Shown here in pieces: positions 1 through 64,000 of a stretch of DNA of 64,000 bases. This DNA is from Cytophagaceae bacterium (lineage in GTDB: Bacteria > Bacteroidota > Bacteroidia > Cytophagales > Spirosomataceae): contig JAIYBU010000085.1 in NCBI GenBank assembly GCA_027488335.1, positions 1-64,000 of the forward strand. Direction: 5' to 3'. The notes beneath the pieces were generated by a model. The model worked only from the letters and a program-made list of their open reading frames with translations, had not been told where the DNA came from and searched no databases. Position 1 is the stretch's first letter. Every line of letters starts with the position of its first letter. The position numbers and the translations under genes are program-made.

Positions 1-227
1 TAGATGTCAATCAGACGCTTGTAAGTACACAATTGGAATTGTTCACGTGCTTTTTTGTTAACGTGAGGTGATTTCAAAACTGTGAAGATTTCTTTACGAG
101 TTGGCAACGGAATTGGACCACTAACAACTGCACCTGTAGATTTTACAGCCTTCACAATTCTTTCAGCCGATTTGTCCACTAAATTGTGGTCAAATGACTT
201 CAATTTGATTCTGATTTTTTGTGACAT
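1..227 (-). CDS. rpsJ: 30S ribosomal protein S10 (C-terminus cut by window edge)
   Basis: Reverse-strand translation [75 protein letters not shown], typical S10; ATG at 227. Confidence 0.95.
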
Positions 228-355
228 TGGTTCGATTTTTTTTAGAGTGTAAAAAAAACTCTGCCGAAAGAACCATTCGCTTCGACAAAGCAACTTGATA
301 CTTTTCAGTATCGAGGTGCAAAATTAGATAAAATATTTATTATTTGCAATTTTCT

Positions 356-1951
356 TTATAATACCGAGTTTTCGGGCTTTCCACCCAACTTATAGGGGTA
401 ATCGGTTGTATAGTGAAGCCCACGACTTTCTTTGCGTTTCATGGCACATTTGATGACGAGTTCGGCACATTGTACTAAATTACGCAATTCGCAGAGTTTC
501 ATCGAAAGTTTAGTTTTCTTATAAAACTCTTCGGTTTCGTCTTTGATAAGTTTTAGGCGTCGCATGGCACGCTCCAAACGAAAATCTGAGCGAACAATTC
601 CGACGTAATCGGCCATCATTCGTTGTAATTCTCGAAGGTTGTGCGTCACCAAAATTTCTTCGTTCGATTGTTCTGTGCCAAACTCGTTCCAGTCGGGTAC
701 GTTTTCTTGGAAAGTCAATTTATCGAAATCTTCGAGGGCTTCTTGGGCAATTCGATGACCAAAAACGGCTGCTTCGAGCAAAGAGTTAGAAGCCAGACGA
801 TTAGCTCCGTGCAAACCCGTTGATGAACATTCGCCACAAGCAAACAAACGATTGATTGTTGAACGCCCCATTTCATCGACCAAAATTCCGCCGCACAAAT
901 AATGAGCGGCAGGAACAACTGGAATCTGGTCTTTCGTAATATCAAGTCCGATACTCAAACATTTCTCATAAATTGTTGGAAAGTGTTGAAGTATCAGCTC
1001 TTTTGGTTTGAATGAAATATCCAAATATACATGGTCTTCGCCAGTCTTTTTCATTTCGGCATCTATCGAACGAGCCACAATATCACGTGGAGCAAGCGAG
1101 CCACGTGGGTCATAGCCGTGCATAAATTCCTCACCTTTTTTGTTTTTCAAAACACCACCTTCGCCACGAACGGCTTCGGTAATCAAGAAGCTTGGGTATT
1201 CACCAGGGTTGTAGAGTGACGTTGGGTGAAACTGTATCATTTCCATATCTCGCACACGACCTTTGGCACGGTAAACCATTGCGATGCCATCTCCCGTAGC
1301 AATAACAGGATTGGTTGTTGCCGAATAAATATGCCCCGCACCACCCGTTGCCATGACAGTCATCTTCGATAAAATTGTTTCGACTTCGCCCGATTGTAAA
1401 TTCAAAGCATAAACGCCATAACAAGTTACATCATTTGTTTCACGGTTTACTTCGATGCCCAAATGGTGCTGCGTGATTAGCTCAACGGCATAGTAATGCG
1501 TCAGGATTTCGATATTTGGGTTTTTGCTAACCTCTTCGAGCAATGCCCGTTCGATTTCTTTGCCTGTAATATCTTTGTAGTGCAAAATTCGCTTTTCCGA
1601 GTGTCCGCCCTCACGAGTGAGGTCATATTCGCCATCGTGTTTATCGAAGTTTGTGCCGTATTCAATTAATTCTTGAATACGGTCTGGGCCTTCTTTTACC
1701 ACAATCTCTACGATTTTTCGGTCGCAAAGACCATCGCCTGCGATGAGCGTATCGCTGATGTGTTTCTCAAAAGAATCTACATTTGCATCAAAAACAGCTG
1801 CAATACCACCTTGTGCATATTTGGTGTTAGTTTCGTCGGCGTTTACTTTGGTTAGAACCAATACTTTACCTTTTGCCGAGGCTTTCAATGCGAAACTCAA
1901 ACCCGCAATGCCCGAACCTATAACTAAAAAATCTACTTTTGTCATTTTCAA
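356..1951 (-). CDS. nadB: L-aspartate oxidase
   Basis: 531 aa; N-terminal FAD motif GSGIAGLSFAL, TKYAQGGIAAV, HPTSLY and HGANRLASNSLLEA motifs. Confidence 0.93.
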   Translation of the reverse strand: MKMTKVDFLVIGSGIAGLSFALKASAKGKVLVLTKVNADETNTKYAQGGIAAVFDANVDSFEKHISDTLIAGDGLCDRKIVEIVVKEGPDRIQELIEYGTNFDKHDGEYDLTREGGHSEKRILHYKDITGKEIERALLEEVSKNPNIEILTHYYAVELITQHHLGIEVNRETNDVTCYGVYALNLQSGEVETILSKMTVMATGGAGHIYSATTNPVIATGDGIAMVYRAKGRVRDMEMIQFHPTSLYNPGEYPSFLITEAVRGEGGVLKNKKGEEFMHGYDPRGSLAPRDIVARSIDAEMKKTGEDHVYLDISFKPKELILQHFPTIYEKCLSIGLDITKDQIPVVPAAHYLCGGILVDEMGRSTINRLFACGECSSTGLHGANRLASNSLLEAAVFGHRIAQEALEDFDKLTFQENVPDWNEFGTEQSNEEILVTHNLRELQRMMADYVGIVRSDFRLERAMRRLKLIKDETEEFYKKTKLSMKLCELRNLVQCAELVIKCAMKRKESRGLHYTTDYPYKLGGKPENSVL

Positions 1952-2029
1952 TGAGTGATTGAGTGAATGTGTTCAAATAAAATGAACAAATCATGTTTCA
2001 AAGTTAGTATAAAACCTTGAAGACTATCT

Positions 2030-5000
2030 CTAATTTTGTTTAATAATCTTTCGAGTGGCTATTTTATTTCCAACAATTATTTTCAAAAGATATGTTCCAC
2101 TTGGTAGTGATTCTAAATCAATATTTTGACTAAAGAATGGAGCAATTTTAGGTTTTTCTGCTTTAGAAAGTAATTTCCCATCGCTACTGAATAGTTGCCA
2201 ATCAAGTTTTTCGGGCAATGCCATTTCTATGGTTAATTGACAAGTGCTTTGAGTTGGAACTGGAAATAGGTTTATTTTTGCTCCTTCGATTTCTTCAGTT
2301 CCCAAAATAATTATTTTTACTTCGGCTTTGCCATTGACAGTTCCATCTCCACAGCCATTTTTTACCGAAGCTAATTCATACACTGTTGTCTGCGTTGGTT
2401 TTACATTAAACTCGAAAGGTGTTTTTTCTGCCGTAAAAGTTTGGCTATTGGTCAGTTTTATTGTCCAAGGAGCAGAGGATGTCAAATCAATTTTGATGCG
2501 TGTAGAATCTCCAGCATTTATTTCTTTACCTCCTCCACTAATGTTGGCTGTTGGAAGGACTAATTTTTGATACACTTTTACAGGGTAACTCAAAGTCACA
2601 CAATCTCCTGACTCTATTTGTGTTTGATAAACACCTACCTCTGAAGCTTTTATAGACGAATTTGTTTGATTTAGAATTGCTTTTTTGTCTTTTGCCCATG
2701 TATATTTGTTAGCGGCAGCGGCTTCACTTGATAATTCTATAAAACCACCATTTGGACAAAACGTTGCACTATCCTTTGGGGTTATTTCACGAGATATTTT
2801 CTTATAATCTATTGTAATGGGGTTAGTTGTAACGCTACATTTCCCTTGTTTGATTGTAACAGAGTACGTGCCTTTTTGAACATTTTCTATGTATTGTTCT
2901 TTACTAAAATCAATGCCATCTTTTTGCCATTGGAAAGATGGAGGATTTACCTGTTCATTGTTATGATTATAATAAATGTAGCTTTTTATTTGAGGAGATA
3001 GACCCAAAATCTCTCCATAACAAGGTATTTCTTTATATGGATTTTCGAGTGAAGCTTCCAATTTTCCGAACGTTACGGTAAAAGGCTTAGAAATAAATTG
3101 GCAATTTTTTGTAGTATACTCCCATTGATAAGTACCTGATTGATACGACTTTATAGAATAAAGTGTGTCTTGCGGCAGATAATTGTCGTTGAATTTCCAG
3201 CGAAATCTACCAGAACCGTAAAAGTTACTATAAAGCCTGATAGTATCTAAACACGTTGAAATGTTTTCGCTAAAAGTTTCTATTTTATTTCCTCCAATTT
3301 TTACATTTACAGTATCACTAATCGCTACACAGGTTTCTTGTGAACCTTCTATTGAATAAGTTTGAGTTACCCAGTAACTCCCTGGTTTAGAAGCGTAAAA
3401 AGTATTATTATCTTTTGGAAGTTCTTTTATAATCTTATCATTACTGTATATTGTTGTTGGAAAATTATAGTGTAATTCTCCTCTACCATAAAAATATAAA
3501 TTAACACTATCGCCACTACAAGCTACTATATTTTTATTACTATCATAATAAGAAGTTTCAGAATTATTGACTAACCGAAGTTTAGTTTTATTAGAAAACT
3601 TTATTTGCGTAGTTTTTGAATACGCAACACAAGAGCCTTGCGAAATTTTTAAGCGATAATTACCAGCTTTCTCTATTTTGTAGGAAACACTATCGGCTTT
3701 CTCTATATCAACGCCATCTTTTTGCCATTGCAGCTGTACTTCTCGTCTAAAAGAATCGGGAGCATACCTATCCCAATAAGGTGCGTAATAGAGATAATAA
3801 GGAGTCCCTTTGCACAAATCTACTTGAGTTGGATTATAATCACTCCCATTACTTCCATAACCTATAACACTATTAGGCAAAATATCACCTACATATACTT
3901 GTGTTGGGTCAGATGTTGCTTCGCAATTTCCTTGTTTGATTGTTAACGTATAGCTGCCCCTTTTTGCTGCTTTTATGGTAGAAGCACTCATTTTATCTAT
4001 CGGTTTCCCATCAAGATTCCATAGAAAAGAAACATCTTTTGGATAATTACTACTTAATAAATCAACGGTGAATCCTTCGCATACATAAGGCGTATTTTGT
4101 GAATACACATACGGCTTATCAAGTTTACCGATTACTACTTTCGTTTCACTACTTGGATGAGTACTGGAAGTACATCCATTTTGTGAAACATCCACAGAAT
4201 ATCCCCCATTTTGAGTAGCCGAATAGTTAGCTGATGTTGCACCGTCTATGACTTTTCCATCTAATTTCCATTGAATTTTATCGTATTTATAATCAACTTT
4301 TAAATCTACTTTATAGCCTGTGCAGGCACTTAGGTTTGTATAACTAATACTGGGGTAATTTACATAAATGATATTCAAATAGTCACTTGGTGAACTACTT
4401 ATATTTCTATCATTTGCGGTAATAATTACTCTATAATAGCCTGATATTCTTACTTTTATAGGACTTTTTGTACCTGAACCAAGAGGTTGTAATTTTCCAT
4501 CATAATCTATATAACTAATAGTGAATATTGTATTTGGGGCAAATTTGCCTGCGATTGTAAAAGGTATTTCCACTTCACTATTATAACAAATTTTTATTTT
4601 TGATAAATCAGCGATTGTAATTGAGGGGCAGTCTGATTCAGTATTAATATTAACTTTGGTAGTAGCAGTGGTTTTACATTGATTATTGTAGTCGATTGCT
4701 GTTATGGTATAAATTCCTGCCATTTTTTGGGTGATATTGTCTCGGGTTAAGCTGCTACTAATAAAACTAAATCCAACATTATCAGGGGTGCTCATATTAT
4801 AATAAACCAAATTATTATAATATGACTTAGTTGTAATAGTAAACGATTTTCCTAAACAAATAATCTCTGGAATTTGTATTGAGAATATAGGCGAGGGATT
4901 TACTTTTATAGTAACACTATCTCTGAACGTGCAATTATTTCCATTAGTAGTTTTTAAGAAATACTGCCCTTGGTTGGCTAATATCGCTTTAGGAATATTC

Positions 5001-6694
5001 GGATTTTGAATTGTTGAAGTAAATCCATTTGGCCCAGTCCATTCGTAAGAATTAGCCATACTGGTACTTAGTTGTAGTGTTTGCCCTTCGCAAATAGTTG
5101 AATTTGCTACAATTTTTGCCCCTACGGGTATTTCAGACAAAGCAACCGAACAATAATCTTGATTGATTACAACAGAATAATTACCCGCTTCTTTTGTAGT
5201 AAATGTAGCTTCATTGGCATTTAGAATGGCTTTCCCATTTTTTTTCCAAGCATAAGTTAAGCCTTCACCTTTTTCGGCGGATAAACTAAAAATACCATTT
5301 TGACATAAGGTATTATTAAGAGTTATTGGGGCTGTTTTTCTACCTTTCAGGATTACCTCCAATGTATCCGAATATTGCGTACATACATTCCCCTCTCTGA
5401 TAATTGCATAGTATTTCCCAGATTCTGTTATTAAGGGTAATTGGCTTTTATCAGTTGTGTGTATTAACTTATTATCTTTATATAGTTCTAATAAGCCTTT
5501 TCCAAATGAAAAGAAATATAAAGATAAGGCTTGTCCTACGCAGGCTTCTACTCTTTTACTATTTATGTTATATATTCGAAGTGGTATTACATCTTTATTT
5601 AATGCCTTTACCTCTAAAGGGGACGACTCACCTATACATTGACCATTTTTGACAATGGCTTTATATGTTCCTAACTCATTTATAACAAAAGGGGGCCATA
5701 TAGTTTGTTCTACTTGCTTTATACCATCTCTCTGCCATTCAACAGAAATATCATTTCCATTGGCAAAATCTACTACTTCAGATGTATTTGTGATATAAAT
5801 GTTTTTTTTACCACAATCGCTAACAAGAGAAATACCGCCAATACTTAACTTCGGAAATGATTTTACGAAGTTAATTTCTATAGTTGGGGTTACAAGCTGA
5901 CAATCGCCTTTTTTTAGTTCTATTCTATATTTTCCAGATTCCCTAATTGTACCTCCATTATTAAAAGGAATGAGTTTATTATCTTTGAATACTTTAAAAT
6001 CTGTATAAATAGCCATTTCGTACTCCGTCAACATTTGTACTGATTTCCCTTCACAAAATGTCAGTGTTGTATCTCTTGTATAAACTGCCTTGTTGATAAT
6101 GATTTGATTTGTTTTTAAATCAGAGGGTTTTACTTCGACTGGTTTCGTCGTTGTGCTACACTTTCCTTGTGTAACTCTTACTGTATAAACTCCTGGTTTT
6201 TCGGCACGATAGTCGTAATTTACGGCTCCTTCAATATCAATTTTATCCATTTGCCATTGATATTTAAAATTATCTTCGGGATATGGATATGCGACTAATC
6301 TTGCCCATCCATTTTTATCACACATACTTGATTTTGAACCAATATGAAGAAGTGCGGCAAAAGATTCAGAAAAATTGATTATTACATCCCGACTGTATTT
6401 ACAAGAACCCAAAACAGCTTTTACGGTATATTTTCCTCCTACATCACCTATTGAATAACTTATTTTCGTTGCCCCTTTTATTTCTACATCATCAAAAAAC
6501 CACTGATATGAAGCATTGGGAATATCATCGGCTATCAAAGTTATTGGGATACCTGAACAAAACCATAACGTATAATTGTCTATAAATCTTTTATTGGTAT
6601 AGTCAATTTTTACCCCAAATTCCAGATTGCAATTCTGTCCAAATAAGTTGTGAAAAATTAAAAAGAAAAAACTAATGGTAAATATTTTCCTCAT
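2030..6694 (-). CDS. Large secreted multi-Ig-like-repeat protein with T9SS type A C-terminal sorting domain
   Basis: 1554 aa, signal peptide MRKIFTISFFFLIFHNLFGQ, recurrent W..DG..I.GA...Y....G.Y.V.V.QG.C modules, C-terminal INLFPVPTQ...LPSGTYLLKI...RKIIKQN. Confidence 0.85.
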   Translation of the reverse strand: MRKIFTISFFFLIFHNLFGQNCNLEFGVKIDYTNKRFIDNYTLWFCSGIPITLIADDIPNASYQWFFDDVEIKGATKISYSIGDVGGKYTVKAVLGSCKYSRDVIINFSESFAALLHIGSKSSMCDKNGWARLVAYPYPEDNFKYQWQMDKIDIEGAVNYDYRAEKPGVYTVRVTQGKCSTTTKPVEVKPSDLKTNQIIINKAVYTRDTTLTFCEGKSVQMLTEYEMAIYTDFKVFKDNKLIPFNNGGTIRESGKYRIELKKGDCQLVTPTIEINFVKSFPKLSIGGISLVSDCGKKNIYITNTSEVVDFANGNDISVEWQRDGIKQVEQTIWPPFVINELGTYKAIVKNGQCIGESSPLEVKALNKDVIPLRIYNINSKRVEACVGQALSLYFFSFGKGLLELYKDNKLIHTTDKSQLPLITESGKYYAIIREGNVCTQYSDTLEVILKGRKTAPITLNNTLCQNGIFSLSAEKGEGLTYAWKKNGKAILNANEATFTTKEAGNYSVVINQDYCSVALSEIPVGAKIVANSTICEGQTLQLSTSMANSYEWTGPNGFTSTIQNPNIPKAILANQGQYFLKTTNGNNCTFRDSVTIKVNPSPIFSIQIPEIICLGKSFTITTKSYYNNLVYYNMSTPDNVGFSFISSSLTRDNITQKMAGIYTITAIDYNNQCKTTATTKVNINTESDCPSITIADLSKIKICYNSEVEIPFTIAGKFAPNTIFTISYIDYDGKLQPLGSGTKSPIKVRISGYYRVIITANDRNISSSPSDYLNIIYVNYPSISYTNLSACTGYKVDLKVDYKYDKIQWKLDGKVIDGATSANYSATQNGGYSVDVSQNGCTSSTHPSSETKVVIGKLDKPYVYSQNTPYVCEGFTVDLLSSNYPKDVSFLWNLDGKPIDKMSASTIKAAKRGSYTLTIKQGNCEATSDPTQVYVGDILPNSVIGYGSNGSDYNPTQVDLCKGTPYYLYYAPYWDRYAPDSFRREVQLQWQKDGVDIEKADSVSYKIEKAGNYRLKISQGSCVAYSKTTQIKFSNKTKLRLVNNSETSYYDSNKNIVACSGDSVNLYFYGRGELHYNFPTTIYSNDKIIKELPKDNNTFYASKPGSYWVTQTYSIEGSQETCVAISDTVNVKIGGNKIETFSENISTCLDTIRLYSNFYGSGRFRWKFNDNYLPQDTLYSIKSYQSGTYQWEYTTKNCQFISKPFTVTFGKLEASLENPYKEIPCYGEILGLSPQIKSYIYYNHNNEQVNPPSFQWQKDGIDFSKEQYIENVQKGTYSVTIKQGKCSVTTNPITIDYKKISREITPKDSATFCPNGGFIELSSEAAAANKYTWAKDKKAILNQTNSSIKASEVGVYQTQIESGDCVTLSYPVKVYQKLVLPTANISGGGKEINAGDSTRIKIDLTSSAPWTIKLTNSQTFTAEKTPFEFNVKPTQTTVYELASVKNGCGDGTVNGKAEVKIIILGTEEIEGAKINLFPVPTQSTCQLTIEMALPEKLDWQLFSSDGKLLSKAEKPKIAPFFSQNIDLESLPSGTYLLKIIVGNKIATRKIIKQN

Positions 6695-6734
6695 ATTTAG
6701 AGCTTTGTGTGTTTAAAATTTTTCCAAATATAAA

Positions 6735-6766
6735 CAAAAAAGCCATCTTCAAAAGACGGCTTTTTT
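6735..6766 (-). terminator. Rho-independent terminator after glpK
   Basis: aaaaaagccatcttcaaaagacggctttttt hairpin with T/A tracts just 3' of the glpK stop. Confidence 0.75.
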
Positions 6767-6787
6767 GAAATATAAAAACGTACTTTC

Positions 6788-8284
6788 TTACTTCTCCCAA
6801 TCAAATGAACGCTTAATTGCTTTCTTCCAACCTAAATATAATTTTCTACGTTCGGCAGCTTTCATTTTTGGTTTCCATGTTTTGTCTTTGCCCCAATTTT
6901 GTAGCAAATCATCTAAATTTGCCCAAAAACCAACGGCCAAACCTGCGGCATAAGCAGCACCGAGTGCGGTTGTTTCAATCATTTTTGGGCGAATAACTGG
7001 TACTTTAAGCATATCTGACTGAAACTGCATTAATAATTCGTTGACAACCATTCCGCCATCAACTCTAAGCGATAATACTTCTATACCCGAATCTTTTTCC
7101 ATGGCTTCCAGTACATCACGGGTTTGGTAAGCTGTGGCCTCCAAAACCGCACGAGCAATGTGGCCTTTATTTACGTAGCGAGTAAGACCCGCAATTACGC
7201 CACGTGCCGACGATTTCCAGTAAGGTGCATAAAGTCCCGAAAATGCAGGAACAAAATATGCTCCGCCGTTATCTTCAACCGTTTTGGCCAAAGCCTCCAC
7301 ATCGGTGCTTTTCTGAATTATTCCCATATTATCACGTAACCACTGTACCAAAGCTCCTGCAATGGCCACCGAACCTTCGAGTGCGTAATGAACTGGCTGA
7401 TTTTCAAACTGATAGGCAACCGTTGTGAGCAAACCTGCTTTTGATGGAACGATTTCTGTGCCTGTATTCATCAACATGAAACAGCCTGTTCCGTAGGTAT
7501 TTTTTGCTTCGCCAGGTTGATAACAAGTTTGTCCAACGAGTGCGGCTTGTTGGTCGCCCAAGATTCCTGCTAATGGCACGCCATTCATGGCTTCGGATAT
7601 AATTTTGCCATAAACTTTGCTACTTGGCTCAATTTTAGGCAACATTTGTAGCGGAATATTCATGATTGCGGCCAACTCGGCATCCCACTGAACAGTTTCG
7701 AGGTTCATGAGTTGCGTTCGACTGGCGTTCGTAACGTCGGTAATGTGTAAGCCACCTTTAACGCCACCCGTAAGATTCCACATCAAAAATGTATCCATAT
7801 TTCCGAAAATGGCATCACCTTTTTCAGCATCTTCACGTACGCCAGCAACGTTATCAAGAATCCATTTGATTTTTAAACCGCTAAAATACGTTGCCAATGG
7901 CAAACCCGTACGGTCTTGAAAAAATTGTGAACCGTGGCTTTTCGTAAGAGCATTTACGGTGTCGCCCACACGAGTATCTTGCCACACGATAGCATTGTAG
8001 TAGGCTTTTCCTGTGCGTTTGTTCCAAACTACAGCGGTTTCTCGTTGGTTGGTTATGCCGCAAGCGGCAATGTCTTCTACCTTGATATTTTTATTGATTC
8101 GAGCTTTGGCGATTACTTCCAGCGTATTTTTCCAGATTTCTTCCGAATCATGTTCTACCCAACCTGGTTTTGGGTAAATCTGCTCGTGTTCTTTTTGTCC
8201 AACCGAAACAATGTTTCCTTTTTTATCAAAAATTATGCAGCGAGTGCTGGTTGTGCCTTGGTCAATAGATGCGATGTATTTCAT
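6788..8284 (-). CDS. glpK: Glycerol kinase
   Basis: 498 aa; [55 protein letters not shown] motifs. Confidence 0.95.
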
Positions 8285-8383
8285 AGTTTGGTTTTATTGA
8301 ATAGATATGCTATACGGTGTTGAATTTGTTGGTCAAATATAGGAATAAATTTATTTGTCGCTCGAACAAGTTTCCAACTTGTT

Positions 8384-9589
8384 CTACAAACGCTCAATCA
8401 AAGCCATGTAAAAACCATCAAACCCATCTTTGGCTGGCGAGGTCCGTTTTTCTTCAAGCAGTTGATAATCAGCATTTTGAGCGACGAATTTTTGTACTTG
8501 TTCTTCGCTTTCCGAAGGTAAAATACTACACGTGGCGTAAACCATTTTACCCCCGTGTTTGAGCATTTTTGAGTAGTTTGTAATGATTTCGGCTTGCGTT
8601 TGCTTGATTTTTTCCAAGAAATCTTTCTTCAACTTCCATTTAGCGTCAGGGTTTCGGCGTAAAACTCCTAAACCCGAACACGGTACATCGAGCAAAAGTC
8701 GGTCGGCACTTTCTTTTAATCTTTTGATGGTTTTAGCTTCAATCAATTTCGTTTCTACGTTTCCGATTCCGTTGCGTTTGGCTCGGCGTTGGAGTTCTTG
8801 CAGTTTATACTCTTCTACGTCCATCGCTATTACTCGGCCTTTGTTTTCCATCAAAGTTGCCAAATGAAGTGTTTTTCCACCCGCACCTGCACAGGCATCA
8901 ATTACTCGCATACCAGCTTTTACGTCCAAAAACGATGCAATTAACTGACTACCAGCATCTTGCACTTCAAACAAGCCTTTTTTAAAAAGTTCGGTCGAAA
9001 AAACATTCGCTCGTTTGGGCAGCACTAAAGCATCTTGTACACTCGGCAAAGTTTCGGTTTCAATACCAATTTCTCTGAACGATTTTTTAAGGTCTAATTT
9101 ATTGGTTTTCAGGGTGTTGGTTCGTAAAACTACGGGGGCTTGGAAATTCATGGCATGAAGTTCGGCTTCCCAATTTTCGCCCAATTCTTCTTCGCCAATG
9201 GCATCTATCCAATCGGGAATTGATTCTCTGACTTTTCTGGTATTTTTTGCTTCTTCGTTTCGGGCTAAAACTTCTTTGGTATTTATGGTTTTAAATTCCG
9301 TCCATTCGGGCAATTTATCGCCTTGAATGACCCGCCAAGCAGCAAAAATCTGCCAGAATAAAGCCTCTTCTTCCACTCTTACACAATTGATATTGGCCAC
9401 GAATTTCAGTAAACGCCACCAACGCACAATTTCGTAGGTGTTTTCGGCAATAAAAGCTCTGTCTCGACTCCCCCATTTTTTATTCGACTTCAAAACCTGC
9501 TCAATTACCTTATCGGCTTGGCGATTTTCGTTGAAAATCTGTTGCAAAGCAAAAACGATGGCTTCGACTAAAACTCGGTGATATTTCAT
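8384..9589 (-). CDS. RsmB/RsmF-type (NOL1/NOP2/sun) rRNA cytosine-C5 methyltransferase
   Basis: 401 aa; DACAGAGGKTLHLA, DVPCSGLGVLRRNPDAKW, YATCSILPSE motifs. Confidence 0.88.
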   Translation of the reverse strand: MKYHRVLVEAIVFALQQIFNENRQADKVIEQVLKSNKKWGSRDRAFIAENTYEIVRWWRLLKFVANINCVRVEEEALFWQIFAAWRVIQGDKLPEWTEFKTINTKEVLARNEEAKNTRKVRESIPDWIDAIGEEELGENWEAELHAMNFQAPVVLRTNTLKTNKLDLKKSFREIGIETETLPSVQDALVLPKRANVFSTELFKKGLFEVQDAGSQLIASFLDVKAGMRVIDACAGAGGKTLHLATLMENKGRVIAMDVEEYKLQELQRRAKRNGIGNVETKLIEAKTIKRLKESADRLLLDVPCSGLGVLRRNPDAKWKLKKDFLEKIKQTQAEIITNYSKMLKHGGKMVYATCSILPSESEEQVQKFVAQNADYQLLEEKRTSPAKDGFDGFYMALIERL

Positions 9590-9711
9590 ATAAAAACTCT
9601 TAATTTTAAAGCAAAATTCATCAGAACAATCTCTTTTCTTCGGAGAATCTCTCGATTTTGCCAGCTATATTTGTAAATATTTCATCAAAATTAACCTTCT
9701 TTCTGCAAGCA

Positions 9712-10500
9712 ATGAAAAAAATCTTTTTTGCCAGCCTTTTTACTTGTTCGTTTTTTGGGGTGTCTGCCCAAGAATTGGTCAACTTTGGGCAATATTTTAA
9801 AGAATATAACCTCGAAGGTGGATTTTTTATATATGATTATAAAACCAAAACCTACAAAGTGAGCGATAAAGCAGATTTTTTGCGAGAAACATCACCCGCT
9901 TCAACGTTTAAGGTTCCGAACTCGTTGATTGCCTTGGAAGTTGGGGCGATAAAAGATGAAAATGAGGTAATAAAATGGGATGGTGAAAAACGCTGGCTAC
10001 CCGTTTGGGACAAAGACCATGACTTAACCGAAGCCTACAAAAACTCAACGGTTTGGTTTTATCAGGAATTAGCTCGTAGAATTGGCAAAAAAAACTACGA
10101 AAAGTATCTGAGAGCCTGCAATTACGGAAATAAAGATATTAGTAGTGGACTAACGCAGTTTTGGCTGGGAAATAGTTTGAAGATTTCGCCTAAAAACCAA
10201 ATTGAGTTTTTAAGAAAACTTCACGAAGAAAAGCTACCATTCTCGAAGCGTACGTTTGAAATTACGAAACGAATAATGGTTCGTGAAAAAACCAATGATT
10301 ATACATGGAGGGCTAAGACAGGAATGGCAACGGTTGATAAAATAGATATTGGTTGGTTTGTGGGCTATGTAGAAAAACAAGACAATGTTTATTTTTTCGC
10401 TCTGCGAATGCAGAAACCTGAAGATAAGCAAATGCCCGAATTTGCTTCAAGACGCATCGAAATCACGACAAAAATCTTGAAACAAATGGGCATTCTATAA
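9712..10500 (+). CDS. Class D (OXA-type) beta-lactamase-like serine hydrolase
   Basis: Signal peptide MKKIFFASLFTCSFFGVSAQ (start moved from 9658 to 9712); STFK, STV (SxV), YGN and KTG motifs in class D order. Confidence 0.85.
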   Translation: MKKIFFASLFTCSFFGVSAQELVNFGQYFKEYNLEGGFFIYDYKTKTYKVSDKADFLRETSPASTFKVPNSLIALEVGAIKDENEVIKWDGEKRWLPVWDKDHDLTEAYKNSTVWFYQELARRIGKKNYEKYLRACNYGNKDISSGLTQFWLGNSLKISPKNQIEFLRKLHEEKLPFSKRTFEITKRIMVREKTNDYTWRAKTGMATVDKIDIGWFVGYVEKQDNVYFFALRMQKPEDKQMPEFASRRIEITTKILKQMGIL

Positions 10501-10501
10501 T

Positions 10502-11083
10502 CTATTCATCAATTTTTACATAACCCCAGTTCTCGCCCGAACGAATGCGGTTGAGTTGCGTATGCGTGATTCCGAACTGCTTAGCAATCATTTTGAGGCG
10601 AGTGCTTTCGTGTTGAAGCATTTTTTTTATCATTATAACCTTTGTTTCAGTAAGTTTATAATTTTTTGTTCGTCTCGGAATCGGCTTATTGATAACCGCA
10701 GGGTTTAGCTTATTGTGAGCCACCATTTCATCTTTGGTAACCCATTTGAGGTTTTCAAAATGATTGCTTTGTTTATCAAAGTCGAGGTGTATCACAAATT
10801 TGTGGTCGATACTTGGCTTTTCTACGAAAGTCTCAGCCACCAATTTATGAACATATCTATTAAAAGATTTGCCTTTCGGTAATCTAATATTGAGCGAACG
10901 ATAACCCTGTATCACCGAACCTTTTATAATCTCGCCCTTTTCGGTATTCTGAAAACTTCTTAATCGCCCAAAATTTGAAACCTCATAACGAGGCGGCTGC
11001 TCCACGCCTTCAACATCAATTACAATAGGACTCCATTTTTCTGCCCAAAGAATTGCCTTCTCACTATTCATACCATTGCTCAT
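10502..11083 (-). CDS. NUMOD4/HNH-type endonuclease-like protein with C-terminal HTH-like segment
   Basis: 193 aa; WSPIVIDVEGVEQPPRYEVSNFGRLRSF (NUMOD4-like), VHKLVAETFV...HKFVIHLDFDKQSNHFENLKWVT (HNH_3-like), TETKVIMIKKML...IAKQFGITHTQLNRIRSGENWGYV. Confidence 0.75.
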   Translation of the reverse strand: MSNGMNSEKAILWAEKWSPIVIDVEGVEQPPRYEVSNFGRLRSFQNTEKGEIIKGSVIQGYRSLNIRLPKGKSFNRYVHKLVAETFVEKPSIDHKFVIHLDFDKQSNHFENLKWVTKDEMVAHNKLNPAVINKPIPRRTKNYKLTETKVIMIKKMLQHESTRLKMIAKQFGITHTQLNRIRSGENWGYVKIDE

Positions 11084-11204
11084 AGCGGTCTATGATTAAA
11101 TTGAAAAAAACGACATTGTTTTTGTCTATAATCATCATAACTCTTTGTTCAGAAAAATGTTTATTGGTTGATAAATATTTGTAAGTCAACCAATTATCAG
11201 TTTT

Positions 11205-12104
11205 TTAAACTCCACCTAATTCTTCATAAGCCGCTTGTAAACTACGTATAATTCCATCACCTTTCATTTCCGTAACGTTGGGTACTGTTGTTGTTTTCAA
11301 AAACTCCTCTTTGGTTTTACCTGCTTTTATTTCCTTTTCGGTATATACGAGAAGTTTAGAAAGATAGTCTTGAAAAACTTTGATATCTTCTTTCGAGCCT
11401 GTAATTTTATCAGGGTCGAAGGCATGACCAAAGACGAAAAGTGTTTCGTTATCGAAAGTCGAGAGGGCTTTATCAAGGACCGAAATCCAACTTTTGATTG
11501 AAGCACCCGCCGCTCTGTCAACAAACGGATAACGACGATTGAAAACCAAATCGCCCGTATGTACGATATTGGCGTGTTCGAAATGGATAAAACTATCGCC
11601 GTTTGTATGTCCCGCTCCAAAATAATGAGCTTTGATACTTTCTTTGCCTACTTTTTGCTTCCAAGTGTCCGAAAATGTAACGTCAGGATAAAGTTGTTTA
11701 TCTTCCGATTTTTGTTTTTGAGCGGCTTCTTTCTGGTTTTTCAACGAATTTTCGTGGGCAACTACGTGTTCGACCAAACCTTTGAACGAAATATTTCCGC
11801 CCGAATGGTCGCCGTGGTGGTGCGTATTAACCAATAATTGTATGGGTTTTTCAGAAAGTTTTTTTAATTCATCAATTAAATGTTTCGATTGGTCGGGAAA
11901 TTGTGAATCGACAACCGCAAAGCCTTTTTTAGTATTTAGGTAGGCAATCGTTCCGCCACGCTCGGTGAAAACGCCCACTCCGCCACGCAATTCACGCATT
12001 TTGTAGGGGTTTTCAGCCAACATATTGGCCAATAAACTTTTTCCCGAAAGAGCTAATGTGCCGAGTGTAAAACCCGACGTCTGAATAAAATTTCTGCGAT
12101 TCAT
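11205..12104 (-). CDS. MBL-fold metallo-hydrolase with Tat-like signal
   Basis: 299 aa; NRRNFIQTSGF Tat-like motif, NTHHHGDHSGGN, GAGHTNGDS, VHTGDLVFN, FGHA metal-ligand motifs. Confidence 0.85.
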   Translation of the reverse strand: MNRRNFIQTSGFTLGTLALSGKSLLANMLAENPYKMRELRGGVGVFTERGGTIAYLNTKKGFAVVDSQFPDQSKHLIDELKKLSEKPIQLLVNTHHHGDHSGGNISFKGLVEHVVAHENSLKNQKEAAQKQKSEDKQLYPDVTFSDTWKQKVGKESIKAHYFGAGHTNGDSFIHFEHANIVHTGDLVFNRRYPFVDRAAGASIKSWISVLDKALSTFDNETLFVFGHAFDPDKITGSKEDIKVFQDYLSKLLVYTEKEIKAGKTKEEFLKTTTVPNVTEMKGDGIIRSLQAAYEELGGV

Positions 12105-12227
12105 AGTTTTGTTTTTTAGTTTAGAGAAAAAAGACTAATTATTTTAGAAGGAAAATAATTTTACACGAAAGCAACTCTTCTATTTATATTGAGGCAAAAA
12201 TCTAATCGAGTAAATCTGAAAATCTCT

Positions 12228-13040
12228 TTAATCCTGTCTTAGTGCTGCTTCAATCATATATTCTACTGAAACATCATTTGAGAGTAAAAGTTTTAAGAGG
12301 CTGTTTTCTCGAAACCGCATGGCTTTCATTATTTCTTTGGTAGTAAAGCCTTTTTGATGAAAATGCTGGGCTTTTCCTGCAAAATCTTCAAAATATTGGA
12401 GCTTCTGTGCCAACATTTTCTTGCCATCTTTTAGCCGTGGATGATGCCCACAAAACAATACATCAAAATCATAGGTCAGGATTTTACGAAAAGCCTCCAC
12501 TTGCGACCAAAAATGCTCACCTTTACGGAAAAATCTGATTTTTACGCCTACATACAAATCACCCGAAAAAAGCCAACCATTTTCTTTTTCCAGAAAAACG
12601 GTATGGTCTTCGGCATGGCCTGGAGTAAAAATTGGTAAAAGTTTATGATTGGGTGTTTCGATAGTAGCTTCAAAGTCAGAAATTTTTCCTCGAAATGGCT
12701 TTATTTTCCCGAAAAGAAACTTTTCGTAGGGCAGAATCTCAAATCCTTGACGGAGTTTTTCTTGCGTGAATGGGTGTGCGTAAACTTGAGCGTTGTGAAG
12801 TTTAGCAAGTTTGGCGGTATTGCCCGAATGGTCTTCGTGCCAGTGCGTAAGCAATATTGTGTCGATGGATTTGTTTTCAAAGGTTTTCAGTACCTTTTCT
12901 TGGCAATTGGTTTGGGCGGTGTCAATCAGCACATTATCAATGAGGTAGCAATAGACACTCAACCACGGCTTGCCAATGGGCGAATAGCCAAAGCGAAACA
13001 TTTCGACATCGGCAAATTTTTGATGTTTTAGGTATTGCAT
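12228..13040 (-). CDS. MBL-fold metallo-hydrolase (cytosolic)
   Basis: 270 aa; LTHWHEDHSGN, PGHAEDHTV, LFSGDLYVG, CGHHP. Confidence 0.85.
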   Translation of the reverse strand: MQYLKHQKFADVEMFRFGYSPIGKPWLSVYCYLIDNVLIDTAQTNCQEKVLKTFENKSIDTILLTHWHEDHSGNTAKLAKLHNAQVYAHPFTQEKLRQGFEILPYEKFLFGKIKPFRGKISDFEATIETPNHKLLPIFTPGHAEDHTVFLEKENGWLFSGDLYVGVKIRFFRKGEHFWSQVEAFRKILTYDFDVLFCGHHPRLKDGKKMLAQKLQYFEDFAGKAQHFHQKGFTTKEIMKAMRFRENSLLKLLLSNDVSVEYMIEAALRQD

Positions 13041-13069
13041 GGGTTTATTTCTGCCTTTTAACGGCAGTA

Positions 13070-13624
13070 TTATTTTTTATAAGCGTAAAAGTAGTATTCG
13101 TCTCCATCTTCAAAACAAATTTCACCTTCTATACCTTCATTTTCATCATCCATCAAAATCCAACCTGTGCCTGCGGCATCATCGGCTTCATCGTTGCCTA
13201 TCCATTTGAAAGAAAAGATTTCTTTACCGTCTTTTTCTTTGATTTTCCCTTCAAAACACCCAGTAATAACGCCAAAGTAAAATTTGCCACTTCCGTTTTC
13301 ATGAATAATTAGTGTAGGGTCGCCGTCCATGTTTAGGTAGGTATCATCAAAATCGGGCATTTCGGTAATTGTGTATTCACCGATAAATGGCTTGAACAAA
13401 TTTCGTTTGGGTTCGTCCGAAACTTTATAGCAATCCATTATGCAGTTTCGCAGATAAATTCCTTTTGAGTCACTTTCCATCAATTGTTCGTAAACCATTT
13501 TGGGCACGTCATAATACTCATAGCTAAAACCTGTATCAATAAATCTAATTTCGAGGGTTTTGGTGCCAGCATCATAGCCGACTATATCTATTATTGAAGA
13601 ATCTACTTGTGTGTATTCAAACAT
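13070..13624 (-). CDS. KTSC-domain-like N-terminus fused to uncharacterised acidic C-terminal domain
   Basis: 184 aa; MFEYTQVDSSIIDIVGYDAGTKTLEIRFIDTGFSYEYYDVPKMVYEQLMESDSKGIYLRNCI resembles the KTSC family; remainder has no recognised family. Confidence 0.6.
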   Translation of the reverse strand: MFEYTQVDSSIIDIVGYDAGTKTLEIRFIDTGFSYEYYDVPKMVYEQLMESDSKGIYLRNCIMDCYKVSDEPKRNLFKPFIGEYTITEMPDFDDTYLNMDGDPTLIIHENGSGKFYFGVITGCFEGKIKEKDGKEIFSFKWIGNDEADDAAGTGWILMDDENEGIEGEICFEDGDEYYFYAYKK

Positions 13625-13680
13625 ATTTTTTTACTTGATTTTGGCTGTTTTTCTTTCGTGAAGCCATTTTCGTGAAGCCA

Positions 13681-15786
13681 TTAACTAATCCGACTCCAGT
13701 TCGTTTCATTACTCCGTAAAGCGTTTACGTGCTGCTTAATTGGTTGATTTTCAGTAGATTCCAATTCGGGGTCGTTGTCCAGAATTTCCATAACCGCCTC
13801 ACGGGCGTATTTCAGAATTTCGCCATCTTTGGCCAAATCGGCTACTTTTAGGTCGAGCATTCCGCTTTGTTGTGTACCAGCCATATCACCAGGCCCACGC
13901 AACGATAAATCTACCTCCGAAATCTCAAAACCGTTGTTGGTTCTTACCATTGTATCAATTCTGAGGCGAGTATCTTTCCCCAGTTTATGGTCGGTCATCA
14001 GAATACAATACGATTGCTCTGCTCCTCGCCCCACACGCCCACGCAACTGATGCAACTGCGAAAGTCCAAATCGATTGGCACTTTCAATCAGCATCACCGA
14101 AGCATTAGGCACGTCAACGCCTACCTCAATAACGGTAGTTGCTACTAAAATTTCGGTTTCTTTATTCTTGAAACGCTGCATTTCGTAGTCTTTTTCTTTC
14201 CAGCCCATTTTTCCGTGTACAATACTCAGAGCATATTCTGGAAAAGCCCTCGCAATGCTTTCGTAGCCATCCATAAGGTTTTTTACGGTCATGGTTTCTG
14301 ACTCTTCAATGAGCGGATACACAATATACACTTGTCGGCCTTTCTGTATTTCGCTTCTCAAGAACTCAAAAACTCGCAAGCGGTCTGCATCGTATTTATG
14401 GAGCGTTTTGATGGGTTTTCGTCCTTTTGGTAATTCATCAATGATTGAAATATCCAAATCTCCGTAAAGGGTCATGGCCAATGTTCTTGGAATCGGCGTG
14501 GCGGTCATTACCAAAATATGTGGTCGAAAGTTTTGGTTTTTCTCCCAAAGTTTGGCTCGCTGAGCTACGCCAAAACGGTGTTGTTCGTCAATTACACAAA
14601 GACCAAGGTTTTTAAACTGAACGTGGTCTTCGAGCAAAGCGTGCGTACCGACAATAATATTAATGCTACCATCAAGCAACCCCGCATCAATAATTCGGCG
14701 TTGTTTCTTTCCGACCGAACCCGTGAGTTCAACAATTTTAAGACCCATCAAATCGGCAAATTTTTTCAGACCCGTATAATGTTGGTCGGAAAGAATTTCG
14801 GTCGGGGCCATCAAACACGCTTGGGCATCATTATCAAGAGCCAGTAGCATCGTAATAAACGCCACGATTGTTTTTCCGCTACCCACATCACCTTGTAGCA
14901 ATCGGTTCATTTGTTTTCCCGAACGCATATCGTGGAAAATCTCTCGAATCACTTTCTTTTGAGCATTAGTTAAGTCGAAAGGAAGGTGATTTTGGTAGAA
15001 ATCGGTCAGTAACTTTGTTTTATCAAAAACCTGTCCCGCATAATCGTGCTTACGAATCAATTTTTGTTTAATCAGACGAAACTGATTGTAGAATAATTCT
15101 TCAAACTTTAAGCGACGAGTGGCTTGTCGAAGTGCCTCTTGATTGATGGGTAAATGAATATGGTAGATAGCTTCTTGCTTAGAAATCAGTCGAAACTTCT
15201 GCACCAATGGAGCGGGTAAAGTTTCTCTGATATTCGTAACGGCCGATTCGAGCAAAGTCCGCATCCAACGGCTAATTTGCTTACTATCAATGTATTTCTT
15301 ACGAAGTTTATCGGTTAGCGGGTACACTGGCTGAAAATACCCGCCACGTTCATTTTCGGGCGTAAGCACATCCATATCGGGGTGTGTAATCTGCCATTTA
15401 CTTCCAAAAGAACTTGGTTTTCCGTAAACGATATAATCGCCTTGAAGTCGAAGGTTCTTCTCGACCCACGTAATACCCTGAAACCAAGTGAGTTCTAAAA
15501 CACCCGTTCCGTCGGTAAACTGACCGACCAATCGGGCCTTTGCACCTTCACCAACTTTTTCCCACGAACGTAACCTTCCTTTTATTTGAGCGGCAGTCAT
15601 GGTATCGTTCAAATCGCAGATTCTATGAAACTGAGTACGGTCTTCGTGGCGAAAAGGGTAATATTCTATCAAGTCACCAAAAGTAAAGATTGTCAACTCT
15701 TTGTTGAGAATCTCGGCTTTTGATGGCCCTACACCTTTTAAATACTCTATTTTGGTGTCAAAAAAAGATGTTTTACGCTCGCTCAT
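13681..15786 (-). CDS. recG: ATP-dependent DNA helicase RecG
   Basis: 701 aa; LLQGDVGSGKTIVAF, VIDEQHRFGV, TATPIPRTLAMTLYGDLDIS, QLHQLRGRVGRG. Confidence 0.96.
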   Translation of the reverse strand: MSERKTSFFDTKIEYLKGVGPSKAEILNKELTIFTFGDLIEYYPFRHEDRTQFHRICDLNDTMTAAQIKGRLRSWEKVGEGAKARLVGQFTDGTGVLELTWFQGITWVEKNLRLQGDYIVYGKPSSFGSKWQITHPDMDVLTPENERGGYFQPVYPLTDKLRKKYIDSKQISRWMRTLLESAVTNIRETLPAPLVQKFRLISKQEAIYHIHLPINQEALRQATRRLKFEELFYNQFRLIKQKLIRKHDYAGQVFDKTKLLTDFYQNHLPFDLTNAQKKVIREIFHDMRSGKQMNRLLQGDVGSGKTIVAFITMLLALDNDAQACLMAPTEILSDQHYTGLKKFADLMGLKIVELTGSVGKKQRRIIDAGLLDGSINIIVGTHALLEDHVQFKNLGLCVIDEQHRFGVAQRAKLWEKNQNFRPHILVMTATPIPRTLAMTLYGDLDISIIDELPKGRKPIKTLHKYDADRLRVFEFLRSEIQKGRQVYIVYPLIEESETMTVKNLMDGYESIARAFPEYALSIVHGKMGWKEKDYEMQRFKNKETEILVATTVIEVGVDVPNASVMLIESANRFGLSQLHQLRGRVGRGAEQSYCILMTDHKLGKDTRLRIDTMVRTNNGFEISEVDLSLRGPGDMAGTQQSGMLDLKVADLAKDGEILKYAREAVMEILDNDPELESTENQPIKQHVNALRSNETNWSRIS

Positions 15787-15826
15787 GTGTCGAAGTTAGC
15801 AGGTTGAATAAATTTGAGCAAGTTTT

Positions 15827-15858
15827 TTTTGAGAAATAAAAAAATACTTCTACCTTTG
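15827..15858 (+). promoter_or_regulatory. Bacteroidota-type promoter for tRNA-His
   Basis: -33 TTTTG (15827-15831), 19-bp spacer, -7 TACCTTTG (15851-15858), matching TTTG-N19-21-TAnnTTTG. Confidence 0.7.
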
Positions 15859-15876
15859 CATTCTCAAATACGAGAC

Positions 15877-15951
15877 GGAGGTTGTAGCTCAGTCGGTTAG
15901 AGCATCGGTTTGTGGTACCGAGGGTCGTGGGTTCGAGCCCCATCTACCTCC
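15877..15951 (+). tRNA. tRNA-His (anticodon GTG)
   Basis: Cloverleaf folded by hand: D stem GCTC/GAGC, anticodon stem TCGGT/ACCGA with loop TTGTGGT, T stem GTGGG/CCCAT, G-1 opposite C73 (tRNA-His hallmark). Confidence 0.93.
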
Positions 15952-15957
15952 CTTCTG

Positions 15958-15998
15958 AAAGGTTTACTTGAAAAAGTAAGCCTTTTTTTTTTTTTTTT
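15958..15998 (+). terminator. Rho-independent terminator after tRNA-His
   Basis: aaaggtttactt-gaaa-aagtaagccttt followed by a 16-T tract. Confidence 0.85.
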
Positions 15999-16112
15999 CG
16001 TTTACAGACTAATCTGTGTCGAAGATTTGGAGAATTTTCAAAAGTTATCAAATCTTCGCTTTTTTTTGTTTTATATTTTTTACTAAATTGTCCCGCCATA
16101 ACTATCTATGCA

Positions 16113-17162
16113 ATGTACAAATTACTAACCCTTCTATTGGTCTCTACACAAATCTTTGCTCAGACATTTAAACAAAAAATTGTTGATGAATGGGTAAAAG
16201 ATAATATTTCGCTCTACGATGGCAGTCCGATTCTGAAAGACGAAGTTCGGAATATGCAATTGAGATACACTTTCATGAAAAATGATTCGTTTCAAGTTAC
16301 TATTAATGGGAAAACAGGAAGAGGAACTTACCATGTAAAAAATGACACGTTGTATTTTGGCAAAAACATTGCTTTCAAGATTGAACGTTTAGATGACATA
16401 AAACTTGTTTTTAGGGCTGCAAATTTAGACTCTGCCAGCCAGTCAAAAGCGTTGAGGTTATCATTTATTCCTGCTCGTTTTCATAACTTAGGTTTTACTC
16501 CCCAGACGTATCGCACGAAAGGTCAAGACACAATTTATGTTTCTAAGCATAATTATCTTGAACCACTCTTTATGGATGCTGAAATATCGGCTTCGCAGTT
16601 TATTTCTGAAAGGTTCTATTTTCCAGAATATAAAGCAGGAGATTTCTACGCACGATTTATTATCACTAAACAAGGTGAGATTAAAGGAATAGAGGTTTTG
16701 GAGAGTACCCACGAAAATTACAATAAGTATTTAATAAAAGCTATCAAAGCAACCGCAGGAAAATGGCGACCTGCCGAATGGGAAGGAAAGCCCGTAAATA
16801 CTGAAGTAAAAATGGGATTCGATATGGGATGGTCTGAAAAAATGGAACGAAAAAATGGCAATGCTGATACTAAGAAAGATACGATTGATGCCAACGAATC
16901 GAACTATTATTTAATGCAAGGCAACATTAATGTTGAAGCGAAGCGTTACTCGTTGGCTATCAAAGACCTCACGAAAAGTATTACCTTAGACCCCCTAAAT
17001 ATTGATGCTTATTATGCTCGTGCAGCGGTTTATGCTCTCACAAAAGATGTGCAGAAAATGTGCATAGATTTACAACAACTCAAAAATATGCAACAAACCA
17101 AAGGCACAGAACTTTGGAATAAATTTTGTCAAGACAAAAAGAAAACCCCTTCGCAAGACTGA
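16113..17162 (+). CDS. TonB C-terminal-like/TPR-containing secreted protein
   Basis: 349 aa; signal peptide MYKLLTLLLVSTQIFAQ, central ARFIITKQGEIKGIEVLES...W.PAEWEGKPVNTEVKMGF (TonB_C-like), C-terminal TPR-like segment. Confidence 0.65.
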   Translation: MYKLLTLLLVSTQIFAQTFKQKIVDEWVKDNISLYDGSPILKDEVRNMQLRYTFMKNDSFQVTINGKTGRGTYHVKNDTLYFGKNIAFKIERLDDIKLVFRAANLDSASQSKALRLSFIPARFHNLGFTPQTYRTKGQDTIYVSKHNYLEPLFMDAEISASQFISERFYFPEYKAGDFYARFIITKQGEIKGIEVLESTHENYNKYLIKAIKATAGKWRPAEWEGKPVNTEVKMGFDMGWSEKMERKNGNADTKKDTIDANESNYYLMQGNINVEAKRYSLAIKDLTKSITLDPLNIDAYYARAAVYALTKDVQKMCIDLQQLKNMQQTKGTELWNKFCQDKKKTPSQD

Positions 17163-17173
17163 CGAAGGGGTTT
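17142..17173. terminator. Bidirectional terminator between convergent genes
   Basis: aaaaccccttcg-caagactga-cgaaggggttt hairpin overlapping the end of the upstream CDS. Confidence 0.7.
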
Positions 17174-17240
17174 AAATGGTCTACTGTTGAGAGTCAACAA
17201 TGATGAGTTATTACTAACAGTTTATGATAATCTCTCTGCT

Positions 17241-18218
17241 TTACGAAATCCAGCTAAATTGATATTCGATGTTTGGTATTTTCGTACGCTCGGCTACTCT
17301 TCTTAATCTACTTGGCAAAGCCATCAAATAATCACGAGCTTTTTCGCCTGCATCATTCAGGTTCTGAATACTATCAATTTTCCAGTCTTTCAACAACGAC
17401 TCCATGATTTCGATGTAATCGTAAGTGGTATAAACACCCAAACGTTGAGCAGCATCCGAAAAATGAGAGAACGTTTGTCCCATATTGATACCAGTTTCAC
17501 GTAAGAAGTGAGCAGGCATCACAATTTTCTTTTTCATCATATCCTCAAAAGCCAACATCATTTCAGATGGGTCAACTTCAAAAATGTGACTAATAAAAGT
17601 TTTGTAGGCACGGGCATGACGCATTTCGTCGGCCGCAATTACACCACAAATTTTTGCCAAAGGGGTATTTCCATATTCCTTTGCCAATTTTGCAGTATTT
17701 CGATGCGAAATATTGGTCGCCAATTCTTGGAAAGAAGTATAAACAAAGTTTTTGTATGGGTCACGCCCTGTACCAATATCGAATCCATCGGCAATCAAAT
17801 ATTGAGTTGATGTTTCCATAGCACGCATATTCACACGACCCGATAAATACAAAAATTTATTCAATAAATCTCCATGACGGTTTTCTTCGGCAGTCCAAGC
17901 ACGAACCCATTTGGCCCAGCCATTTGGTTCATCAACTTGGTCAACTCCAACCACATCAATCAACCATGATTCGTAAGTAGGAAGAGCTTCTTCAGTAATT
18001 GTATCACCAATCAAAACCGCAATGTAATCGTAGGGTAAATCTTTGGCTGTTTCACGCAATTCTTTTACTTGTACCAAAAAATCTTCGCTTCTTGAATCAG
18101 GCAAGAAATCGGTTGGTTGCCAGTTTGTGTCAATAGGTTTTAGAAATTCGTCAACAAAATAGTCAATTTTTTGACCGACGAACTTCATCACCTCTAATCT
18201 GATATTGGATAATTCCAT
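17241..18218 (-). CDS. Acyl-ACP desaturase
   Basis: Start probably MELSNIRLEV (18218); di-iron motifs EENRHGDLLNKFLYLSGRVNM and ADEMRHARAY. Confidence 0.9.
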   Translation of the reverse strand: MELSNIRLEVMKFVGQKIDYFVDEFLKPIDTNWQPTDFLPDSRSEDFLVQVKELRETAKDLPYDYIAVLIGDTITEEALPTYESWLIDVVGVDQVDEPNGWAKWVRAWTAEENRHGDLLNKFLYLSGRVNMRAMETSTQYLIADGFDIGTGRDPYKNFVYTSFQELATNISHRNTAKLAKEYGNTPLAKICGVIAADEMRHARAYKTFISHIFEVDPSEMMLAFEDMMKKKIVMPAHFLRETGINMGQTFSHFSDAAQRLGVYTTYDYIEIMESLLKDWKIDSIQNLNDAGEKARDYLMALPSRLRRVAERTKIPNIEYQFSWIS

Positions 18219-18340
18219 ATTAATATTTGAAATGTAAAGTTTAGTTTCAACAACAGTGCAAGGTACTTCTAATTTTAGAAAAAAACGCAGATTATTACAC
18301 TTTTTCTGCAAACTCTGTGCTTTTTACGTATTTTTGTGGC

Positions 18341-19078
18341 ATGAAAAAGATTGTTGATTACATACTGAGTTCGGTATATTTGGTCTATTTTGGCCTATTG
18401 TTAGTCGTGTTTCACGTACTTCAAGTGATAGCTTTTACTATTTTTGGCCGTGATGCCCAGCAGAAAGTTGTCTATGTTCTAAATTTTTTCATTACTTATG
18501 GTTGGTATCTGACAGGCACAACCGTAACGTTTACACAATCGTATCAACTACCAACCGACCGACCAATTGTCTTTATTGCCAATCACCAGAGTACATTTGA
18601 TATTCCTGCTATGTATTGGTTTTTGCGTAAATATAAATTGATTTTTGTATCAAAAATTGAGTTGGCGAAGGGAATTCCGAGTATTTCTTATAATCTTAAT
18701 AAAAGCAATGCAGCTCTTATTGACCGTAAAGATGGTAAACAAGCGGTGAGCGAAATTTTGAAGTTGAGTAAGTATATTAGTGAAAATAATTACTCGGCAG
18801 TGATTTTTCCAGAAGGCACTCGCTCTCGTTCGGGCGTGATGAAACCTTTTGCCGCAGGTGGAATCAATGCTTTGCTGAAAAAAGCACCAAATGCTTTAGT
18901 TGTACCGATTGCGATTAAAGGAAACAATAAATTTGACCCAAACGGTGGACTTTTTCCATTGGTTTCTTTCTCAAAACTCTCTTGGACGGTTCTTGAACCA
19001 ATTGAGCCAAAAGGCAAAACTGGTGAAGAAATTGCCAATTTATCGCAAGAAGCTATTCGTGTTGCGTTGGAGGCATAA
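18341..19078 (+). CDS. plsC: 1-acyl-sn-glycerol-3-phosphate acyltransferase
   Basis: IANHQSTFDIPAMYW (NHxxxxD), FPEGTRSRSGVMKPF; start probably MKKIVDY at 18341. Confidence 0.9.
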   Translation: MKKIVDYILSSVYLVYFGLLLVVFHVLQVIAFTIFGRDAQQKVVYVLNFFITYGWYLTGTTVTFTQSYQLPTDRPIVFIANHQSTFDIPAMYWFLRKYKLIFVSKIELAKGIPSISYNLNKSNAALIDRKDGKQAVSEILKLSKYISENNYSAVIFPEGTRSRSGVMKPFAAGGINALLKKAPNALVVPIAIKGNNKFDPNGGLFPLVSFSKLSWTVLEPIEPKGKTGEEIANLSQEAIRVALEA

Positions 19079-19087
19079 TTTATATTT

Positions 19088-19159
19088 CCCCGAATAAATT
19101 CGGGGGCTATGGGAACCATGGATTTGGGTTTGTATCATAAAAACGATTTAAATCGTTTT
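19088..19159. repeat. Two consecutive palindromes downstream of plsC
   Basis: ccccgaat-aa-attcgggg followed by the perfect 20-bp palindrome aaaacgatttaaatcgtttt (19140-19159). Confidence 0.6.
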
Positions 19160-19211
19160 AAATAAAATCATTCCATTTTTCCCATAACTGACAATTTTAA
19201 TCGCTCTATTT

Positions 19212-19255
19212 AAATGAAAAGCCCAGCTTGATTTTTCAAGTTGGGCTTTTCATTT
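19212..19255. terminator. Bidirectional terminator between plsC and fabD
   Basis: aaatgaaaagcccagcttg-attttt-caagttgggcttttcattt, 19-bp stem. Confidence 0.85.
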
Positions 19256-19302
19256 ATGTGATAAACAAGTTATTCGCTCATTATATCATTCAATTATTGA
19301 AT

Positions 19303-20175
19303 TTAAACGCCTACCGCTTCGGCTTCTGGAGCGATTTTCTTCACTAAACCTTGTAAAACTTTTCCTGGGCCACATTCAACAAATTTTGTTGCACCGTTGG
19401 CTACCATATTTTGTACAGATTGTGTCCAACGAACTGGGCCTGTAAGTTGTGCTATCAAATTAGCTTTGATAGTTGCTACATCCGTAGAAGGTTGAGCATT
19501 TACGTTTTGATAAATTGGGCAACTTGGCGTTGAGAATGTAGTACTTTCAATCGCTGCGGCCAATTCTTCACGAGCTGGTTCCATCAGTGGCGAGTGAAAC
19601 GCCCCTCCTACTGGCAAAATTAAGGCTCTTTTTGCTCCTGCGGCTTTTAATTTTTCGCAAGCTTCGGTTACAGCTTCGATTGTTCCTGAAATCACGAGTT
19701 GACCTGGACAGTTATAATTAGCCGCCACTACAACGCCGTCAATTCCTGCACAAATATCTTCTACAACATCATCAGCTAAATTTAAAATTGCAGCCATTGT
19801 TGATGGATTTATCTCGCACGCACGTTGCATAGCATTTGCTCGTTGCGAAACCAATTTCAACCCATCTTCAAATGATAAAGCACCTGCTGTTACTAAAGCT
19901 GAAAATTCGCCTAAAGAGTGACCCGCAACCATATCGGGTTTAAAACCTTCGATGGTAGAAGCCAATATCACTGAATGTAAAAATATGGCAGGTTGAGTTA
20001 CATTGGTTTGTTTGAGTTCTTCGTCTGTTCCTTCAAACATTACTTTTGTAATCTCAAATCCTAAGATTTCGTTGGCTTTTTCAAACATTTGGCGGGCCGA
20101 ATCCGAACTTTCGTAAAGATTTTTACCCATTCCACTAAACTGAGCTCCTTGCCCAGGAAAAACATAAGCTGTCAT
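19303..20175 (-). CDS. fabD: Malonyl-CoA:ACP transacylase
   Basis: 290 aa; MTAYVFPGQGAQFSGMG, VAGHSLGEFSAL, VGGAFHSPLM, ECGPGKVLQGL. Confidence 0.95.
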   Translation of the reverse strand: MTAYVFPGQGAQFSGMGKNLYESSDSARQMFEKANEILGFEITKVMFEGTDEELKQTNVTQPAIFLHSVILASTIEGFKPDMVAGHSLGEFSALVTAGALSFEDGLKLVSQRANAMQRACEINPSTMAAILNLADDVVEDICAGIDGVVVAANYNCPGQLVISGTIEAVTEACEKLKAAGAKRALILPVGGAFHSPLMEPAREELAAAIESTTFSTPSCPIYQNVNAQPSTDVATIKANLIAQLTGPVRWTQSVQNMVANGATKFVECGPGKVLQGLVKKIAPEAEAVGV

Positions 20176-20271
20176 ATATTCATTAACTGGTTACTGGAAA
20201 ATTGCGGGGCCGCACGTACGTTTATTGGTTTTGAGCTTTTCCTCCCCATTCCCTCGCTCAAAACACAAAAT

Positions 20272-20823
20272 TTATTTAGTTTGCATACTTTTCTTAATAT
20301 CAATTTTTTCTGAAACTATCATGGCCATTGAGTAGCGTTGTTTGATGAAAGAATAATAGCGTTCGGCATCTAATTTTGAGGTAAAGTCTCCCGCTTTGAG
20401 TTTGTAGGTGGGTTGGCTGAAAGTAAGGTATGTATTGAGTTCGGGAAAATTTTGATAAATAAATACTTTGGCTTCATCTACTTCTCGGCGGTCATTACCG
20501 ACATAAACTTGGATTCGATAACCTGATGAATAGCGAACGTTTTTATTTCTGACAGCAATAGAATCAAGAGCAATGTCAACTTGTGAATTTACTTGCTGCG
20601 GAAATTGAGCAATTATCCCATTTGACTTTTCTTTGACAGGTACTTTTTCAGCGGGTGCTGTCGCTAATGGTTTGGCATCGTATTTTACACGAATATCCGA
20701 AAGGTCTTCTTCATAATTGCCAATTCCAACGTTTGTATTTTTGCTTGGCGTTGCCAACCTACTACAAGCACTAACAATAATTGACAGACAAACACAAAGC
20801 ACTACTTTTGAAAAAATATTCAT
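20272..20823 (-). CDS. SPOR-like domain lipoprotein
   Basis: 183 aa; lipobox VSACS, C-terminal GYRIQVYVGNDRREVDEAK...YKLKAGDFTSKLDAERYYSFIKQRYSMAMIV. Confidence 0.7.
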   Translation of the reverse strand: MNIFSKVVLCVCLSIIVSACSRLATPSKNTNVGIGNYEEDLSDIRVKYDAKPLATAPAEKVPVKEKSNGIIAQFPQQVNSQVDIALDSIAVRNKNVRYSSGYRIQVYVGNDRREVDEAKVFIYQNFPELNTYLTFSQPTYKLKAGDFTSKLDAERYYSFIKQRYSMAMIVSEKIDIKKSMQTK

Positions 20824-21040
20824 TGTATATTTTTTAGATTTTGGGCAGAACTCTCTTTTATCACGAAACGACGGTCAAAATTATAAAAATATTCTTTCTT
20901 AATGATAAAAATACAAAAAAGATGTTGATTGAGGCTTAAAGAAGCTACTTTGGTTTCAAACAAAAAACCCAATCTTATCAAATGATAAAAGTGGGTTTTA
21001 AGACAATTTACATTAATTCTCTCGAAGCTTTATCTAAAAT

Positions 21041-22750
21041 CTATTTTTTTGCCATTTCTTCTTCTTTTAAGCTTCTGCGTAAAATCTTACCGACGTTTGT
21101 TTTGGGTAATTCCGTACGGAATTCGATATGTTTCGGACACTTATAGGCCGTTAGATTTTCTTTACAATGTGCCTTTATTTGCTCGGCAGTTAGGCTTTGG
21201 TCTTTCTTCACTACAAAAACCTTTACAGCTTCCGTTGATTTTTCGTCGGCCACGCCAATACATGCCACCTCCAAAACACCTGGGCAAGTTGCCACCACAT
21301 CTTCGATTTCGTTTGGATAAACATTAAAGCCCGAAACTAAAATCATGTCTTTCTTTCTATCCACAATCTTAAAGAAACCATCGGTACTCATTACACCCAC
21401 ATCCCCTGTCTTAAACCAAGATTTTCCTTCACTATCCACAAACGTAACCTTTGCTGTTTCATCTGGACGGTTGTAATATCCTGCCATAACTTGCGGCCCA
21501 TGAGCCACGATTTCGCCAGCTTCGCCAACTTCTGCCCAAGTTTCGTCGTCTTTCAAGATTCTGACCTCAGTACTTGGCCACGGAATTCCGATTGTGCCAA
21601 CTCGGTTTTCGCCAACAAGTGGATTTGACGTAAGTACAGGCGAAGTTTCTGATAACCCATAGCCTTCGGCTGGGAGATTCCCTGTTAATTCTTTCCAACG
21701 ATTAGCCACCACTCCTTGCAGAGCCATTCCACCCGCCGAAGTAATAATCAATTTACTAAAATCAACTTCTCCGATTTTAGGGTGATTTAGTAAGCCATTA
21801 TATAAAGTATTCACACCCGTAAATACGTGCGGAGGATATTTTTTCAAATCTTTGATGAAAGCCTCCAAATCACGAGGATTGGTAATTAGTAAATTCATCG
21901 TACCTGTTTTCAAAGCCGTAAGTGCATTTACCGTCAGAGCATAAATATGGTAAAGCGGCAATGCGGCAACTACAACAGGTTTTTCATCAGTAATCTTATC
22001 GGTCAAAACTCCTTGCCAAACATTGTTGGCTTCGAGATTAGATACGATATTTCGGTGCGTAAGCATTGCTCCTTTCGATACGCCAGTTGTTCCGCCAGTG
22101 TATTGAATAAAAGCTAAATCCGAATTATTCATCGTAGGCTTTGTCCAAGTTTGGTTGGCACCTTTGCTCACGGCATCCATGAAAGACTGTGCCGTAGGTA
22201 AATTAAATGCAGGAACCATTTTCTTGACGCTCTTCACAACAAAATTCACAATCTGTTTTTTCGGAAAGCCAAGCATGTCGCCCAGTTCTGTCACAAAAAT
22301 GTGCTTGATTGACGTATTTCCCAGAATTTTTTCAAGACTCGAAGCAAAGTTTGCTACAATAACAATCGCTTTTGCTCCCGAATCTTTAAACTGATGCTCC
22401 ATTTCTCGTGGCGTGTAAAGTGGATTGGTATTCACAACCGTTAGTCCTGCACGCAATGCACCAAACATAGCCACTGGATATTGCAATACATTGGGCATCT
22501 GAATCGCAATACGGTCGCCTTTTTGCATACCAATACTTTGCAGATACGCAGCAAAATTACGTGAAAGTGTGTCAAGCTGTCCGTAGGTAATTTCTTTGCC
22601 CATACAGGCATAAGCAGCCTTATGACTAAATTTATTGAAGCCGTCTTCCATCAATTCTAAAATCGAAGGATAGGCCTCGGGATTTATTTCATACGGGACA
22701 CCCTTTGGATAATATTTTAGCCAAGGGTAAGTTTCAGTGGTAACAGGCAT
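21041..22750 (-). CDS. fadD: Long-chain fatty-acid-CoA ligase
   Basis: 569 aa; FIQYTGGTTGVSKGAMLTHRN, GYGLSETSPV, WFKTGDVGVM, DRKKDMILVSGFNVYPNEIE. Confidence 0.92.
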   Translation of the reverse strand: MPVTTETYPWLKYYPKGVPYEINPEAYPSILELMEDGFNKFSHKAAYACMGKEITYGQLDTLSRNFAAYLQSIGMQKGDRIAIQMPNVLQYPVAMFGALRAGLTVVNTNPLYTPREMEHQFKDSGAKAIVIVANFASSLEKILGNTSIKHIFVTELGDMLGFPKKQIVNFVVKSVKKMVPAFNLPTAQSFMDAVSKGANQTWTKPTMNNSDLAFIQYTGGTTGVSKGAMLTHRNIVSNLEANNVWQGVLTDKITDEKPVVVAALPLYHIYALTVNALTALKTGTMNLLITNPRDLEAFIKDLKKYPPHVFTGVNTLYNGLLNHPKIGEVDFSKLIITSAGGMALQGVVANRWKELTGNLPAEGYGLSETSPVLTSNPLVGENRVGTIGIPWPSTEVRILKDDETWAEVGEAGEIVAHGPQVMAGYYNRPDETAKVTFVDSEGKSWFKTGDVGVMSTDGFFKIVDRKKDMILVSGFNVYPNEIEDVVATCPGVLEVACIGVADEKSTEAVKVFVVKKDQSLTAEQIKAHCKENLTAYKCPKHIEFRTELPKTNVGKILRRSLKEEEMAKK

Positions 22751-22958
22751 GGTTTTATAGTTTGTTTGTATTTTTCGATGTAAAAATAAGACGTTTTATT
22801 GATTAGAAGGGTTTAGAAAGCAAAAAAATGTCTGATTATCAGAATATTTAACGCCATTCTAATATTAGAAGAGCTTTTTGGCGTAATTTTACCAACCATT
22901 TTGTGAAAATTCGCAAACAACAAGCGTTTTATTTCCATAAGTTAATTGTAGAAATTCC

Positions 22959-23966
22959 TTGAATACTTTTCCAAACGAACATTCGGATATAAAAGTCAGT
23001 GTGATAGTTTTGACTTACAATCACGAAAAATTTATTCGCAAAACTCTCGATTCGATACTTTCGCAACAAGTCAACTTTACATTTGAAGTAATTGTGGGCG
23101 ATGATGCCTCACCCGATTCTACTGCTGACATCATCAGAGAATATCACGCCAACTACCCTGATATCATTGTGCCAATGCTTCACGAGAAAAATCTCGGTGG
23201 ATTTGGTAAAGCTAATACATTGGCCGCTTTGGCCATCGCCAAAGGAAAATACATTGCTCCGATGGATGGCGATGACTATTGGACTTCCGACCAAAAACTT
23301 CAAAAACTGGCTGATTTTTTAGACCAAAATCCTGACTTCGTGGCGTGTTTTCATAATGCCGAAATTATCTTTGATGATGATTCTCACCCCAATCAGTTCG
23401 TCAATGCTCCCGACCAAAAAGAAATCGTTACGGTCGAAGATTTTATTGGTGAAGATGAAGTTTGGTTTATTGCAACTTCGGCGATTTTATTCCGCAATGG
23501 TGTGATTACGCATTACCCGCAATGGTTTCATGAATCAAAAAGTGGTGATATTCCTCGCTATATTTTGTTAGGAAAAGGCGGAACAAAGTTTAAGTACATC
23601 AACGAAGTCATGTCGGTTTACCGAAAAAATCGCAACAGCGGCATGAGTTTTACCGATGGCTATAAAGATGCCGAGTTCTTGCAAAACCGTGTAGGAATGT
23701 ACCGAGGTATTGACCAAGAATTAGATTATAAATTTCATGAAACGCTCAATAAAAATATTGCTCGCTACTACCGCATGATGCTTGATAGTAAACAGTTTGT
23801 GGGTAAATATTTCAAGCAAATGCCTACGGCTATTACATATTTGAGGCTTGCTAAACCAAGCCGCGAGATACAACGAGAGATTATCAGAGAATATATTTTC
23901 CCGAAATGGCTGAGTAATCTGTATAGTTTTTTTGCACTTTTACCACATCGAATTAAGAAAGGATAA
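22959..23966 (+). CDS. Family 2 glycosyltransferase
   Basis: 335 aa; VSVIVLTYNHEKFIRKTLDSILSQ...EVIVGDDASPDST...APMDGDDYW. Confidence 0.88.
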   Translation: MNTFPNEHSDIKVSVIVLTYNHEKFIRKTLDSILSQQVNFTFEVIVGDDASPDSTADIIREYHANYPDIIVPMLHEKNLGGFGKANTLAALAIAKGKYIAPMDGDDYWTSDQKLQKLADFLDQNPDFVACFHNAEIIFDDDSHPNQFVNAPDQKEIVTVEDFIGEDEVWFIATSAILFRNGVITHYPQWFHESKSGDIPRYILLGKGGTKFKYINEVMSVYRKNRNSGMSFTDGYKDAEFLQNRVGMYRGIDQELDYKFHETLNKNIARYYRMMLDSKQFVGKYFKQMPTAITYLRLAKPSREIQREIIREYIFPKWLSNLYSFFALLPHRIKKG

Positions 23967-24088
23967 GGTCTGCACCGAAGGTTATGCACCCCAGGTCTGA
24001 CCTTATATATTTGTAAATCTAAATAACCGCAAGTTCAACGCCTTATTGTCAGACTGGGGTGCGTAACTATGCGGTACAGACAATAAGA
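23963..24088. repeat. Inverted pair of ~44-bp REP-like hairpin units between glycosyltransferase genes
   Basis: Unit 1 ataaggtctgcaccgaaggttatgcaccccaggtctgaccttat; reverse complement of unit 2 cttattgtctgtaccgcatagttacgcaccccagtctgacaataag. Confidence 0.75.
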
Positions 24089-24090
24089 GT

Positions 24091-24918
24091 ATGCCACCAA
24101 AAGTAAGTGTTTGTATTCCGACTTATAATCACGAGCAATATATTCGTCAAACCCTTGATGGGGCTTTGATGCAGCAAACCGATTTTGAGATTGAAATCGT
24201 CATCGGGGATGATGCTTCGACAGATAATAATCAACAAATTATTCAAGAATATGTGGATAAGTACCCAAATATCTTTCAAGCATTTTTGCACAAAGAAAAT
24301 CAAGGGCCAAAAGAACCCAAAGAGTTTGGTGGTAGAAACAATGTATTAGGACTTTTGAAAGCCTGTAAGGGAGACTATGTAGCCCTTTGTGAAGGTGACG
24401 ATTATTGGACTGACCCTCTGAAACTACAAAAACAAGTAGATTTCATGGAAGCAAACTCAGATTATGCCATTTGTCACCACAACATGCGAGTAATTTATGA
24501 AGATGGTTCGCCTGAGCATTTCTTCAATGACGCAAATCAAAAAACCGAATCAAGCATTGTGGATATTTTGGAAGACCGTTGGTTTATTGCCACCGCATCT
24601 ACACTTTACCGAAATATTTTCCGTGAACAAGACTTTGTAGAATGGCACAGCCGAGCCGCAGCGGGCGATTGGGCTTTGGTTATTCAACTGGCCGCAACGG
24701 GCAAAATTCACTATATAAACGAAACAATGGGTGTTTACCGCAAACACAGTGGTGGATTGAGCAATGTACAATCTTCCACCAATTTGTATTTTCTACGAAA
24801 TCGCCAACAAATGTTTACTGACATTAACGAATGGTTGGCTTTTAAGTACGATAACACGATTCAACAAACGCTGGTATCATACGATAAACAAATTCAAGCA
24901 ATTGAAGCGAATATTTAG
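24091..24918 (+). CDS. Family 2 glycosyltransferase
   Basis: 275 aa; VSVCIPTYNHEQYIRQTLDGALMQ...IVIGDDASTDN...ALCEGDDYWTDP; paralogous to the preceding gene. Confidence 0.88.
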   Translation: MPPKVSVCIPTYNHEQYIRQTLDGALMQQTDFEIEIVIGDDASTDNNQQIIQEYVDKYPNIFQAFLHKENQGPKEPKEFGGRNNVLGLLKACKGDYVALCEGDDYWTDPLKLQKQVDFMEANSDYAICHHNMRVIYEDGSPEHFFNDANQKTESSIVDILEDRWFIATASTLYRNIFREQDFVEWHSRAAAGDWALVIQLAATGKIHYINETMGVYRKHSGGLSNVQSSTNLYFLRNRQQMFTDINEWLAFKYDNTIQQTLVSYDKQIQAIEANI

Positions 24919-24970
24919 TAATTTTACAAAAATTTGATTTTTCACCTCTCCGCTGGGGGATTGGAATTTT

Positions 24971-25888
24971 ATGAAAATAGCAATAGTTACACCACTTTTT
25001 AATGATTGGGATTGCCTTTACAGACTCGTTGAAGACATTCGTAAGGTGCTTTCACCAACGCAATTTGCCGATTATCGAATTGTGGTTGTAAACGATTGCT
25101 CAAGTTTGGAAGTGGATGCTGCTAAATTAGCTGGCCACCCCATTGAGATTATTCACCTCAACAAAAACCTCGGTCATCAGAAATCTATTGCTATTGGGGT
25201 TTCTTACCTAAATAAAAATTCAGAGCAAGATTTGTTAGTGGTTATGGATGTTGATGGCGAAGATAAGCCCGAACATTTACCAATTTTATTGGAAGAAGCC
25301 ATCAAAGGTAAAGCTAATGAGATAGTTTTTGCCCGCCGAACCAAACGAAAAGAGAGTTTTTTCTTCAAAATCTTCTATAAAATCTATAAATATATTTTTG
25401 TTTTCTTAACAGGAAAAGTAATCAACTTTGGTAATTATTCGGTCATCCCGAAAAGTTTACTCGATAAAGTAGCTCATATATCTGATATTTGGAATCATTA
25501 CCCTGGGGGTGTAATTCGTTCAAGATTATTATATAAGTCAGTTGGTTTAGAACGTGGCGAAAGATACATGGGTAAATCAAAAATGAATTATACTTCGCTG
25601 GTGATTCATGGCTTGAGTGCCGTAGCCGTTTATGTCGATACCGTTTCGGTAAGATTACTCATTGCAGTTTCTTTGCTTATTCTGACCGCCATTTTTGGTA
25701 TTTCTTTGGTTTTTGTTTTCGATTATCATATTCCCATTTGGGGTTTACTTCTATTTTTTGGGATATTGAGCCAAGCCTTTCTTAGCACCCTGATATTAGT
25801 TTTTACGGTTCTTTCTTACCGAGTAAACTTCAATTTTCTTCCTGCGGTACACTTTCAAGATTATATCCAGACCGTTGAGCAACTATAA
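24971..25888 (+). CDS. Family 2 glycosyltransferase with C-terminal TM helices (polyprenyl-phosphate glycosyltransferase-like)
   Basis: 305 aa; VVVNDCSSLEVDA, VVMDVDGEDKPEHLP, two C-terminal hydrophobic helices. Confidence 0.82.
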   Translation: MKIAIVTPLFNDWDCLYRLVEDIRKVLSPTQFADYRIVVVNDCSSLEVDAAKLAGHPIEIIHLNKNLGHQKSIAIGVSYLNKNSEQDLLVVMDVDGEDKPEHLPILLEEAIKGKANEIVFARRTKRKESFFFKIFYKIYKYIFVFLTGKVINFGNYSVIPKSLLDKVAHISDIWNHYPGGVIRSRLLYKSVGLERGERYMGKSKMNYTSLVIHGLSAVAVYVDTVSVRLLIAVSLLILTAIFGISLVFVFDYHIPIWGLLLFFGILSQAFLSTLILVFTVLSYRVNFNFLPAVHFQDYIQTVEQL

Positions 25889-25911
25889 AAATCCAATTTC
25901 AATTTCCGAGC

Positions 25912-27723
25912 ATGAATAAAAAACTCATCACATATTTGTTGATACTTCTGCCAATTATTGGCTTTTATGTATTCGTTTTTCATAATGCCTTCAATATTGG
26001 TTGGAATGACGACTGGCATGGAATCGAAGGTTTTTTGGCAAGTTGGATGCAACAAGAGACATTTTCTGAAAAAATTACTTTGTTGTTTTCGCAAATGTGC
26101 GAACACCGAATCTTATATGTTCGACTCAGCACACTCCTTTGCTATACCCTTTTTGGCGAAGTAAACTACAAAGTTTTGATGCTCATGGGAGTTTCGTATT
26201 TGCTTATACTACCTTTTGTTTTTTACCGACTTTTGCGTGAAATCAATCTAAAATTAGCTTACCTTATTCCGATTGTTTTTATCATTTTCAACACCCAGCC
26301 CATCGAAAATATTTTTTGGGCGATAACTTCACTTCAACCCAATACTGTAGTTATTTTTGGACTTTGGGGTTTTTCTCTTTTGTTGTTTTATAAGCAATCA
26401 TGGGCGTTTTACTTAGCAAACACCTTATTTTTCGTAGCTATGTTTACGAACGGTAATGGAATGTTTTCTTTCATTGCAGCTATTCCTTTAGTTTTATATA
26501 CCCGCACACGAAGCGAGAAATTTCAGTTTCTTGCTTTTTCTACTTTTTCGTTTTTACTCTATTTCTTTGATTTCAAAAAACCAGGTATCCGCCCCGATGT
26601 GAAGATAAATTTCACCCAATATCCACATATTATTGTAGGAGATATTTTTGCATTTTTCGGCTCACCGATTGACAGTACTGTTCAATTTTACAGCACAAAT
26701 CTTAAATTTGCCGTTGCCATTACAGCAGGGGTTTTGATGCTTGGTTGGGTTTTATACATACTTTTTAGCTTTCTCTATTTTTGGTATCTAACTAATTATA
26801 AATCACTTGCAACAGAAAAGACAAGTGCATTGTACCAAACTATCTTAAAGTACCCAAAATTCAACCTTTACCTACTGGCAGCTTTCATATTTGTGGGTTT
26901 GAGCGGTGCCGCTTTTGCAGCTTCTCGTGCCAGCCAAGGACTCGAGCAAGCTTTTGCGAGTCGCTACAAAACAGTTTCGCTGATTTTGTTTGTGGTGGTT
27001 TATTTGAGCTTCTATAATATTGTTCAAGCTAAAAACTGGAAAAAGTATTTACAGATTTCGATAATTGTTACGATTCTATTTAGTGCCTTTTCGTATTACG
27101 AAAGTTGGGACGATGTAGAAAACCGTCGAAAATTTTTCGGAACAACCATTTTAAACTGGAAAAACAACGGACGCTATTATTATTACGCCTTCGATAATTC
27201 CAGAAATCCCGACGACCACGCTCCTATAAACACTTATCAACGACTACCGATTCCGCCGTATAACTATGCAGGTTTCGTGCATGGCGTGATGAAATATGTC
27301 AACGACATTTTGTGGATAAGTCGTGTACATTTCAAAAACTACACACCGCCTGCCGAAATTGATGAGTTAAATCAATCCTTATACAAGAATCCAGTTGCCA
27401 CAAATTCGGGGGAGGTTGTTAAAATCAAGGAAGAGAAGAACCTTTTCCACATAGAAATCAACAATGTGTTTATACATGCCAATCGCAGATACGATGGATA
27501 TTATGCCATTTTTAGCAATAACACCAATCGTTTGGCATTTTATCTCGAAACACAAGCCAATAAATTCTCAACATTTTTGAGTACGCAACGCTACTACAAT
27601 AATCATATAGACATGATTGTAGCGAAACCCGATTTACCGATTGGAAGTTTCAATATGCAAATCGGTAAACTCGAAAATGGTCAGTTTAAAGTCATAAAAG
27701 AAGAAGCTATTGAAATAAAATAA
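25912..27723 (+). CDS. Multi-pass membrane protein of the glycan cluster
   Basis: 603 aa, many hydrophobic helices then a soluble C-terminal region; co-directional with flanking glycosyltransferases. Confidence 0.65.
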   Translation: MNKKLITYLLILLPIIGFYVFVFHNAFNIGWNDDWHGIEGFLASWMQQETFSEKITLLFSQMCEHRILYVRLSTLLCYTLFGEVNYKVLMLMGVSYLLILPFVFYRLLREINLKLAYLIPIVFIIFNTQPIENIFWAITSLQPNTVVIFGLWGFSLLLFYKQSWAFYLANTLFFVAMFTNGNGMFSFIAAIPLVLYTRTRSEKFQFLAFSTFSFLLYFFDFKKPGIRPDVKINFTQYPHIIVGDIFAFFGSPIDSTVQFYSTNLKFAVAITAGVLMLGWVLYILFSFLYFWYLTNYKSLATEKTSALYQTILKYPKFNLYLLAAFIFVGLSGAAFAASRASQGLEQAFASRYKTVSLILFVVVYLSFYNIVQAKNWKKYLQISIIVTILFSAFSYYESWDDVENRRKFFGTTILNWKNNGRYYYYAFDNSRNPDDHAPINTYQRLPIPPYNYAGFVHGVMKYVNDILWISRVHFKNYTPPAEIDELNQSLYKNPVATNSGEVVKIKEEKNLFHIEINNVFIHANRRYDGYYAIFSNNTNRLAFYLETQANKFSTFLSTQRYYNNHIDMIVAKPDLPIGSFNMQIGKLENGQFKVIKEEAIEIK

Positions 27724-27777
27724 GTCAAAAGTATAAAAATTTATAAAATATTATCCCCTTTTAGGGGTTAGGGGTTT

Positions 27778-29106
27778 ATGGAAAAACTAACAATTATCGG
27801 TGGCGGAATGACGGGCCTTGCAGCGGCCTATATCGCAGCCAAACAAGGCGTGAAAGTAACAGTAGTTGAAGGAAGCGATAAATTCGGTGGGCTTCTCAAT
27901 ACGTTTGAAATAGGTGGAAACCAACTCGAACACTATTATCACCACTTTTTCACGCAAGATGCCGAGCTGCGTTGGTTACTCGAAGACCTCAAAATATCAG
28001 ATAAAGCCTTCTACAAAAAAACCACGATGGGGGTTTTTCGTAATGGTAAAATCTATGATTTTAATTCACCGATTGATTTATTGAAATTCAAGCCCGTAGG
28101 TTTAATCGGCAAAGTTCGTTTCGGTCTGACAAGCCTTTTCTTAGGTAAAATGGCCAAATGGCGTGAAAACGAAGGAATTCCGACACTTGATTGGTTTTAT
28201 CGTTGGGCTGGCCGTGATATTACCGATGCACTTTGGAAACCAATGCTCAATATAAAGTTTGGGCCGTATGCCAATAAAGTTCCGTTGGCTTGGATGATTG
28301 GCCGAATGGCACAACGCCTAAATTCTCGCAAGGGTGGCGACGAACGCCTCGGTTATATCAACGGTAGTTGGAAAATTTTGATGGATACGCTAATTTCTCG
28401 TTTAGAGCAAATGGGCGTAGAATTAATCAAGAACGAACCAATCGAAGAGTTTAAGATAGCAAATGGAAAGGTAGAAGGCATTATTACCAAAAACATGACC
28501 ATTGATGGTGGAAAGTTTCTTTTAACAATTCCGTCGCTGTATTTCGATAAAATCAAAAATTGCCCACTCGATGCCAATGGCGTTGAATATTTCGGAGCAG
28601 TTTGTACGATTTTAGAATTGAAAAAATCGTTTAGCCATATTTATTGGATGAACGTTGCCGACGAAGGTTATCCTTTCGGTGGAGTTATCGAACACACGAA
28701 CTTCATTCCGAAAGAAGAATACAACGGCTCGCACATTGTGTATCTTTCTCGTTATTTTGCCATGAGCGAATCTTTGGCAACCATGACCGAAGATGAAATC
28801 AAAGCAGTGATGATTCCGCCATTGAAGAAAATCAACCCTGAGTTTTCGGAAGATTGGATTAAAAATGTTTTTGTTTTCAAAACCAATACAGCCGCAACGG
28901 TCTGCGATTTGAATTTCTCTGAAAAAGTAACTAATTGCAAAACCGCTACCGAAAATCTTTACTTAGCAAATATGGTGCATATTTATCCCGACGAACGCAG
29001 CACCAACAACTCAATCAGGGTTGCTGCCGAAGCCTGCAAAGCAATGGGAATAAATGCAGATTCAGTACCTTACGGAGCTTCTCTTTCGGGTCAAATTGGA
29101 TTTTAA
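27778..29106 (+). CDS. FAD/NAD(P)-dependent oxidoreductase (protoporphyrinogen-oxidase/UDP-galactopyranose-mutase-like fold)
   Basis: 442 aa; LTIIGGGMTGLAAAYIAAKQGVKVTVVEGSDKFGGLLNTFEIGG FAD-binding motif. Confidence 0.8.
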   Translation: MEKLTIIGGGMTGLAAAYIAAKQGVKVTVVEGSDKFGGLLNTFEIGGNQLEHYYHHFFTQDAELRWLLEDLKISDKAFYKKTTMGVFRNGKIYDFNSPIDLLKFKPVGLIGKVRFGLTSLFLGKMAKWRENEGIPTLDWFYRWAGRDITDALWKPMLNIKFGPYANKVPLAWMIGRMAQRLNSRKGGDERLGYINGSWKILMDTLISRLEQMGVELIKNEPIEEFKIANGKVEGIITKNMTIDGGKFLLTIPSLYFDKIKNCPLDANGVEYFGAVCTILELKKSFSHIYWMNVADEGYPFGGVIEHTNFIPKEEYNGSHIVYLSRYFAMSESLATMTEDEIKAVMIPPLKKINPEFSEDWIKNVFVFKTNTAATVCDLNFSEKVTNCKTATENLYLANMVHIYPDERSTNNSIRVAAEACKAMGINADSVPYGASLSGQIGF

Positions 29107-29198
29107 TGATTTTTTGAAAAATAGTTAAATAATTTTTCAATTATAAAACTTTTCATATAATGTTGGCGTTTACCTATCATACGCATTGAAAAGTTGCA

Positions 29199-29232
29199 AA
29201 GTCTTGTCTGTCACTCAGGCAAGACTTTTTTG
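29199..29232 (+). terminator. Rho-independent terminator
   Basis: aagtcttgtctg-tcact-caggcaagactttttt. Confidence 0.8.
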
Positions 29233-29351
29233 TTTTCTTGCCCTTTTATGCTTCAAAAAATATATCTTTGTAACTAAAAGTTTTTACTCATCAAAACTGA
29301 AGACTCGTTGACTTTAAACAACTAACGAACTTCGACCTACTTTACACACCA

Positions 29352-30299
29352 ATGATTTCGATTGTTATCCCGATTTATAACGAAGAAGAAAACCTACAAA
29401 ATCTTTATACTCGCCTGACCAATGCTGCTCCATCTTGGAAAGAAGATTACGAAATTGTCTTGATTGATGATGGCTCACGTGATAGCTCGTTGACGATGAT
29501 GCGAGTAATGGCGGAAAAAGATTCGCACGTGCGGGTTATTAAACTTTCGAGAAATTTTGGTCATCAACCAGCTATTTCTGCAGGAATTCAAGAAGCCAAA
29601 GGCGATGCAATTATTATCATGGATGGCGATTTGCAAGACCCTCCTGAAGAATTACACCGTTTTCTGGATAAATGGCGTGAAGGCTATGAGGTTGTTTATG
29701 CGGTAAGAACAAAACGTAAAGAAGGTTTCTTCAAGAAATTGGCCTATTCGAGTTTTTATAGAATCATGGCTGCCATTTCAGATATTGAAATTCCACTTGA
29801 TTCAGGCGATTTCTGTGTCATGGATAGAAAAGTAGTAAATGTGCTGGTGCATGATATGCCCGAACAAATACGCTTTATTCGTGGTATGCGTGCGTATGCA
29901 GGTTTCAAGCAAATAGGAGTAACGTATGAGCGTGCCGAGCGTGCCGCTGGCGAAGTCAAATATACTTTCAAAAAATTAGTACAATTGGCTCTTGATGGGC
30001 TTTTCGGATTTTCGAGTTTCCCGCTTAGACTTTCTACGTATCTGGGTATTTCTATTGCCATTCCTTCCCTTATTATTGGTGTTTTCTTTTTGGTTCACCG
30101 TCTTTTCGGATTCAAAGTATTTGGACATACGCCCGAAGAAACCCCAGGCTTAGCTTCATTGGCCGTTGGAATGTTTTTCTTGGGCGGAGTAATGCTAACG
30201 ATGCTCGGAATTATTGGCGAATATATCAGCCGAATTTATATTGAAGTCAAAAAACGTCCGTTTTTTGTCATTGACGAGATTATTGAGAAGAAAAAATAG
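29352..30299 (+). CDS. DPM1/GtrB-like family 2 glycosyltransferase
   Basis: 315 aa; ISIVIPIYNEEENL, VLIDDGSRDSS, IIMDGDLQDPPE, two C-terminal TM segments, GIIGEYISRIYIEVKKRPFFVI. Confidence 0.9.
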   Translation: MISIVIPIYNEEENLQNLYTRLTNAAPSWKEDYEIVLIDDGSRDSSLTMMRVMAEKDSHVRVIKLSRNFGHQPAISAGIQEAKGDAIIIMDGDLQDPPEELHRFLDKWREGYEVVYAVRTKRKEGFFKKLAYSSFYRIMAAISDIEIPLDSGDFCVMDRKVVNVLVHDMPEQIRFIRGMRAYAGFKQIGVTYERAERAAGEVKYTFKKLVQLALDGLFGFSSFPLRLSTYLGISIAIPSLIIGVFFLVHRLFGFKVFGHTPEETPGLASLAVGMFFLGGVMLTMLGIIGEYISRIYIEVKKRPFFVIDEIIEKKK

Positions 30300-30358
30300 T
30301 TTTCTTTCATTGGTTCAGACAATTTCCTTGATGCTCCGCTCAACCACTGAAAAAACTA

Positions 30359-30616
30359 TTAAAGTGATGTTTTTCTGTATTTAAACTTGAAAAACAAAAT
30401 CACTAACGAAAGAATCAACGTGAAGGCATTTGCTGCAATCACAGGAAAAGCGTTTGCTTTAATTCCGTAAACCAACCACATCAATACTCCAGTAGTAAAA
30501 ATCAAAAACATGGCCAGCGATACATCTTTGGCTGATTTGGTTTTATAGATTTGTAACACTTGAGGAACAAAGGCAATCGTGGTCAGAATACCTGCTACAT
30601 AACCGAGGGTTTCCAT
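30359..30616 (-). CDS. SemiSWEET family sugar transporter
   Basis: 85 aa, three TM helices: GYVAGILTTIAFVPQVLQIYKTKSAKDVSLAMFLIFTTGVLMWLVYGI. Confidence 0.88.
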   Translation of the reverse strand: METLGYVAGILTTIAFVPQVLQIYKTKSAKDVSLAMFLIFTTGVLMWLVYGIKANAFPVIAANAFTLILSLVILFFKFKYRKTSL

Positions 30617-30726
30617 TGTATTAAAATATTTGTTTCTACAAAAATAACGGAAAAATTATATAAATCAGTTCAAAAACGCCAATAATCACAGATAAAACTT
30701 TAAAAAGTACAATATTAACAAAAATA

Positions 30727-30759
30727 AAAGCCCCATAATCTCGAAAATTATGGGGCTTT
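30727..30759 (-). terminator. Rho-independent terminator for fabI
   Basis: aaagccccataat-ctcgaaa-attatggggcttt. Confidence 0.75.
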
Positions 30760-30779
30760 ATTATGAAATTATTCTTGGG

Positions 30780-31592
30780 TTATTTTTCCATAAATGCCAT
30801 CACATCTTCCGAAATACCAGTATTCACAAAGCCACCATCGTGGAAAAGGTTTTGCATCGTAACCATACGAGTAAGGTCAGAGAAAAGTGTAATACAATAA
30901 TCGGCACAAGAATCGGCCGAGGCATTTCCCAATGGAGATATTTTATCGGCAAAATCAAAGAATTTATCAAAACCACCAATGCCAGAGCCAGCCGAAGTTT
31001 CGGTAGGAGACTGAGAAATGGTATTGACACGCACTTTTTTTAGTTTTCCGAAGCGGTACCCATAGCTACGAGCAATCGACTCAAGCATGGCTTTTGCCTC
31101 GGCCATATCGGTATAAAACGGAAACGTTCGTTGAGCCGCCATATAGCTTAGTGCCACAAACGAACCCCATTCATTCATAGCATCCAATTTTTCGGCTGTC
31201 TGTAAGAATTTATGAAACGAAAGAGCCGAAATATCAACACTTTTCAGAAACCAATCATAATTCAAATCGCCGTAGGCTTTTCCTTTACGAATATTGGGCG
31301 ACATTCCGATGGAGTGCAACACAAAATCAACCTTTCCACCAAAATGCTCCATTGATTTTGTGTACAGGTTTTCAATATCTTCAACCGAAGTGGCATCTGC
31401 AGCTATAATTGGTGCTTCGCAAATCTCAGCCAATTTATTGATTTCGCCCATACGCATCGCAATCGGGGCATTGGTCAAAACTATCTTTGCTCCTTCTTCG
31501 TGTGCTTTTAAAGCCACCTTCCAAGCAATTGATTTTTCGTTTAATGCACCAGAAACGATGCCTGTTTTACCTTTAAGAAGTCCGTATGCCAT
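30780..31592 (-). CDS. fabI: Enoyl-ACP reductase (NADH)
   Basis: 270 aa; YGLLKGKTGIVSGALNEKSIAWKVA, VLHSIG, ALSYMAAQRTFPFYTDMAEAKAMLES. Confidence 0.92.
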   Translation of the reverse strand: MAYGLLKGKTGIVSGALNEKSIAWKVALKAHEEGAKIVLTNAPIAMRMGEINKLAEICEAPIIAADATSVEDIENLYTKSMEHFGGKVDFVLHSIGMSPNIRKGKAYGDLNYDWFLKSVDISALSFHKFLQTAEKLDAMNEWGSFVALSYMAAQRTFPFYTDMAEAKAMLESIARSYGYRFGKLKKVRVNTISQSPTETSAGSGIGGFDKFFDFADKISPLGNASADSCADYCITLFSDLTRMVTMQNLFHDGGFVNTGISEDVMAFMEK

Positions 31593-31750
31593 TATTTTGT
31601 TGTTTACGAATAGATAAGCCTACTTTTAAATTTTAAGGTCTCAAAGGTACATTTTTTCTAAAAAATAAAAAACCGCCTCTCAAATCAGAAAGACGGTTTA
31701 TTGATTTTTAGTTGTTGATTCTAAGCCTTTTTAAAAAATTACCCTATTCT

Positions 31751-33550
31751 TTAAAAAATGTATTTGTTTTCCTCAATCATTGCATCGGCCACACGACGAC
31801 GAGCGTTTTTGAGGTTCATTGGTTCAATCTTAGTGAAACGTTTCAAACCCATAAGCATTACTCTGAGTTCATCGCCTTCTGCAAACGATGTGATAGCCTC
31901 ACGACCCGCATTATTTACTCTTGCTACTGCTTCGTGCAAATAAATTAAAGCCATATCTTTTTGCAGCTCAACCGCAGCTTCGCCTTTAATACCGATAAGT
32001 TTTTCAACTCTCAATAGTGCCGATTCGGCAACATAAATTTCGATAGCCATGTCGGCTACATTCATCAAAATTTCTTGTTCGTTCGAAAGCGACATCATGA
32101 ATTTCTGTACTGCCGCACCCGAAACCATCAACGCTGCTTTTTTCAAGTTTTTCAATACTTTTTTCTCTGCTGCAAATAATGTTTCATCGTCAGCCGAACT
32201 GAAGTCTGGAATCGACATAATTTCCTTACCAACTGCCATTGCAGGACCCATAAGGTCAAGTTCGCCTTTCATAGCACGCTTCAAAAGCATATCAACAATC
32301 AACATACGGTTGATTTCGTTTGTGCCTTCAAAAATACGGTTGATACGTGCATCACGGTAAGCACGCTCCATCGGAGCATCGGCCGAGTAACCCATTCCAC
32401 CATACACCTGCAAGCTTTCATCGACTACATAGTCCAGAACTTCTGAGCTATGCACTTTCATAATGGCACACTCAATAGCAAATTGTTCGAGTGCCTTTAA
32501 TTTTGCTTCAGCATCACCCAAACCTTGTGATTTAAGGTCTTCGATGGCATCATCAATATTTTGTCCTGCACGATAATTGGCTGTTTCAGAAGCAAAAATG
32601 CGAGTAGCCATTTCGGCCAATTTATGCTTTATTGCCCCAAATGAGGAAATAGAAACACCAAATTGTTTTCGTTCGTTTGCGTAATTGATTGCATGATTTA
32701 ACGAACCTTTTGACCCACCTACTACAGCAATGCCGAGTTTGATACGACCAATATTTAGGATATTTACTGCAATCTTAAAGCCATTTCCACGAGTTGATAG
32801 CAAATTTTCAACAGGAACATGACAATCGTTAAAGAAAACTTGACGTGTATCCGAACCTTTGATACCAAGTTTATGCTCAGGTTCATTCATCGTGATTCCA
32901 CCAAAAGTTTTTTCTACGATGAAAGCTGTTAGATTTTTATCGTCATCAATTTTAGCAAAAACGATAAACAACTCGGCAAAACCGCCATTGGTTATCCACA
33001 TTTTTTGTCCGTTGATGATATAATGCTTTCCATCAGCAGAAAGAGTAGCTTTTGATTTTCCAGCATTTGCATCCGAACCAGAATCAGGCTCTGTCAGGCA
33101 GTAGGCAGCTTTCCATTCGCCAGAAGCCAAAAGAGGTAAATATTTAGCTTTTTGCTCTTCGTTGCCATAATAGACAATTGGCAAAGTACCGATACCTGTA
33201 TGAGCTGATTGTGCTACCGAGAACGAATGACCTGTTCCGAGAGCCTCAGCAACCAACATCGAAGTATTAAAATTCATACCAAAACCACCATATTCTTCAG
33301 GAACAGCTGTTCCAAGAATACCCAACTCTCCAGCTTTTGTCATTAATGAAGAAATTAATTCTGGGGATTTAGCCGTATCAATTTCGTTGAGGCGAGGGTG
33401 AACTTCGGTTTTCAAGAAATCACGGCAAGTTTCGGCAATCATTTGTTGCTCTTCCGTAAATTCTTCTGGAATGAAAATTTGGTGAGCTTCAACTTCTTTG
33501 ATTAAAAATTCGCCACCTTTGATTGATGATTTGTTTTCGGTTGCTGTCAT
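31751..33550 (-). CDS. Acyl-CoA dehydrogenase family protein
   Basis: Start probably MTATENKSS (33550); AYCLTEPDSGSDANAGKSKA, MWITNGGFAELFIVFAK, YGGMGYSADAPMERAYRDARINRIFEGTNEINR. Confidence 0.92.
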   Translation of the reverse strand: MTATENKSSIKGGEFLIKEVEAHQIFIPEEFTEEQQMIAETCRDFLKTEVHPRLNEIDTAKSPELISSLMTKAGELGILGTAVPEEYGGFGMNFNTSMLVAEALGTGHSFSVAQSAHTGIGTLPIVYYGNEEQKAKYLPLLASGEWKAAYCLTEPDSGSDANAGKSKATLSADGKHYIINGQKMWITNGGFAELFIVFAKIDDDKNLTAFIVEKTFGGITMNEPEHKLGIKGSDTRQVFFNDCHVPVENLLSTRGNGFKIAVNILNIGRIKLGIAVVGGSKGSLNHAINYANERKQFGVSISSFGAIKHKLAEMATRIFASETANYRAGQNIDDAIEDLKSQGLGDAEAKLKALEQFAIECAIMKVHSSEVLDYVVDESLQVYGGMGYSADAPMERAYRDARINRIFEGTNEINRMLIVDMLLKRAMKGELDLMGPAMAVGKEIMSIPDFSSADDETLFAAEKKVLKNLKKAALMVSGAAVQKFMMSLSNEQEILMNVADMAIEIYVAESALLRVEKLIGIKGEAAVELQKDMALIYLHEAVARVNNAGREAITSFAEGDELRVMLMGLKRFTKIEPMNLKNARRRVADAMIEENKYIF

Positions 33551-33582
33551 GGTATTTATAGTTGAATATTTTTGTCGAAAAT

Positions 33583-33645
33583 TATTATGCGTGCATACTA
33601 TTATGCAAATATAAATATTTTTAAAATTATTATGCAAGCATACTA
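33583..33645. promoter_or_regulatory. Two 18-bp near-palindromic operator-like sites upstream of acyl-CoA dehydrogenase
   Basis: TATTATGC-GT-GCATACTA (33583-33600) and TATTATGC-AA-GCATACTA (33628-33645), 45 bp centre to centre; half site TATTATGC at 33599-33606. Confidence 0.65.
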
Positions 33646-33667
33646 ATAAAAATATTTTAAAAAAATA

Positions 33668-33708
33668 AAAAAATCCTCGGTCTTCATAATTGAAATACCG
33701 AGGATTTT
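33668..33708 (-). terminator. Rho-independent terminator
   Basis: aaaatcctcggt...accgaggattttt. Confidence 0.75.
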
Positions 33709-33727
33709 TAAAATAGGCACTTTACTA

Positions 33728-35398
33728 CTACTCTATCATGAACTCATAGTTTCCGCTTGAAACGTCAAAGATTGCTTTATCTTTTTCTGTTTTTATGTAG
33801 GTAATGCCTTCTATTTTTACAGGTTTCTTTTTTACCACGAAGAGCTTCCCTCCTTCTTTAATATTATTAATTGTTTTACCAGTGGGTAGTAGCAACTGTA
33901 CTTGTGCCGATGAATTTGCTGGAATACTCAGTTTTAGACTAAATTTAGTTCCTTGCCAATTCGATTGGCTCGTAATCTGTCCATAGTTTGTATCAAAAGT
34001 TTTCGATTCGGTAGTCAAACTTGTAGCTATCACCGTTTTTGATTCATTAAGATTGGGTTCAACAATGGCTTTTTTTGTATAAACTTTATTTAGAAAATCT
34101 TCTGAATACGCATAGTTTTCTACGAATGGAGTATTTTCGGCTATTACTTTGGCAAGCAAAGTATTTTCATCTGCCTTTTTAGGAAGTCCCTCTACCTCAA
34201 CATATCTAAATCCGTGATAGCTAAATTTAGGTTCCCACTTTTCAAGGCCATATCCTTTTAAGAGATATTTGTCAGTGGATTTGATTCCTTTTTGGTCGGC
34301 TAAACCTTTGTCGGTTAGGGTTTCGGCAAATTTAAGTTCTACTTCTTTGGTTGCTTTACCTTCCGTTTGTAGATACACAAAGCCAACAATATTTTGTCCG
34401 AAATCAAACACATAACGGCCTTTTCGTGGTTCGGTCATTTTTACAGCCTTAATTTCTTTGATAACCTGCATTTGTGGCGAAATCAAGGGTTTTAATTCGA
34501 TTCCACTTTGAGCCTCATCCATCATTGCGGCATTTTCCCAATCTTTGCCATATTCGAGTTGGGCATTATACGTTTCGCCGCCATACATTAAGTTTGAAAT
34601 GATTGGTGAAAGTCGAGTTTTCCAACTTCCATCAGAAATAACTGTTTGACGAGAACCATCATAAAACTCCATTTCCATCTGAAATAAAAGTTTGTTTGGT
34701 TGATTTCCTTTTTGCCAAGCATTGCCGAGTGTTGCCGTAATGAAGTTGATTCCGATGCTTAAATCTTCATTCGAGATTTCATAAATTTGGTAAGGAATGG
34801 CCTTTGAATTTTGAAGGATACCAGGTGAAAGAAAATCTTGTCCTACTTTTTTTCCATTGAAAATCAAATGGTAAGCTCCTACTCCAGTTACATAAATTCT
34901 TGCTCTTGTGGCACGTTTGCTTAAGTTAAATTCTTTTTGAAGCTCGATAGATTTGCCATCAGTTCCGTTTTTCCCAATCCAATGAGCTGACCAATCTTCT
35001 TTTTTGAGTAGAGCCATTTCCCACCAAGTTGGCTCAGAATATTGTGTTGGTTTGTTTTTTTCATTCCACACTTTCACTTTCCAGAAATATCTCTTTCGTG
35101 ATTCGAGTGGCTTTCCTGCATAATCTATTTTTATTGATTGCTCGGATTTTACCATTCCTGAGTTCCAAACGTTTCCATTATCTTTTTTAAGGTCGGCTTC
35201 GTTATCGGCTACTAATATTTGGTAAGCTGTTTGTTTTACTCCACGATTAGTGGCTTTCATTTGCCACGATAATCTTGGGGTTATAACTTCCAAGCCCAAT
35301 GGCGTTTCTTGGTATTCACATCTGAGTTTTTCAAGTGTTTGTGCATTTGCTTGAAAAATATTCAAACTTATAAAAAGCAAAATGAGTGTTTTCTTCAT
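33728..35398 (-). CDS. GH78 alpha-L-rhamnosidase-like protein, apparently missing the catalytic (alpha/alpha)6 barrel
   Basis: 556 aa; signal peptide, N-terminal LRCEYQETPLGLEVITPRLSWQM, middle YVTGVGAYHLIFNGKKVGQDFLSPG, DFGQNIVGFVYL, then a direct jump to a GH78-C-like SLTTESKTFDTNYGQITSQSNWQGTKFSLKLSIPANSSAQVQLL. Confidence 0.75.
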   Translation of the reverse strand: MKKTLILLFISLNIFQANAQTLEKLRCEYQETPLGLEVITPRLSWQMKATNRGVKQTAYQILVADNEADLKKDNGNVWNSGMVKSEQSIKIDYAGKPLESRKRYFWKVKVWNEKNKPTQYSEPTWWEMALLKKEDWSAHWIGKNGTDGKSIELQKEFNLSKRATRARIYVTGVGAYHLIFNGKKVGQDFLSPGILQNSKAIPYQIYEISNEDLSIGINFITATLGNAWQKGNQPNKLLFQMEMEFYDGSRQTVISDGSWKTRLSPIISNLMYGGETYNAQLEYGKDWENAAMMDEAQSGIELKPLISPQMQVIKEIKAVKMTEPRKGRYVFDFGQNIVGFVYLQTEGKATKEVELKFAETLTDKGLADQKGIKSTDKYLLKGYGLEKWEPKFSYHGFRYVEVEGLPKKADENTLLAKVIAENTPFVENYAYSEDFLNKVYTKKAIVEPNLNESKTVIATSLTTESKTFDTNYGQITSQSNWQGTKFSLKLSIPANSSAQVQLLLPTGKTINNIKEGGKLFVVKKKPVKIEGITYIKTEKDKAIFDVSSGNYEFMIE

Positions 35399-35791
35399 CT
35401 AATTTTCTTTTGGTTTCTACTAAAAAAACTGTTATTTCTTAATTGTTTGGCAATTTCTTAAAATATTGTCTATTATTTACCCTATTTATTGTGTTTTGTT
35501 GATAAAAGTCGCTCATTTCCCTTTTATCATTCAAAACTTCCGCTTCGTCAAACAAAACTTTCAGCCTATTTGACATGTTGTTACATTTGACGGGTAATCT
35601 TGGTTTTGTATCAAGCTTATTAATTTCTATTATTTAAAATTCATCAACCGTTCAAAACAAAAACCTACCATTCTTCACTATTTTTCAAGCAAAAAGTATT
35701 CAAAATTGTCTTGGAATTAAATTTTTACCGTTTTGAAAACTTATAAGAACAGTATTATCATTTTAATTTATTACTACAAAAAATCCAATTT

Positions 35792-38152
35792 ATGAAAAAA
35801 CTATTATTGTTGTTATTTAGTCTATTTTTCACGTGGAATCTATCTGCACAAGACAAGTTTACGGTCAGTGGGTACATAAAAGATGCTGCCAATGGCGAAG
35901 GTTTGATTGGTGTTTCGGTTTATGTACAAGAAGTAAAGACAGGTACTCAGACGAATCCGTATGGATTCTATTCTCTAACGCTTCCCAAAGGAACGTATAA
36001 CTTGGTGATGACGTATGTGGGCTTTGAAAAAATCACAAAAAAAGTGGAGCTTTTAAGTCAAGATGTAAAATTAGATGTCGAGTTAAAAGATGACTCGAAG
36101 CTTTTGCAGGAAGTAGTGATTACAACTAAAAAGGCCGACGATAATGTAAAAAGCCTTGAAATGTCGGTCAATAAAGTTGATATAAAAACGATGCAAAAAA
36201 TGCCAGCCTTGCTCGGTGAAGTGGACATTATTAAAAGCATTCAGTTTTTACCCGGAGTTACATCGGTTGGAGAAGGGGCATCAGGTTTTAATGTGCGTGG
36301 TGGCGGAATTGACCAAAATTTAGTTTTGCTCGATGAAGCTCCTGTTTACAATTCTTCTCACCTTTTTGGTTTTTTCTCGGTTTTTAATCCTGATGCCGTA
36401 AAGGATGTAAAACTGATTAAAGGTGGGATTCCTTCACAGTATGGCGGACGTGTTTCTTCTATCTTAGATGTACGAATGAAAGAAGGAAACTCAAAAAAGC
36501 CACAGTTTTCGGGCGGAATTGGTAGCATCTTTTCGAGATTTACATACGAACGTCCTTTTTTGAAAGATAAAGGTTCGTTTATTGTGGCGTTGCGTAGGTC
36601 CTACATTGATATTTTGGCTAAACCATTTTTAAATTCTGATTTGAAAGGAACGAGTTTTTATTTCTATGATTTCACGGCAAAGGCCAATTATCGGGTTAAT
36701 GAAAAAAATACGGTTTTTCTTTCGGGGTATTTTGGGCGTGATACTTTCGGTGCTGACTTTGGCTTTAACTGGGGAAATGCAACTACGAGTTTCAGATGGA
36801 ATCACGTTTTCAACAACAAGCTATTTTTAAATAATACTGTTTTTTATAGCAACTACGATTACGCTCTTCAGTCAGACCTTAAACAGAAAAATGACCAAGA
36901 TGCTTTTCGTTGGAAATCAAATATTATTACATATAGTATAAAGCCCGATTTTACGTATTATCCAAATACCAAAAACACGATTACTTTTGGTGGACAGATG
37001 ACATACTATACTTTTAATCCTGGGCAAGCGGTAGCCATTTCGGGTGGTGTTGAACGACAAATCGGTTTAGCTGATAAGTTTGCGTCAGAAGCGGCCATTT
37101 ATGTTGGAAATGAACAAAAATTGACCTCAAAAATTTCGCTTCAATACGGACTTCGTTATTCGCTCTATAATTATCTCGGTAAAGGAAACGCTTATCAATT
37201 GAGTGCCATAAATAATGATGGAGAACGTAGAAGTATTACTAAAACAACTGAATATAGTTGGGGGAAAAGTATTCAACAATATGGAAACTTTGAGCCTCGA
37301 TTTGCCGCCAACTTTACTCTTGGACAAGATAATTCAATTAAACTGAGTTACAATCGTTTGGCTCAATACATTCACCTTCTTTCAAATACTACGGCATCGT
37401 CTCCGCTTGATGTTTGGACTCCGAGCAGCAATAACATAAAACCTCAGTTGGCCGACCAATATGCTTTGGGATATTTTCATAATTTTAGCGATAACCTTTT
37501 TGAAACTTCGGTCGAGGTTTATTATAAAGACCTTTATAACCAAATTGATTATGTTAGAAACGCCGATTTATTGTTGAACCCAGCCGTTGAAGCAGACTTA
37601 CTTTCGGGGAAAGGTCGGGCCTACGGAGCGGAATTTTATGTAAAGAAAGCGAAGGGAAAGTTTAACGGTTGGGTAAGTTATACATTGGCTCGCACAGAAA
37701 GAAAAATTGAAGGTTTAAATCAAAATAATTGGTTTCCGAGCAGAATTGACAAAACTCATAATTTATCGGTTGTGGCTATTTATGACTTGAATAAACGTTG
37801 GACATTCTCAAGTAATTTTTCATTCAGTACTGGCACGCCTGCGAGCTTCCCGACTAATAAGTTTATTTGGCAGGGTTATGCTCTTCCGCACAATTATTAT
37901 GATACTCGAAATGCCTATCGAATTCCAGCATCGCACCGTCTTGATTTTGCGGCAACTCGTCAAACCAACTATGGTTTCTTTAAGCGTGGTACTGGCGAAT
38001 GGGTTTTCTCGGTGTATAATGTTTACAATCGTCGTAATCCTTTTTCGGTTTTTGTTCGCCAAAATGAAACTGACCCTACTAAAACCGAGGCGGTTCGTTA
38101 TGCGGTTTTCGGTTCGATTATTCCAGCAGTTACTTATAATTTTAAATTCTGA
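35792..38152 (+). CDS. TonB-dependent receptor with N-terminal carboxypeptidase-regulatory-like domain
   Basis: 786 aa; FTVSGYIKDAANGEGLIGVSVYVQE, plug FNVRGGGIDQNLVLLDEAPVYN, terminal beta strand YNFKF. Confidence 0.92.
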   Translation: MKKLLLLLFSLFFTWNLSAQDKFTVSGYIKDAANGEGLIGVSVYVQEVKTGTQTNPYGFYSLTLPKGTYNLVMTYVGFEKITKKVELLSQDVKLDVELKDDSKLLQEVVITTKKADDNVKSLEMSVNKVDIKTMQKMPALLGEVDIIKSIQFLPGVTSVGEGASGFNVRGGGIDQNLVLLDEAPVYNSSHLFGFFSVFNPDAVKDVKLIKGGIPSQYGGRVSSILDVRMKEGNSKKPQFSGGIGSIFSRFTYERPFLKDKGSFIVALRRSYIDILAKPFLNSDLKGTSFYFYDFTAKANYRVNEKNTVFLSGYFGRDTFGADFGFNWGNATTSFRWNHVFNNKLFLNNTVFYSNYDYALQSDLKQKNDQDAFRWKSNIITYSIKPDFTYYPNTKNTITFGGQMTYYTFNPGQAVAISGGVERQIGLADKFASEAAIYVGNEQKLTSKISLQYGLRYSLYNYLGKGNAYQLSAINNDGERRSITKTTEYSWGKSIQQYGNFEPRFAANFTLGQDNSIKLSYNRLAQYIHLLSNTTASSPLDVWTPSSNNIKPQLADQYALGYFHNFSDNLFETSVEVYYKDLYNQIDYVRNADLLLNPAVEADLLSGKGRAYGAEFYVKKAKGKFNGWVSYTLARTERKIEGLNQNNWFPSRIDKTHNLSVVAIYDLNKRWTFSSNFSFSTGTPASFPTNKFIWQGYALPHNYYDTRNAYRIPASHRLDFAATRQTNYGFFKRGTGEWVFSVYNVYNRRNPFSVFVRQNETDPTKTEAVRYAVFGSIIPAVTYNFKF

Positions 38153-38197
38153 CCTCGACTACGCTCGGTCACCGTTGGTATCTGAGCGAAGTCGAAG
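38153..38197. repeat. REP-like inverted repeat between TonB receptor and DUF4249 gene
   Basis: ctcgactacgctcgg-tcaccgttggtat-ctgagcgaagtcgaag. Confidence 0.7.
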
Positions 38198-38213
38198 ATA
38201 AACTAAGTTAAAA

Positions 38214-39116
38214 ATGAAAAATATTCGCATTTTATTTTCTATATACTTTTTATCCGTATTTTTATTTTCTTGTACGGATGTGATTGATATTAATGTGAAG
38301 GAAGGTGTATCACAACTTTCAGTAGATGCACTTGTCAATAACAAGCCTGAAACACAAACCATCAAATTAACCTTAACTCAAGGATACTTTGATAATTCAG
38401 CCATCAAACCTGCTCTTGGAGCTTCGGTTTTTGTGTTTGACCAAGATAGTGTTGCTTATGAATTTAAGGATTTAAAAAATGATGGAGTTTATACCTACGA
38501 TGCTAAAACTAAGCCTTTGAATAAAATAGGAAAGCAATATGCTTTGTATGTAAAATATGGTAATGATGAATTTATTTCAGTCTCAAAGCTTAACAGAGTT
38601 CCAAAGATTGATTCTGTGAATTATGCAGTCGAAAAGCTACCTATCAAACCTGATAATGGTCCACAGGAAGGTTTTCTTCCACAATTTTATGCCAAAGATT
38701 TTGAAGGCGAAGGAGATTGCTATTGGGTTAAAGCGGCAAAGAATAATAAGTATTTTTCAAAGGCTACCGAAATTCAGGTAGCTTATGATGCTGGATTTAG
38801 TCCAGGCTCAAAAACAGATGGTCTTTTGTTTATTTTGCCGATTCGAACATCTGTCGCCCGAGAATTATATTCTGATAAAGATACTTTGAAAGTAGACCTT
38901 TATTCGATAACTCAAGAACAGTTTTACTACTTGCAGTTTGTTCAGCAGGTTTCGCAAGATGGTAGTTTATTTTCTACGCCATTGGCAAATATTCCTACCA
39001 ATATTATCAATCGAAATTCAAATTCTACAAAAAAGGCTGTTGGATTTTTTGGTATTTCGGCAGTAAGTTCGATAGAAGCAATTATTGATAAAAATAAGGC
39101 GAAACCTAAGAAATAG
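38214..39116 (+). CDS. DUF4249-like lipoprotein, TonB receptor partner
   Basis: 300 aa; lipobox FLFSCTDVIDINVKEG, position 3' of the TonB-dependent receptor. Confidence 0.78.
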   Translation: MKNIRILFSIYFLSVFLFSCTDVIDINVKEGVSQLSVDALVNNKPETQTIKLTLTQGYFDNSAIKPALGASVFVFDQDSVAYEFKDLKNDGVYTYDAKTKPLNKIGKQYALYVKYGNDEFISVSKLNRVPKIDSVNYAVEKLPIKPDNGPQEGFLPQFYAKDFEGEGDCYWVKAAKNNKYFSKATEIQVAYDAGFSPGSKTDGLLFILPIRTSVARELYSDKDTLKVDLYSITQEQFYYLQFVQQVSQDGSLFSTPLANIPTNIINRNSNSTKKAVGFFGISAVSSIEAIIDKNKAKPKK

Positions 39117-39181
39117 TAACAAAGTTTCAGAGGAACAAAGGAACATAGTGCGATTGTTCTATATTTTTATTACTAAAAAAA

Positions 39182-40159
39182 TTAAAACAAATTCTTCCAA
39201 GTGCCTTTTATGTAGTTATATTTTAAGGTACTTGGAAGTGCTTTCCAAAAGTATTTATTAATTTCTACCGAAAAAGATGGTTGCATGTAGCAGTTAATTA
39301 CACAACCTTCACATTCTTTCAATTTCCCTTCTAAAGCCACAATTTCTTGCACTTCTTCTGATTCGTATAAATCAAATAAGTTTCCCTTTATTTCAAAGTC
39401 TTTTGTTCCGAGGTGATAACAGGGCAGTACCAATTTGTTTTCTGGGGAAATAACTATTGTTGTTGAAGCAGCTCGACAGACAGGGTTTTCAACACTATTT
39501 CCGCCGTTTTTCCGCAGGTCAACAAATGCTTCATTCAGATAAACATTTTTTTGTTTTCCCCACCACAAAAGTTTTTGTAAACTCGCTTCCGAAAGGTTTT
39601 CCCCAGTTTCCACTGTATTATAGTTAAAAACTGGATTAAGAATTAAGACCAAATCGTTGGGTTGCGTAATTTCATTCCATACACGTTCTATCTTATCCAC
39701 ATTTTGTTCAAATACTGTAAATAGAATATCTGGTCGTTCTTTATTATTTTTCGCTATTTGTATAGAATCAAGTATTTTATCAAAACACTTCACCCCTCTC
39801 GATAAATTATGTTCTTCCTCATCAGGTGAATCCAACGAGAAATGAAGCATGTCAATTTTGTCCTTTAAGCGGTCGGCATATTTAGGGTAAAGCAAACAGT
39901 TGGTTGTTACTGTAGTTATGAATCCAGCTTTTTTTGCTTCTTCTAAAAGTACATCTAATTTTCGGTGTAGTAGTGGTTCACCTCCTGTGAAATCAATGAC
40001 TTTGACTCCGAGTTTTTTTAGGTCTTTGAGGTTTTCTCTGAAATTTTCGAGGGTAATATAAGGTGAAGGTTTTTCCCAAATATCACAAAAACTACAGGTA
40101 GCATTGCAGCGATAGGTTACGTAGTAGTTACACAAAACTGGGTGTTTGATTAGCCTCAT
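39182..40159 (-). CDS. Radical SAM protein with C-terminal cysteine-rich (SPASM-like) region
   Basis: 325 aa; CNATCSFCDIW (CxxxCxxC), DFTGGEPLLH, C-terminal CRAAS, PCYHLG, CEGCVINCYM. Confidence 0.85.
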   Translation of the reverse strand: MRLIKHPVLCNYYVTYRCNATCSFCDIWEKPSPYITLENFRENLKDLKKLGVKVIDFTGGEPLLHRKLDVLLEEAKKAGFITTVTTNCLLYPKYADRLKDKIDMLHFSLDSPDEEEHNLSRGVKCFDKILDSIQIAKNNKERPDILFTVFEQNVDKIERVWNEITQPNDLVLILNPVFNYNTVETGENLSEASLQKLLWWGKQKNVYLNEAFVDLRKNGGNSVENPVCRAASTTIVISPENKLVLPCYHLGTKDFEIKGNLFDLYESEEVQEIVALEGKLKECEGCVINCYMQPSFSVEINKYFWKALPSTLKYNYIKGTWKNLF

Positions 40160-40254
40160 TTTTTGAGAGTTTAGACAAAAGACAAGAGAATAAAGATTTT
40201 TAGTTTTTGAAGAAAACTTATCTCATGTCTCTTGTCTAAAATCTTTTATCTACT

Positions 40255-41097
40255 TTATTGTAGCATTTTCAATAAACTTGCGAGTTTATCTTTTAAGTCT
40301 TTTCTATCAACAATAAAATCAAGGAAACCATGTTCTAAAACAAATTCAGCAGTTTGAAAACCTTTTGGTAATTCTTTACCGATTGTTTCTTTGATTACAC
40401 GTGGCCCAGCAAAACCAATAAGTGCTTCAGGCTCTGAAATATTAAAATCACCGAGCATGGCGTAAGAAGCCGTAACACCACCTGTTGTTGGGTCAGTCAA
40501 TAATGATATGTACGGAAGACCCGCTTCTGATAGTTGAGCCAAACGAGCTGAGGTTTTTGCCATTTGCATTAATGAAAAACCTGCTTCCATCATTCTCGCA
40601 CCACCCGATTTTGAAATCATCAAAAATGGCATTTTGTGCTTGAGTGCGTAATCAATTCCACGGGCAATTTTTTCTCCTACAACTGACCCCATTGAACCAC
40701 CAATGAAGCTAAAATCCATACACGTAATAACGATGTCGAGTTCATCCATTTTACCGTAGGCTGTTCGAGCGGCATCTTTTAAACCTGATTTTTTTTCAGT
40801 TGCTCGAACTCTATCAACGTAAGATTTTGTATCGGTAAATTTTAGTGGGTCGCCTGAACGGAGGTTTTCGTCGAGTTCGGTGTATTCACCTTCATCAAAC
40901 AAAATTTGAAAATATGCTTCTGAGCCAATTTTCTCGTGGTAGTTGCAATGGATACACGTAAAGGCATTGAGTTTATGCTCTCGGGTGTGCATCGCTTTCT
41001 TGCAATTTGGACATTGATACCAAAGCCCATCGGGGGCTTCACGCTTCATCTCCGTCGGAGTTTGTATTCCTTTATCTGTTCTCTTAAACCAAGACAT
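40255..41097 (-). CDS. accD: Acetyl-CoA carboxylase carboxyltransferase subunit beta
   Basis: 280 aa; zinc ribbon [49 protein letters not shown]. Confidence 0.95.
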
Positions 41098-41195
41098 AGT
41101 AGGTTATCATATTTTGAGGGGACAAAGGTAATTAAACTTGGCCGTTGATTTATTCAGTTTTCATCAAAATTTTATTTTACTGTTAGTATAAATCA

Positions 41196-41224
41196 GAAAG
41201 GCTTCGTTTAAAACGAAGCCTTTC
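41196..41224. terminator. Terminator hairpin
   Basis: gaaaggcttcgttt-a-aaacgaagcctttc, 14-bp perfect stem. Confidence 0.75.
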
Positions 41225-41234
41225 TTTAATCTAT

Positions 41235-42494
41235 TTATCTGATTTTCTTATCGGGTATATACCCTTTTTTTTCTATATCATTGACAAAAAATGTATCTTC
41301 TCTCCTACCATCTGGGTAGATTCTCATGGCTTTTCCATGTTTTATATTGTTTTCCACACGAACGACCAATCTGATGTTATTATTGAAAATGAAATAACCT
41401 TTATCATCATTCATAAAGCCATTTTTGTACTTACCCACATACTTATCCCCATTTTTGTAGAAAAACGAACCATTACCTTCATACTTACCATTTTTGAAGT
41501 TTCCTACATACTTTTTCTCACCATCAGCATAGAATTCTACACCTCTTCCATCCCGTTTTCCGTTTCTCCACTCTCCTTCGTACTTTTCTTCTGTTTTAGG
41601 ATTTATCATTTTTCCAAAACCATCACTACAATCTCCTTCAAAACATCCACCTTTTTTCACAACTTCATTATTGTTTTCCACATTTGTTGTGTTAGTTGCA
41701 ATAATATCTGGCCTTTTACTTGATACATCCGAATTGCCCACTGAGTTATCCACTTTATCCACATTTTCTTGATTATTTGTTGGTTGTGGGTCAGTTCGAG
41801 GTGGTTGCTGTGGAGGACTTTGTGGCTGCGGAGCTTGTTGCGTTGGCTGAGACTTTGGCTGAGTAACTACACTTCCATCGCTTTTCTTGATATTTGGGTA
41901 AAGCTCTTGGGCATTATCATAACCCTTTTTTATGGCTGCTAAGCGTTTGGGCCTTGCAGGGTGAGTTCCGCCATCATAATCGGATGTTAGTTTGTTTATG
42001 GCTGCTTGTGCATCTTTTAGTGAAGCTCCCATTTGGTACATAACAAAGCCTGAAAATTCATCAGCTTCGAGTTCTTTGGCTGGGTCGCTGCCTCCTTCTA
42101 TGATTGTATGGCCTTGCAAGTGATGTCCGATTTCATGGGCTAAGATACTCAATGCTCCCCAATCTGATTTTGATAAATCATTGGCTTTTTTCATGAATGA
42201 ACCATCGTAAACTATCAATCGAGTTTGCCCTTGAATGGCCGCAAAACAGTTATCAGTATTTGGGCATTCCATGACGTAGAAGTTTCTTTTTAGTCCGCTT
42301 CTTCTTACAATTTCGTCAACGGCTTTTTCGGCTACTTCTTTTGAGCGAAAACTGAATTGACTACAAAATGCTCTTTCATTTATTTTTTGTCCGTAGTAGT
42401 TATATCCAAAAGATTTTACTCTTTCTTCTTGTGCATTAGCTAATAATACAAATGTGGATAACAATGTGGATAATGTGCATAACTTGAATTTCAT
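41235..42494 (-). CDS. Secreted M48-like zinc metalloprotease fused to MORN repeats
   Basis: 419 aa; signal peptide, LAHEIGHHLQGHTI (HExxH), Pro/Gln-rich linker, KYEGEWRNGKRDGRGVEFYADG / KYVGNFKNGKYEGNGSFFYKNG / KYVGKYKNGFMNDDKGYF MORN repeats. Confidence 0.82.
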   Translation of the reverse strand: MKFKLCTLSTLLSTFVLLANAQEERVKSFGYNYYGQKINERAFCSQFSFRSKEVAEKAVDEIVRRSGLKRNFYVMECPNTDNCFAAIQGQTRLIVYDGSFMKKANDLSKSDWGALSILAHEIGHHLQGHTIIEGGSDPAKELEADEFSGFVMYQMGASLKDAQAAINKLTSDYDGGTHPARPKRLAAIKKGYDNAQELYPNIKKSDGSVVTQPKSQPTQQAPQPQSPPQQPPRTDPQPTNNQENVDKVDNSVGNSDVSSKRPDIIATNTTNVENNNEVVKKGGCFEGDCSDGFGKMINPKTEEKYEGEWRNGKRDGRGVEFYADGEKKYVGNFKNGKYEGNGSFFYKNGDKYVGKYKNGFMNDDKGYFIFNNNIRLVVRVENNIKHGKAMRIYPDGRREDTFFVNDIEKKGYIPDKKIR

Positions 42495-42641
42495 GGGGTG
42501 AAAGTTTGTAAGTGATTATTTTAGATAAACGAGGAAAAGTAGTTTCAATGGCTATCTAAGGGGTTTATGAAGACTCTTTTAACAAAAACGCCCCAAAGCA
42601 GAAAGTTTTGAGGCGTTTCAATAATATAAATGTAAAAAGGC

Positions 42642-44444
42642 TTAATTTATTGTATCGCCTCTTAAATATCTGAATCTTTTACGGGCTTCCGCTCCGAAGA
42701 TTGAACCTGGAAATTTTTGGAGAATTTCTCGGTATAATTCCATCGCTTTATCCTTTTGCTGAAAGTTTTCTTCGTAAATCTTTGCTTGCAAAAATAAGGC
42801 ATCATCGGCCAGAATATCGAAGTTATAATTTTTACGAAGTAGCTCTAAATCTTCTAATGCTTTTTCCGGCTTATTGATTTTGAGATTGGTATTTGCCCGT
42901 AACCATAAAATGTCATCCGCCAACGAATGAGATTTATACTTTTCAAAAATTTGGTCGAGTGCTGCCATTGCTTCTGAATTTCTGTTTTGGAAAAGTAGCA
43001 AATCGACTTTGGCATATTCTTTCATGGCAACTTCTGAAGTATCAAGTCCAATATTATCTTGAATCAATAAACTTAACTGCATGGCATCGTTGGCGATTTC
43101 ACGAGTAGTGGCTTTTTTCAAAATATCCAATACATCTTTTGCTAAATCAAATTCTCCGTTGTAGTAATGTAACTTTGCATTTTTGAGTTTTGCTTCTTGT
43201 CCGAGAAAATCTTCTTTCTGAGATTTTTCAACTTGTGAATAAAGTAATGTTGCTTCCCACGGCTCGTTTTTCAGTATATAAATATCACCTAAATCTAATT
43301 TACATTTATCTCTGAAAGTGTTATCAGAACCAGCAATCATGATGGCGGTTTCGAGAACAGAAATTGCCGTATCTCTTTCGTTGAGATAAAAAGCGTAGAG
43401 TTGAGCGGTATTTCTAAGAGCCTCCATTGTTTTTATATTTCGGCCTAAATCAGAAAATAAACCTTGATAGTCTTTTATCAACGAACGAATGTCAGCAATG
43501 CTCACAGGATAAGTTGTCTTTACGACTTCTTCTTTGCAGAATAAAGCATTTCGTCGGGCGTAGGCATAGTACTGTCCTTGTGGATATTCTTTCATCACAT
43601 ATTCATACATCTGAATGGCACTTTTGTAGTCTTTGTTTACCAAGGCTGTTTGGGCTAATTCAAAAACACGCTGTCCGTCTTGTCTTAAACGTCGGTCTAA
43701 TGCTCTTGTTTGAATAAAAGCCTTCGTAAACTCTTTCTGTTGGATTAAATGCCAAATTAGGATGTCAGTGTAGTACTGCTCAGTCGGGAACTTCTGTACC
43801 TTGCTGTAAAGGGCTTTTTCGAGCATATCTACTTCGGCTTCCGTTTTCAGATTATCTTGAAACGTAGCTTTTACATACTCTTGATTTCCTTCCAGCAAAC
43901 CATATTTTAGCATTTCTTCAATCATCGGTTCTTTTTGACCGTTGTAAAGAAATGCTCTGGCCATCAAGATTGCGTACTTGTTTTCGTCCTTTGCAATTTC
44001 ACGCCCTTTTTTCAATAACTGAATGACGAGTTCGGTTTTTGAATTTCGGTATAGCAAATCTTGGAGTTCGTAGATTGAGCCTTCGCTTCTTGCTGCAAGG
44101 TCAATCAAGTTCTCCATTTCTTTTTGGGCTTCCTCAAACTTCCCTGTCATTTCGAGCAAGCTCGTATAATCCGAGCGAAAGACTATTCCAGTTAGGTCAT
44201 TACTTTTTATCTGACGTTTCAAATATTTTTCAGCATCATCAAAATTTTTCAGCTTAAACAAACACTGAATATAATTTTGATGAATCAACCGAATGTTGTT
44301 TTTATCCTTCGCTATTTTTTGGAAAATATCTTTAGCCTTTTCGTACTCTCCTTGTTTAAAGTATTCATTTGCCAATTCAATGTCTTGACCTTTAGCCATG
44401 ATTTGAATTCCAAAAAATAGAATTATCAATAAATACCGTTTCAT
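42642..44444 (-). CDS. TPR-repeat protein
   Basis: 600 aa; signal peptide; YFKQGEYEKAKDIFQKIAK, FLQAKIYEENFQQKDKAMELYREILQKFPGSIFGAEARKRFRYLRGD. Confidence 0.82.
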   Translation of the reverse strand: MKRYLLIILFFGIQIMAKGQDIELANEYFKQGEYEKAKDIFQKIAKDKNNIRLIHQNYIQCLFKLKNFDDAEKYLKRQIKSNDLTGIVFRSDYTSLLEMTGKFEEAQKEMENLIDLAARSEGSIYELQDLLYRNSKTELVIQLLKKGREIAKDENKYAILMARAFLYNGQKEPMIEEMLKYGLLEGNQEYVKATFQDNLKTEAEVDMLEKALYSKVQKFPTEQYYTDILIWHLIQQKEFTKAFIQTRALDRRLRQDGQRVFELAQTALVNKDYKSAIQMYEYVMKEYPQGQYYAYARRNALFCKEEVVKTTYPVSIADIRSLIKDYQGLFSDLGRNIKTMEALRNTAQLYAFYLNERDTAISVLETAIMIAGSDNTFRDKCKLDLGDIYILKNEPWEATLLYSQVEKSQKEDFLGQEAKLKNAKLHYYNGEFDLAKDVLDILKKATTREIANDAMQLSLLIQDNIGLDTSEVAMKEYAKVDLLLFQNRNSEAMAALDQIFEKYKSHSLADDILWLRANTNLKINKPEKALEDLELLRKNYNFDILADDALFLQAKIYEENFQQKDKAMELYREILQKFPGSIFGAEARKRFRYLRGDTIN

Positions 44445-44921
44445 AGTTTCCTAAAAAAAAGAAATAAAATATATTTTTAAATTACTGTTTTAAGTTATTA
44501 CTGCTGTGGATATGTGAATAAACTTTGTTTGTTGACAACACTTTAAATGTGCTTGTATATAATTAATAGCTTTGTCCACAGCTTTATTACTTTAATTAAC
44601 ACTTATATTATTGATTATCAATTCTAATACCATTTATTGACAATGCCCTTAAATATTTTTTGTTTATTATTATATTTCATTTCCACATAGTGTGTCCACG
44701 TTAATCAACATGATGTGAATTGAGGATAAACCATGAGTTTTATTCGTTTTCCACTTCTTTTGATTTCTGTCCACGGTTTATAATAATTACCCACAACGCT
44801 TTCAACGACTCAATTCACATTATTGGTATTCAATCCACATCTTTGTCCACAAAATTTCTTGGATATTTTTTATTTTGAATTGACCTTTTCAGTTCTTCGC
44901 GAAATTATATTGATTATATTC
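44445..44921. other. Candidate chromosomal replication origin: AT-rich non-coding region with a DnaA-box-like cluster
   Basis: TGTGGATAT 44505-44513, TGTGAATAA 44513-44521, TTGTCCACA 44572-44580, GTGTCCACG 44692-44700, TGAGGATAA 44721-44729, TTACCCACA 44787-44795, CAATCCACA 44831-44839, TTGTCCACA 44843-44851; mnmG ~1.7 kb away; parS-like sites at 48.5 kb. Confidence 0.5.
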
Positions 44922-46532
44922 TTATTTCACAACTATTCCACGTACCTCAAAATTGGCTTTTAGTCTGATTGGTTCGGCATAAAACGTCACTTCTTCTGGT
45001 AAAATATTCTTTTCTACATTGCCATAATCCCAATATCCGTTTTCATTTTTGTCATTTATTGTTCGTAATAGATATATCCCAGGTTTTATATTTTGAAACA
45101 AAAACTTGTCTCTGGTTTTTTGTTCGGCTACGACTTCATATTTATCATTGATAATCTGAATGATTTTGCTGGTTTTCTTCTCCTCAAAGTTTCCTTCAAT
45201 CAATCCATAATTTTCTGATTTTAAGATTGGGTATTTTAAATCTTGTTTATCACTTGAATCTCCTTTGATGTTTATGAATACTCCCCTACTCATTTCAATC
45301 TTTACTTCTCGCTCTGAATTTATCTCTTTTGTGATTATTAACTTTGTTTTGGATTTATTCCACGTGAAGTTGTTGGTTTCAAGTTTCTCCTCTCTGATGG
45401 TATCTGACAGAATCTTAAATAGGCTCTTATTAAAGCTAAGAATGGGCGTATCGAAACTTATTTCGTATTTGAAGTTTTTATCTACTACTTCCCCAACTTT
45501 AGGTTTCATGTTTAATGTTAAATATGCTCTTTTTTCTTTTTTCTTTTTTTCTGGTTCTCTGAATTTTATCTTCTGTAAATAAGTCAAAGTATTTCCACTT
45601 GAATCAGTCACAGTAATATTTACTTTTAAAGTATCTGTTCGTTGGGTTGAATTATAAAATTTTAATTCTTTGTCTTCTCCGTAATAAGGAATACTATCGT
45701 TTTTGTTTTCAAACTTTACTTCAAACGATTTTATATTCTTATCATACAATATAGTGTAGTCTTCTGCCCGAGGTAGTACTTTTTGGCTTTTTGGTTTTTC
45801 GTTATTTGCATTTGCCAATAATAAATCAATTCCACCAAAGTTTTTATCTAAATTAATTGTGTCATTTCTGAATCCGATGGCTTCGGTTTTTGTATCATAT
45901 TTCAGGTTACTATTTTTATCCATAAAAGCATAAATACGATACTTACCACTTTTAATATTTTCAAACTGATAATTGCCACTCGAATCAGTTTTTATGAAAT
46001 AATCAGGTTTTGTTTTTTTGAGGTCTAATGAATCTTGAAGTTTATATAGTGCAACATGTGCTTCTAAAACTGGTTGATTAGTGAGTAAGCCTTTTACGTT
46101 TCCACTAATTTTTAATGAATCAATCTGATTGCCTGTACTAAAAACTAATTTCAGATTTCTTGATTCGTTTCTTTCATTCAAGTCTTTTATTCCTTTTCTG
46201 AAATTTAGCGTATAAGTTGTACTATCTTTAAATGCTTTATCAAATTTCAGAATTACTGTATTTGATTTTGAACGAATATCATACGTGCCTTCTGCTTCTG
46301 GAATTATCAAAAGCTCTTGTCTCAAACTTGTAACATCCACTAATTCATCAAATTCTAAACTTATTGTTTTTTCTTTGAAGTTTTTTTGCTCAGCTTTTGG
46401 AGTTGAGTTTATGAGTTTAGGTGCAATTTCATCCCTCTTTCCTCCTGTTGGTGGAACAAATTGTGCACAACTTATTAATAACTTACAACCAGTAATCAGA
46501 ATTACGGTTTTTAATAAACTACTTTTAATCAT
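44922..46532 (-). CDS. Lipoprotein with N-terminal SbsA-type Ig-like domain
   Basis: 536 aa; lipobox LLISCAQFVPPTGGKRDEIAPKLINSTP, KTISLEFDELVDVTSL, Cna-B-like GNYQFENIKSGKYRIYAFMDKNSNLKYD. Confidence 0.72.
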   Translation of the reverse strand: MIKSSLLKTVILITGCKLLISCAQFVPPTGGKRDEIAPKLINSTPKAEQKNFKEKTISLEFDELVDVTSLRQELLIIPEAEGTYDIRSKSNTVILKFDKAFKDSTTYTLNFRKGIKDLNERNESRNLKLVFSTGNQIDSLKISGNVKGLLTNQPVLEAHVALYKLQDSLDLKKTKPDYFIKTDSSGNYQFENIKSGKYRIYAFMDKNSNLKYDTKTEAIGFRNDTINLDKNFGGIDLLLANANNEKPKSQKVLPRAEDYTILYDKNIKSFEVKFENKNDSIPYYGEDKELKFYNSTQRTDTLKVNITVTDSSGNTLTYLQKIKFREPEKKKKEKRAYLTLNMKPKVGEVVDKNFKYEISFDTPILSFNKSLFKILSDTIREEKLETNNFTWNKSKTKLIITKEINSEREVKIEMSRGVFINIKGDSSDKQDLKYPILKSENYGLIEGNFEEKKTSKIIQIINDKYEVVAEQKTRDKFLFQNIKPGIYLLRTINDKNENGYWDYGNVEKNILPEEVTFYAEPIRLKANFEVRGIVVK

Positions 46533-46564
46533 TTTACGATTTAATATTTTTTAGTAAAAATAAA

Positions 46565-46587
46565 ACCCTCAACGAATAGTTGAGGGT
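46565..46587 (-). terminator. Hairpin terminator between mnmG and the Ig-like lipoprotein gene
   Basis: accctcaac-gaata-gttgagggt immediately 3' of the mnmG stop. Confidence 0.6.
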
Positions 46588-46610
46588 AATTAAGAAACTT
46601 TAATTTTTAT

Positions 46611-48473
46611 TTATCTTCCGAGATGTATCATTATCACTGCAATATCGGCTGGCGAAACTCCACTTATTCTTGATGCTTGTCCGAGTGTTTGTGGTTTTAT
46701 CTTTTTTAATTTTTGTCTTGCTTCGATAGATATTGATAATAATTTTTCGTAATCGAAGTTTGGATTAATATTTAAGTCTTCTAAACGAGACATTTTTTCT
46801 GCCATCAACAACTCCTTCTCAATATAGCTTTCGTACTTAACATGTATTACTGCTTGTTCGATTACTTCATCGTCATACCGACTAAGAAATTCTTTCATAT
46901 CATTATCCAATGAACGAATGTTTTCTATTTCTATTTCAGGGCGTTTCAGAATACTATAAAAAGAAGACTTCTCTCTTAAAGATGACGAACCTATTTGTTC
47001 GAGGTAATTATTGGCGTTATCGGGGGTAATCTTTCTGACTTTAATTTCCTCTACGATTTTTCCAGATTCATTTTTTTTGTAATTCATTCTTTCTAAACGA
47101 GTCTCAGAAGCTAAACCTAAATCATATCCTTTTTGAGTCAGGCGAATATCTGCATTATCTTGTCTTAATAAAGTTCTGAACTCTGCTCTTGATGTAAACA
47201 TTCTATAAGGCTCATCTGTGCCTTTATTTACTAAGTCATCTATTAATACTCCGATGTATGCTTCGTTTCTTTTGAGAACAAAGTCTCCCTTTTCGTGTAC
47301 TTTATTGTGGGCGTTAATTCCTGCCATCAATCCTTGACATGCTGCTTCTTCATATCCTGTCGTTCCATTGATTTGTCCTGCAAAATATAAGTTTTCAATC
47401 AAGTGAGTTTCAAGCGTAAGTTTTAATTGTGTTGGCGGAAAGAAATCATATTCGATTGCATAACCTGGTCTGAACATTTTTACATTTTCAAAACCTTTTA
47501 TTTTCGTTAATGCCTCGTATTGTATTTCTTCGGGTAATGATGTAGAAAAACCATTAATATACATCTCTACTGTATTCCATCCTTCAGGTTCTACAAATAT
47601 TTGGTGATGGTCTTTATCTGCAAACCTATTTATTTTATCTTCTACTGAAGGACAATACCTTGGTCCAAGACCTTTTATTCTTCCGCTAAACATTGGTGAT
47701 TTATCAAAGCCTTTTCTAAGTACTTCGTGAACTTTTTCGTTCGTATATGTTACGTAACAGCTTCGTTGTTTGGTTAGTCTTGGTGTATCCGTGTACGAGA
47801 ATTTTTCTGGTTTTTCATCGCCTTTTTGCTCTTCCATTAAATCCCAGTTTAATGAACGACCATCAATTCGTGGAGGCGTTCCTGTTTTCATACGGCCAGA
47901 TTCAAAGCCTAATTCAATTAATTGTTCCGTAATTCCATGAGCAGCTTTTTCACCTGTTCTACCACCACCGAAGTTTTTCTCTCCTATATGAATCTTTCCA
48001 TTCAAAAATGTTCCATTCGTTAATACAACCGATTTTCCTTTAATTTCGATACCCATCCCTGTACGAACGCCCACTACCCTATTATCTTTTATAACTAAAC
48101 CCTCAATCATTTCTTGCCAAAAGTCAAGGTTCGGGATGTTTTCCATTGTATCTCGCCATTCTTGAGCAAACATCATTCTATCGCTCTGACACCTTGGACT
48201 CCACATTGCTGGACCTTTGGAGCGATTAAGCATTCTAAATTGAATCATTGTTTTATCACTAATAATTCCTGATTGACCACCTAAAGCGTCTATTTCACGA
48301 ATTATTTGTCCTTTAGCTACACCTCCCATTGCTGGGTTGCACGACATTTGTGCAATTGTGTGCATATTCATTGTGACTAATAAAACTGATGAACCCATAT
48401 TAGCTGCCGCAGATGCTGCTTCGCATCCTGCGTGCCCTGCTCCAACTACTATTACATCGTATTCTTTAAACAT
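46611..48473 (-). CDS. mnmG: tRNA uridine-5-carboxymethylaminomethyl modification enzyme MnmG (GidA)
   Basis: 620 aa; DVIVVGAGHAGCEAASAAANMGSSVLL, SCNPAMGGVAKG, GTFLNGKIHIGEKNFGGGR, GQINGTTGYEEAACQG. Confidence 0.97.
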   Translation of the reverse strand: MFKEYDVIVVGAGHAGCEAASAAANMGSSVLLVTMNMHTIAQMSCNPAMGGVAKGQIIREIDALGGQSGIISDKTMIQFRMLNRSKGPAMWSPRCQSDRMMFAQEWRDTMENIPNLDFWQEMIEGLVIKDNRVVGVRTGMGIEIKGKSVVLTNGTFLNGKIHIGEKNFGGGRTGEKAAHGITEQLIELGFESGRMKTGTPPRIDGRSLNWDLMEEQKGDEKPEKFSYTDTPRLTKQRSCYVTYTNEKVHEVLRKGFDKSPMFSGRIKGLGPRYCPSVEDKINRFADKDHHQIFVEPEGWNTVEMYINGFSTSLPEEIQYEALTKIKGFENVKMFRPGYAIEYDFFPPTQLKLTLETHLIENLYFAGQINGTTGYEEAACQGLMAGINAHNKVHEKGDFVLKRNEAYIGVLIDDLVNKGTDEPYRMFTSRAEFRTLLRQDNADIRLTQKGYDLGLASETRLERMNYKKNESGKIVEEIKVRKITPDNANNYLEQIGSSSLREKSSFYSILKRPEIEIENIRSLDNDMKEFLSRYDDEVIEQAVIHVKYESYIEKELLMAEKMSRLEDLNINPNFDYEKLLSISIEARQKLKKIKPQTLGQASRISGVSPADIAVIMIHLGR

Positions 48474-48487
48474 TGCTTTTATATTTA

Positions 48488-48544
48488 TGTTTCCACGTGA
48501 AACGTTTGTGTTTTTATTGATTACCGTGTTTCACGTGGAACGTG
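48488..48544. promoter_or_regulatory. Pair of parS-like CACGTG-centred palindromes upstream of mnmG
   Basis: gtttcCACGTGaaacg (48489-48504) and tgtttCACGTGgaacg (48527-48542) versus parS TGTTNCACGTGNAACA. Confidence 0.6.
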
Positions 48545-48709
48545 AATTTTTAATCTTGTATTTTGGAGGAATTTCTTCCGTTGCGTTGTTTTAAAATAAT
48601 ACAAAAAAATATTATTGTATAAAGGGATTTTAAAAACTCCTTTGTTAACCTAAAAAAAGAAAAGTTGTTTAAAAGGAAAAAAAGTGTCTTATGATAATCA
48701 ACAAAAAAA

Positions 48710-48728
48710 GGACGCATTTAGTGCGTCC
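48710..48728 (-). terminator. Rho-independent terminator after the DUF4175 gene
   Basis: ggacgca-tttag-tgcgtcc with T-tract on the minus strand. Confidence 0.75.
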
Positions 48729-48752
48729 CTGCAAATTTACTAAGAAAAACGT

Positions 48753-51700
48753 TTACTTGATTTTTCTAAAATAATTATCCGTTTGTTTCTTATAGAATGG
48801 TGTATAATTAGGCGGAACTGTGCGAATTAATTCTACTTGCTTTTGTTTCTCTTGTAAGAATTTATCCATTGATGGCGGAGACTGACGGTTAAACTGTTGG
48901 GCAGCCTTCGATTGACGTGTAGGGTCTTCTTCTTGCTGTTGTATGGCTTTCTCTGCTTCAAGCAATCTTGTTTGAATGTCACGAGAGCGTTTGATTAAAT
49001 CTGAATTTATTCGCTTGTTTACCAAATCTGTCTCGTTCTCATCCATTTTCTTCTCAAGTTCTTTTAATTCATTGCCAAGCTTTTTACCAGTATCTGTGCC
49101 TTTTAATTCATCTTGCATTTGTTGGATACGTTTTCTGAGTTCGGCTTGCTCTTGTGCAAGCTTAGCAGCTTCTTCCGATAAACCACGCCCAGATTTGCCA
49201 GATTTAGACAATTGTTCCATAGATTTATTAAGTTGTTCTTGTTTCTCTCCCATCGAAGAAGGTGTTGGAGCTTTACCTTTCTTTCCTTTACTGCCGCTTC
49301 CTGGCATTGCATTGGCCATCATTTGTTGCATTTGGCTAAAAGTATCACTAAGCATTAAAGCAAGGTTATTAATGGAAGTCATAGAAAACTGTTGTTTAGC
49401 AGAAGCCACATTCAATTTACGTTCTTTAATGAATTTCACACTTTCGTCCATTGAGTTTCGCATAGAAGTTACTTCTTTAGTCACGAAAGACTTAATTTGA
49501 AGAACTCTCTTAGCCAAAGAATACAAACTGTCCTCAATCATTTTGGCGTCGTCTTGAATCTTTAATTGGTCTTGCGATAGTTTCACGAAGCGAGGGTCAG
49601 CTACATTCATATTACGGAAGTCTTTCATAATCTTCTCTTGGTCGAATGAAAGTTTAACAAGGTTCTCAAGAATTGCTCTTAAAGCATCCATATCTTCATC
49701 CATTTCTTTCATCTCTTGAGACTGCATAGACTCTTTCATTTTCTGAGCCATCTTCTTCATTTTTGATGCAGCTTTCTTTTGGCTCTTTGAAGCAGCACCA
49801 CTTTGCTTTTGGTCGAGTTGTTCTTCTGAGTTTTCTTGTTCTTCAGACACCTCTTCTTGCTCTTCTTTCTGTTCATCGAATTCTTTCTTGATTTCTTTGC
49901 TCAATTTTTCGATGTCTTTTATTTGTTCTTTTTTATCTTCAAACTCTTTCGAGAGCTTTTCTTGCTCTTTTTTCAGTTCTTCATTCTTAGTATCTTTTTG
50001 CTGTTGATTTTGTTCTTTCTCATTTTTCTGAGATTCATCACCCAATTTATCTTGTTTCTCGGCAAGTTTCTCCAGTTCATTGGCAGTTTTCTCAACCTTC
50101 TGTTGCATTTGAAGTTGTTTGAAAAGTTTAAGCGTACGGTCAATGTCTTTATCCATATTACGCTCTTGGTTTTTTAGCTTTTCAAGTTGCTCAACCGTTT
50201 TCTCATCTAAACCCTTTTCCATCATTTTTTTCAACTCTTCGTACATTTTGTTGGTTTCATCATTCATGATTTCTTCCATCAACTTTTTGAGTTGGTCCAT
50301 TTTCTTCTGGAGTTCGGGAGATTGTTGCTGAAAACGGTTAGTTTTCTCTTGCATCTTTTCAAACTGCTCTTGCATTGCTTTCATTTCAGCCATTAGCTCG
50401 TCACGCTTTTTAAGCAATTCTTCCAACTGTTTTTTCTCTTGAAAATCTAAGTCTTTTTTACTCTTAAGTTTATTCTCTAAGTTATTGAGGTCATTCTTCA
50501 ATTTCTTCGATTTCTCGTTGAGCTTCTCAAGCATATTTTCGGTCTTCTCAGTCGCTTTTTCTACTTCGGCGTCATAATTCTTTGCTGAAGGTAAAGAAAA
50601 CGTCAGAACGGGTGTTTTTGTGCTTTTAGAACCATTTACGCCGTCGTTATCCCAGAGCTGTAAGAAGTATTCAACTTTCTCTCCAGGATTGAGTTTTAAA
50701 TCATTTAAAGGAAACTGATAATAGAAACTTTGAGAAATTTGAGTTTTATTAAAAGCCACATCAACCGAAGTAAATGCAGGTGCTTGATTTTGTGCTACAT
50801 CACGCACGGGACGATAAAAAAGCTTGAATTGAGCCAAACCATAATCATCGTTAATATTTCCTCCTAAAACAATGTAATTGAAGAGCGTAGTATCACGAAT
50901 TTGTTCGAGTTGAATTTGTGGATACTTATCAGGAATCACATTAATGTAGAAATCAATGTTTTCACGATTAGCACTAAACTCATTTTTTAATTGAATTTTA
51001 TAAGAAGAAGAATTTTTTAAACGACGAACGAAAGAAAAATTATCACCAAAACCATCTTTTGATAAATGCTTCGGTTCGTTTTCAAATATTAAATACAAAG
51101 AATCTGTATTAGCAGCTCTAAAATTCCACTCAACAGTTGTTCCCTCTGGCACAACGAGGTTTCCAACATTATCAAAACTTTCATTCGATTTATTCAAATA
51201 CGAAGGATAATTCAAGGCAACATCAAAAGAGAGAAGATTCGGGCGGCTAATTAATTCAAGCTCAAATTCGTTTGATTTAAAACCTGATGCTAAAAAGTGA
51301 AAGTCAACAGGGTTTTGAACTTTTGAAAAAGTAAACGTATAATTCTTGTTATCAACCGAATTCATTTTAAACTTACGGTCGTTGGCTACTAAATAAACAG
51401 CCTCAGGAATAGCATTGCCAATAAGTGTAAGATTCAGGTTGAAATCTTCGTTTTTAACTGCTTTTAACTCTTCGTTTGTTATTTTAAACTTAAATGGAGC
51501 TTCTTCCGCAAAATCTTTCTGAAAATAAACAATACGCTCGGTACTGTTTTTGAAAAACTTTGGCGAAACCGCCGCAATCAACAATATAAGTAACAAAGGA
51601 GGAATAGCATATTTTAAGTATTTTTTGTTTTCGTCAATCTTGATGGCATCAGCAAACTTTACAAAACGCAGTTCATTGGCTTTTTGAGCAATACTCGCTT

Positions 51701-52079
51701 GAAGTAAAGAATTATCCTTATCAGAAAGCTGAGATAATTGAAGAGTATTGAGCAGCCTATCTCCTATTTCTGGGAAAAACTTGCCAATTTCATTCGCAGC
51801 TTTTTCGTAAGTAAGTGGCTCGTTGAAATGAAAGAGATAAAGTAATGGCTTAACTACCCATGCAAAAAGTGAGTAAATAACCATTCCGAGAAAACTAAAA
51901 AACAAGATTGCTCGAATGGTTGAGTTAAAACGACCGAAATATTCGACTGTATTAACTAATAAGAAGGCAGAGAATATCAAAGCCAAAGTAAATAAAGAAC
52001 CTTTGATAAGCAGGTTTTTATAATACTTTCTTTTGTAATCGTCTATTTTTTCAAAAATAGTTTTTACAGATGTTGACAT
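48753..52079 (-). CDS. DUF4175-like membrane protein with long charged coiled-coil region
   Basis: 1108 aa; two N-terminal TM segments, one near residue 160, then long K/E/Q heptad-rich segment. Confidence 0.75.
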   Translation of the reverse strand: MSTSVKTIFEKIDDYKRKYYKNLLIKGSLFTLALIFSAFLLVNTVEYFGRFNSTIRAILFFSFLGMVIYSLFAWVVKPLLYLFHFNEPLTYEKAANEIGKFFPEIGDRLLNTLQLSQLSDKDNSLLQASIAQKANELRFVKFADAIKIDENKKYLKYAIPPLLLILLIAAVSPKFFKNSTERIVYFQKDFAEEAPFKFKITNEELKAVKNEDFNLNLTLIGNAIPEAVYLVANDRKFKMNSVDNKNYTFTFSKVQNPVDFHFLASGFKSNEFELELISRPNLLSFDVALNYPSYLNKSNESFDNVGNLVVPEGTTVEWNFRAANTDSLYLIFENEPKHLSKDGFGDNFSFVRRLKNSSSYKIQLKNEFSANRENIDFYINVIPDKYPQIQLEQIRDTTLFNYIVLGGNINDDYGLAQFKLFYRPVRDVAQNQAPAFTSVDVAFNKTQISQSFYYQFPLNDLKLNPGEKVEYFLQLWDNDGVNGSKSTKTPVLTFSLPSAKNYDAEVEKATEKTENMLEKLNEKSKKLKNDLNNLENKLKSKKDLDFQEKKQLEELLKKRDELMAEMKAMQEQFEKMQEKTNRFQQQSPELQKKMDQLKKLMEEIMNDETNKMYEELKKMMEKGLDEKTVEQLEKLKNQERNMDKDIDRTLKLFKQLQMQQKVEKTANELEKLAEKQDKLGDESQKNEKEQNQQQKDTKNEELKKEQEKLSKEFEDKKEQIKDIEKLSKEIKKEFDEQKEEQEEVSEEQENSEEQLDQKQSGAASKSQKKAASKMKKMAQKMKESMQSQEMKEMDEDMDALRAILENLVKLSFDQEKIMKDFRNMNVADPRFVKLSQDQLKIQDDAKMIEDSLYSLAKRVLQIKSFVTKEVTSMRNSMDESVKFIKERKLNVASAKQQFSMTSINNLALMLSDTFSQMQQMMANAMPGSGSKGKKGKAPTPSSMGEKQEQLNKSMEQLSKSGKSGRGLSEEAAKLAQEQAELRKRIQQMQDELKGTDTGKKLGNELKELEKKMDENETDLVNKRINSDLIKRSRDIQTRLLEAEKAIQQQEEDPTRQSKAAQQFNRQSPPSMDKFLQEKQKQVELIRTVPPNYTPFYKKQTDNYFRKIK

Positions 52080-52103
52080 GATGGTATAAGGTTTAATAAA
52101 TTT

Positions 52104-52865
52104 TTAAAGCAAGTTTAATTCTATTGGACAATGGTCAGACATCAACTGGTCAGGGTGAATAGCGGCACTTGCTAAACGATTTTTAAGGCTTTCGGTAGCA
52201 AAATGATAATCAATACGCCAACCTAAGTTTTTTTGCTTCGCTCCTGCCCTATATGACCACCAAGTATAATGATGTGGCTCTTGATTGAAATGTCTAAAAG
52301 TATCAACGTAACCAGTATCAAGAAATTTGCCAACCCATGTACGTTCCTCGGGTAAGAAGCCCGATGAATTTGCATTACCCTTAGGATTGTGGATATCAAT
52401 CTCCCGATGACAGATATTTACATCACCGCTGATAATTAAATTAGGCAACTCTTTTTGCAGTTCTTGAACATAAACAAGGAAATCATCTAAGAAAGTCATC
52501 TTTAAACCTTGGCGTTCATCGCCTGACGAACCCGATGGAAAATACATATTCAGGATAGAAAATGTATCGAAATCAGCCCTTAAGATTCTGCCTTCAGCAT
52601 CAAAAAGAGAATTACCAATTCCGTATTGCACATTATTGGGTTTTGTTTTAGATAAGATAGCAACGCCGCTATAGCCTCGTTTTTGAGCAGGATACCAATA
52701 ACAATGATAACCAAGTTCTTCAAAAAGTGGACTTACTAACTCTGTTTCAGAAAGTTTAATTTCTTGTAAACACAAAATATCGGGGTTGCTGGTTTTTAAC
52801 CAATTAATTAAACCTTTATTAATTGCCGAACGAATACCGTTTACGTTATATGAAATGATTTTCAC
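52104..52865 (-). CDS. xth: Exodeoxyribonuclease III
   Basis: 253 aa; MKIISYNVNGIRSAINKG, LCLQEIKLSE, SGDVNICHREIDIHNPKGNANSSGFLPEER, RIDYHFA, SDHCPIELNL. Confidence 0.93.
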   Translation of the reverse strand: MKIISYNVNGIRSAINKGLINWLKTSNPDILCLQEIKLSETELVSPLFEELGYHCYWYPAQKRGYSGVAILSKTKPNNVQYGIGNSLFDAEGRILRADFDTFSILNMYFPSGSSGDERQGLKMTFLDDFLVYVQELQKELPNLIISGDVNICHREIDIHNPKGNANSSGFLPEERTWVGKFLDTGYVDTFRHFNQEPHHYTWWSYRAGAKQKNLGWRIDYHFATESLKNRLASAAIHPDQLMSDHCPIELNLL

Positions 52866-52895
52866 TTTTTAGATATATAATAGTTATAATGCCTT

Positions 52896-53255
52896 TTAAA
52901 TATGAAGTCCAACCTCTTTTCTGAAATACTCAATTACGAAATGTTTGAGTAATTTTTCTTGTGAAAGCATATCAAAATGTGGTAGTGGTGTAATTAATTT
53001 CCAGTGTGGCCAGCCTTCTTCATCTCTACCTTCGAGTTCATAATAGCCACCGAAGCTTAAAACCTTGCAAATAGCAATGTGCATAAGGTCTTGTTTTTGT
53101 TCTTTTGTAAAAACTTTTTTACCTTGTCCAAGTTCTTGGACACCAATAAGAAATAAAACCCCATTAAGGTCGGTTGGTTTTTTGCCGAGGTTATTTTTTA
53201 GGAAACTTTGTAATGTTTGCCAATTTTCTTTTAAAATGTTGTCTTCTTGTGTCAT
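52896..53255 (-). CDS. Conserved hypothetical protein
   Basis: ORF with start probably MTQEDNILKENWQTLQSFLKNNLGKKPTDLNGVLFLIGVQELG; no family recognised. Confidence 0.6.
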   Translation of the reverse strand: MTQEDNILKENWQTLQSFLKNNLGKKPTDLNGVLFLIGVQELGQGKKVFTKEQKQDLMHIAICKVLSFGGYYELEGRDEEGWPHWKLITPLPHFDMLSQEKLLKHFVIEYFRKEVGLHI

Positions 53256-53291
53256 AATATAAGATTTTATACACAAACTTAAACAAACACT

Positions 53292-53978
53292 ATGAAATGG
53301 TTTAAGCATTTTTTAGATATAATCTATCCACGAAGCTGTGAAGCTTGTGGAGAGGCTCTTTTGAGTGGAGAAAATCTGATTTGTATGAATTGTATGATTG
53401 ATTTGCCAAGAACTAATTCACACATTCAAAGACTGGATGTGGTTTCCAATAGGTTTTGGGGTAAAATTCCTGTGACTGATACCATTACCTTTATGAAGTT
53501 TTCAAAGAAAGGAAAAGTTCAGAAACTGCTGCATGAACTTAAATATAGAAATAAACCAGAGGTTGGAAAGTATTTGGGTAGAATCTACGGTGTTGATTTG
53601 AAAGCAGCTAATTTTGACAAAAAGATTGACTTAATAATAGGAGTGCCATTACATCCAACAAAATTAGTTCAAAGGGGTTATAACCAAGCTGATTGCATTG
53701 CAGAGGGGCTTTCTGAGGCCTTAAATGTGCCTTATGAGACTAATATAGTGAAAAGGCTTACACATACCTCAACACAAACAAAAAAGAGCCGTATAGAGCG
53801 TTTTCAGAATGTTGAAAATATATTTGAAGTAGTTAATAATGAAAGAGTTAAAAATAAAAGAATAGCTATTGTGGATGACGTGTTGACAACTGGTTCAACT
53901 ATCGAATCGTTGGGTATAACGCTTTTAAATGCTGAGGTAAAAGAGATTTCGGTGATAACAATTGCGGCAGCATGCTAA
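53292..53978 (+). CDS. comF: ComF family phosphoribosyltransferase-like protein
   Basis: 228 aa; N-terminal CEACGEALL...CMNC zinc finger, VPLHPTKLVQRGYNQADCIAEGLS, IAIVDDVLTTGSTIES PRPP motif. Confidence 0.9.
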   Translation: MKWFKHFLDIIYPRSCEACGEALLSGENLICMNCMIDLPRTNSHIQRLDVVSNRFWGKIPVTDTITFMKFSKKGKVQKLLHELKYRNKPEVGKYLGRIYGVDLKAANFDKKIDLIIGVPLHPTKLVQRGYNQADCIAEGLSEALNVPYETNIVKRLTHTSTQTKKSRIERFQNVENIFEVVNNERVKNKRIAIVDDVLTTGSTIESLGITLLNAEVKEISVITIAAAC

Positions 53979-53981
53979 AAC

Positions 53982-54010
53982 AAAAATCCCCTCTTTTGGG
54001 AGGGGATTTT
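53982..54010. terminator. Bidirectional terminator between comF and gldJ-like gene
   Basis: aaaaatcccctc-ttttgg-gaggggatttt. Confidence 0.8.
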
Positions 54011-54031
54011 ACTGATAATCAGTGTTTTTAA

Positions 54032-55321
54032 TTAGAGTTTACGTTTGCCTTTTGGGCCGATTGCAATCATTGCACAGCGGAAACCAATAGTTGCAGTAGA
54101 AGAATCTTGGTCGAGAGCACGGCGAGTTCCTGGTGATAACCAATAAGCTACATCATTCCACGAACCACCTTTATACACTCTTAAATTATTATCTACTAAA
54201 GAGTTAAAGTTTTTCTTATCGTACATACTCGCTTCATCCAAGAACTCATTACGACGAATAGGATTTAAATCATTTACATCTTGGAAAGAGTTTGGACGAT
54301 AAAGGTCATAAACCCATTCATTTACATTACCTGCCATTTGATATAAACCAAAGTCATTCGGAGGGAATTCATAAACTTCTACAGTAATTGTTCCTTTATC
54401 ATTTTGGTGTCCTGCAATACCCGCATAGTCACCACGTCCACGTTTGAAATTAGCAAGCATTGTTCCTTTCGTTTTTCCTTTGCTTTTACGCATTGATGAA
54501 CCGTCCCAAGGATAAATACGTTGGTTTGATTGGTTTTCATCCATATACTGAGTTCCAATCAAAGCTTTTGCTGCATATTCCCACTCTGCTTCTGTTGGGA
54601 GACGATAAGCTGGTAAAACGTTGCCTGATTCAATTGCTAAACGACCTCCAACTTTAACTGATGGAGCTTCTGGTGCTGCTGCTCTTTTCTTAGATTTTTT
54701 ACCAAAGCCACCACTTTTAGATTTTTTAGCTTTATCGCCAAAGCGAGCGGCCATTTCTCCATTTACTGCTTCAGTTCTCCATTTACAATAATCAGAAGCT
54801 TGTACCCAAGAAACACCCACTACAGGGTACATACGGAAGCCTGGATAACGAAGGTATTGCTCAGTAAATTGGTCGTTAAAAGATAATTTACTTAACCAAA
54901 CAGTTGTATCTGGTAAAGCTGTATCGTAGAATTCTTGTGAAGAGTCTTTTTGAATGGCATGTAAATATTCTAACCAGTGAAGATTCGTAATTTCTGTTTC
55001 ATCCATATAGAAAGACGAAACAGTCACAGTTCTTTCAAGATTATCACGAGAGAAAGTTACATCCTCTTCAACAGTTCCCATCGTAAAACGTCCACCCTCA
55101 ATAAACACAAGGTTTGGTCCTGCTGGTTGGCCTTTGAAGTCTTTAACTTGTAAACCCTCAGGCTCTTTTCCTTTCTTACTTTTCTTGTTGTAGGCAATAC
55201 CAGTAGCCGTACTTTTGCGGCCAGGATTGATACTTGAAGCTTTCTTTTTGCTCGAACAACCACTTAGAATTAGCACAAAAGCTAATGCAACCGCAGTCGA
55301 ACTAAAAAGTAGTTTTTTCAT
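54032..55321 (-). CDS. gldJ: Gliding motility lipoprotein GldJ-like (SUMF1/FGE-fold)
   Basis: 429 aa; lipobox LILSGCSSKKK, GPNLVFIEGGRFTMGTVEEDV...VSSFYMDETEITNLHWLEYL...YPVVGVSWVQASDYCKWRTEAVN, C-terminal GGSWNDVAYWLSPGTRRALDQDSSTATIGFRCAM. Confidence 0.75.
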   Translation of the reverse strand: MKKLLFSSTAVALAFVLILSGCSSKKKASSINPGRKSTATGIAYNKKSKKGKEPEGLQVKDFKGQPAGPNLVFIEGGRFTMGTVEEDVTFSRDNLERTVTVSSFYMDETEITNLHWLEYLHAIQKDSSQEFYDTALPDTTVWLSKLSFNDQFTEQYLRYPGFRMYPVVGVSWVQASDYCKWRTEAVNGEMAARFGDKAKKSKSGGFGKKSKKRAAAPEAPSVKVGGRLAIESGNVLPAYRLPTEAEWEYAAKALIGTQYMDENQSNQRIYPWDGSSMRKSKGKTKGTMLANFKRGRGDYAGIAGHQNDKGTITVEVYEFPPNDFGLYQMAGNVNEWVYDLYRPNSFQDVNDLNPIRRNEFLDEASMYDKKNFNSLVDNNLRVYKGGSWNDVAYWLSPGTRRALDQDSSTATIGFRCAMIAIGPKGKRKL

Positions 55322-55425
55322 TTTCGGAATGATTTTTGTTAATTAAATTCGTTTTGCAAAAATAGGTAATTCAATATATATTTCAGTAGAAATCTGAAAA
55401 TCAATTACTTGAGAAACAGGATAAA

Positions 55426-58400
55426 TTAAATAATACCGCTTAATAATTTATCTAAAACATCAATAGATTGTACTTTTTCGACTGTAAGTAGCAGTTTAGA
55501 CTTAATTTCTTTAAGTGAGCAATGTTTTGGATTATTTTTAATGTAATCAAGAATTTTGCCAAACTTATCGGTCTGAAAATATTCTATACGCTCTTGTGAA
55601 ACGAAGTATCCTTTTAGTATATTGTTTTTTAAAGTCAATTTTTCAAATCCAATCTGCTCAGCTTTCCATCTTATTCGGGCAATTTTGAATAGATTTTCAA
55701 CTTCTTCGGGCATGGAACCGAATCGGTCAACCATTGATTTTTGGAATTCTTGCAGTTCGTCTTCTCTTTCAATATTATCTAATTGATTATAAAGCGAAAG
55801 TCTTTCTGAAATATTACTTACATAAGTTTCGGGAATAATGATTTGTAAGTCGGTTTCGATTTGGCAATCTGGAAGTCTTAAATCAATAGCCGAAGATAAA
55901 TCTTTTGTGAAGAGGTCTTTAAATTCGTTTTCTTTTAGTTCTTGAACTGCCTCATCTAAAATTTTATGATAAGTTTCGTAGCCTAAATCATTGATGAATC
56001 CACTTTGTTCAGCTCCTAAGAGATTTCCTGCTCCACGAATATCTAAATCTCGCATTGATACTTTGAAACCATCACCCAAATCTGAAAATTCTTCAAGCGT
56101 TTGCAGACGCTTACGTGCATCTTTTGAAAGCAGCGAAACTGGTGGAGTTAGTAAATAACAAAACGCTTTTCGGTTGGAACGCCCTACCCTACCACGCATT
56201 TGGTGAAGGTCAGACATACCAATGTTTTGTGCTTGATTAATAATAATGGTATTGGCATTAGAAATGTCAAGGCCTGATTCAATGATATTGGTCGAAACCA
56301 AAATATCGTATTCGCCTTCGATAAATTTCATCATTACTTTCTCCAGCTTATCACCGTCCATTTGTCCGTGAGCGATTCCAATTTTAGCATCAGGCACAAG
56401 TCGGAAAATAATATTGGCAATTGACTCAATATCGTTCACGCGGTTGTGAACGAAGAAAACTTGTCCACCTCGTTTCAGTTCGTAGCTGATAGCATCTCTG
56501 ATAAGTTCTTCTTTGAAAACATGTACCTCGGTCGTAACAGGTTGGCGGTTAGGTGGAGGTGTAGAAATAATAGACAAGTCTCTTGCACCCAGTAAAGAAA
56601 AATGTAATGTTCTCGGAATCGGAGTTGCCGTCAATGTCAATACATCCACATTGTGCTTTATTTCTTTCAAACGGTCTTTGGCTTTTACTCCAAACTTTTG
56701 TTCTTCGTCAATAATAAGTAAACCGAGGTCTTTAAACGCTATATCTTTATTAAGAATGCGGTGTGTACCTACAAGAATATCAGTTTTACCTTCTTTTATA
56801 TTTTTTAATGTTTGAGAAATTTCTTTGGCTGTTCGGAAGCGGCTAATTTCTTCGACATTGACAGGCAATTTAGAAAGACGTTCGGCAAATGTTTTGTGGT
56901 GTTGCATGGCCAAAATAGTAGTTGGTACTAAGACCGCTACTTGCTTGCTATCGGCCACCGCTTTGAAGGCCGCACGAATAGCAACTTCGGTTTTTCCAAA
57001 ACCAACATCTCCACAAACCAGCCTATCCATTGGATACGGTTTTTCCATATCATCTTTCACATCGCTTGTTGCTTTTGCTTGGTCGGGGGTATCTTCATAA
57101 AGAAATGAAGATTCTAACTCAGCTTGCATGAAACCATCTTTTGAAAACTGAAAACCTGGAGCGAGGCGACGCTTGGCGTAAAGAGCAATCAACTCTTTGG
57201 CAATGTCTTTTACCTGTCGTTTTACCTTTGATTTTTTGTTTTCCCACTCGCCCGAGCCGAGTTTACTCATGGTTGGTGGGGCTCCTTCTTTACCAGAATA
57301 TTTCGCAATTTTATGTAAAGAGTGTATATTTACGAGCAGAATATCATTGTCACGATAAATCAATCTCACAGCTTCTTGTTCTTTATCGCCAACCATAATC
57401 TTTTCTAAACCAACAAATCGGCCGATTCCATAATCTATGTGCGTAACGAAATCGCCCGTTTGTAGCGACCTTAATTCTTTTAAAGTTAAGGCCTTTGATT
57501 TACTAAATTTATCACGGACTTTGAATCGATGATAGCGGTCAAAAATTTGATGGTCGGTATAACAAGCCACTTTTGTGAGTTCATCAATAAAACCCGCACG
57601 AAGCGAAATTTCTAAGGCTTGAAACTTGGTTTGCGGGTCAATTTCATCAAAAATAGATTCAAGTCGATTGAGTTGCTTAAGAGAATCGGATGTAATAAGG
57701 GTTGAAATCCCATTTAATTGATTATCCTTGACATTATCAATAAGCCTCTTGAAGTCTTTATTAAATGAAGGTTGGCTCTTTGATGGGAAAACCATTTTCT
57801 CTGCATCTTTGAAATAAGACTTCGTGCCGAATTCGATTATATCAAACTTTTTTAGTTCGTTTAAGTAAGTTCGGCGAGTCTCAAATAGCTCTTCGGGTTT
57901 CAAAACTATTTTTATTCCACCACTTTGTTCAAGTATTTTATGGAATTGTTGTTCAACATTATTGAAGCAATCTTCCATACATTCTAAAGAATATTCGGCG
58001 TCTTTTATCCATATAGTGCTTTTATTCCGAATAAAATTAAAGAAAGATTCTCTTGTTTCTTGAATCAATTTACTATGCACATCAGGAATGACATTGATTT
58101 GATTGACCGATTGAAGTGATAGTTGAGACTCAGGATTGAAGAGTCGGAGGCTATCAATTTCATCGCCAAAGAGTTCGATTCGACAAGGAAATTCAGAAGC
58201 ATAAGAAAAAATATCCACGATACCCCCACGAACAGAAAACTGCCCAGGCTCATAAACAAAATCAGTTTTCTCGAAATCATAAGAAACCAATAACTCTGAA
58301 ATAAAACTTACATCAAGCTTCTCTCCTATTTTGATTTGAAGTGTATTGGCAATTAATGATTTCTTGTTAATTACCTTTTCAGAGAGTGCTTCGGGGTAAG

Positions 58401-58764
58401 TAACAATCAAAAGATTAGTTTTATCATTATTGAGCTGATTCAAAACCTCCGAACGTTGCAGCACATTCGCATTATCAATTTCTTCATACAAATAAGGCTT
58501 TTTGTATGACATTGGAAAAAGAAATACATTGTCTTCACCCAGCAAGTTTTGCAAGTCATTATAAAAATAGGCGGCATCTTCTTTATCGCTTAGAATAAAG
58601 ACATTATGTTGCGGGTTTACCTTATAATTGACCGAAGCTATGATAGCGTCTAAACTTCCTGATAGTCCTTTGATATAAACATTCTTTTTTGATTTTATTT
58701 CTTCAAGAAGGTTCTTTATAAAACTATCTTCTTCGTAAATTTTTAATAATTCGTGTGCCTTCAC
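55426..58764 (-). CDS. mfd: Transcription-repair coupling factor
   Basis: GTG start VKAHELLKIYEED probable (ORF runs to 58833); LVCGDVGFGKTEVAIRAAFKA, DEEQKFGV, TATPIPRTLHFSLLGARDLSII, QMRGRVGRSNRKAFCYLL. Confidence 0.95.
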   Translation of the reverse strand: MKAHELLKIYEEDSFIKNLLEEIKSKKNVYIKGLSGSLDAIIASVNYKVNPQHNVFILSDKEDAAYFYNDLQNLLGEDNVFLFPMSYKKPYLYEEIDNANVLQRSEVLNQLNNDKTNLLIVTYPEALSEKVINKKSLIANTLQIKIGEKLDVSFISELLVSYDFEKTDFVYEPGQFSVRGGIVDIFSYASEFPCRIELFGDEIDSLRLFNPESQLSLQSVNQINVIPDVHSKLIQETRESFFNFIRNKSTIWIKDAEYSLECMEDCFNNVEQQFHKILEQSGGIKIVLKPEELFETRRTYLNELKKFDIIEFGTKSYFKDAEKMVFPSKSQPSFNKDFKRLIDNVKDNQLNGISTLITSDSLKQLNRLESIFDEIDPQTKFQALEISLRAGFIDELTKVACYTDHQIFDRYHRFKVRDKFSKSKALTLKELRSLQTGDFVTHIDYGIGRFVGLEKIMVGDKEQEAVRLIYRDNDILLVNIHSLHKIAKYSGKEGAPPTMSKLGSGEWENKKSKVKRQVKDIAKELIALYAKRRLAPGFQFSKDGFMQAELESSFLYEDTPDQAKATSDVKDDMEKPYPMDRLVCGDVGFGKTEVAIRAAFKAVADSKQVAVLVPTTILAMQHHKTFAERLSKLPVNVEEISRFRTAKEISQTLKNIKEGKTDILVGTHRILNKDIAFKDLGLLIIDEEQKFGVKAKDRLKEIKHNVDVLTLTATPIPRTLHFSLLGARDLSIISTPPPNRQPVTTEVHVFKEELIRDAISYELKRGGQVFFVHNRVNDIESIANIIFRLVPDAKIGIAHGQMDGDKLEKVMMKFIEGEYDILVSTNIIESGLDISNANTIIINQAQNIGMSDLHQMRGRVGRSNRKAFCYLLTPPVSLLSKDARKRLQTLEEFSDLGDGFKVSMRDLDIRGAGNLLGAEQSGFINDLGYETYHKILDEAVQELKENEFKDLFTKDLSSAIDLRLPDCQIETDLQIIIPETYVSNISERLSLYNQLDNIEREDELQEFQKSMVDRFGSMPEEVENLFKIARIRWKAEQIGFEKLTLKNNILKGYFVSQERIEYFQTDKFGKILDYIKNNPKHCSLKEIKSKLLLTVEKVQSIDVLDKLLSGII

Positions 58765-58791
58765 AATAAATGTTCTTTTATAAATACAAAA

Positions 58792-58817
58792 GGGACGCAG
58801 ATATAATTCTGCGTCCT
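58792..58817 (-). terminator. Rho-independent terminator between ppk2 and mfd
   Basis: minus strand ggacgcag-aattatat-ctgcgtccctttt. Confidence 0.6.
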
Positions 58818-59005
58818 GATAAATATGATACAAAGGTAAAAAAGCCCTTTAAGTTATGATTAAATACCGTCAAATCTTTTGTTAAGATGATGTTTTATTG
58901 TTTATTCTATAAAACGATTAAATTATATAGTATTAGTGTTTTTTTGTAAAAATGGTGCCGTTTAATAATATCGCTATTTTTTTTTTTTTTTTTTTTATTG
59001 CGAAA

Positions 59006-59896
59006 TTAATTTTTGTCTTGCAAACGGATTTTATGAATCAAACCTTTCAAGGCTTCTTGCCGTGCAGCATCTGATTTTGGGAAATCAATATCCAACGATT
59101 TTAGCTTTTCAGCAAGCACACTGGCCACAATCAACCGCATATTTTTCTTATCATCTGCTGGAATGATATACCACGGACATTGCTCGGTCGAAGTGGCATT
59201 TATGGCATCTTCGTAAGCTGCCTGGTAATCATCCCAAAATTCTCTTTCTTTTACATCTTGCTCTTCAAACTTCCAATTTTTGGTTGGGTCTTCAATACGT
59301 TCGATGAGGCGTTCTGATTGCTCTTTTTTTGAAACATTCAGAAAAAACTTTACAACTTGAATGCCATTGCGAGTAAGATATTTTTCCAAGTTTGAAATAT
59401 CTTCGTAGCGGTTTTCCCAAACTGTATTCAAATTGTCCGATGTCTCCGCAGGAAGCCTTTGGGTATTCAAAAGAATTTCTGGATGAACTTTCACGACCAA
59501 AACTTCTTCATAATAAGAACGATTGAAAACCGTAATTGTTCCACGTTCGGGAAGTTGCATGTTTGTTCGCCACAAAAAATCGTGGTCAAGTTCGGTTTCG
59601 GTTGGACGTTTAAAAGAATAAATTTTGATGCCTTGCGGGTTTACTCCCGAAAATACAGCCTTTAGTGTTCCATCTTTTCCTGCGGCATCCATCGCCTGCA
59701 AAATAACCAACAGACCATATCTATTATGAGCAAACATTTTTTCCTGAAGTTCATCAAGTTCCGTTTGTAGCGATTTCAAAGCGATTTCATATTCTTCTTT
59801 ATCTTCATAAAAATCCTTAACTTTGGTCTCCGATTTCTTAATAGAAAACTTTCCTTTGCCGTTAAATTTAAAGTCGTTAATATCAATTTTTTTCAT
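59006..59896 (-). CDS. Polyphosphate kinase 2 family protein
   Basis: Start probably MKKIDINDFKF (59896); LVILQAMDAAGKDGTLKAVFSGVNPQG, VFNRSYYEEVLVVKVHPE. Confidence 0.9.
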   Translation of the reverse strand: MKKIDINDFKFNGKGKFSIKKSETKVKDFYEDKEEYEIALKSLQTELDELQEKMFAHNRYGLLVILQAMDAAGKDGTLKAVFSGVNPQGIKIYSFKRPTETELDHDFLWRTNMQLPERGTITVFNRSYYEEVLVVKVHPEILLNTQRLPAETSDNLNTVWENRYEDISNLEKYLTRNGIQVVKFFLNVSKKEQSERLIERIEDPTKNWKFEEQDVKEREFWDDYQAAYEDAINATSTEQCPWYIIPADDKKNMRLIVASVLAEKLKSLDIDFPKSDAARQEALKGLIHKIRLQDKN

Positions 59897-59986
59897 TGGA
59901 TTGTAGATTTTGCTATGCAATGTAGCGTGATGGTTTAAAGTTAAATTTGATAGGAAAGAAACATAACCCAAAAGTAAATTGTTAGA

Positions 59987-60643
59987 ATGAAAAATAAAGT
60001 CGCACTGATTGTGTTTCTGCTGATTGGAAATTTGTCCAATGCTCAAATCGTAAAAAACAAAGTTAAGAAAATGAATCAAGAAAATGTAAAAGTAGAAAAT
60101 AAGGCTCTGCCAAGCAATGCTATTGCAACGTTGGCTGCAGGTTGTTTCTGGTGTGTAGAGGCGGTGTTTCAAAAGCTAAAAGGCGTAGAAAAAGTAGAAT
60201 CAGGCTACATGGGTGGCACGCTCAAAGACCCAACTTATAAAGATGTATGTACAGGTCAAACAGGCCATGCTGAAGTTTGTCAGATTACCTATAACCCTAA
60301 CATTATTTCGTTTGAAGAATTGTTGGAGGTATTTTGGAAAACCCACGACCCAACTACGCTCAATCGTCAAGGTGGAGATATTGGCACACAATATCGCTCG
60401 GCAGTATTTTATCATGACGCAAATCAAAAACAAATTGCCGAAAGTATTAAAAATGATTTAGGCCAATCAGGGGCTTATGATGCCCCAATCGTAACGACGT
60501 TCGAACCTGCGAGTGTTTTCTACAAAGCCGAAGATTATCACCAAGATTACTTTAACTTAAATGGTTCTAACCCTTATTGCCAAATGGTGGTAAAACCAAA
60601 AGTTGAGAAGTTCAAAAAAGTATTTAGTGATAGAATAAAATAA
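59987..60643 (+). CDS. msrA: Peptide-methionine (S)-S-oxide reductase, with predicted signal peptide
   Basis: 218 aa; ATLAAGCFWCVEAVFQKLKGVEKVESGYMGG, N-terminal MKNKVALIVFLLIGNLSNAQ. Confidence 0.93.
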   Translation: MKNKVALIVFLLIGNLSNAQIVKNKVKKMNQENVKVENKALPSNAIATLAAGCFWCVEAVFQKLKGVEKVESGYMGGTLKDPTYKDVCTGQTGHAEVCQITYNPNIISFEELLEVFWKTHDPTTLNRQGGDIGTQYRSAVFYHDANQKQIAESIKNDLGQSGAYDAPIVTTFEPASVFYKAEDYHQDYFNLNGSNPYCQMVVKPKVEKFKKVFSDRIK

Positions 60644-61321
60644 TTAATGCTGGTACCAAATAAGCACATCTTTTTTGCTCTTTCGTTGAATATCTGGAAC
60701 GGTCGCATCATCGGCAGGGTAGCCAACAGGAATCAATAAATATGGTCGTTCATTCGATGGGCGTTCTAAAATTTTAGTTAAAAAATCCATTGGGCTTGGT
60801 GTATGTGTAAGTGCAACCAAGCCCAATTTGTGTATAGCTGAAAGTAGAAATCCACATGCAAGCCCGACTGACTCATTGACATAATAATTTTGGTGTTTCT
60901 TCCCTCCTATCTCGAATTCGTACACCCGCTTGAATACAATAATCAAATATGGTGCGATTTCCAAAAAAGGTTTTTGCCAATTGGTGGCAAAAGGTTTTAG
61001 GTCTTCTTTCCATTCTTCCGACATCCTACTTGCGTAGCTTATTCGTTCTTCTTCTTCGGCAGCGATTCTGATTTGCTTTTTCAGTTCGGGTGAAGATACG
61101 ATACAAAAAGTCCATGGTTGTTTGTTTGCCCCCGATGGTGCGGTTGAAGCAGCCATCACCACGTTTTCAATTACTTCGGCTGGAAAAGTTTTATCAGAAA
61201 AAAATCTCAACGAACGACGTTTTTTGAGAGCCAGCAAAATAGTTTCCGATTCAGCTATCAATTCTTCCTCGCTCAAATTTAATTCGTTTTTGTAGCTTAT
61301 ATGCTTATGTTCACATTCCAT
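60644..61321 (-). CDS. Nitroreductase family protein
   Basis: 225 aa; KRRSLRFFSDKTFPAEVIENVVMAASTAPSGANKQPWTFCIV, RPYLLIPVGYPADDATVP. Confidence 0.88.
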   Translation of the reverse strand: MECEHKHISYKNELNLSEEELIAESETILLALKKRRSLRFFSDKTFPAEVIENVVMAASTAPSGANKQPWTFCIVSSPELKKQIRIAAEEEERISYASRMSEEWKEDLKPFATNWQKPFLEIAPYLIIVFKRVYEFEIGGKKHQNYYVNESVGLACGFLLSAIHKLGLVALTHTPSPMDFLTKILERPSNERPYLLIPVGYPADDATVPDIQRKSKKDVLIWYQH

Positions 61322-61511
61322 AAAATACTTTTTTGACCGTTAAGTAAATATTTTTTTAATTTTAATTGTACAGGAAATGCAAAGATAAAATTTTTGTGTT
61401 CATTTGTATTTTATGAAAATAAATGCTGATTATCAATACAATCATTTTGTAAATCAACTTTTATTTTATACCCAAGTAATCATTCTCTTAACAATTAAAC
61501 CATTTGTTCGT

Positions 61512-62135
61512 ATGAAAAAATTAATCCTATTCCTTTCTGCAATTGTAGTGTTAGCCTCTTGCCAAAAGAAAGAATATGCTTCTTTCCAAAAGAGTAGCAC
61601 ACCCACTTATACAGTGGTTAAAAAACAAGTAGTAGCAGCTCAACCATCAATGGATGTTGCCATTGTCGAACAAGCAACCGCTTCGATTGTCGCCCCAACA
61701 GAAGTGACATTAGCAGCTGACAATTCAGTAACAGTATCCTCTTTGAATACTGAAACTACAACAGTTCCTGCAGTAACAGAAAGCCAAGTAATGACTTTCA
61801 ACGAGCAAGCAGTAAATGCAGAATTTGAAAAATTGAATAAGTTAGAGCAATATGTTGCTGCTCACGAAGGAGTAACTATTGAGGATGTAAAAGAAACAGC
61901 ACTTACAGAAGACCTAAAATTAGATACAAATGTAACTAATGCAGTCGTAGCTGGAGAATTACCATTGGGTATTCCTGCTTTCTGGTGGGGTTGTGTACTT
62001 GGCTTACTTGGAGTATTAGCAGTTTACTTAATCACTGATAAAGACAAAGAGCAAACTAAAAAAGCATTATATGGTTGTTTAGCATGGACTGTTCTTTGGG
62101 CAGTTTACTACTTTGTAGTATTAGCTTCATTCTAA
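61512..62135 (+). CDS. Lipoprotein-like membrane-anchored protein, paralog 1
   Basis: Start MKKLILFLSAIVVLASCQKKEYASFQKS (lipobox); C-terminal ELPLGIPAFWWGCVLGLLGVLAVYLITDKDKEQTKKALYGCLAW. Confidence 0.7.
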   Translation: MKKLILFLSAIVVLASCQKKEYASFQKSSTPTYTVVKKQVVAAQPSMDVAIVEQATASIVAPTEVTLAADNSVTVSSLNTETTTVPAVTESQVMTFNEQAVNAEFEKLNKLEQYVAAHEGVTIEDVKETALTEDLKLDTNVTNAVVAGELPLGIPAFWWGCVLGLLGVLAVYLITDKDKEQTKKALYGCLAWTVLWAVYYFVVLASF

Positions 62136-62155
62136 TAGTAAATATTAGCATCCTC

Positions 62156-62190
62156 AAAAATAGCCCAAATCAAAAGACTGGGCTATTTTT
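62156..62190 (+). terminator. Rho-independent terminator
   Basis: aaaaatagccca-aatcaaaagac-tgggctattttt. Confidence 0.75.
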
Positions 62191-62220
62191 GTTTATTGAT
62201 AATCACAAAAATCTAATGTT

Positions 62221-62856
62221 ATGAAATCGACAATTATTTCTACAATTGCATTGGTTTTAGCACTTACTTCTTGTCATCAAAAGCAATTTGCTTATGTACA
62301 GAAAGGTAAAGTAGAAAACTATGAGTCTTCGAGAATAGTAATCCAACGCCAAGTTTCTAATCAGGCCAAGAATGAAATAATAGGCACAACAACTAATGAT
62401 ATTACTGAAACAAATCAACTGACTGCTTCGGAAGTGTTGACAAAAAATGTTGAAATATCGTCATTGAATAATAATATTTCGGAAAATGAAGTTTTAGTAT
62501 ATAACCAAGAAAACATAAATACCACTTTCGAAAAACTTAATAAAGTTGAGGCATTTGTTGAGCAAAATACTGAAGCAAGTTTTGAAACAATAAAAAATAC
62601 AGACCTATTAAAGGATATTGAACTTGACACAAATACTTTAGACAATGTGACAAAAGATACGGAGTTACCTTTAAATATTCCAGCCTTTTGGTGGGGATGT
62701 TTCTTAGGGGGATTAGGTATCTTACTTGTCTATGTAATTACTGAAGATAAAGAACAAACCAAAAAAGCTCTCTATGGATGTTTGACTGCTGGTGGAGTAG
62801 TGGCGGTTATTTACATTGTCTTGATTGCAATCGGATTGAGTGCAGGAACATTTTAA
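62221..62856 (+). CDS. Lipoprotein-like membrane-anchored protein, paralog 2
   Basis: LALTSCHQKQFAYVQKG lipobox; C-terminal ELPLNIPAFWWGCFLGGLGILLVYVITEDKEQTKKALYGCL nearly identical to paralog 1. Confidence 0.7.
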   Translation: MKSTIISTIALVLALTSCHQKQFAYVQKGKVENYESSRIVIQRQVSNQAKNEIIGTTTNDITETNQLTASEVLTKNVEISSLNNNISENEVLVYNQENINTTFEKLNKVEAFVEQNTEASFETIKNTDLLKDIELDTNTLDNVTKDTELPLNIPAFWWGCFLGGLGILLVYVITEDKEQTKKALYGCLTAGGVVAVIYIVLIAIGLSAGTF

Positions 62857-62895
62857 GAGCAAGATTCGCTGAGATTTTACTTGAAATTGGATTTT

Positions 62896-63633
62896 ATGAA
62901 AAAAAACATTTTTCTTTTATTAATGACATTTATTTTGGGTGTTCAGGTTGGTAACGCTCAACAATTTTATCGAATCAAATCTGATGTTTCTATCAAAGAT
63001 AAACTCTCGAATGGTTCGTTTCGTTTGACCGTCGGGAAGGTTTATTATGATAAGACCTCTCTAAAAGTTATTTATAAACTTACTTTTCCACAAAAAGAAA
63101 CTATCATTATTAAAGATACTACACTTTACAAAATCACGAAAGATAGTGTTTCTACACAAACCGTTTTGGCATCAAATGAATTTTCGATATTTCATTTATC
63201 ACTTTCTGGAAAACTGGCCGATTATGGATTAAATTCAGGAAATGTGGCAAAAATTTACAAAATATCAAAAGTTGAAAAAGATAAAGATGGTAGAGTAATA
63301 ACAACTTGGAGCGTCGTTGAAAAACAGCTAATGAAAACGCTCGGAAAAATAAAAATGGCCAATGTCAACAAAAAATTAGATGCGATTGCCTTTTATGATG
63401 CCAACGAAAAACTATTGAGTCAACAGTTTTTTAAAGAATATTCTAATTTCAACGGTGTGGAGTTTCCGAAGCAGGTAACTCAAATATCCTATAATTCAGA
63501 TGGTACACAAAACATTCAACAAACAACTTATAAAAATATTATCATTGACCAAGAGGATGAAAACGAAACCTATAATTATCCTATTCCTGTTATTAAATCT
63601 AAGTCTAAACAATCAACTAAAGGCACAAAGTAA
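62896..63633 (+). CDS. Secreted hypothetical protein
   Basis: Signal peptide MKKNIFLLLMTFILGVQVGNAQQ; no family recognised. Confidence 0.6.
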   Translation: MKKNIFLLLMTFILGVQVGNAQQFYRIKSDVSIKDKLSNGSFRLTVGKVYYDKTSLKVIYKLTFPQKETIIIKDTTLYKITKDSVSTQTVLASNEFSIFHLSLSGKLADYGLNSGNVAKIYKISKVEKDKDGRVITTWSVVEKQLMKTLGKIKMANVNKKLDAIAFYDANEKLLSQQFFKEYSNFNGVEFPKQVTQISYNSDGTQNIQQTTYKNIIIDQEDENETYNYPIPVIKSKSKQSTKGTK

Positions 63634-63952
63634 GGCAGAGATAAATTTGCTTAGAGGGGTTATTCAGCCACCACAAAAACGAACATATACTGAAGCTAAA
63701 GAAAATCGTAACGAGGTTCAGTATTTGTTTTCGGGTTTATTTCTTTTTTATAAAACTTTCTTTTCTTCGCAAGATTTGACCGTCTGCACTTTCAGCCCGT
63801 CTTGTTCCGAGTTTGGAATTTTAGCCGTTAAAAAAAGCGGAGTCGTGATGGGCGGAATCAAAACAATGGATAGGCTCACTCGCTGTAATGGTTTGAGCCC
63901 CGAAAAATACACAATGGATTTTAAAGCAAAATTACTGATAGATAAACCTTGA
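63557..63952 (+). CDS. YidD-like (PF01809-type) protein with N-terminal signal peptide
   Basis: MKTKPIIILFLLLNLSLNNQLKAQS then LFYKTFFSSQDLTVCTFSPSCSEFGILAVKKSGVVMGGIKTMDRLTRCNGLSPEKY; overlaps the upstream CDS by 77 bp in another frame. Confidence 0.7.
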   Translation: MKTKPIIILFLLLNLSLNNQLKAQSKAEINLLRGVIQPPQKRTYTEAKENRNEVQYLFSGLFLFYKTFFSSQDLTVCTFSPSCSEFGILAVKKSGVVMGGIKTMDRLTRCNGLSPEKYTMDFKAKLLIDKP

Positions 63953-63954
63953 CG

Positions 63955-64000
63955 ATGCAAAAAAAACTTTTAATACTTTTTATATTTATATACAGTACAA
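63955..64000 (+). CDS. Start of a further secreted protein (truncated by window end)
   Basis: ATGCAAAAAAAACTTTTAATACTTTTTATATTTATATACAGT = MQKKLLILFIFIYS, signal-peptide-like. Confidence 0.4.
   Translation, partial: MQKKLLILFIFIYST

Follow-up and report, generated by a model that had tools for sequence, protein, structure and literature searches.

The locus described here raises the question of whether a gene-free stretch near mnmG, on a contig without dnaA, can be the place at which replication of the chromosome begins. The window, by which we mean the whole stretch of 64,000 nucleotides that was analysed, comprises bases 1-64000 of a 69,835-bp contig from a 5.01-Mb draft genome of 240 contigs, and protein identities of up to 88%, together with the named hits, place its host, as far as sequence can tell, either within Emticicia or beside that genus in the family Spirosomataceae. 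A preliminary description of the window had read the gap at 44445-44921 as a candidate replication origin. We put at about 90% the probability that this gap forms the core of oriC on the chromosome of an Emticicia-like member of the Spirosomataceae, a judgement reached by computation, from the box cluster, the coarse skew-switch position, the unlinked dnaA, the unique parS, conservation and instability; the earlier reading is thus supported, above all by coarse skew, by conservation and by the sole exact parS lying beside mnmG.

Results

The gap is 477 bp long, is free of genes and is 73.4% AT, and it lies between two genes on the minus strand, a TPR-repeat gene (42642-44444) and a gene for an Ig-like (Big_5) lipoprotein (44922-46532), all of which agrees with the preliminary description: a gap with no credible ORF, AT-rich, and with both flanking genes on the minus strand. 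The same description had counted about eight 9-mers resembling the DnaA box; the cluster is real, but the count is six when at most one mismatch from TTATCCACA is allowed (44505, 44513 and 44721 on the minus strand; 44572, 44787 and 44843 on the plus strand). With up to two mismatches it becomes 13, and perfect boxes number zero in the window's own gap. Six boxes in this non-coding region are far above chance, as 1000 Markov sequences matched to the composition of the gap gave a mean of 0.23 and a maximum of three, with none reaching six. As the densest 500 bp of the window for boxes, the gap ties with a cluster at 41.3-41.8 kb. A search of Rfam found no structured RNA in the region.

Two of the minus-strand boxes (at 44513 and 44505) stand in tandem at 44505-44521 as TTATTCACATATCCACA, followed on that strand by a G and a TAATAA stretch, and together these make up a near-fixed element. 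The plus-strand box TTGTCCACA at 44572-44580 keeps its position in the Emticicia alignment, and further along the same strand (44747-44851) runs an array of boxes in one direction, with TTTTCCACT at 44747, TTACCCACA at 44787, CAATCCACA at 44831 and TTGTCCACA again at 44843; the last pair of the array (44831 and 44843), 12 bp apart, recurs across many genera. The conserved block GTGTCCACGTTAAT...TGTGAATTGAGGATAA at 44685-44730 includes the reverse box TTATCCTCA at 44721-44729. Another block, at 44583-44643 (TTAATTAACACTTATATTATTGATTATCAATTC...), is AT-rich and highly conserved, with 65-85% invariant columns, and is possibly a bending or protein site. This stretch and that at 44859-44885 (with TTGATTATCAA and TTGGATATTTTTTATTTT) are AT-rich, without DnaA boxes and nearly invariant in Emticicia.

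Judged by nearest-neighbour stability, no 50-mer in the 64-kb window is less stable than that at 44451-44500, which lies within the gap and directly adjoins the tandem boxes. This AT-rich tract is probably the DNA unwinding element, and is likely to be the unwinding site in place of 44648-44680, the stretch suggested earlier, which is not AT-only, belongs to the most poorly conserved parts of the gap and was rejected on both stability and conservation. Conserved tandem DnaA boxes beside an unwinding tract are one of the marks of a basal unwinding system (BUS), and these are present at 44505-44521. The other mark, at least three DnaA-trios (3'-NAN-5') no more than 16 bp from a box, is lacking in the window, which has two; at least three are found at 35 of 51 loci, yet this pass rate is no better than that of shuffled AT-rich sequence. 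Because the window has only two trios, and because its relatives do no better than shuffles, we rejected strict BUS membership and make no claim to it.

In seven Emticicia genomes the gap aligned almost without indels, at 70-84% identity to the window; the boxes kept fixed places, and blocks of the alignment had 75-85% of their columns invariant. The position of the gap and many of its boxes are kept in Dyadobacter, Runella, Arcicella, Flectobacillus, Pseudarcicella, Rhodocytophaga, Fibrella, Arundinibacter and others, and the tandem-box element, TTATnCACATATCCACAG followed by a TA-rich stretch, is found in most of these genera and in most origin-bearing loci, across families. Conservation of the cluster, which had been put forward as a check, was therefore found at the same position in close and distant relatives alike. 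The TPR-repeat gene is the most constant neighbour of the origin; the Ig-like lipoprotein gene is a usual, not an obligatory one. Beside the Ig-like gene of Spirosoma and Fibrisoma we found no boxes, and in genome G015 this gene lies 2.3 Mb from the origin-like boxes (4.32 Mb vs 6.62 Mb), which stand with the tandem element upstream of the TPR gene, between it and mnmG. The boxes thus go with the TPR gene and mnmG, not with the Ig-like gene. Not every member of the order shows this arrangement: in G025, G026, G027 and G035, from some more distant families, no boxes were found upstream of the TPR gene.

A further nine boxes, absent from the preliminary description, lie 2.2-3.3 kb to the left of the core, inside a minus-strand gene (41235-42494) encoding an M48 peptidase with MORN repeats. 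Six of them are on the plus strand at 41350-41763 (41350, 41431, 41443, 41674, 41746 and 41755); the other three, on the minus strand at 42453-42482, form TTATGCACA-TTATCCACA-TTATCCACA with 9/12-bp spacing at the start of the gene. Comparison of these sequences suggests, as the parsimonious reading, that the distal cluster and the core are the two parts of a bipartite origin, the DNA looping over the TPR gene; a second box cluster within a few kb that is under selection is found in Emticicia, and in part in Arcicella and Flectobacillus. We see evenly balanced odds that this is a bipartite origin of a new kind, in which the second lobe is held at the DNA level within the M48/MORN coding sequence beyond the TPR gene, has outlived that gene in one species, and is separated from the core by a spacer other than dnaA.

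Against this stands the explanation that the distal boxes arise as a by-product of the protein's sequence, or serve DnaA in controlling the M48/MORN gene. In our view this has a considerable, though minority, chance of being right; the cluster may be a DnaA-regulated or titrating site. L-S-T and V-D-N repeats do favour the 9-mer, and synonymous shuffles of the M48/MORN gene already yield 2-3.6 boxes. For a mere by-product, however, the observed box count was reached too rarely, in 0-1% of shuffles for all but one of the eight Emticicia genes, the exception being that of G008 (10%), and codons for shared amino acids are identical in 89% of cases inside boxes vs 64% outside, an odds ratio of 4.6, the p-value of which (7e-11) overstates the significance because the pairs are not independent. 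Also against a by-product is Emticicia sp. 21SJ11W-3 (G003), in which tblastn found no trace of the M48/MORN gene and which yet keeps four distal boxes, at spacings of 9, 12 and 82 bp vs 9, 12 and 84 bp in E. agri.

In the same genome (locus L081) these boxes sit in a 730-bp gap, 2416-3146 bases after the stop codon of the Ig-like gene. The TPR gene of Flectobacillus longus (L091) itself holds eight DnaA boxes, against a synonymous-shuffle mean of 1.8 and maximum of 5, so that in this species additional boxes may be scattered through the entire region.

The gene mnmG/gidA is a classical neighbour of oriC, and the proximity to the gap of both mnmG and parS, claimed from the letters alone, was borne out. 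mnmG is found at 46611-48473 on the minus strand, and upstream of it on the plus strand are an exact parS, GTTTCACGTGGAAC, at 48528-48541, which is the sole exact copy in the genome, and a parS-like site with one mismatch at 48490-48503. Searches of whole genomes placed the exact consensus only beside mnmG in G000, G003, G008 and G028, with one or two sites each, and found no exact parS in G012, G014 and G015; a search with two mismatches allowed was too noisy. A second parS-like site, TTTTCCACGTGAAACA, occurs in four congeners (G001:C23:106060, G002:C29:108347, G004:C6:227413 and G011:C61:111640), and in three of the four shares a contig with the origin, about 32-127 kb away.

As had been stated before, dnaA is outside the window; it is on a separate 7.1-kb contig of the host's own draft genome, and in five relatives it is 1.7-2.8 Mb from the locus. 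Since skew cannot be drawn from the draft genome, we sampled relatives whose chromosome is a single, near-complete contig. On the complete 5.18-Mb chromosome of Emticicia sp. 21SJ11W-3, dnaA lies at 3.394 Mb and the locus at 5.165 Mb; positive GC skew prevails over the first 2.6 Mb, negative skew over the remainder. In G008 the locus is at 1.925 Mb, dnaA is at 0.5 kb, and the skew becomes positive soon after the locus. When a model of one origin and one terminus was fitted to 20 samples per chromosome (G003, G008, G012, G014 and G028), placing the origin at the locus cost 0-1.15 log-likelihood units, and placing it at dnaA cost 5.3-13.5 units or was impossible under the model. The coarse chromosome-wide switch of GC skew thus fits the locus in five relatives, localised by this sampling only to some hundred kilobases, and wider still in G028. 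The use of dnaA as landmark of the origin was rejected, both because the skew excludes it and because none of 14 dnaA loci has a box cluster. In G003 the gap region, with eight boxes per 600 bp against a mean of 0.16, is the densest box cluster of the surrounding 440 kb and of all other samples; in G008 it has four per 600 bp, tied with three other places in the surrounding 420 kb.

The main evidence against an oriC in the gap is an offset in the fine skew, computed continuously over 420-440 kb around the locus in G003 and G008. In both genomes the minimum of cumulative GC skew falls to the right of the gap, 13 kb away in G003 and 15 kb in G008. With gene strand removed, a model of third codon positions also shifts the switch to the right, by 7 kb in G003, with an interval of -18 to +32 kb, and by 8.4 kb in G008, where the interval is +7 to +11 kb and the gap is disfavoured by 9.6 log-likelihood units. 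The GC-skew check proposed by the preliminary description therefore came out divided, with a coarse switch that fits the locus and a fine minimum that is 7-15 kb off. Together with plus-strand genes being common from about +15 kb, these positions would suit a true origin 7-15 kb to the right (about 52-60 kb of the window), near the switch from minus-strand to plus-strand genes, the gap then being a nearby DnaA-binding regulatory site. We regard this as improbable: neither G003 nor G008 has a box cluster at the fine-skew switch positions, parS and the conserved box array are on the side of the gap, and skew minima are often several kb off through gene strand and local composition. The offset in these two genomes may well be such a bias, produced by the run of minus-strand genes and by local composition.

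There is a very slight chance that the boxes are no origin but a site of DnaA titration or of regulation, either resembling datA or DARS or giving DnaA control of the TPR gene. Titration and reactivation of DnaA by clusters of boxes away from origins are established for datA and DARS of E. coli, but this locus lies where the coarse skew of five genomes switches, has the only exact parS close by, the mnmG neighbourhood and an adjoining unwinding tract, and meets no competing cluster at dnaA loci.

Discussion

We propose that the gap at 44445-44921 acts as the core of oriC, and from its computed features we infer DnaA binding, melting, helicase loading and looping as follows. DnaA, encoded far away, would fill the directional array at 44572-44851 and the tandem boxes at 44505-44521, and a DnaA filament would grow from the tandem boxes into the unstable AT tract at 44451-44500 and melt it, so that the helicase could be loaded there. 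The distal boxes at 41350-41763 and 42453-42482 would probably add DnaA by means of a DNA loop over the TPR gene. ParB on the parS sites beside mnmG (48490-48541) would then segregate the new origins.

The core is not new in kind, because an oriC distant from dnaA is already known in Bacteroidota and because mnmG is a classical neighbour. Such a distance is common in this phylum, as was stated, citing DoriC, for Prevotella intermedia (PMC4755523). Like the predicted oriC of P. intermedia and of other Bacteroidota, the gap is an intergenic box cluster at a GC-skew switch far from dnaA (PMC4755523); unlike that of P. intermedia, it has as its neighbours the TPR gene, the Ig-like lipoprotein gene, mnmG and parS, as well as a distal cluster. 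With the oriC of Bacillus subtilis, whose incC unwinding region has a BUS, it shares a box array and a tandem pair directly beside an AT-rich unwinding tract, and also distal boxes, which in B. subtilis are thought to work by looping (PMC6669920, PMC8287927). In the unwinding region of B. subtilis DnaA is guided by the box pair to the single-strand motifs next to it (PMC6669920, PMC8287927), whereas by the published rule our window has no more than two trio motifs, and in the Emticicia-like locus dnaA is neither in between nor nearby.

The bipartite oriC of Helicobacter pylori (oriC1-dnaA-oriC2) similarly has two box clusters one gene apart, one of them beside the unwinding element (PMC5043019, PMC8235120), but here the spacer is the TPR gene and the second cluster is inside the M48/MORN coding sequence. 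We found no description in the literature of a distal origin lobe inside a coding gene, nor, in a literature search that did not extend to the DoriC entries for these genera, a paper naming Emticicia together with a replication origin. The distal cluster allows a direct test of whether box lobes are kept inside protein genes and work with a core origin.

For the Spirosomataceae and nearby families (Emticicia, Dyadobacter, Runella, Arcicella and relatives) the locus offers a well-marked origin, and the TPR gene, mnmG and parS are the landmarks by which to locate it in draft genomes; dnaA is the usual landmark, but here the wrong one. Origin plasmids for these environmental bacteria could be designed. 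Elsewhere in the window, at 61404-62135 and 62221-62856, are two neighbouring and similar genes for small lipoproteins, an apparent tandem duplication.
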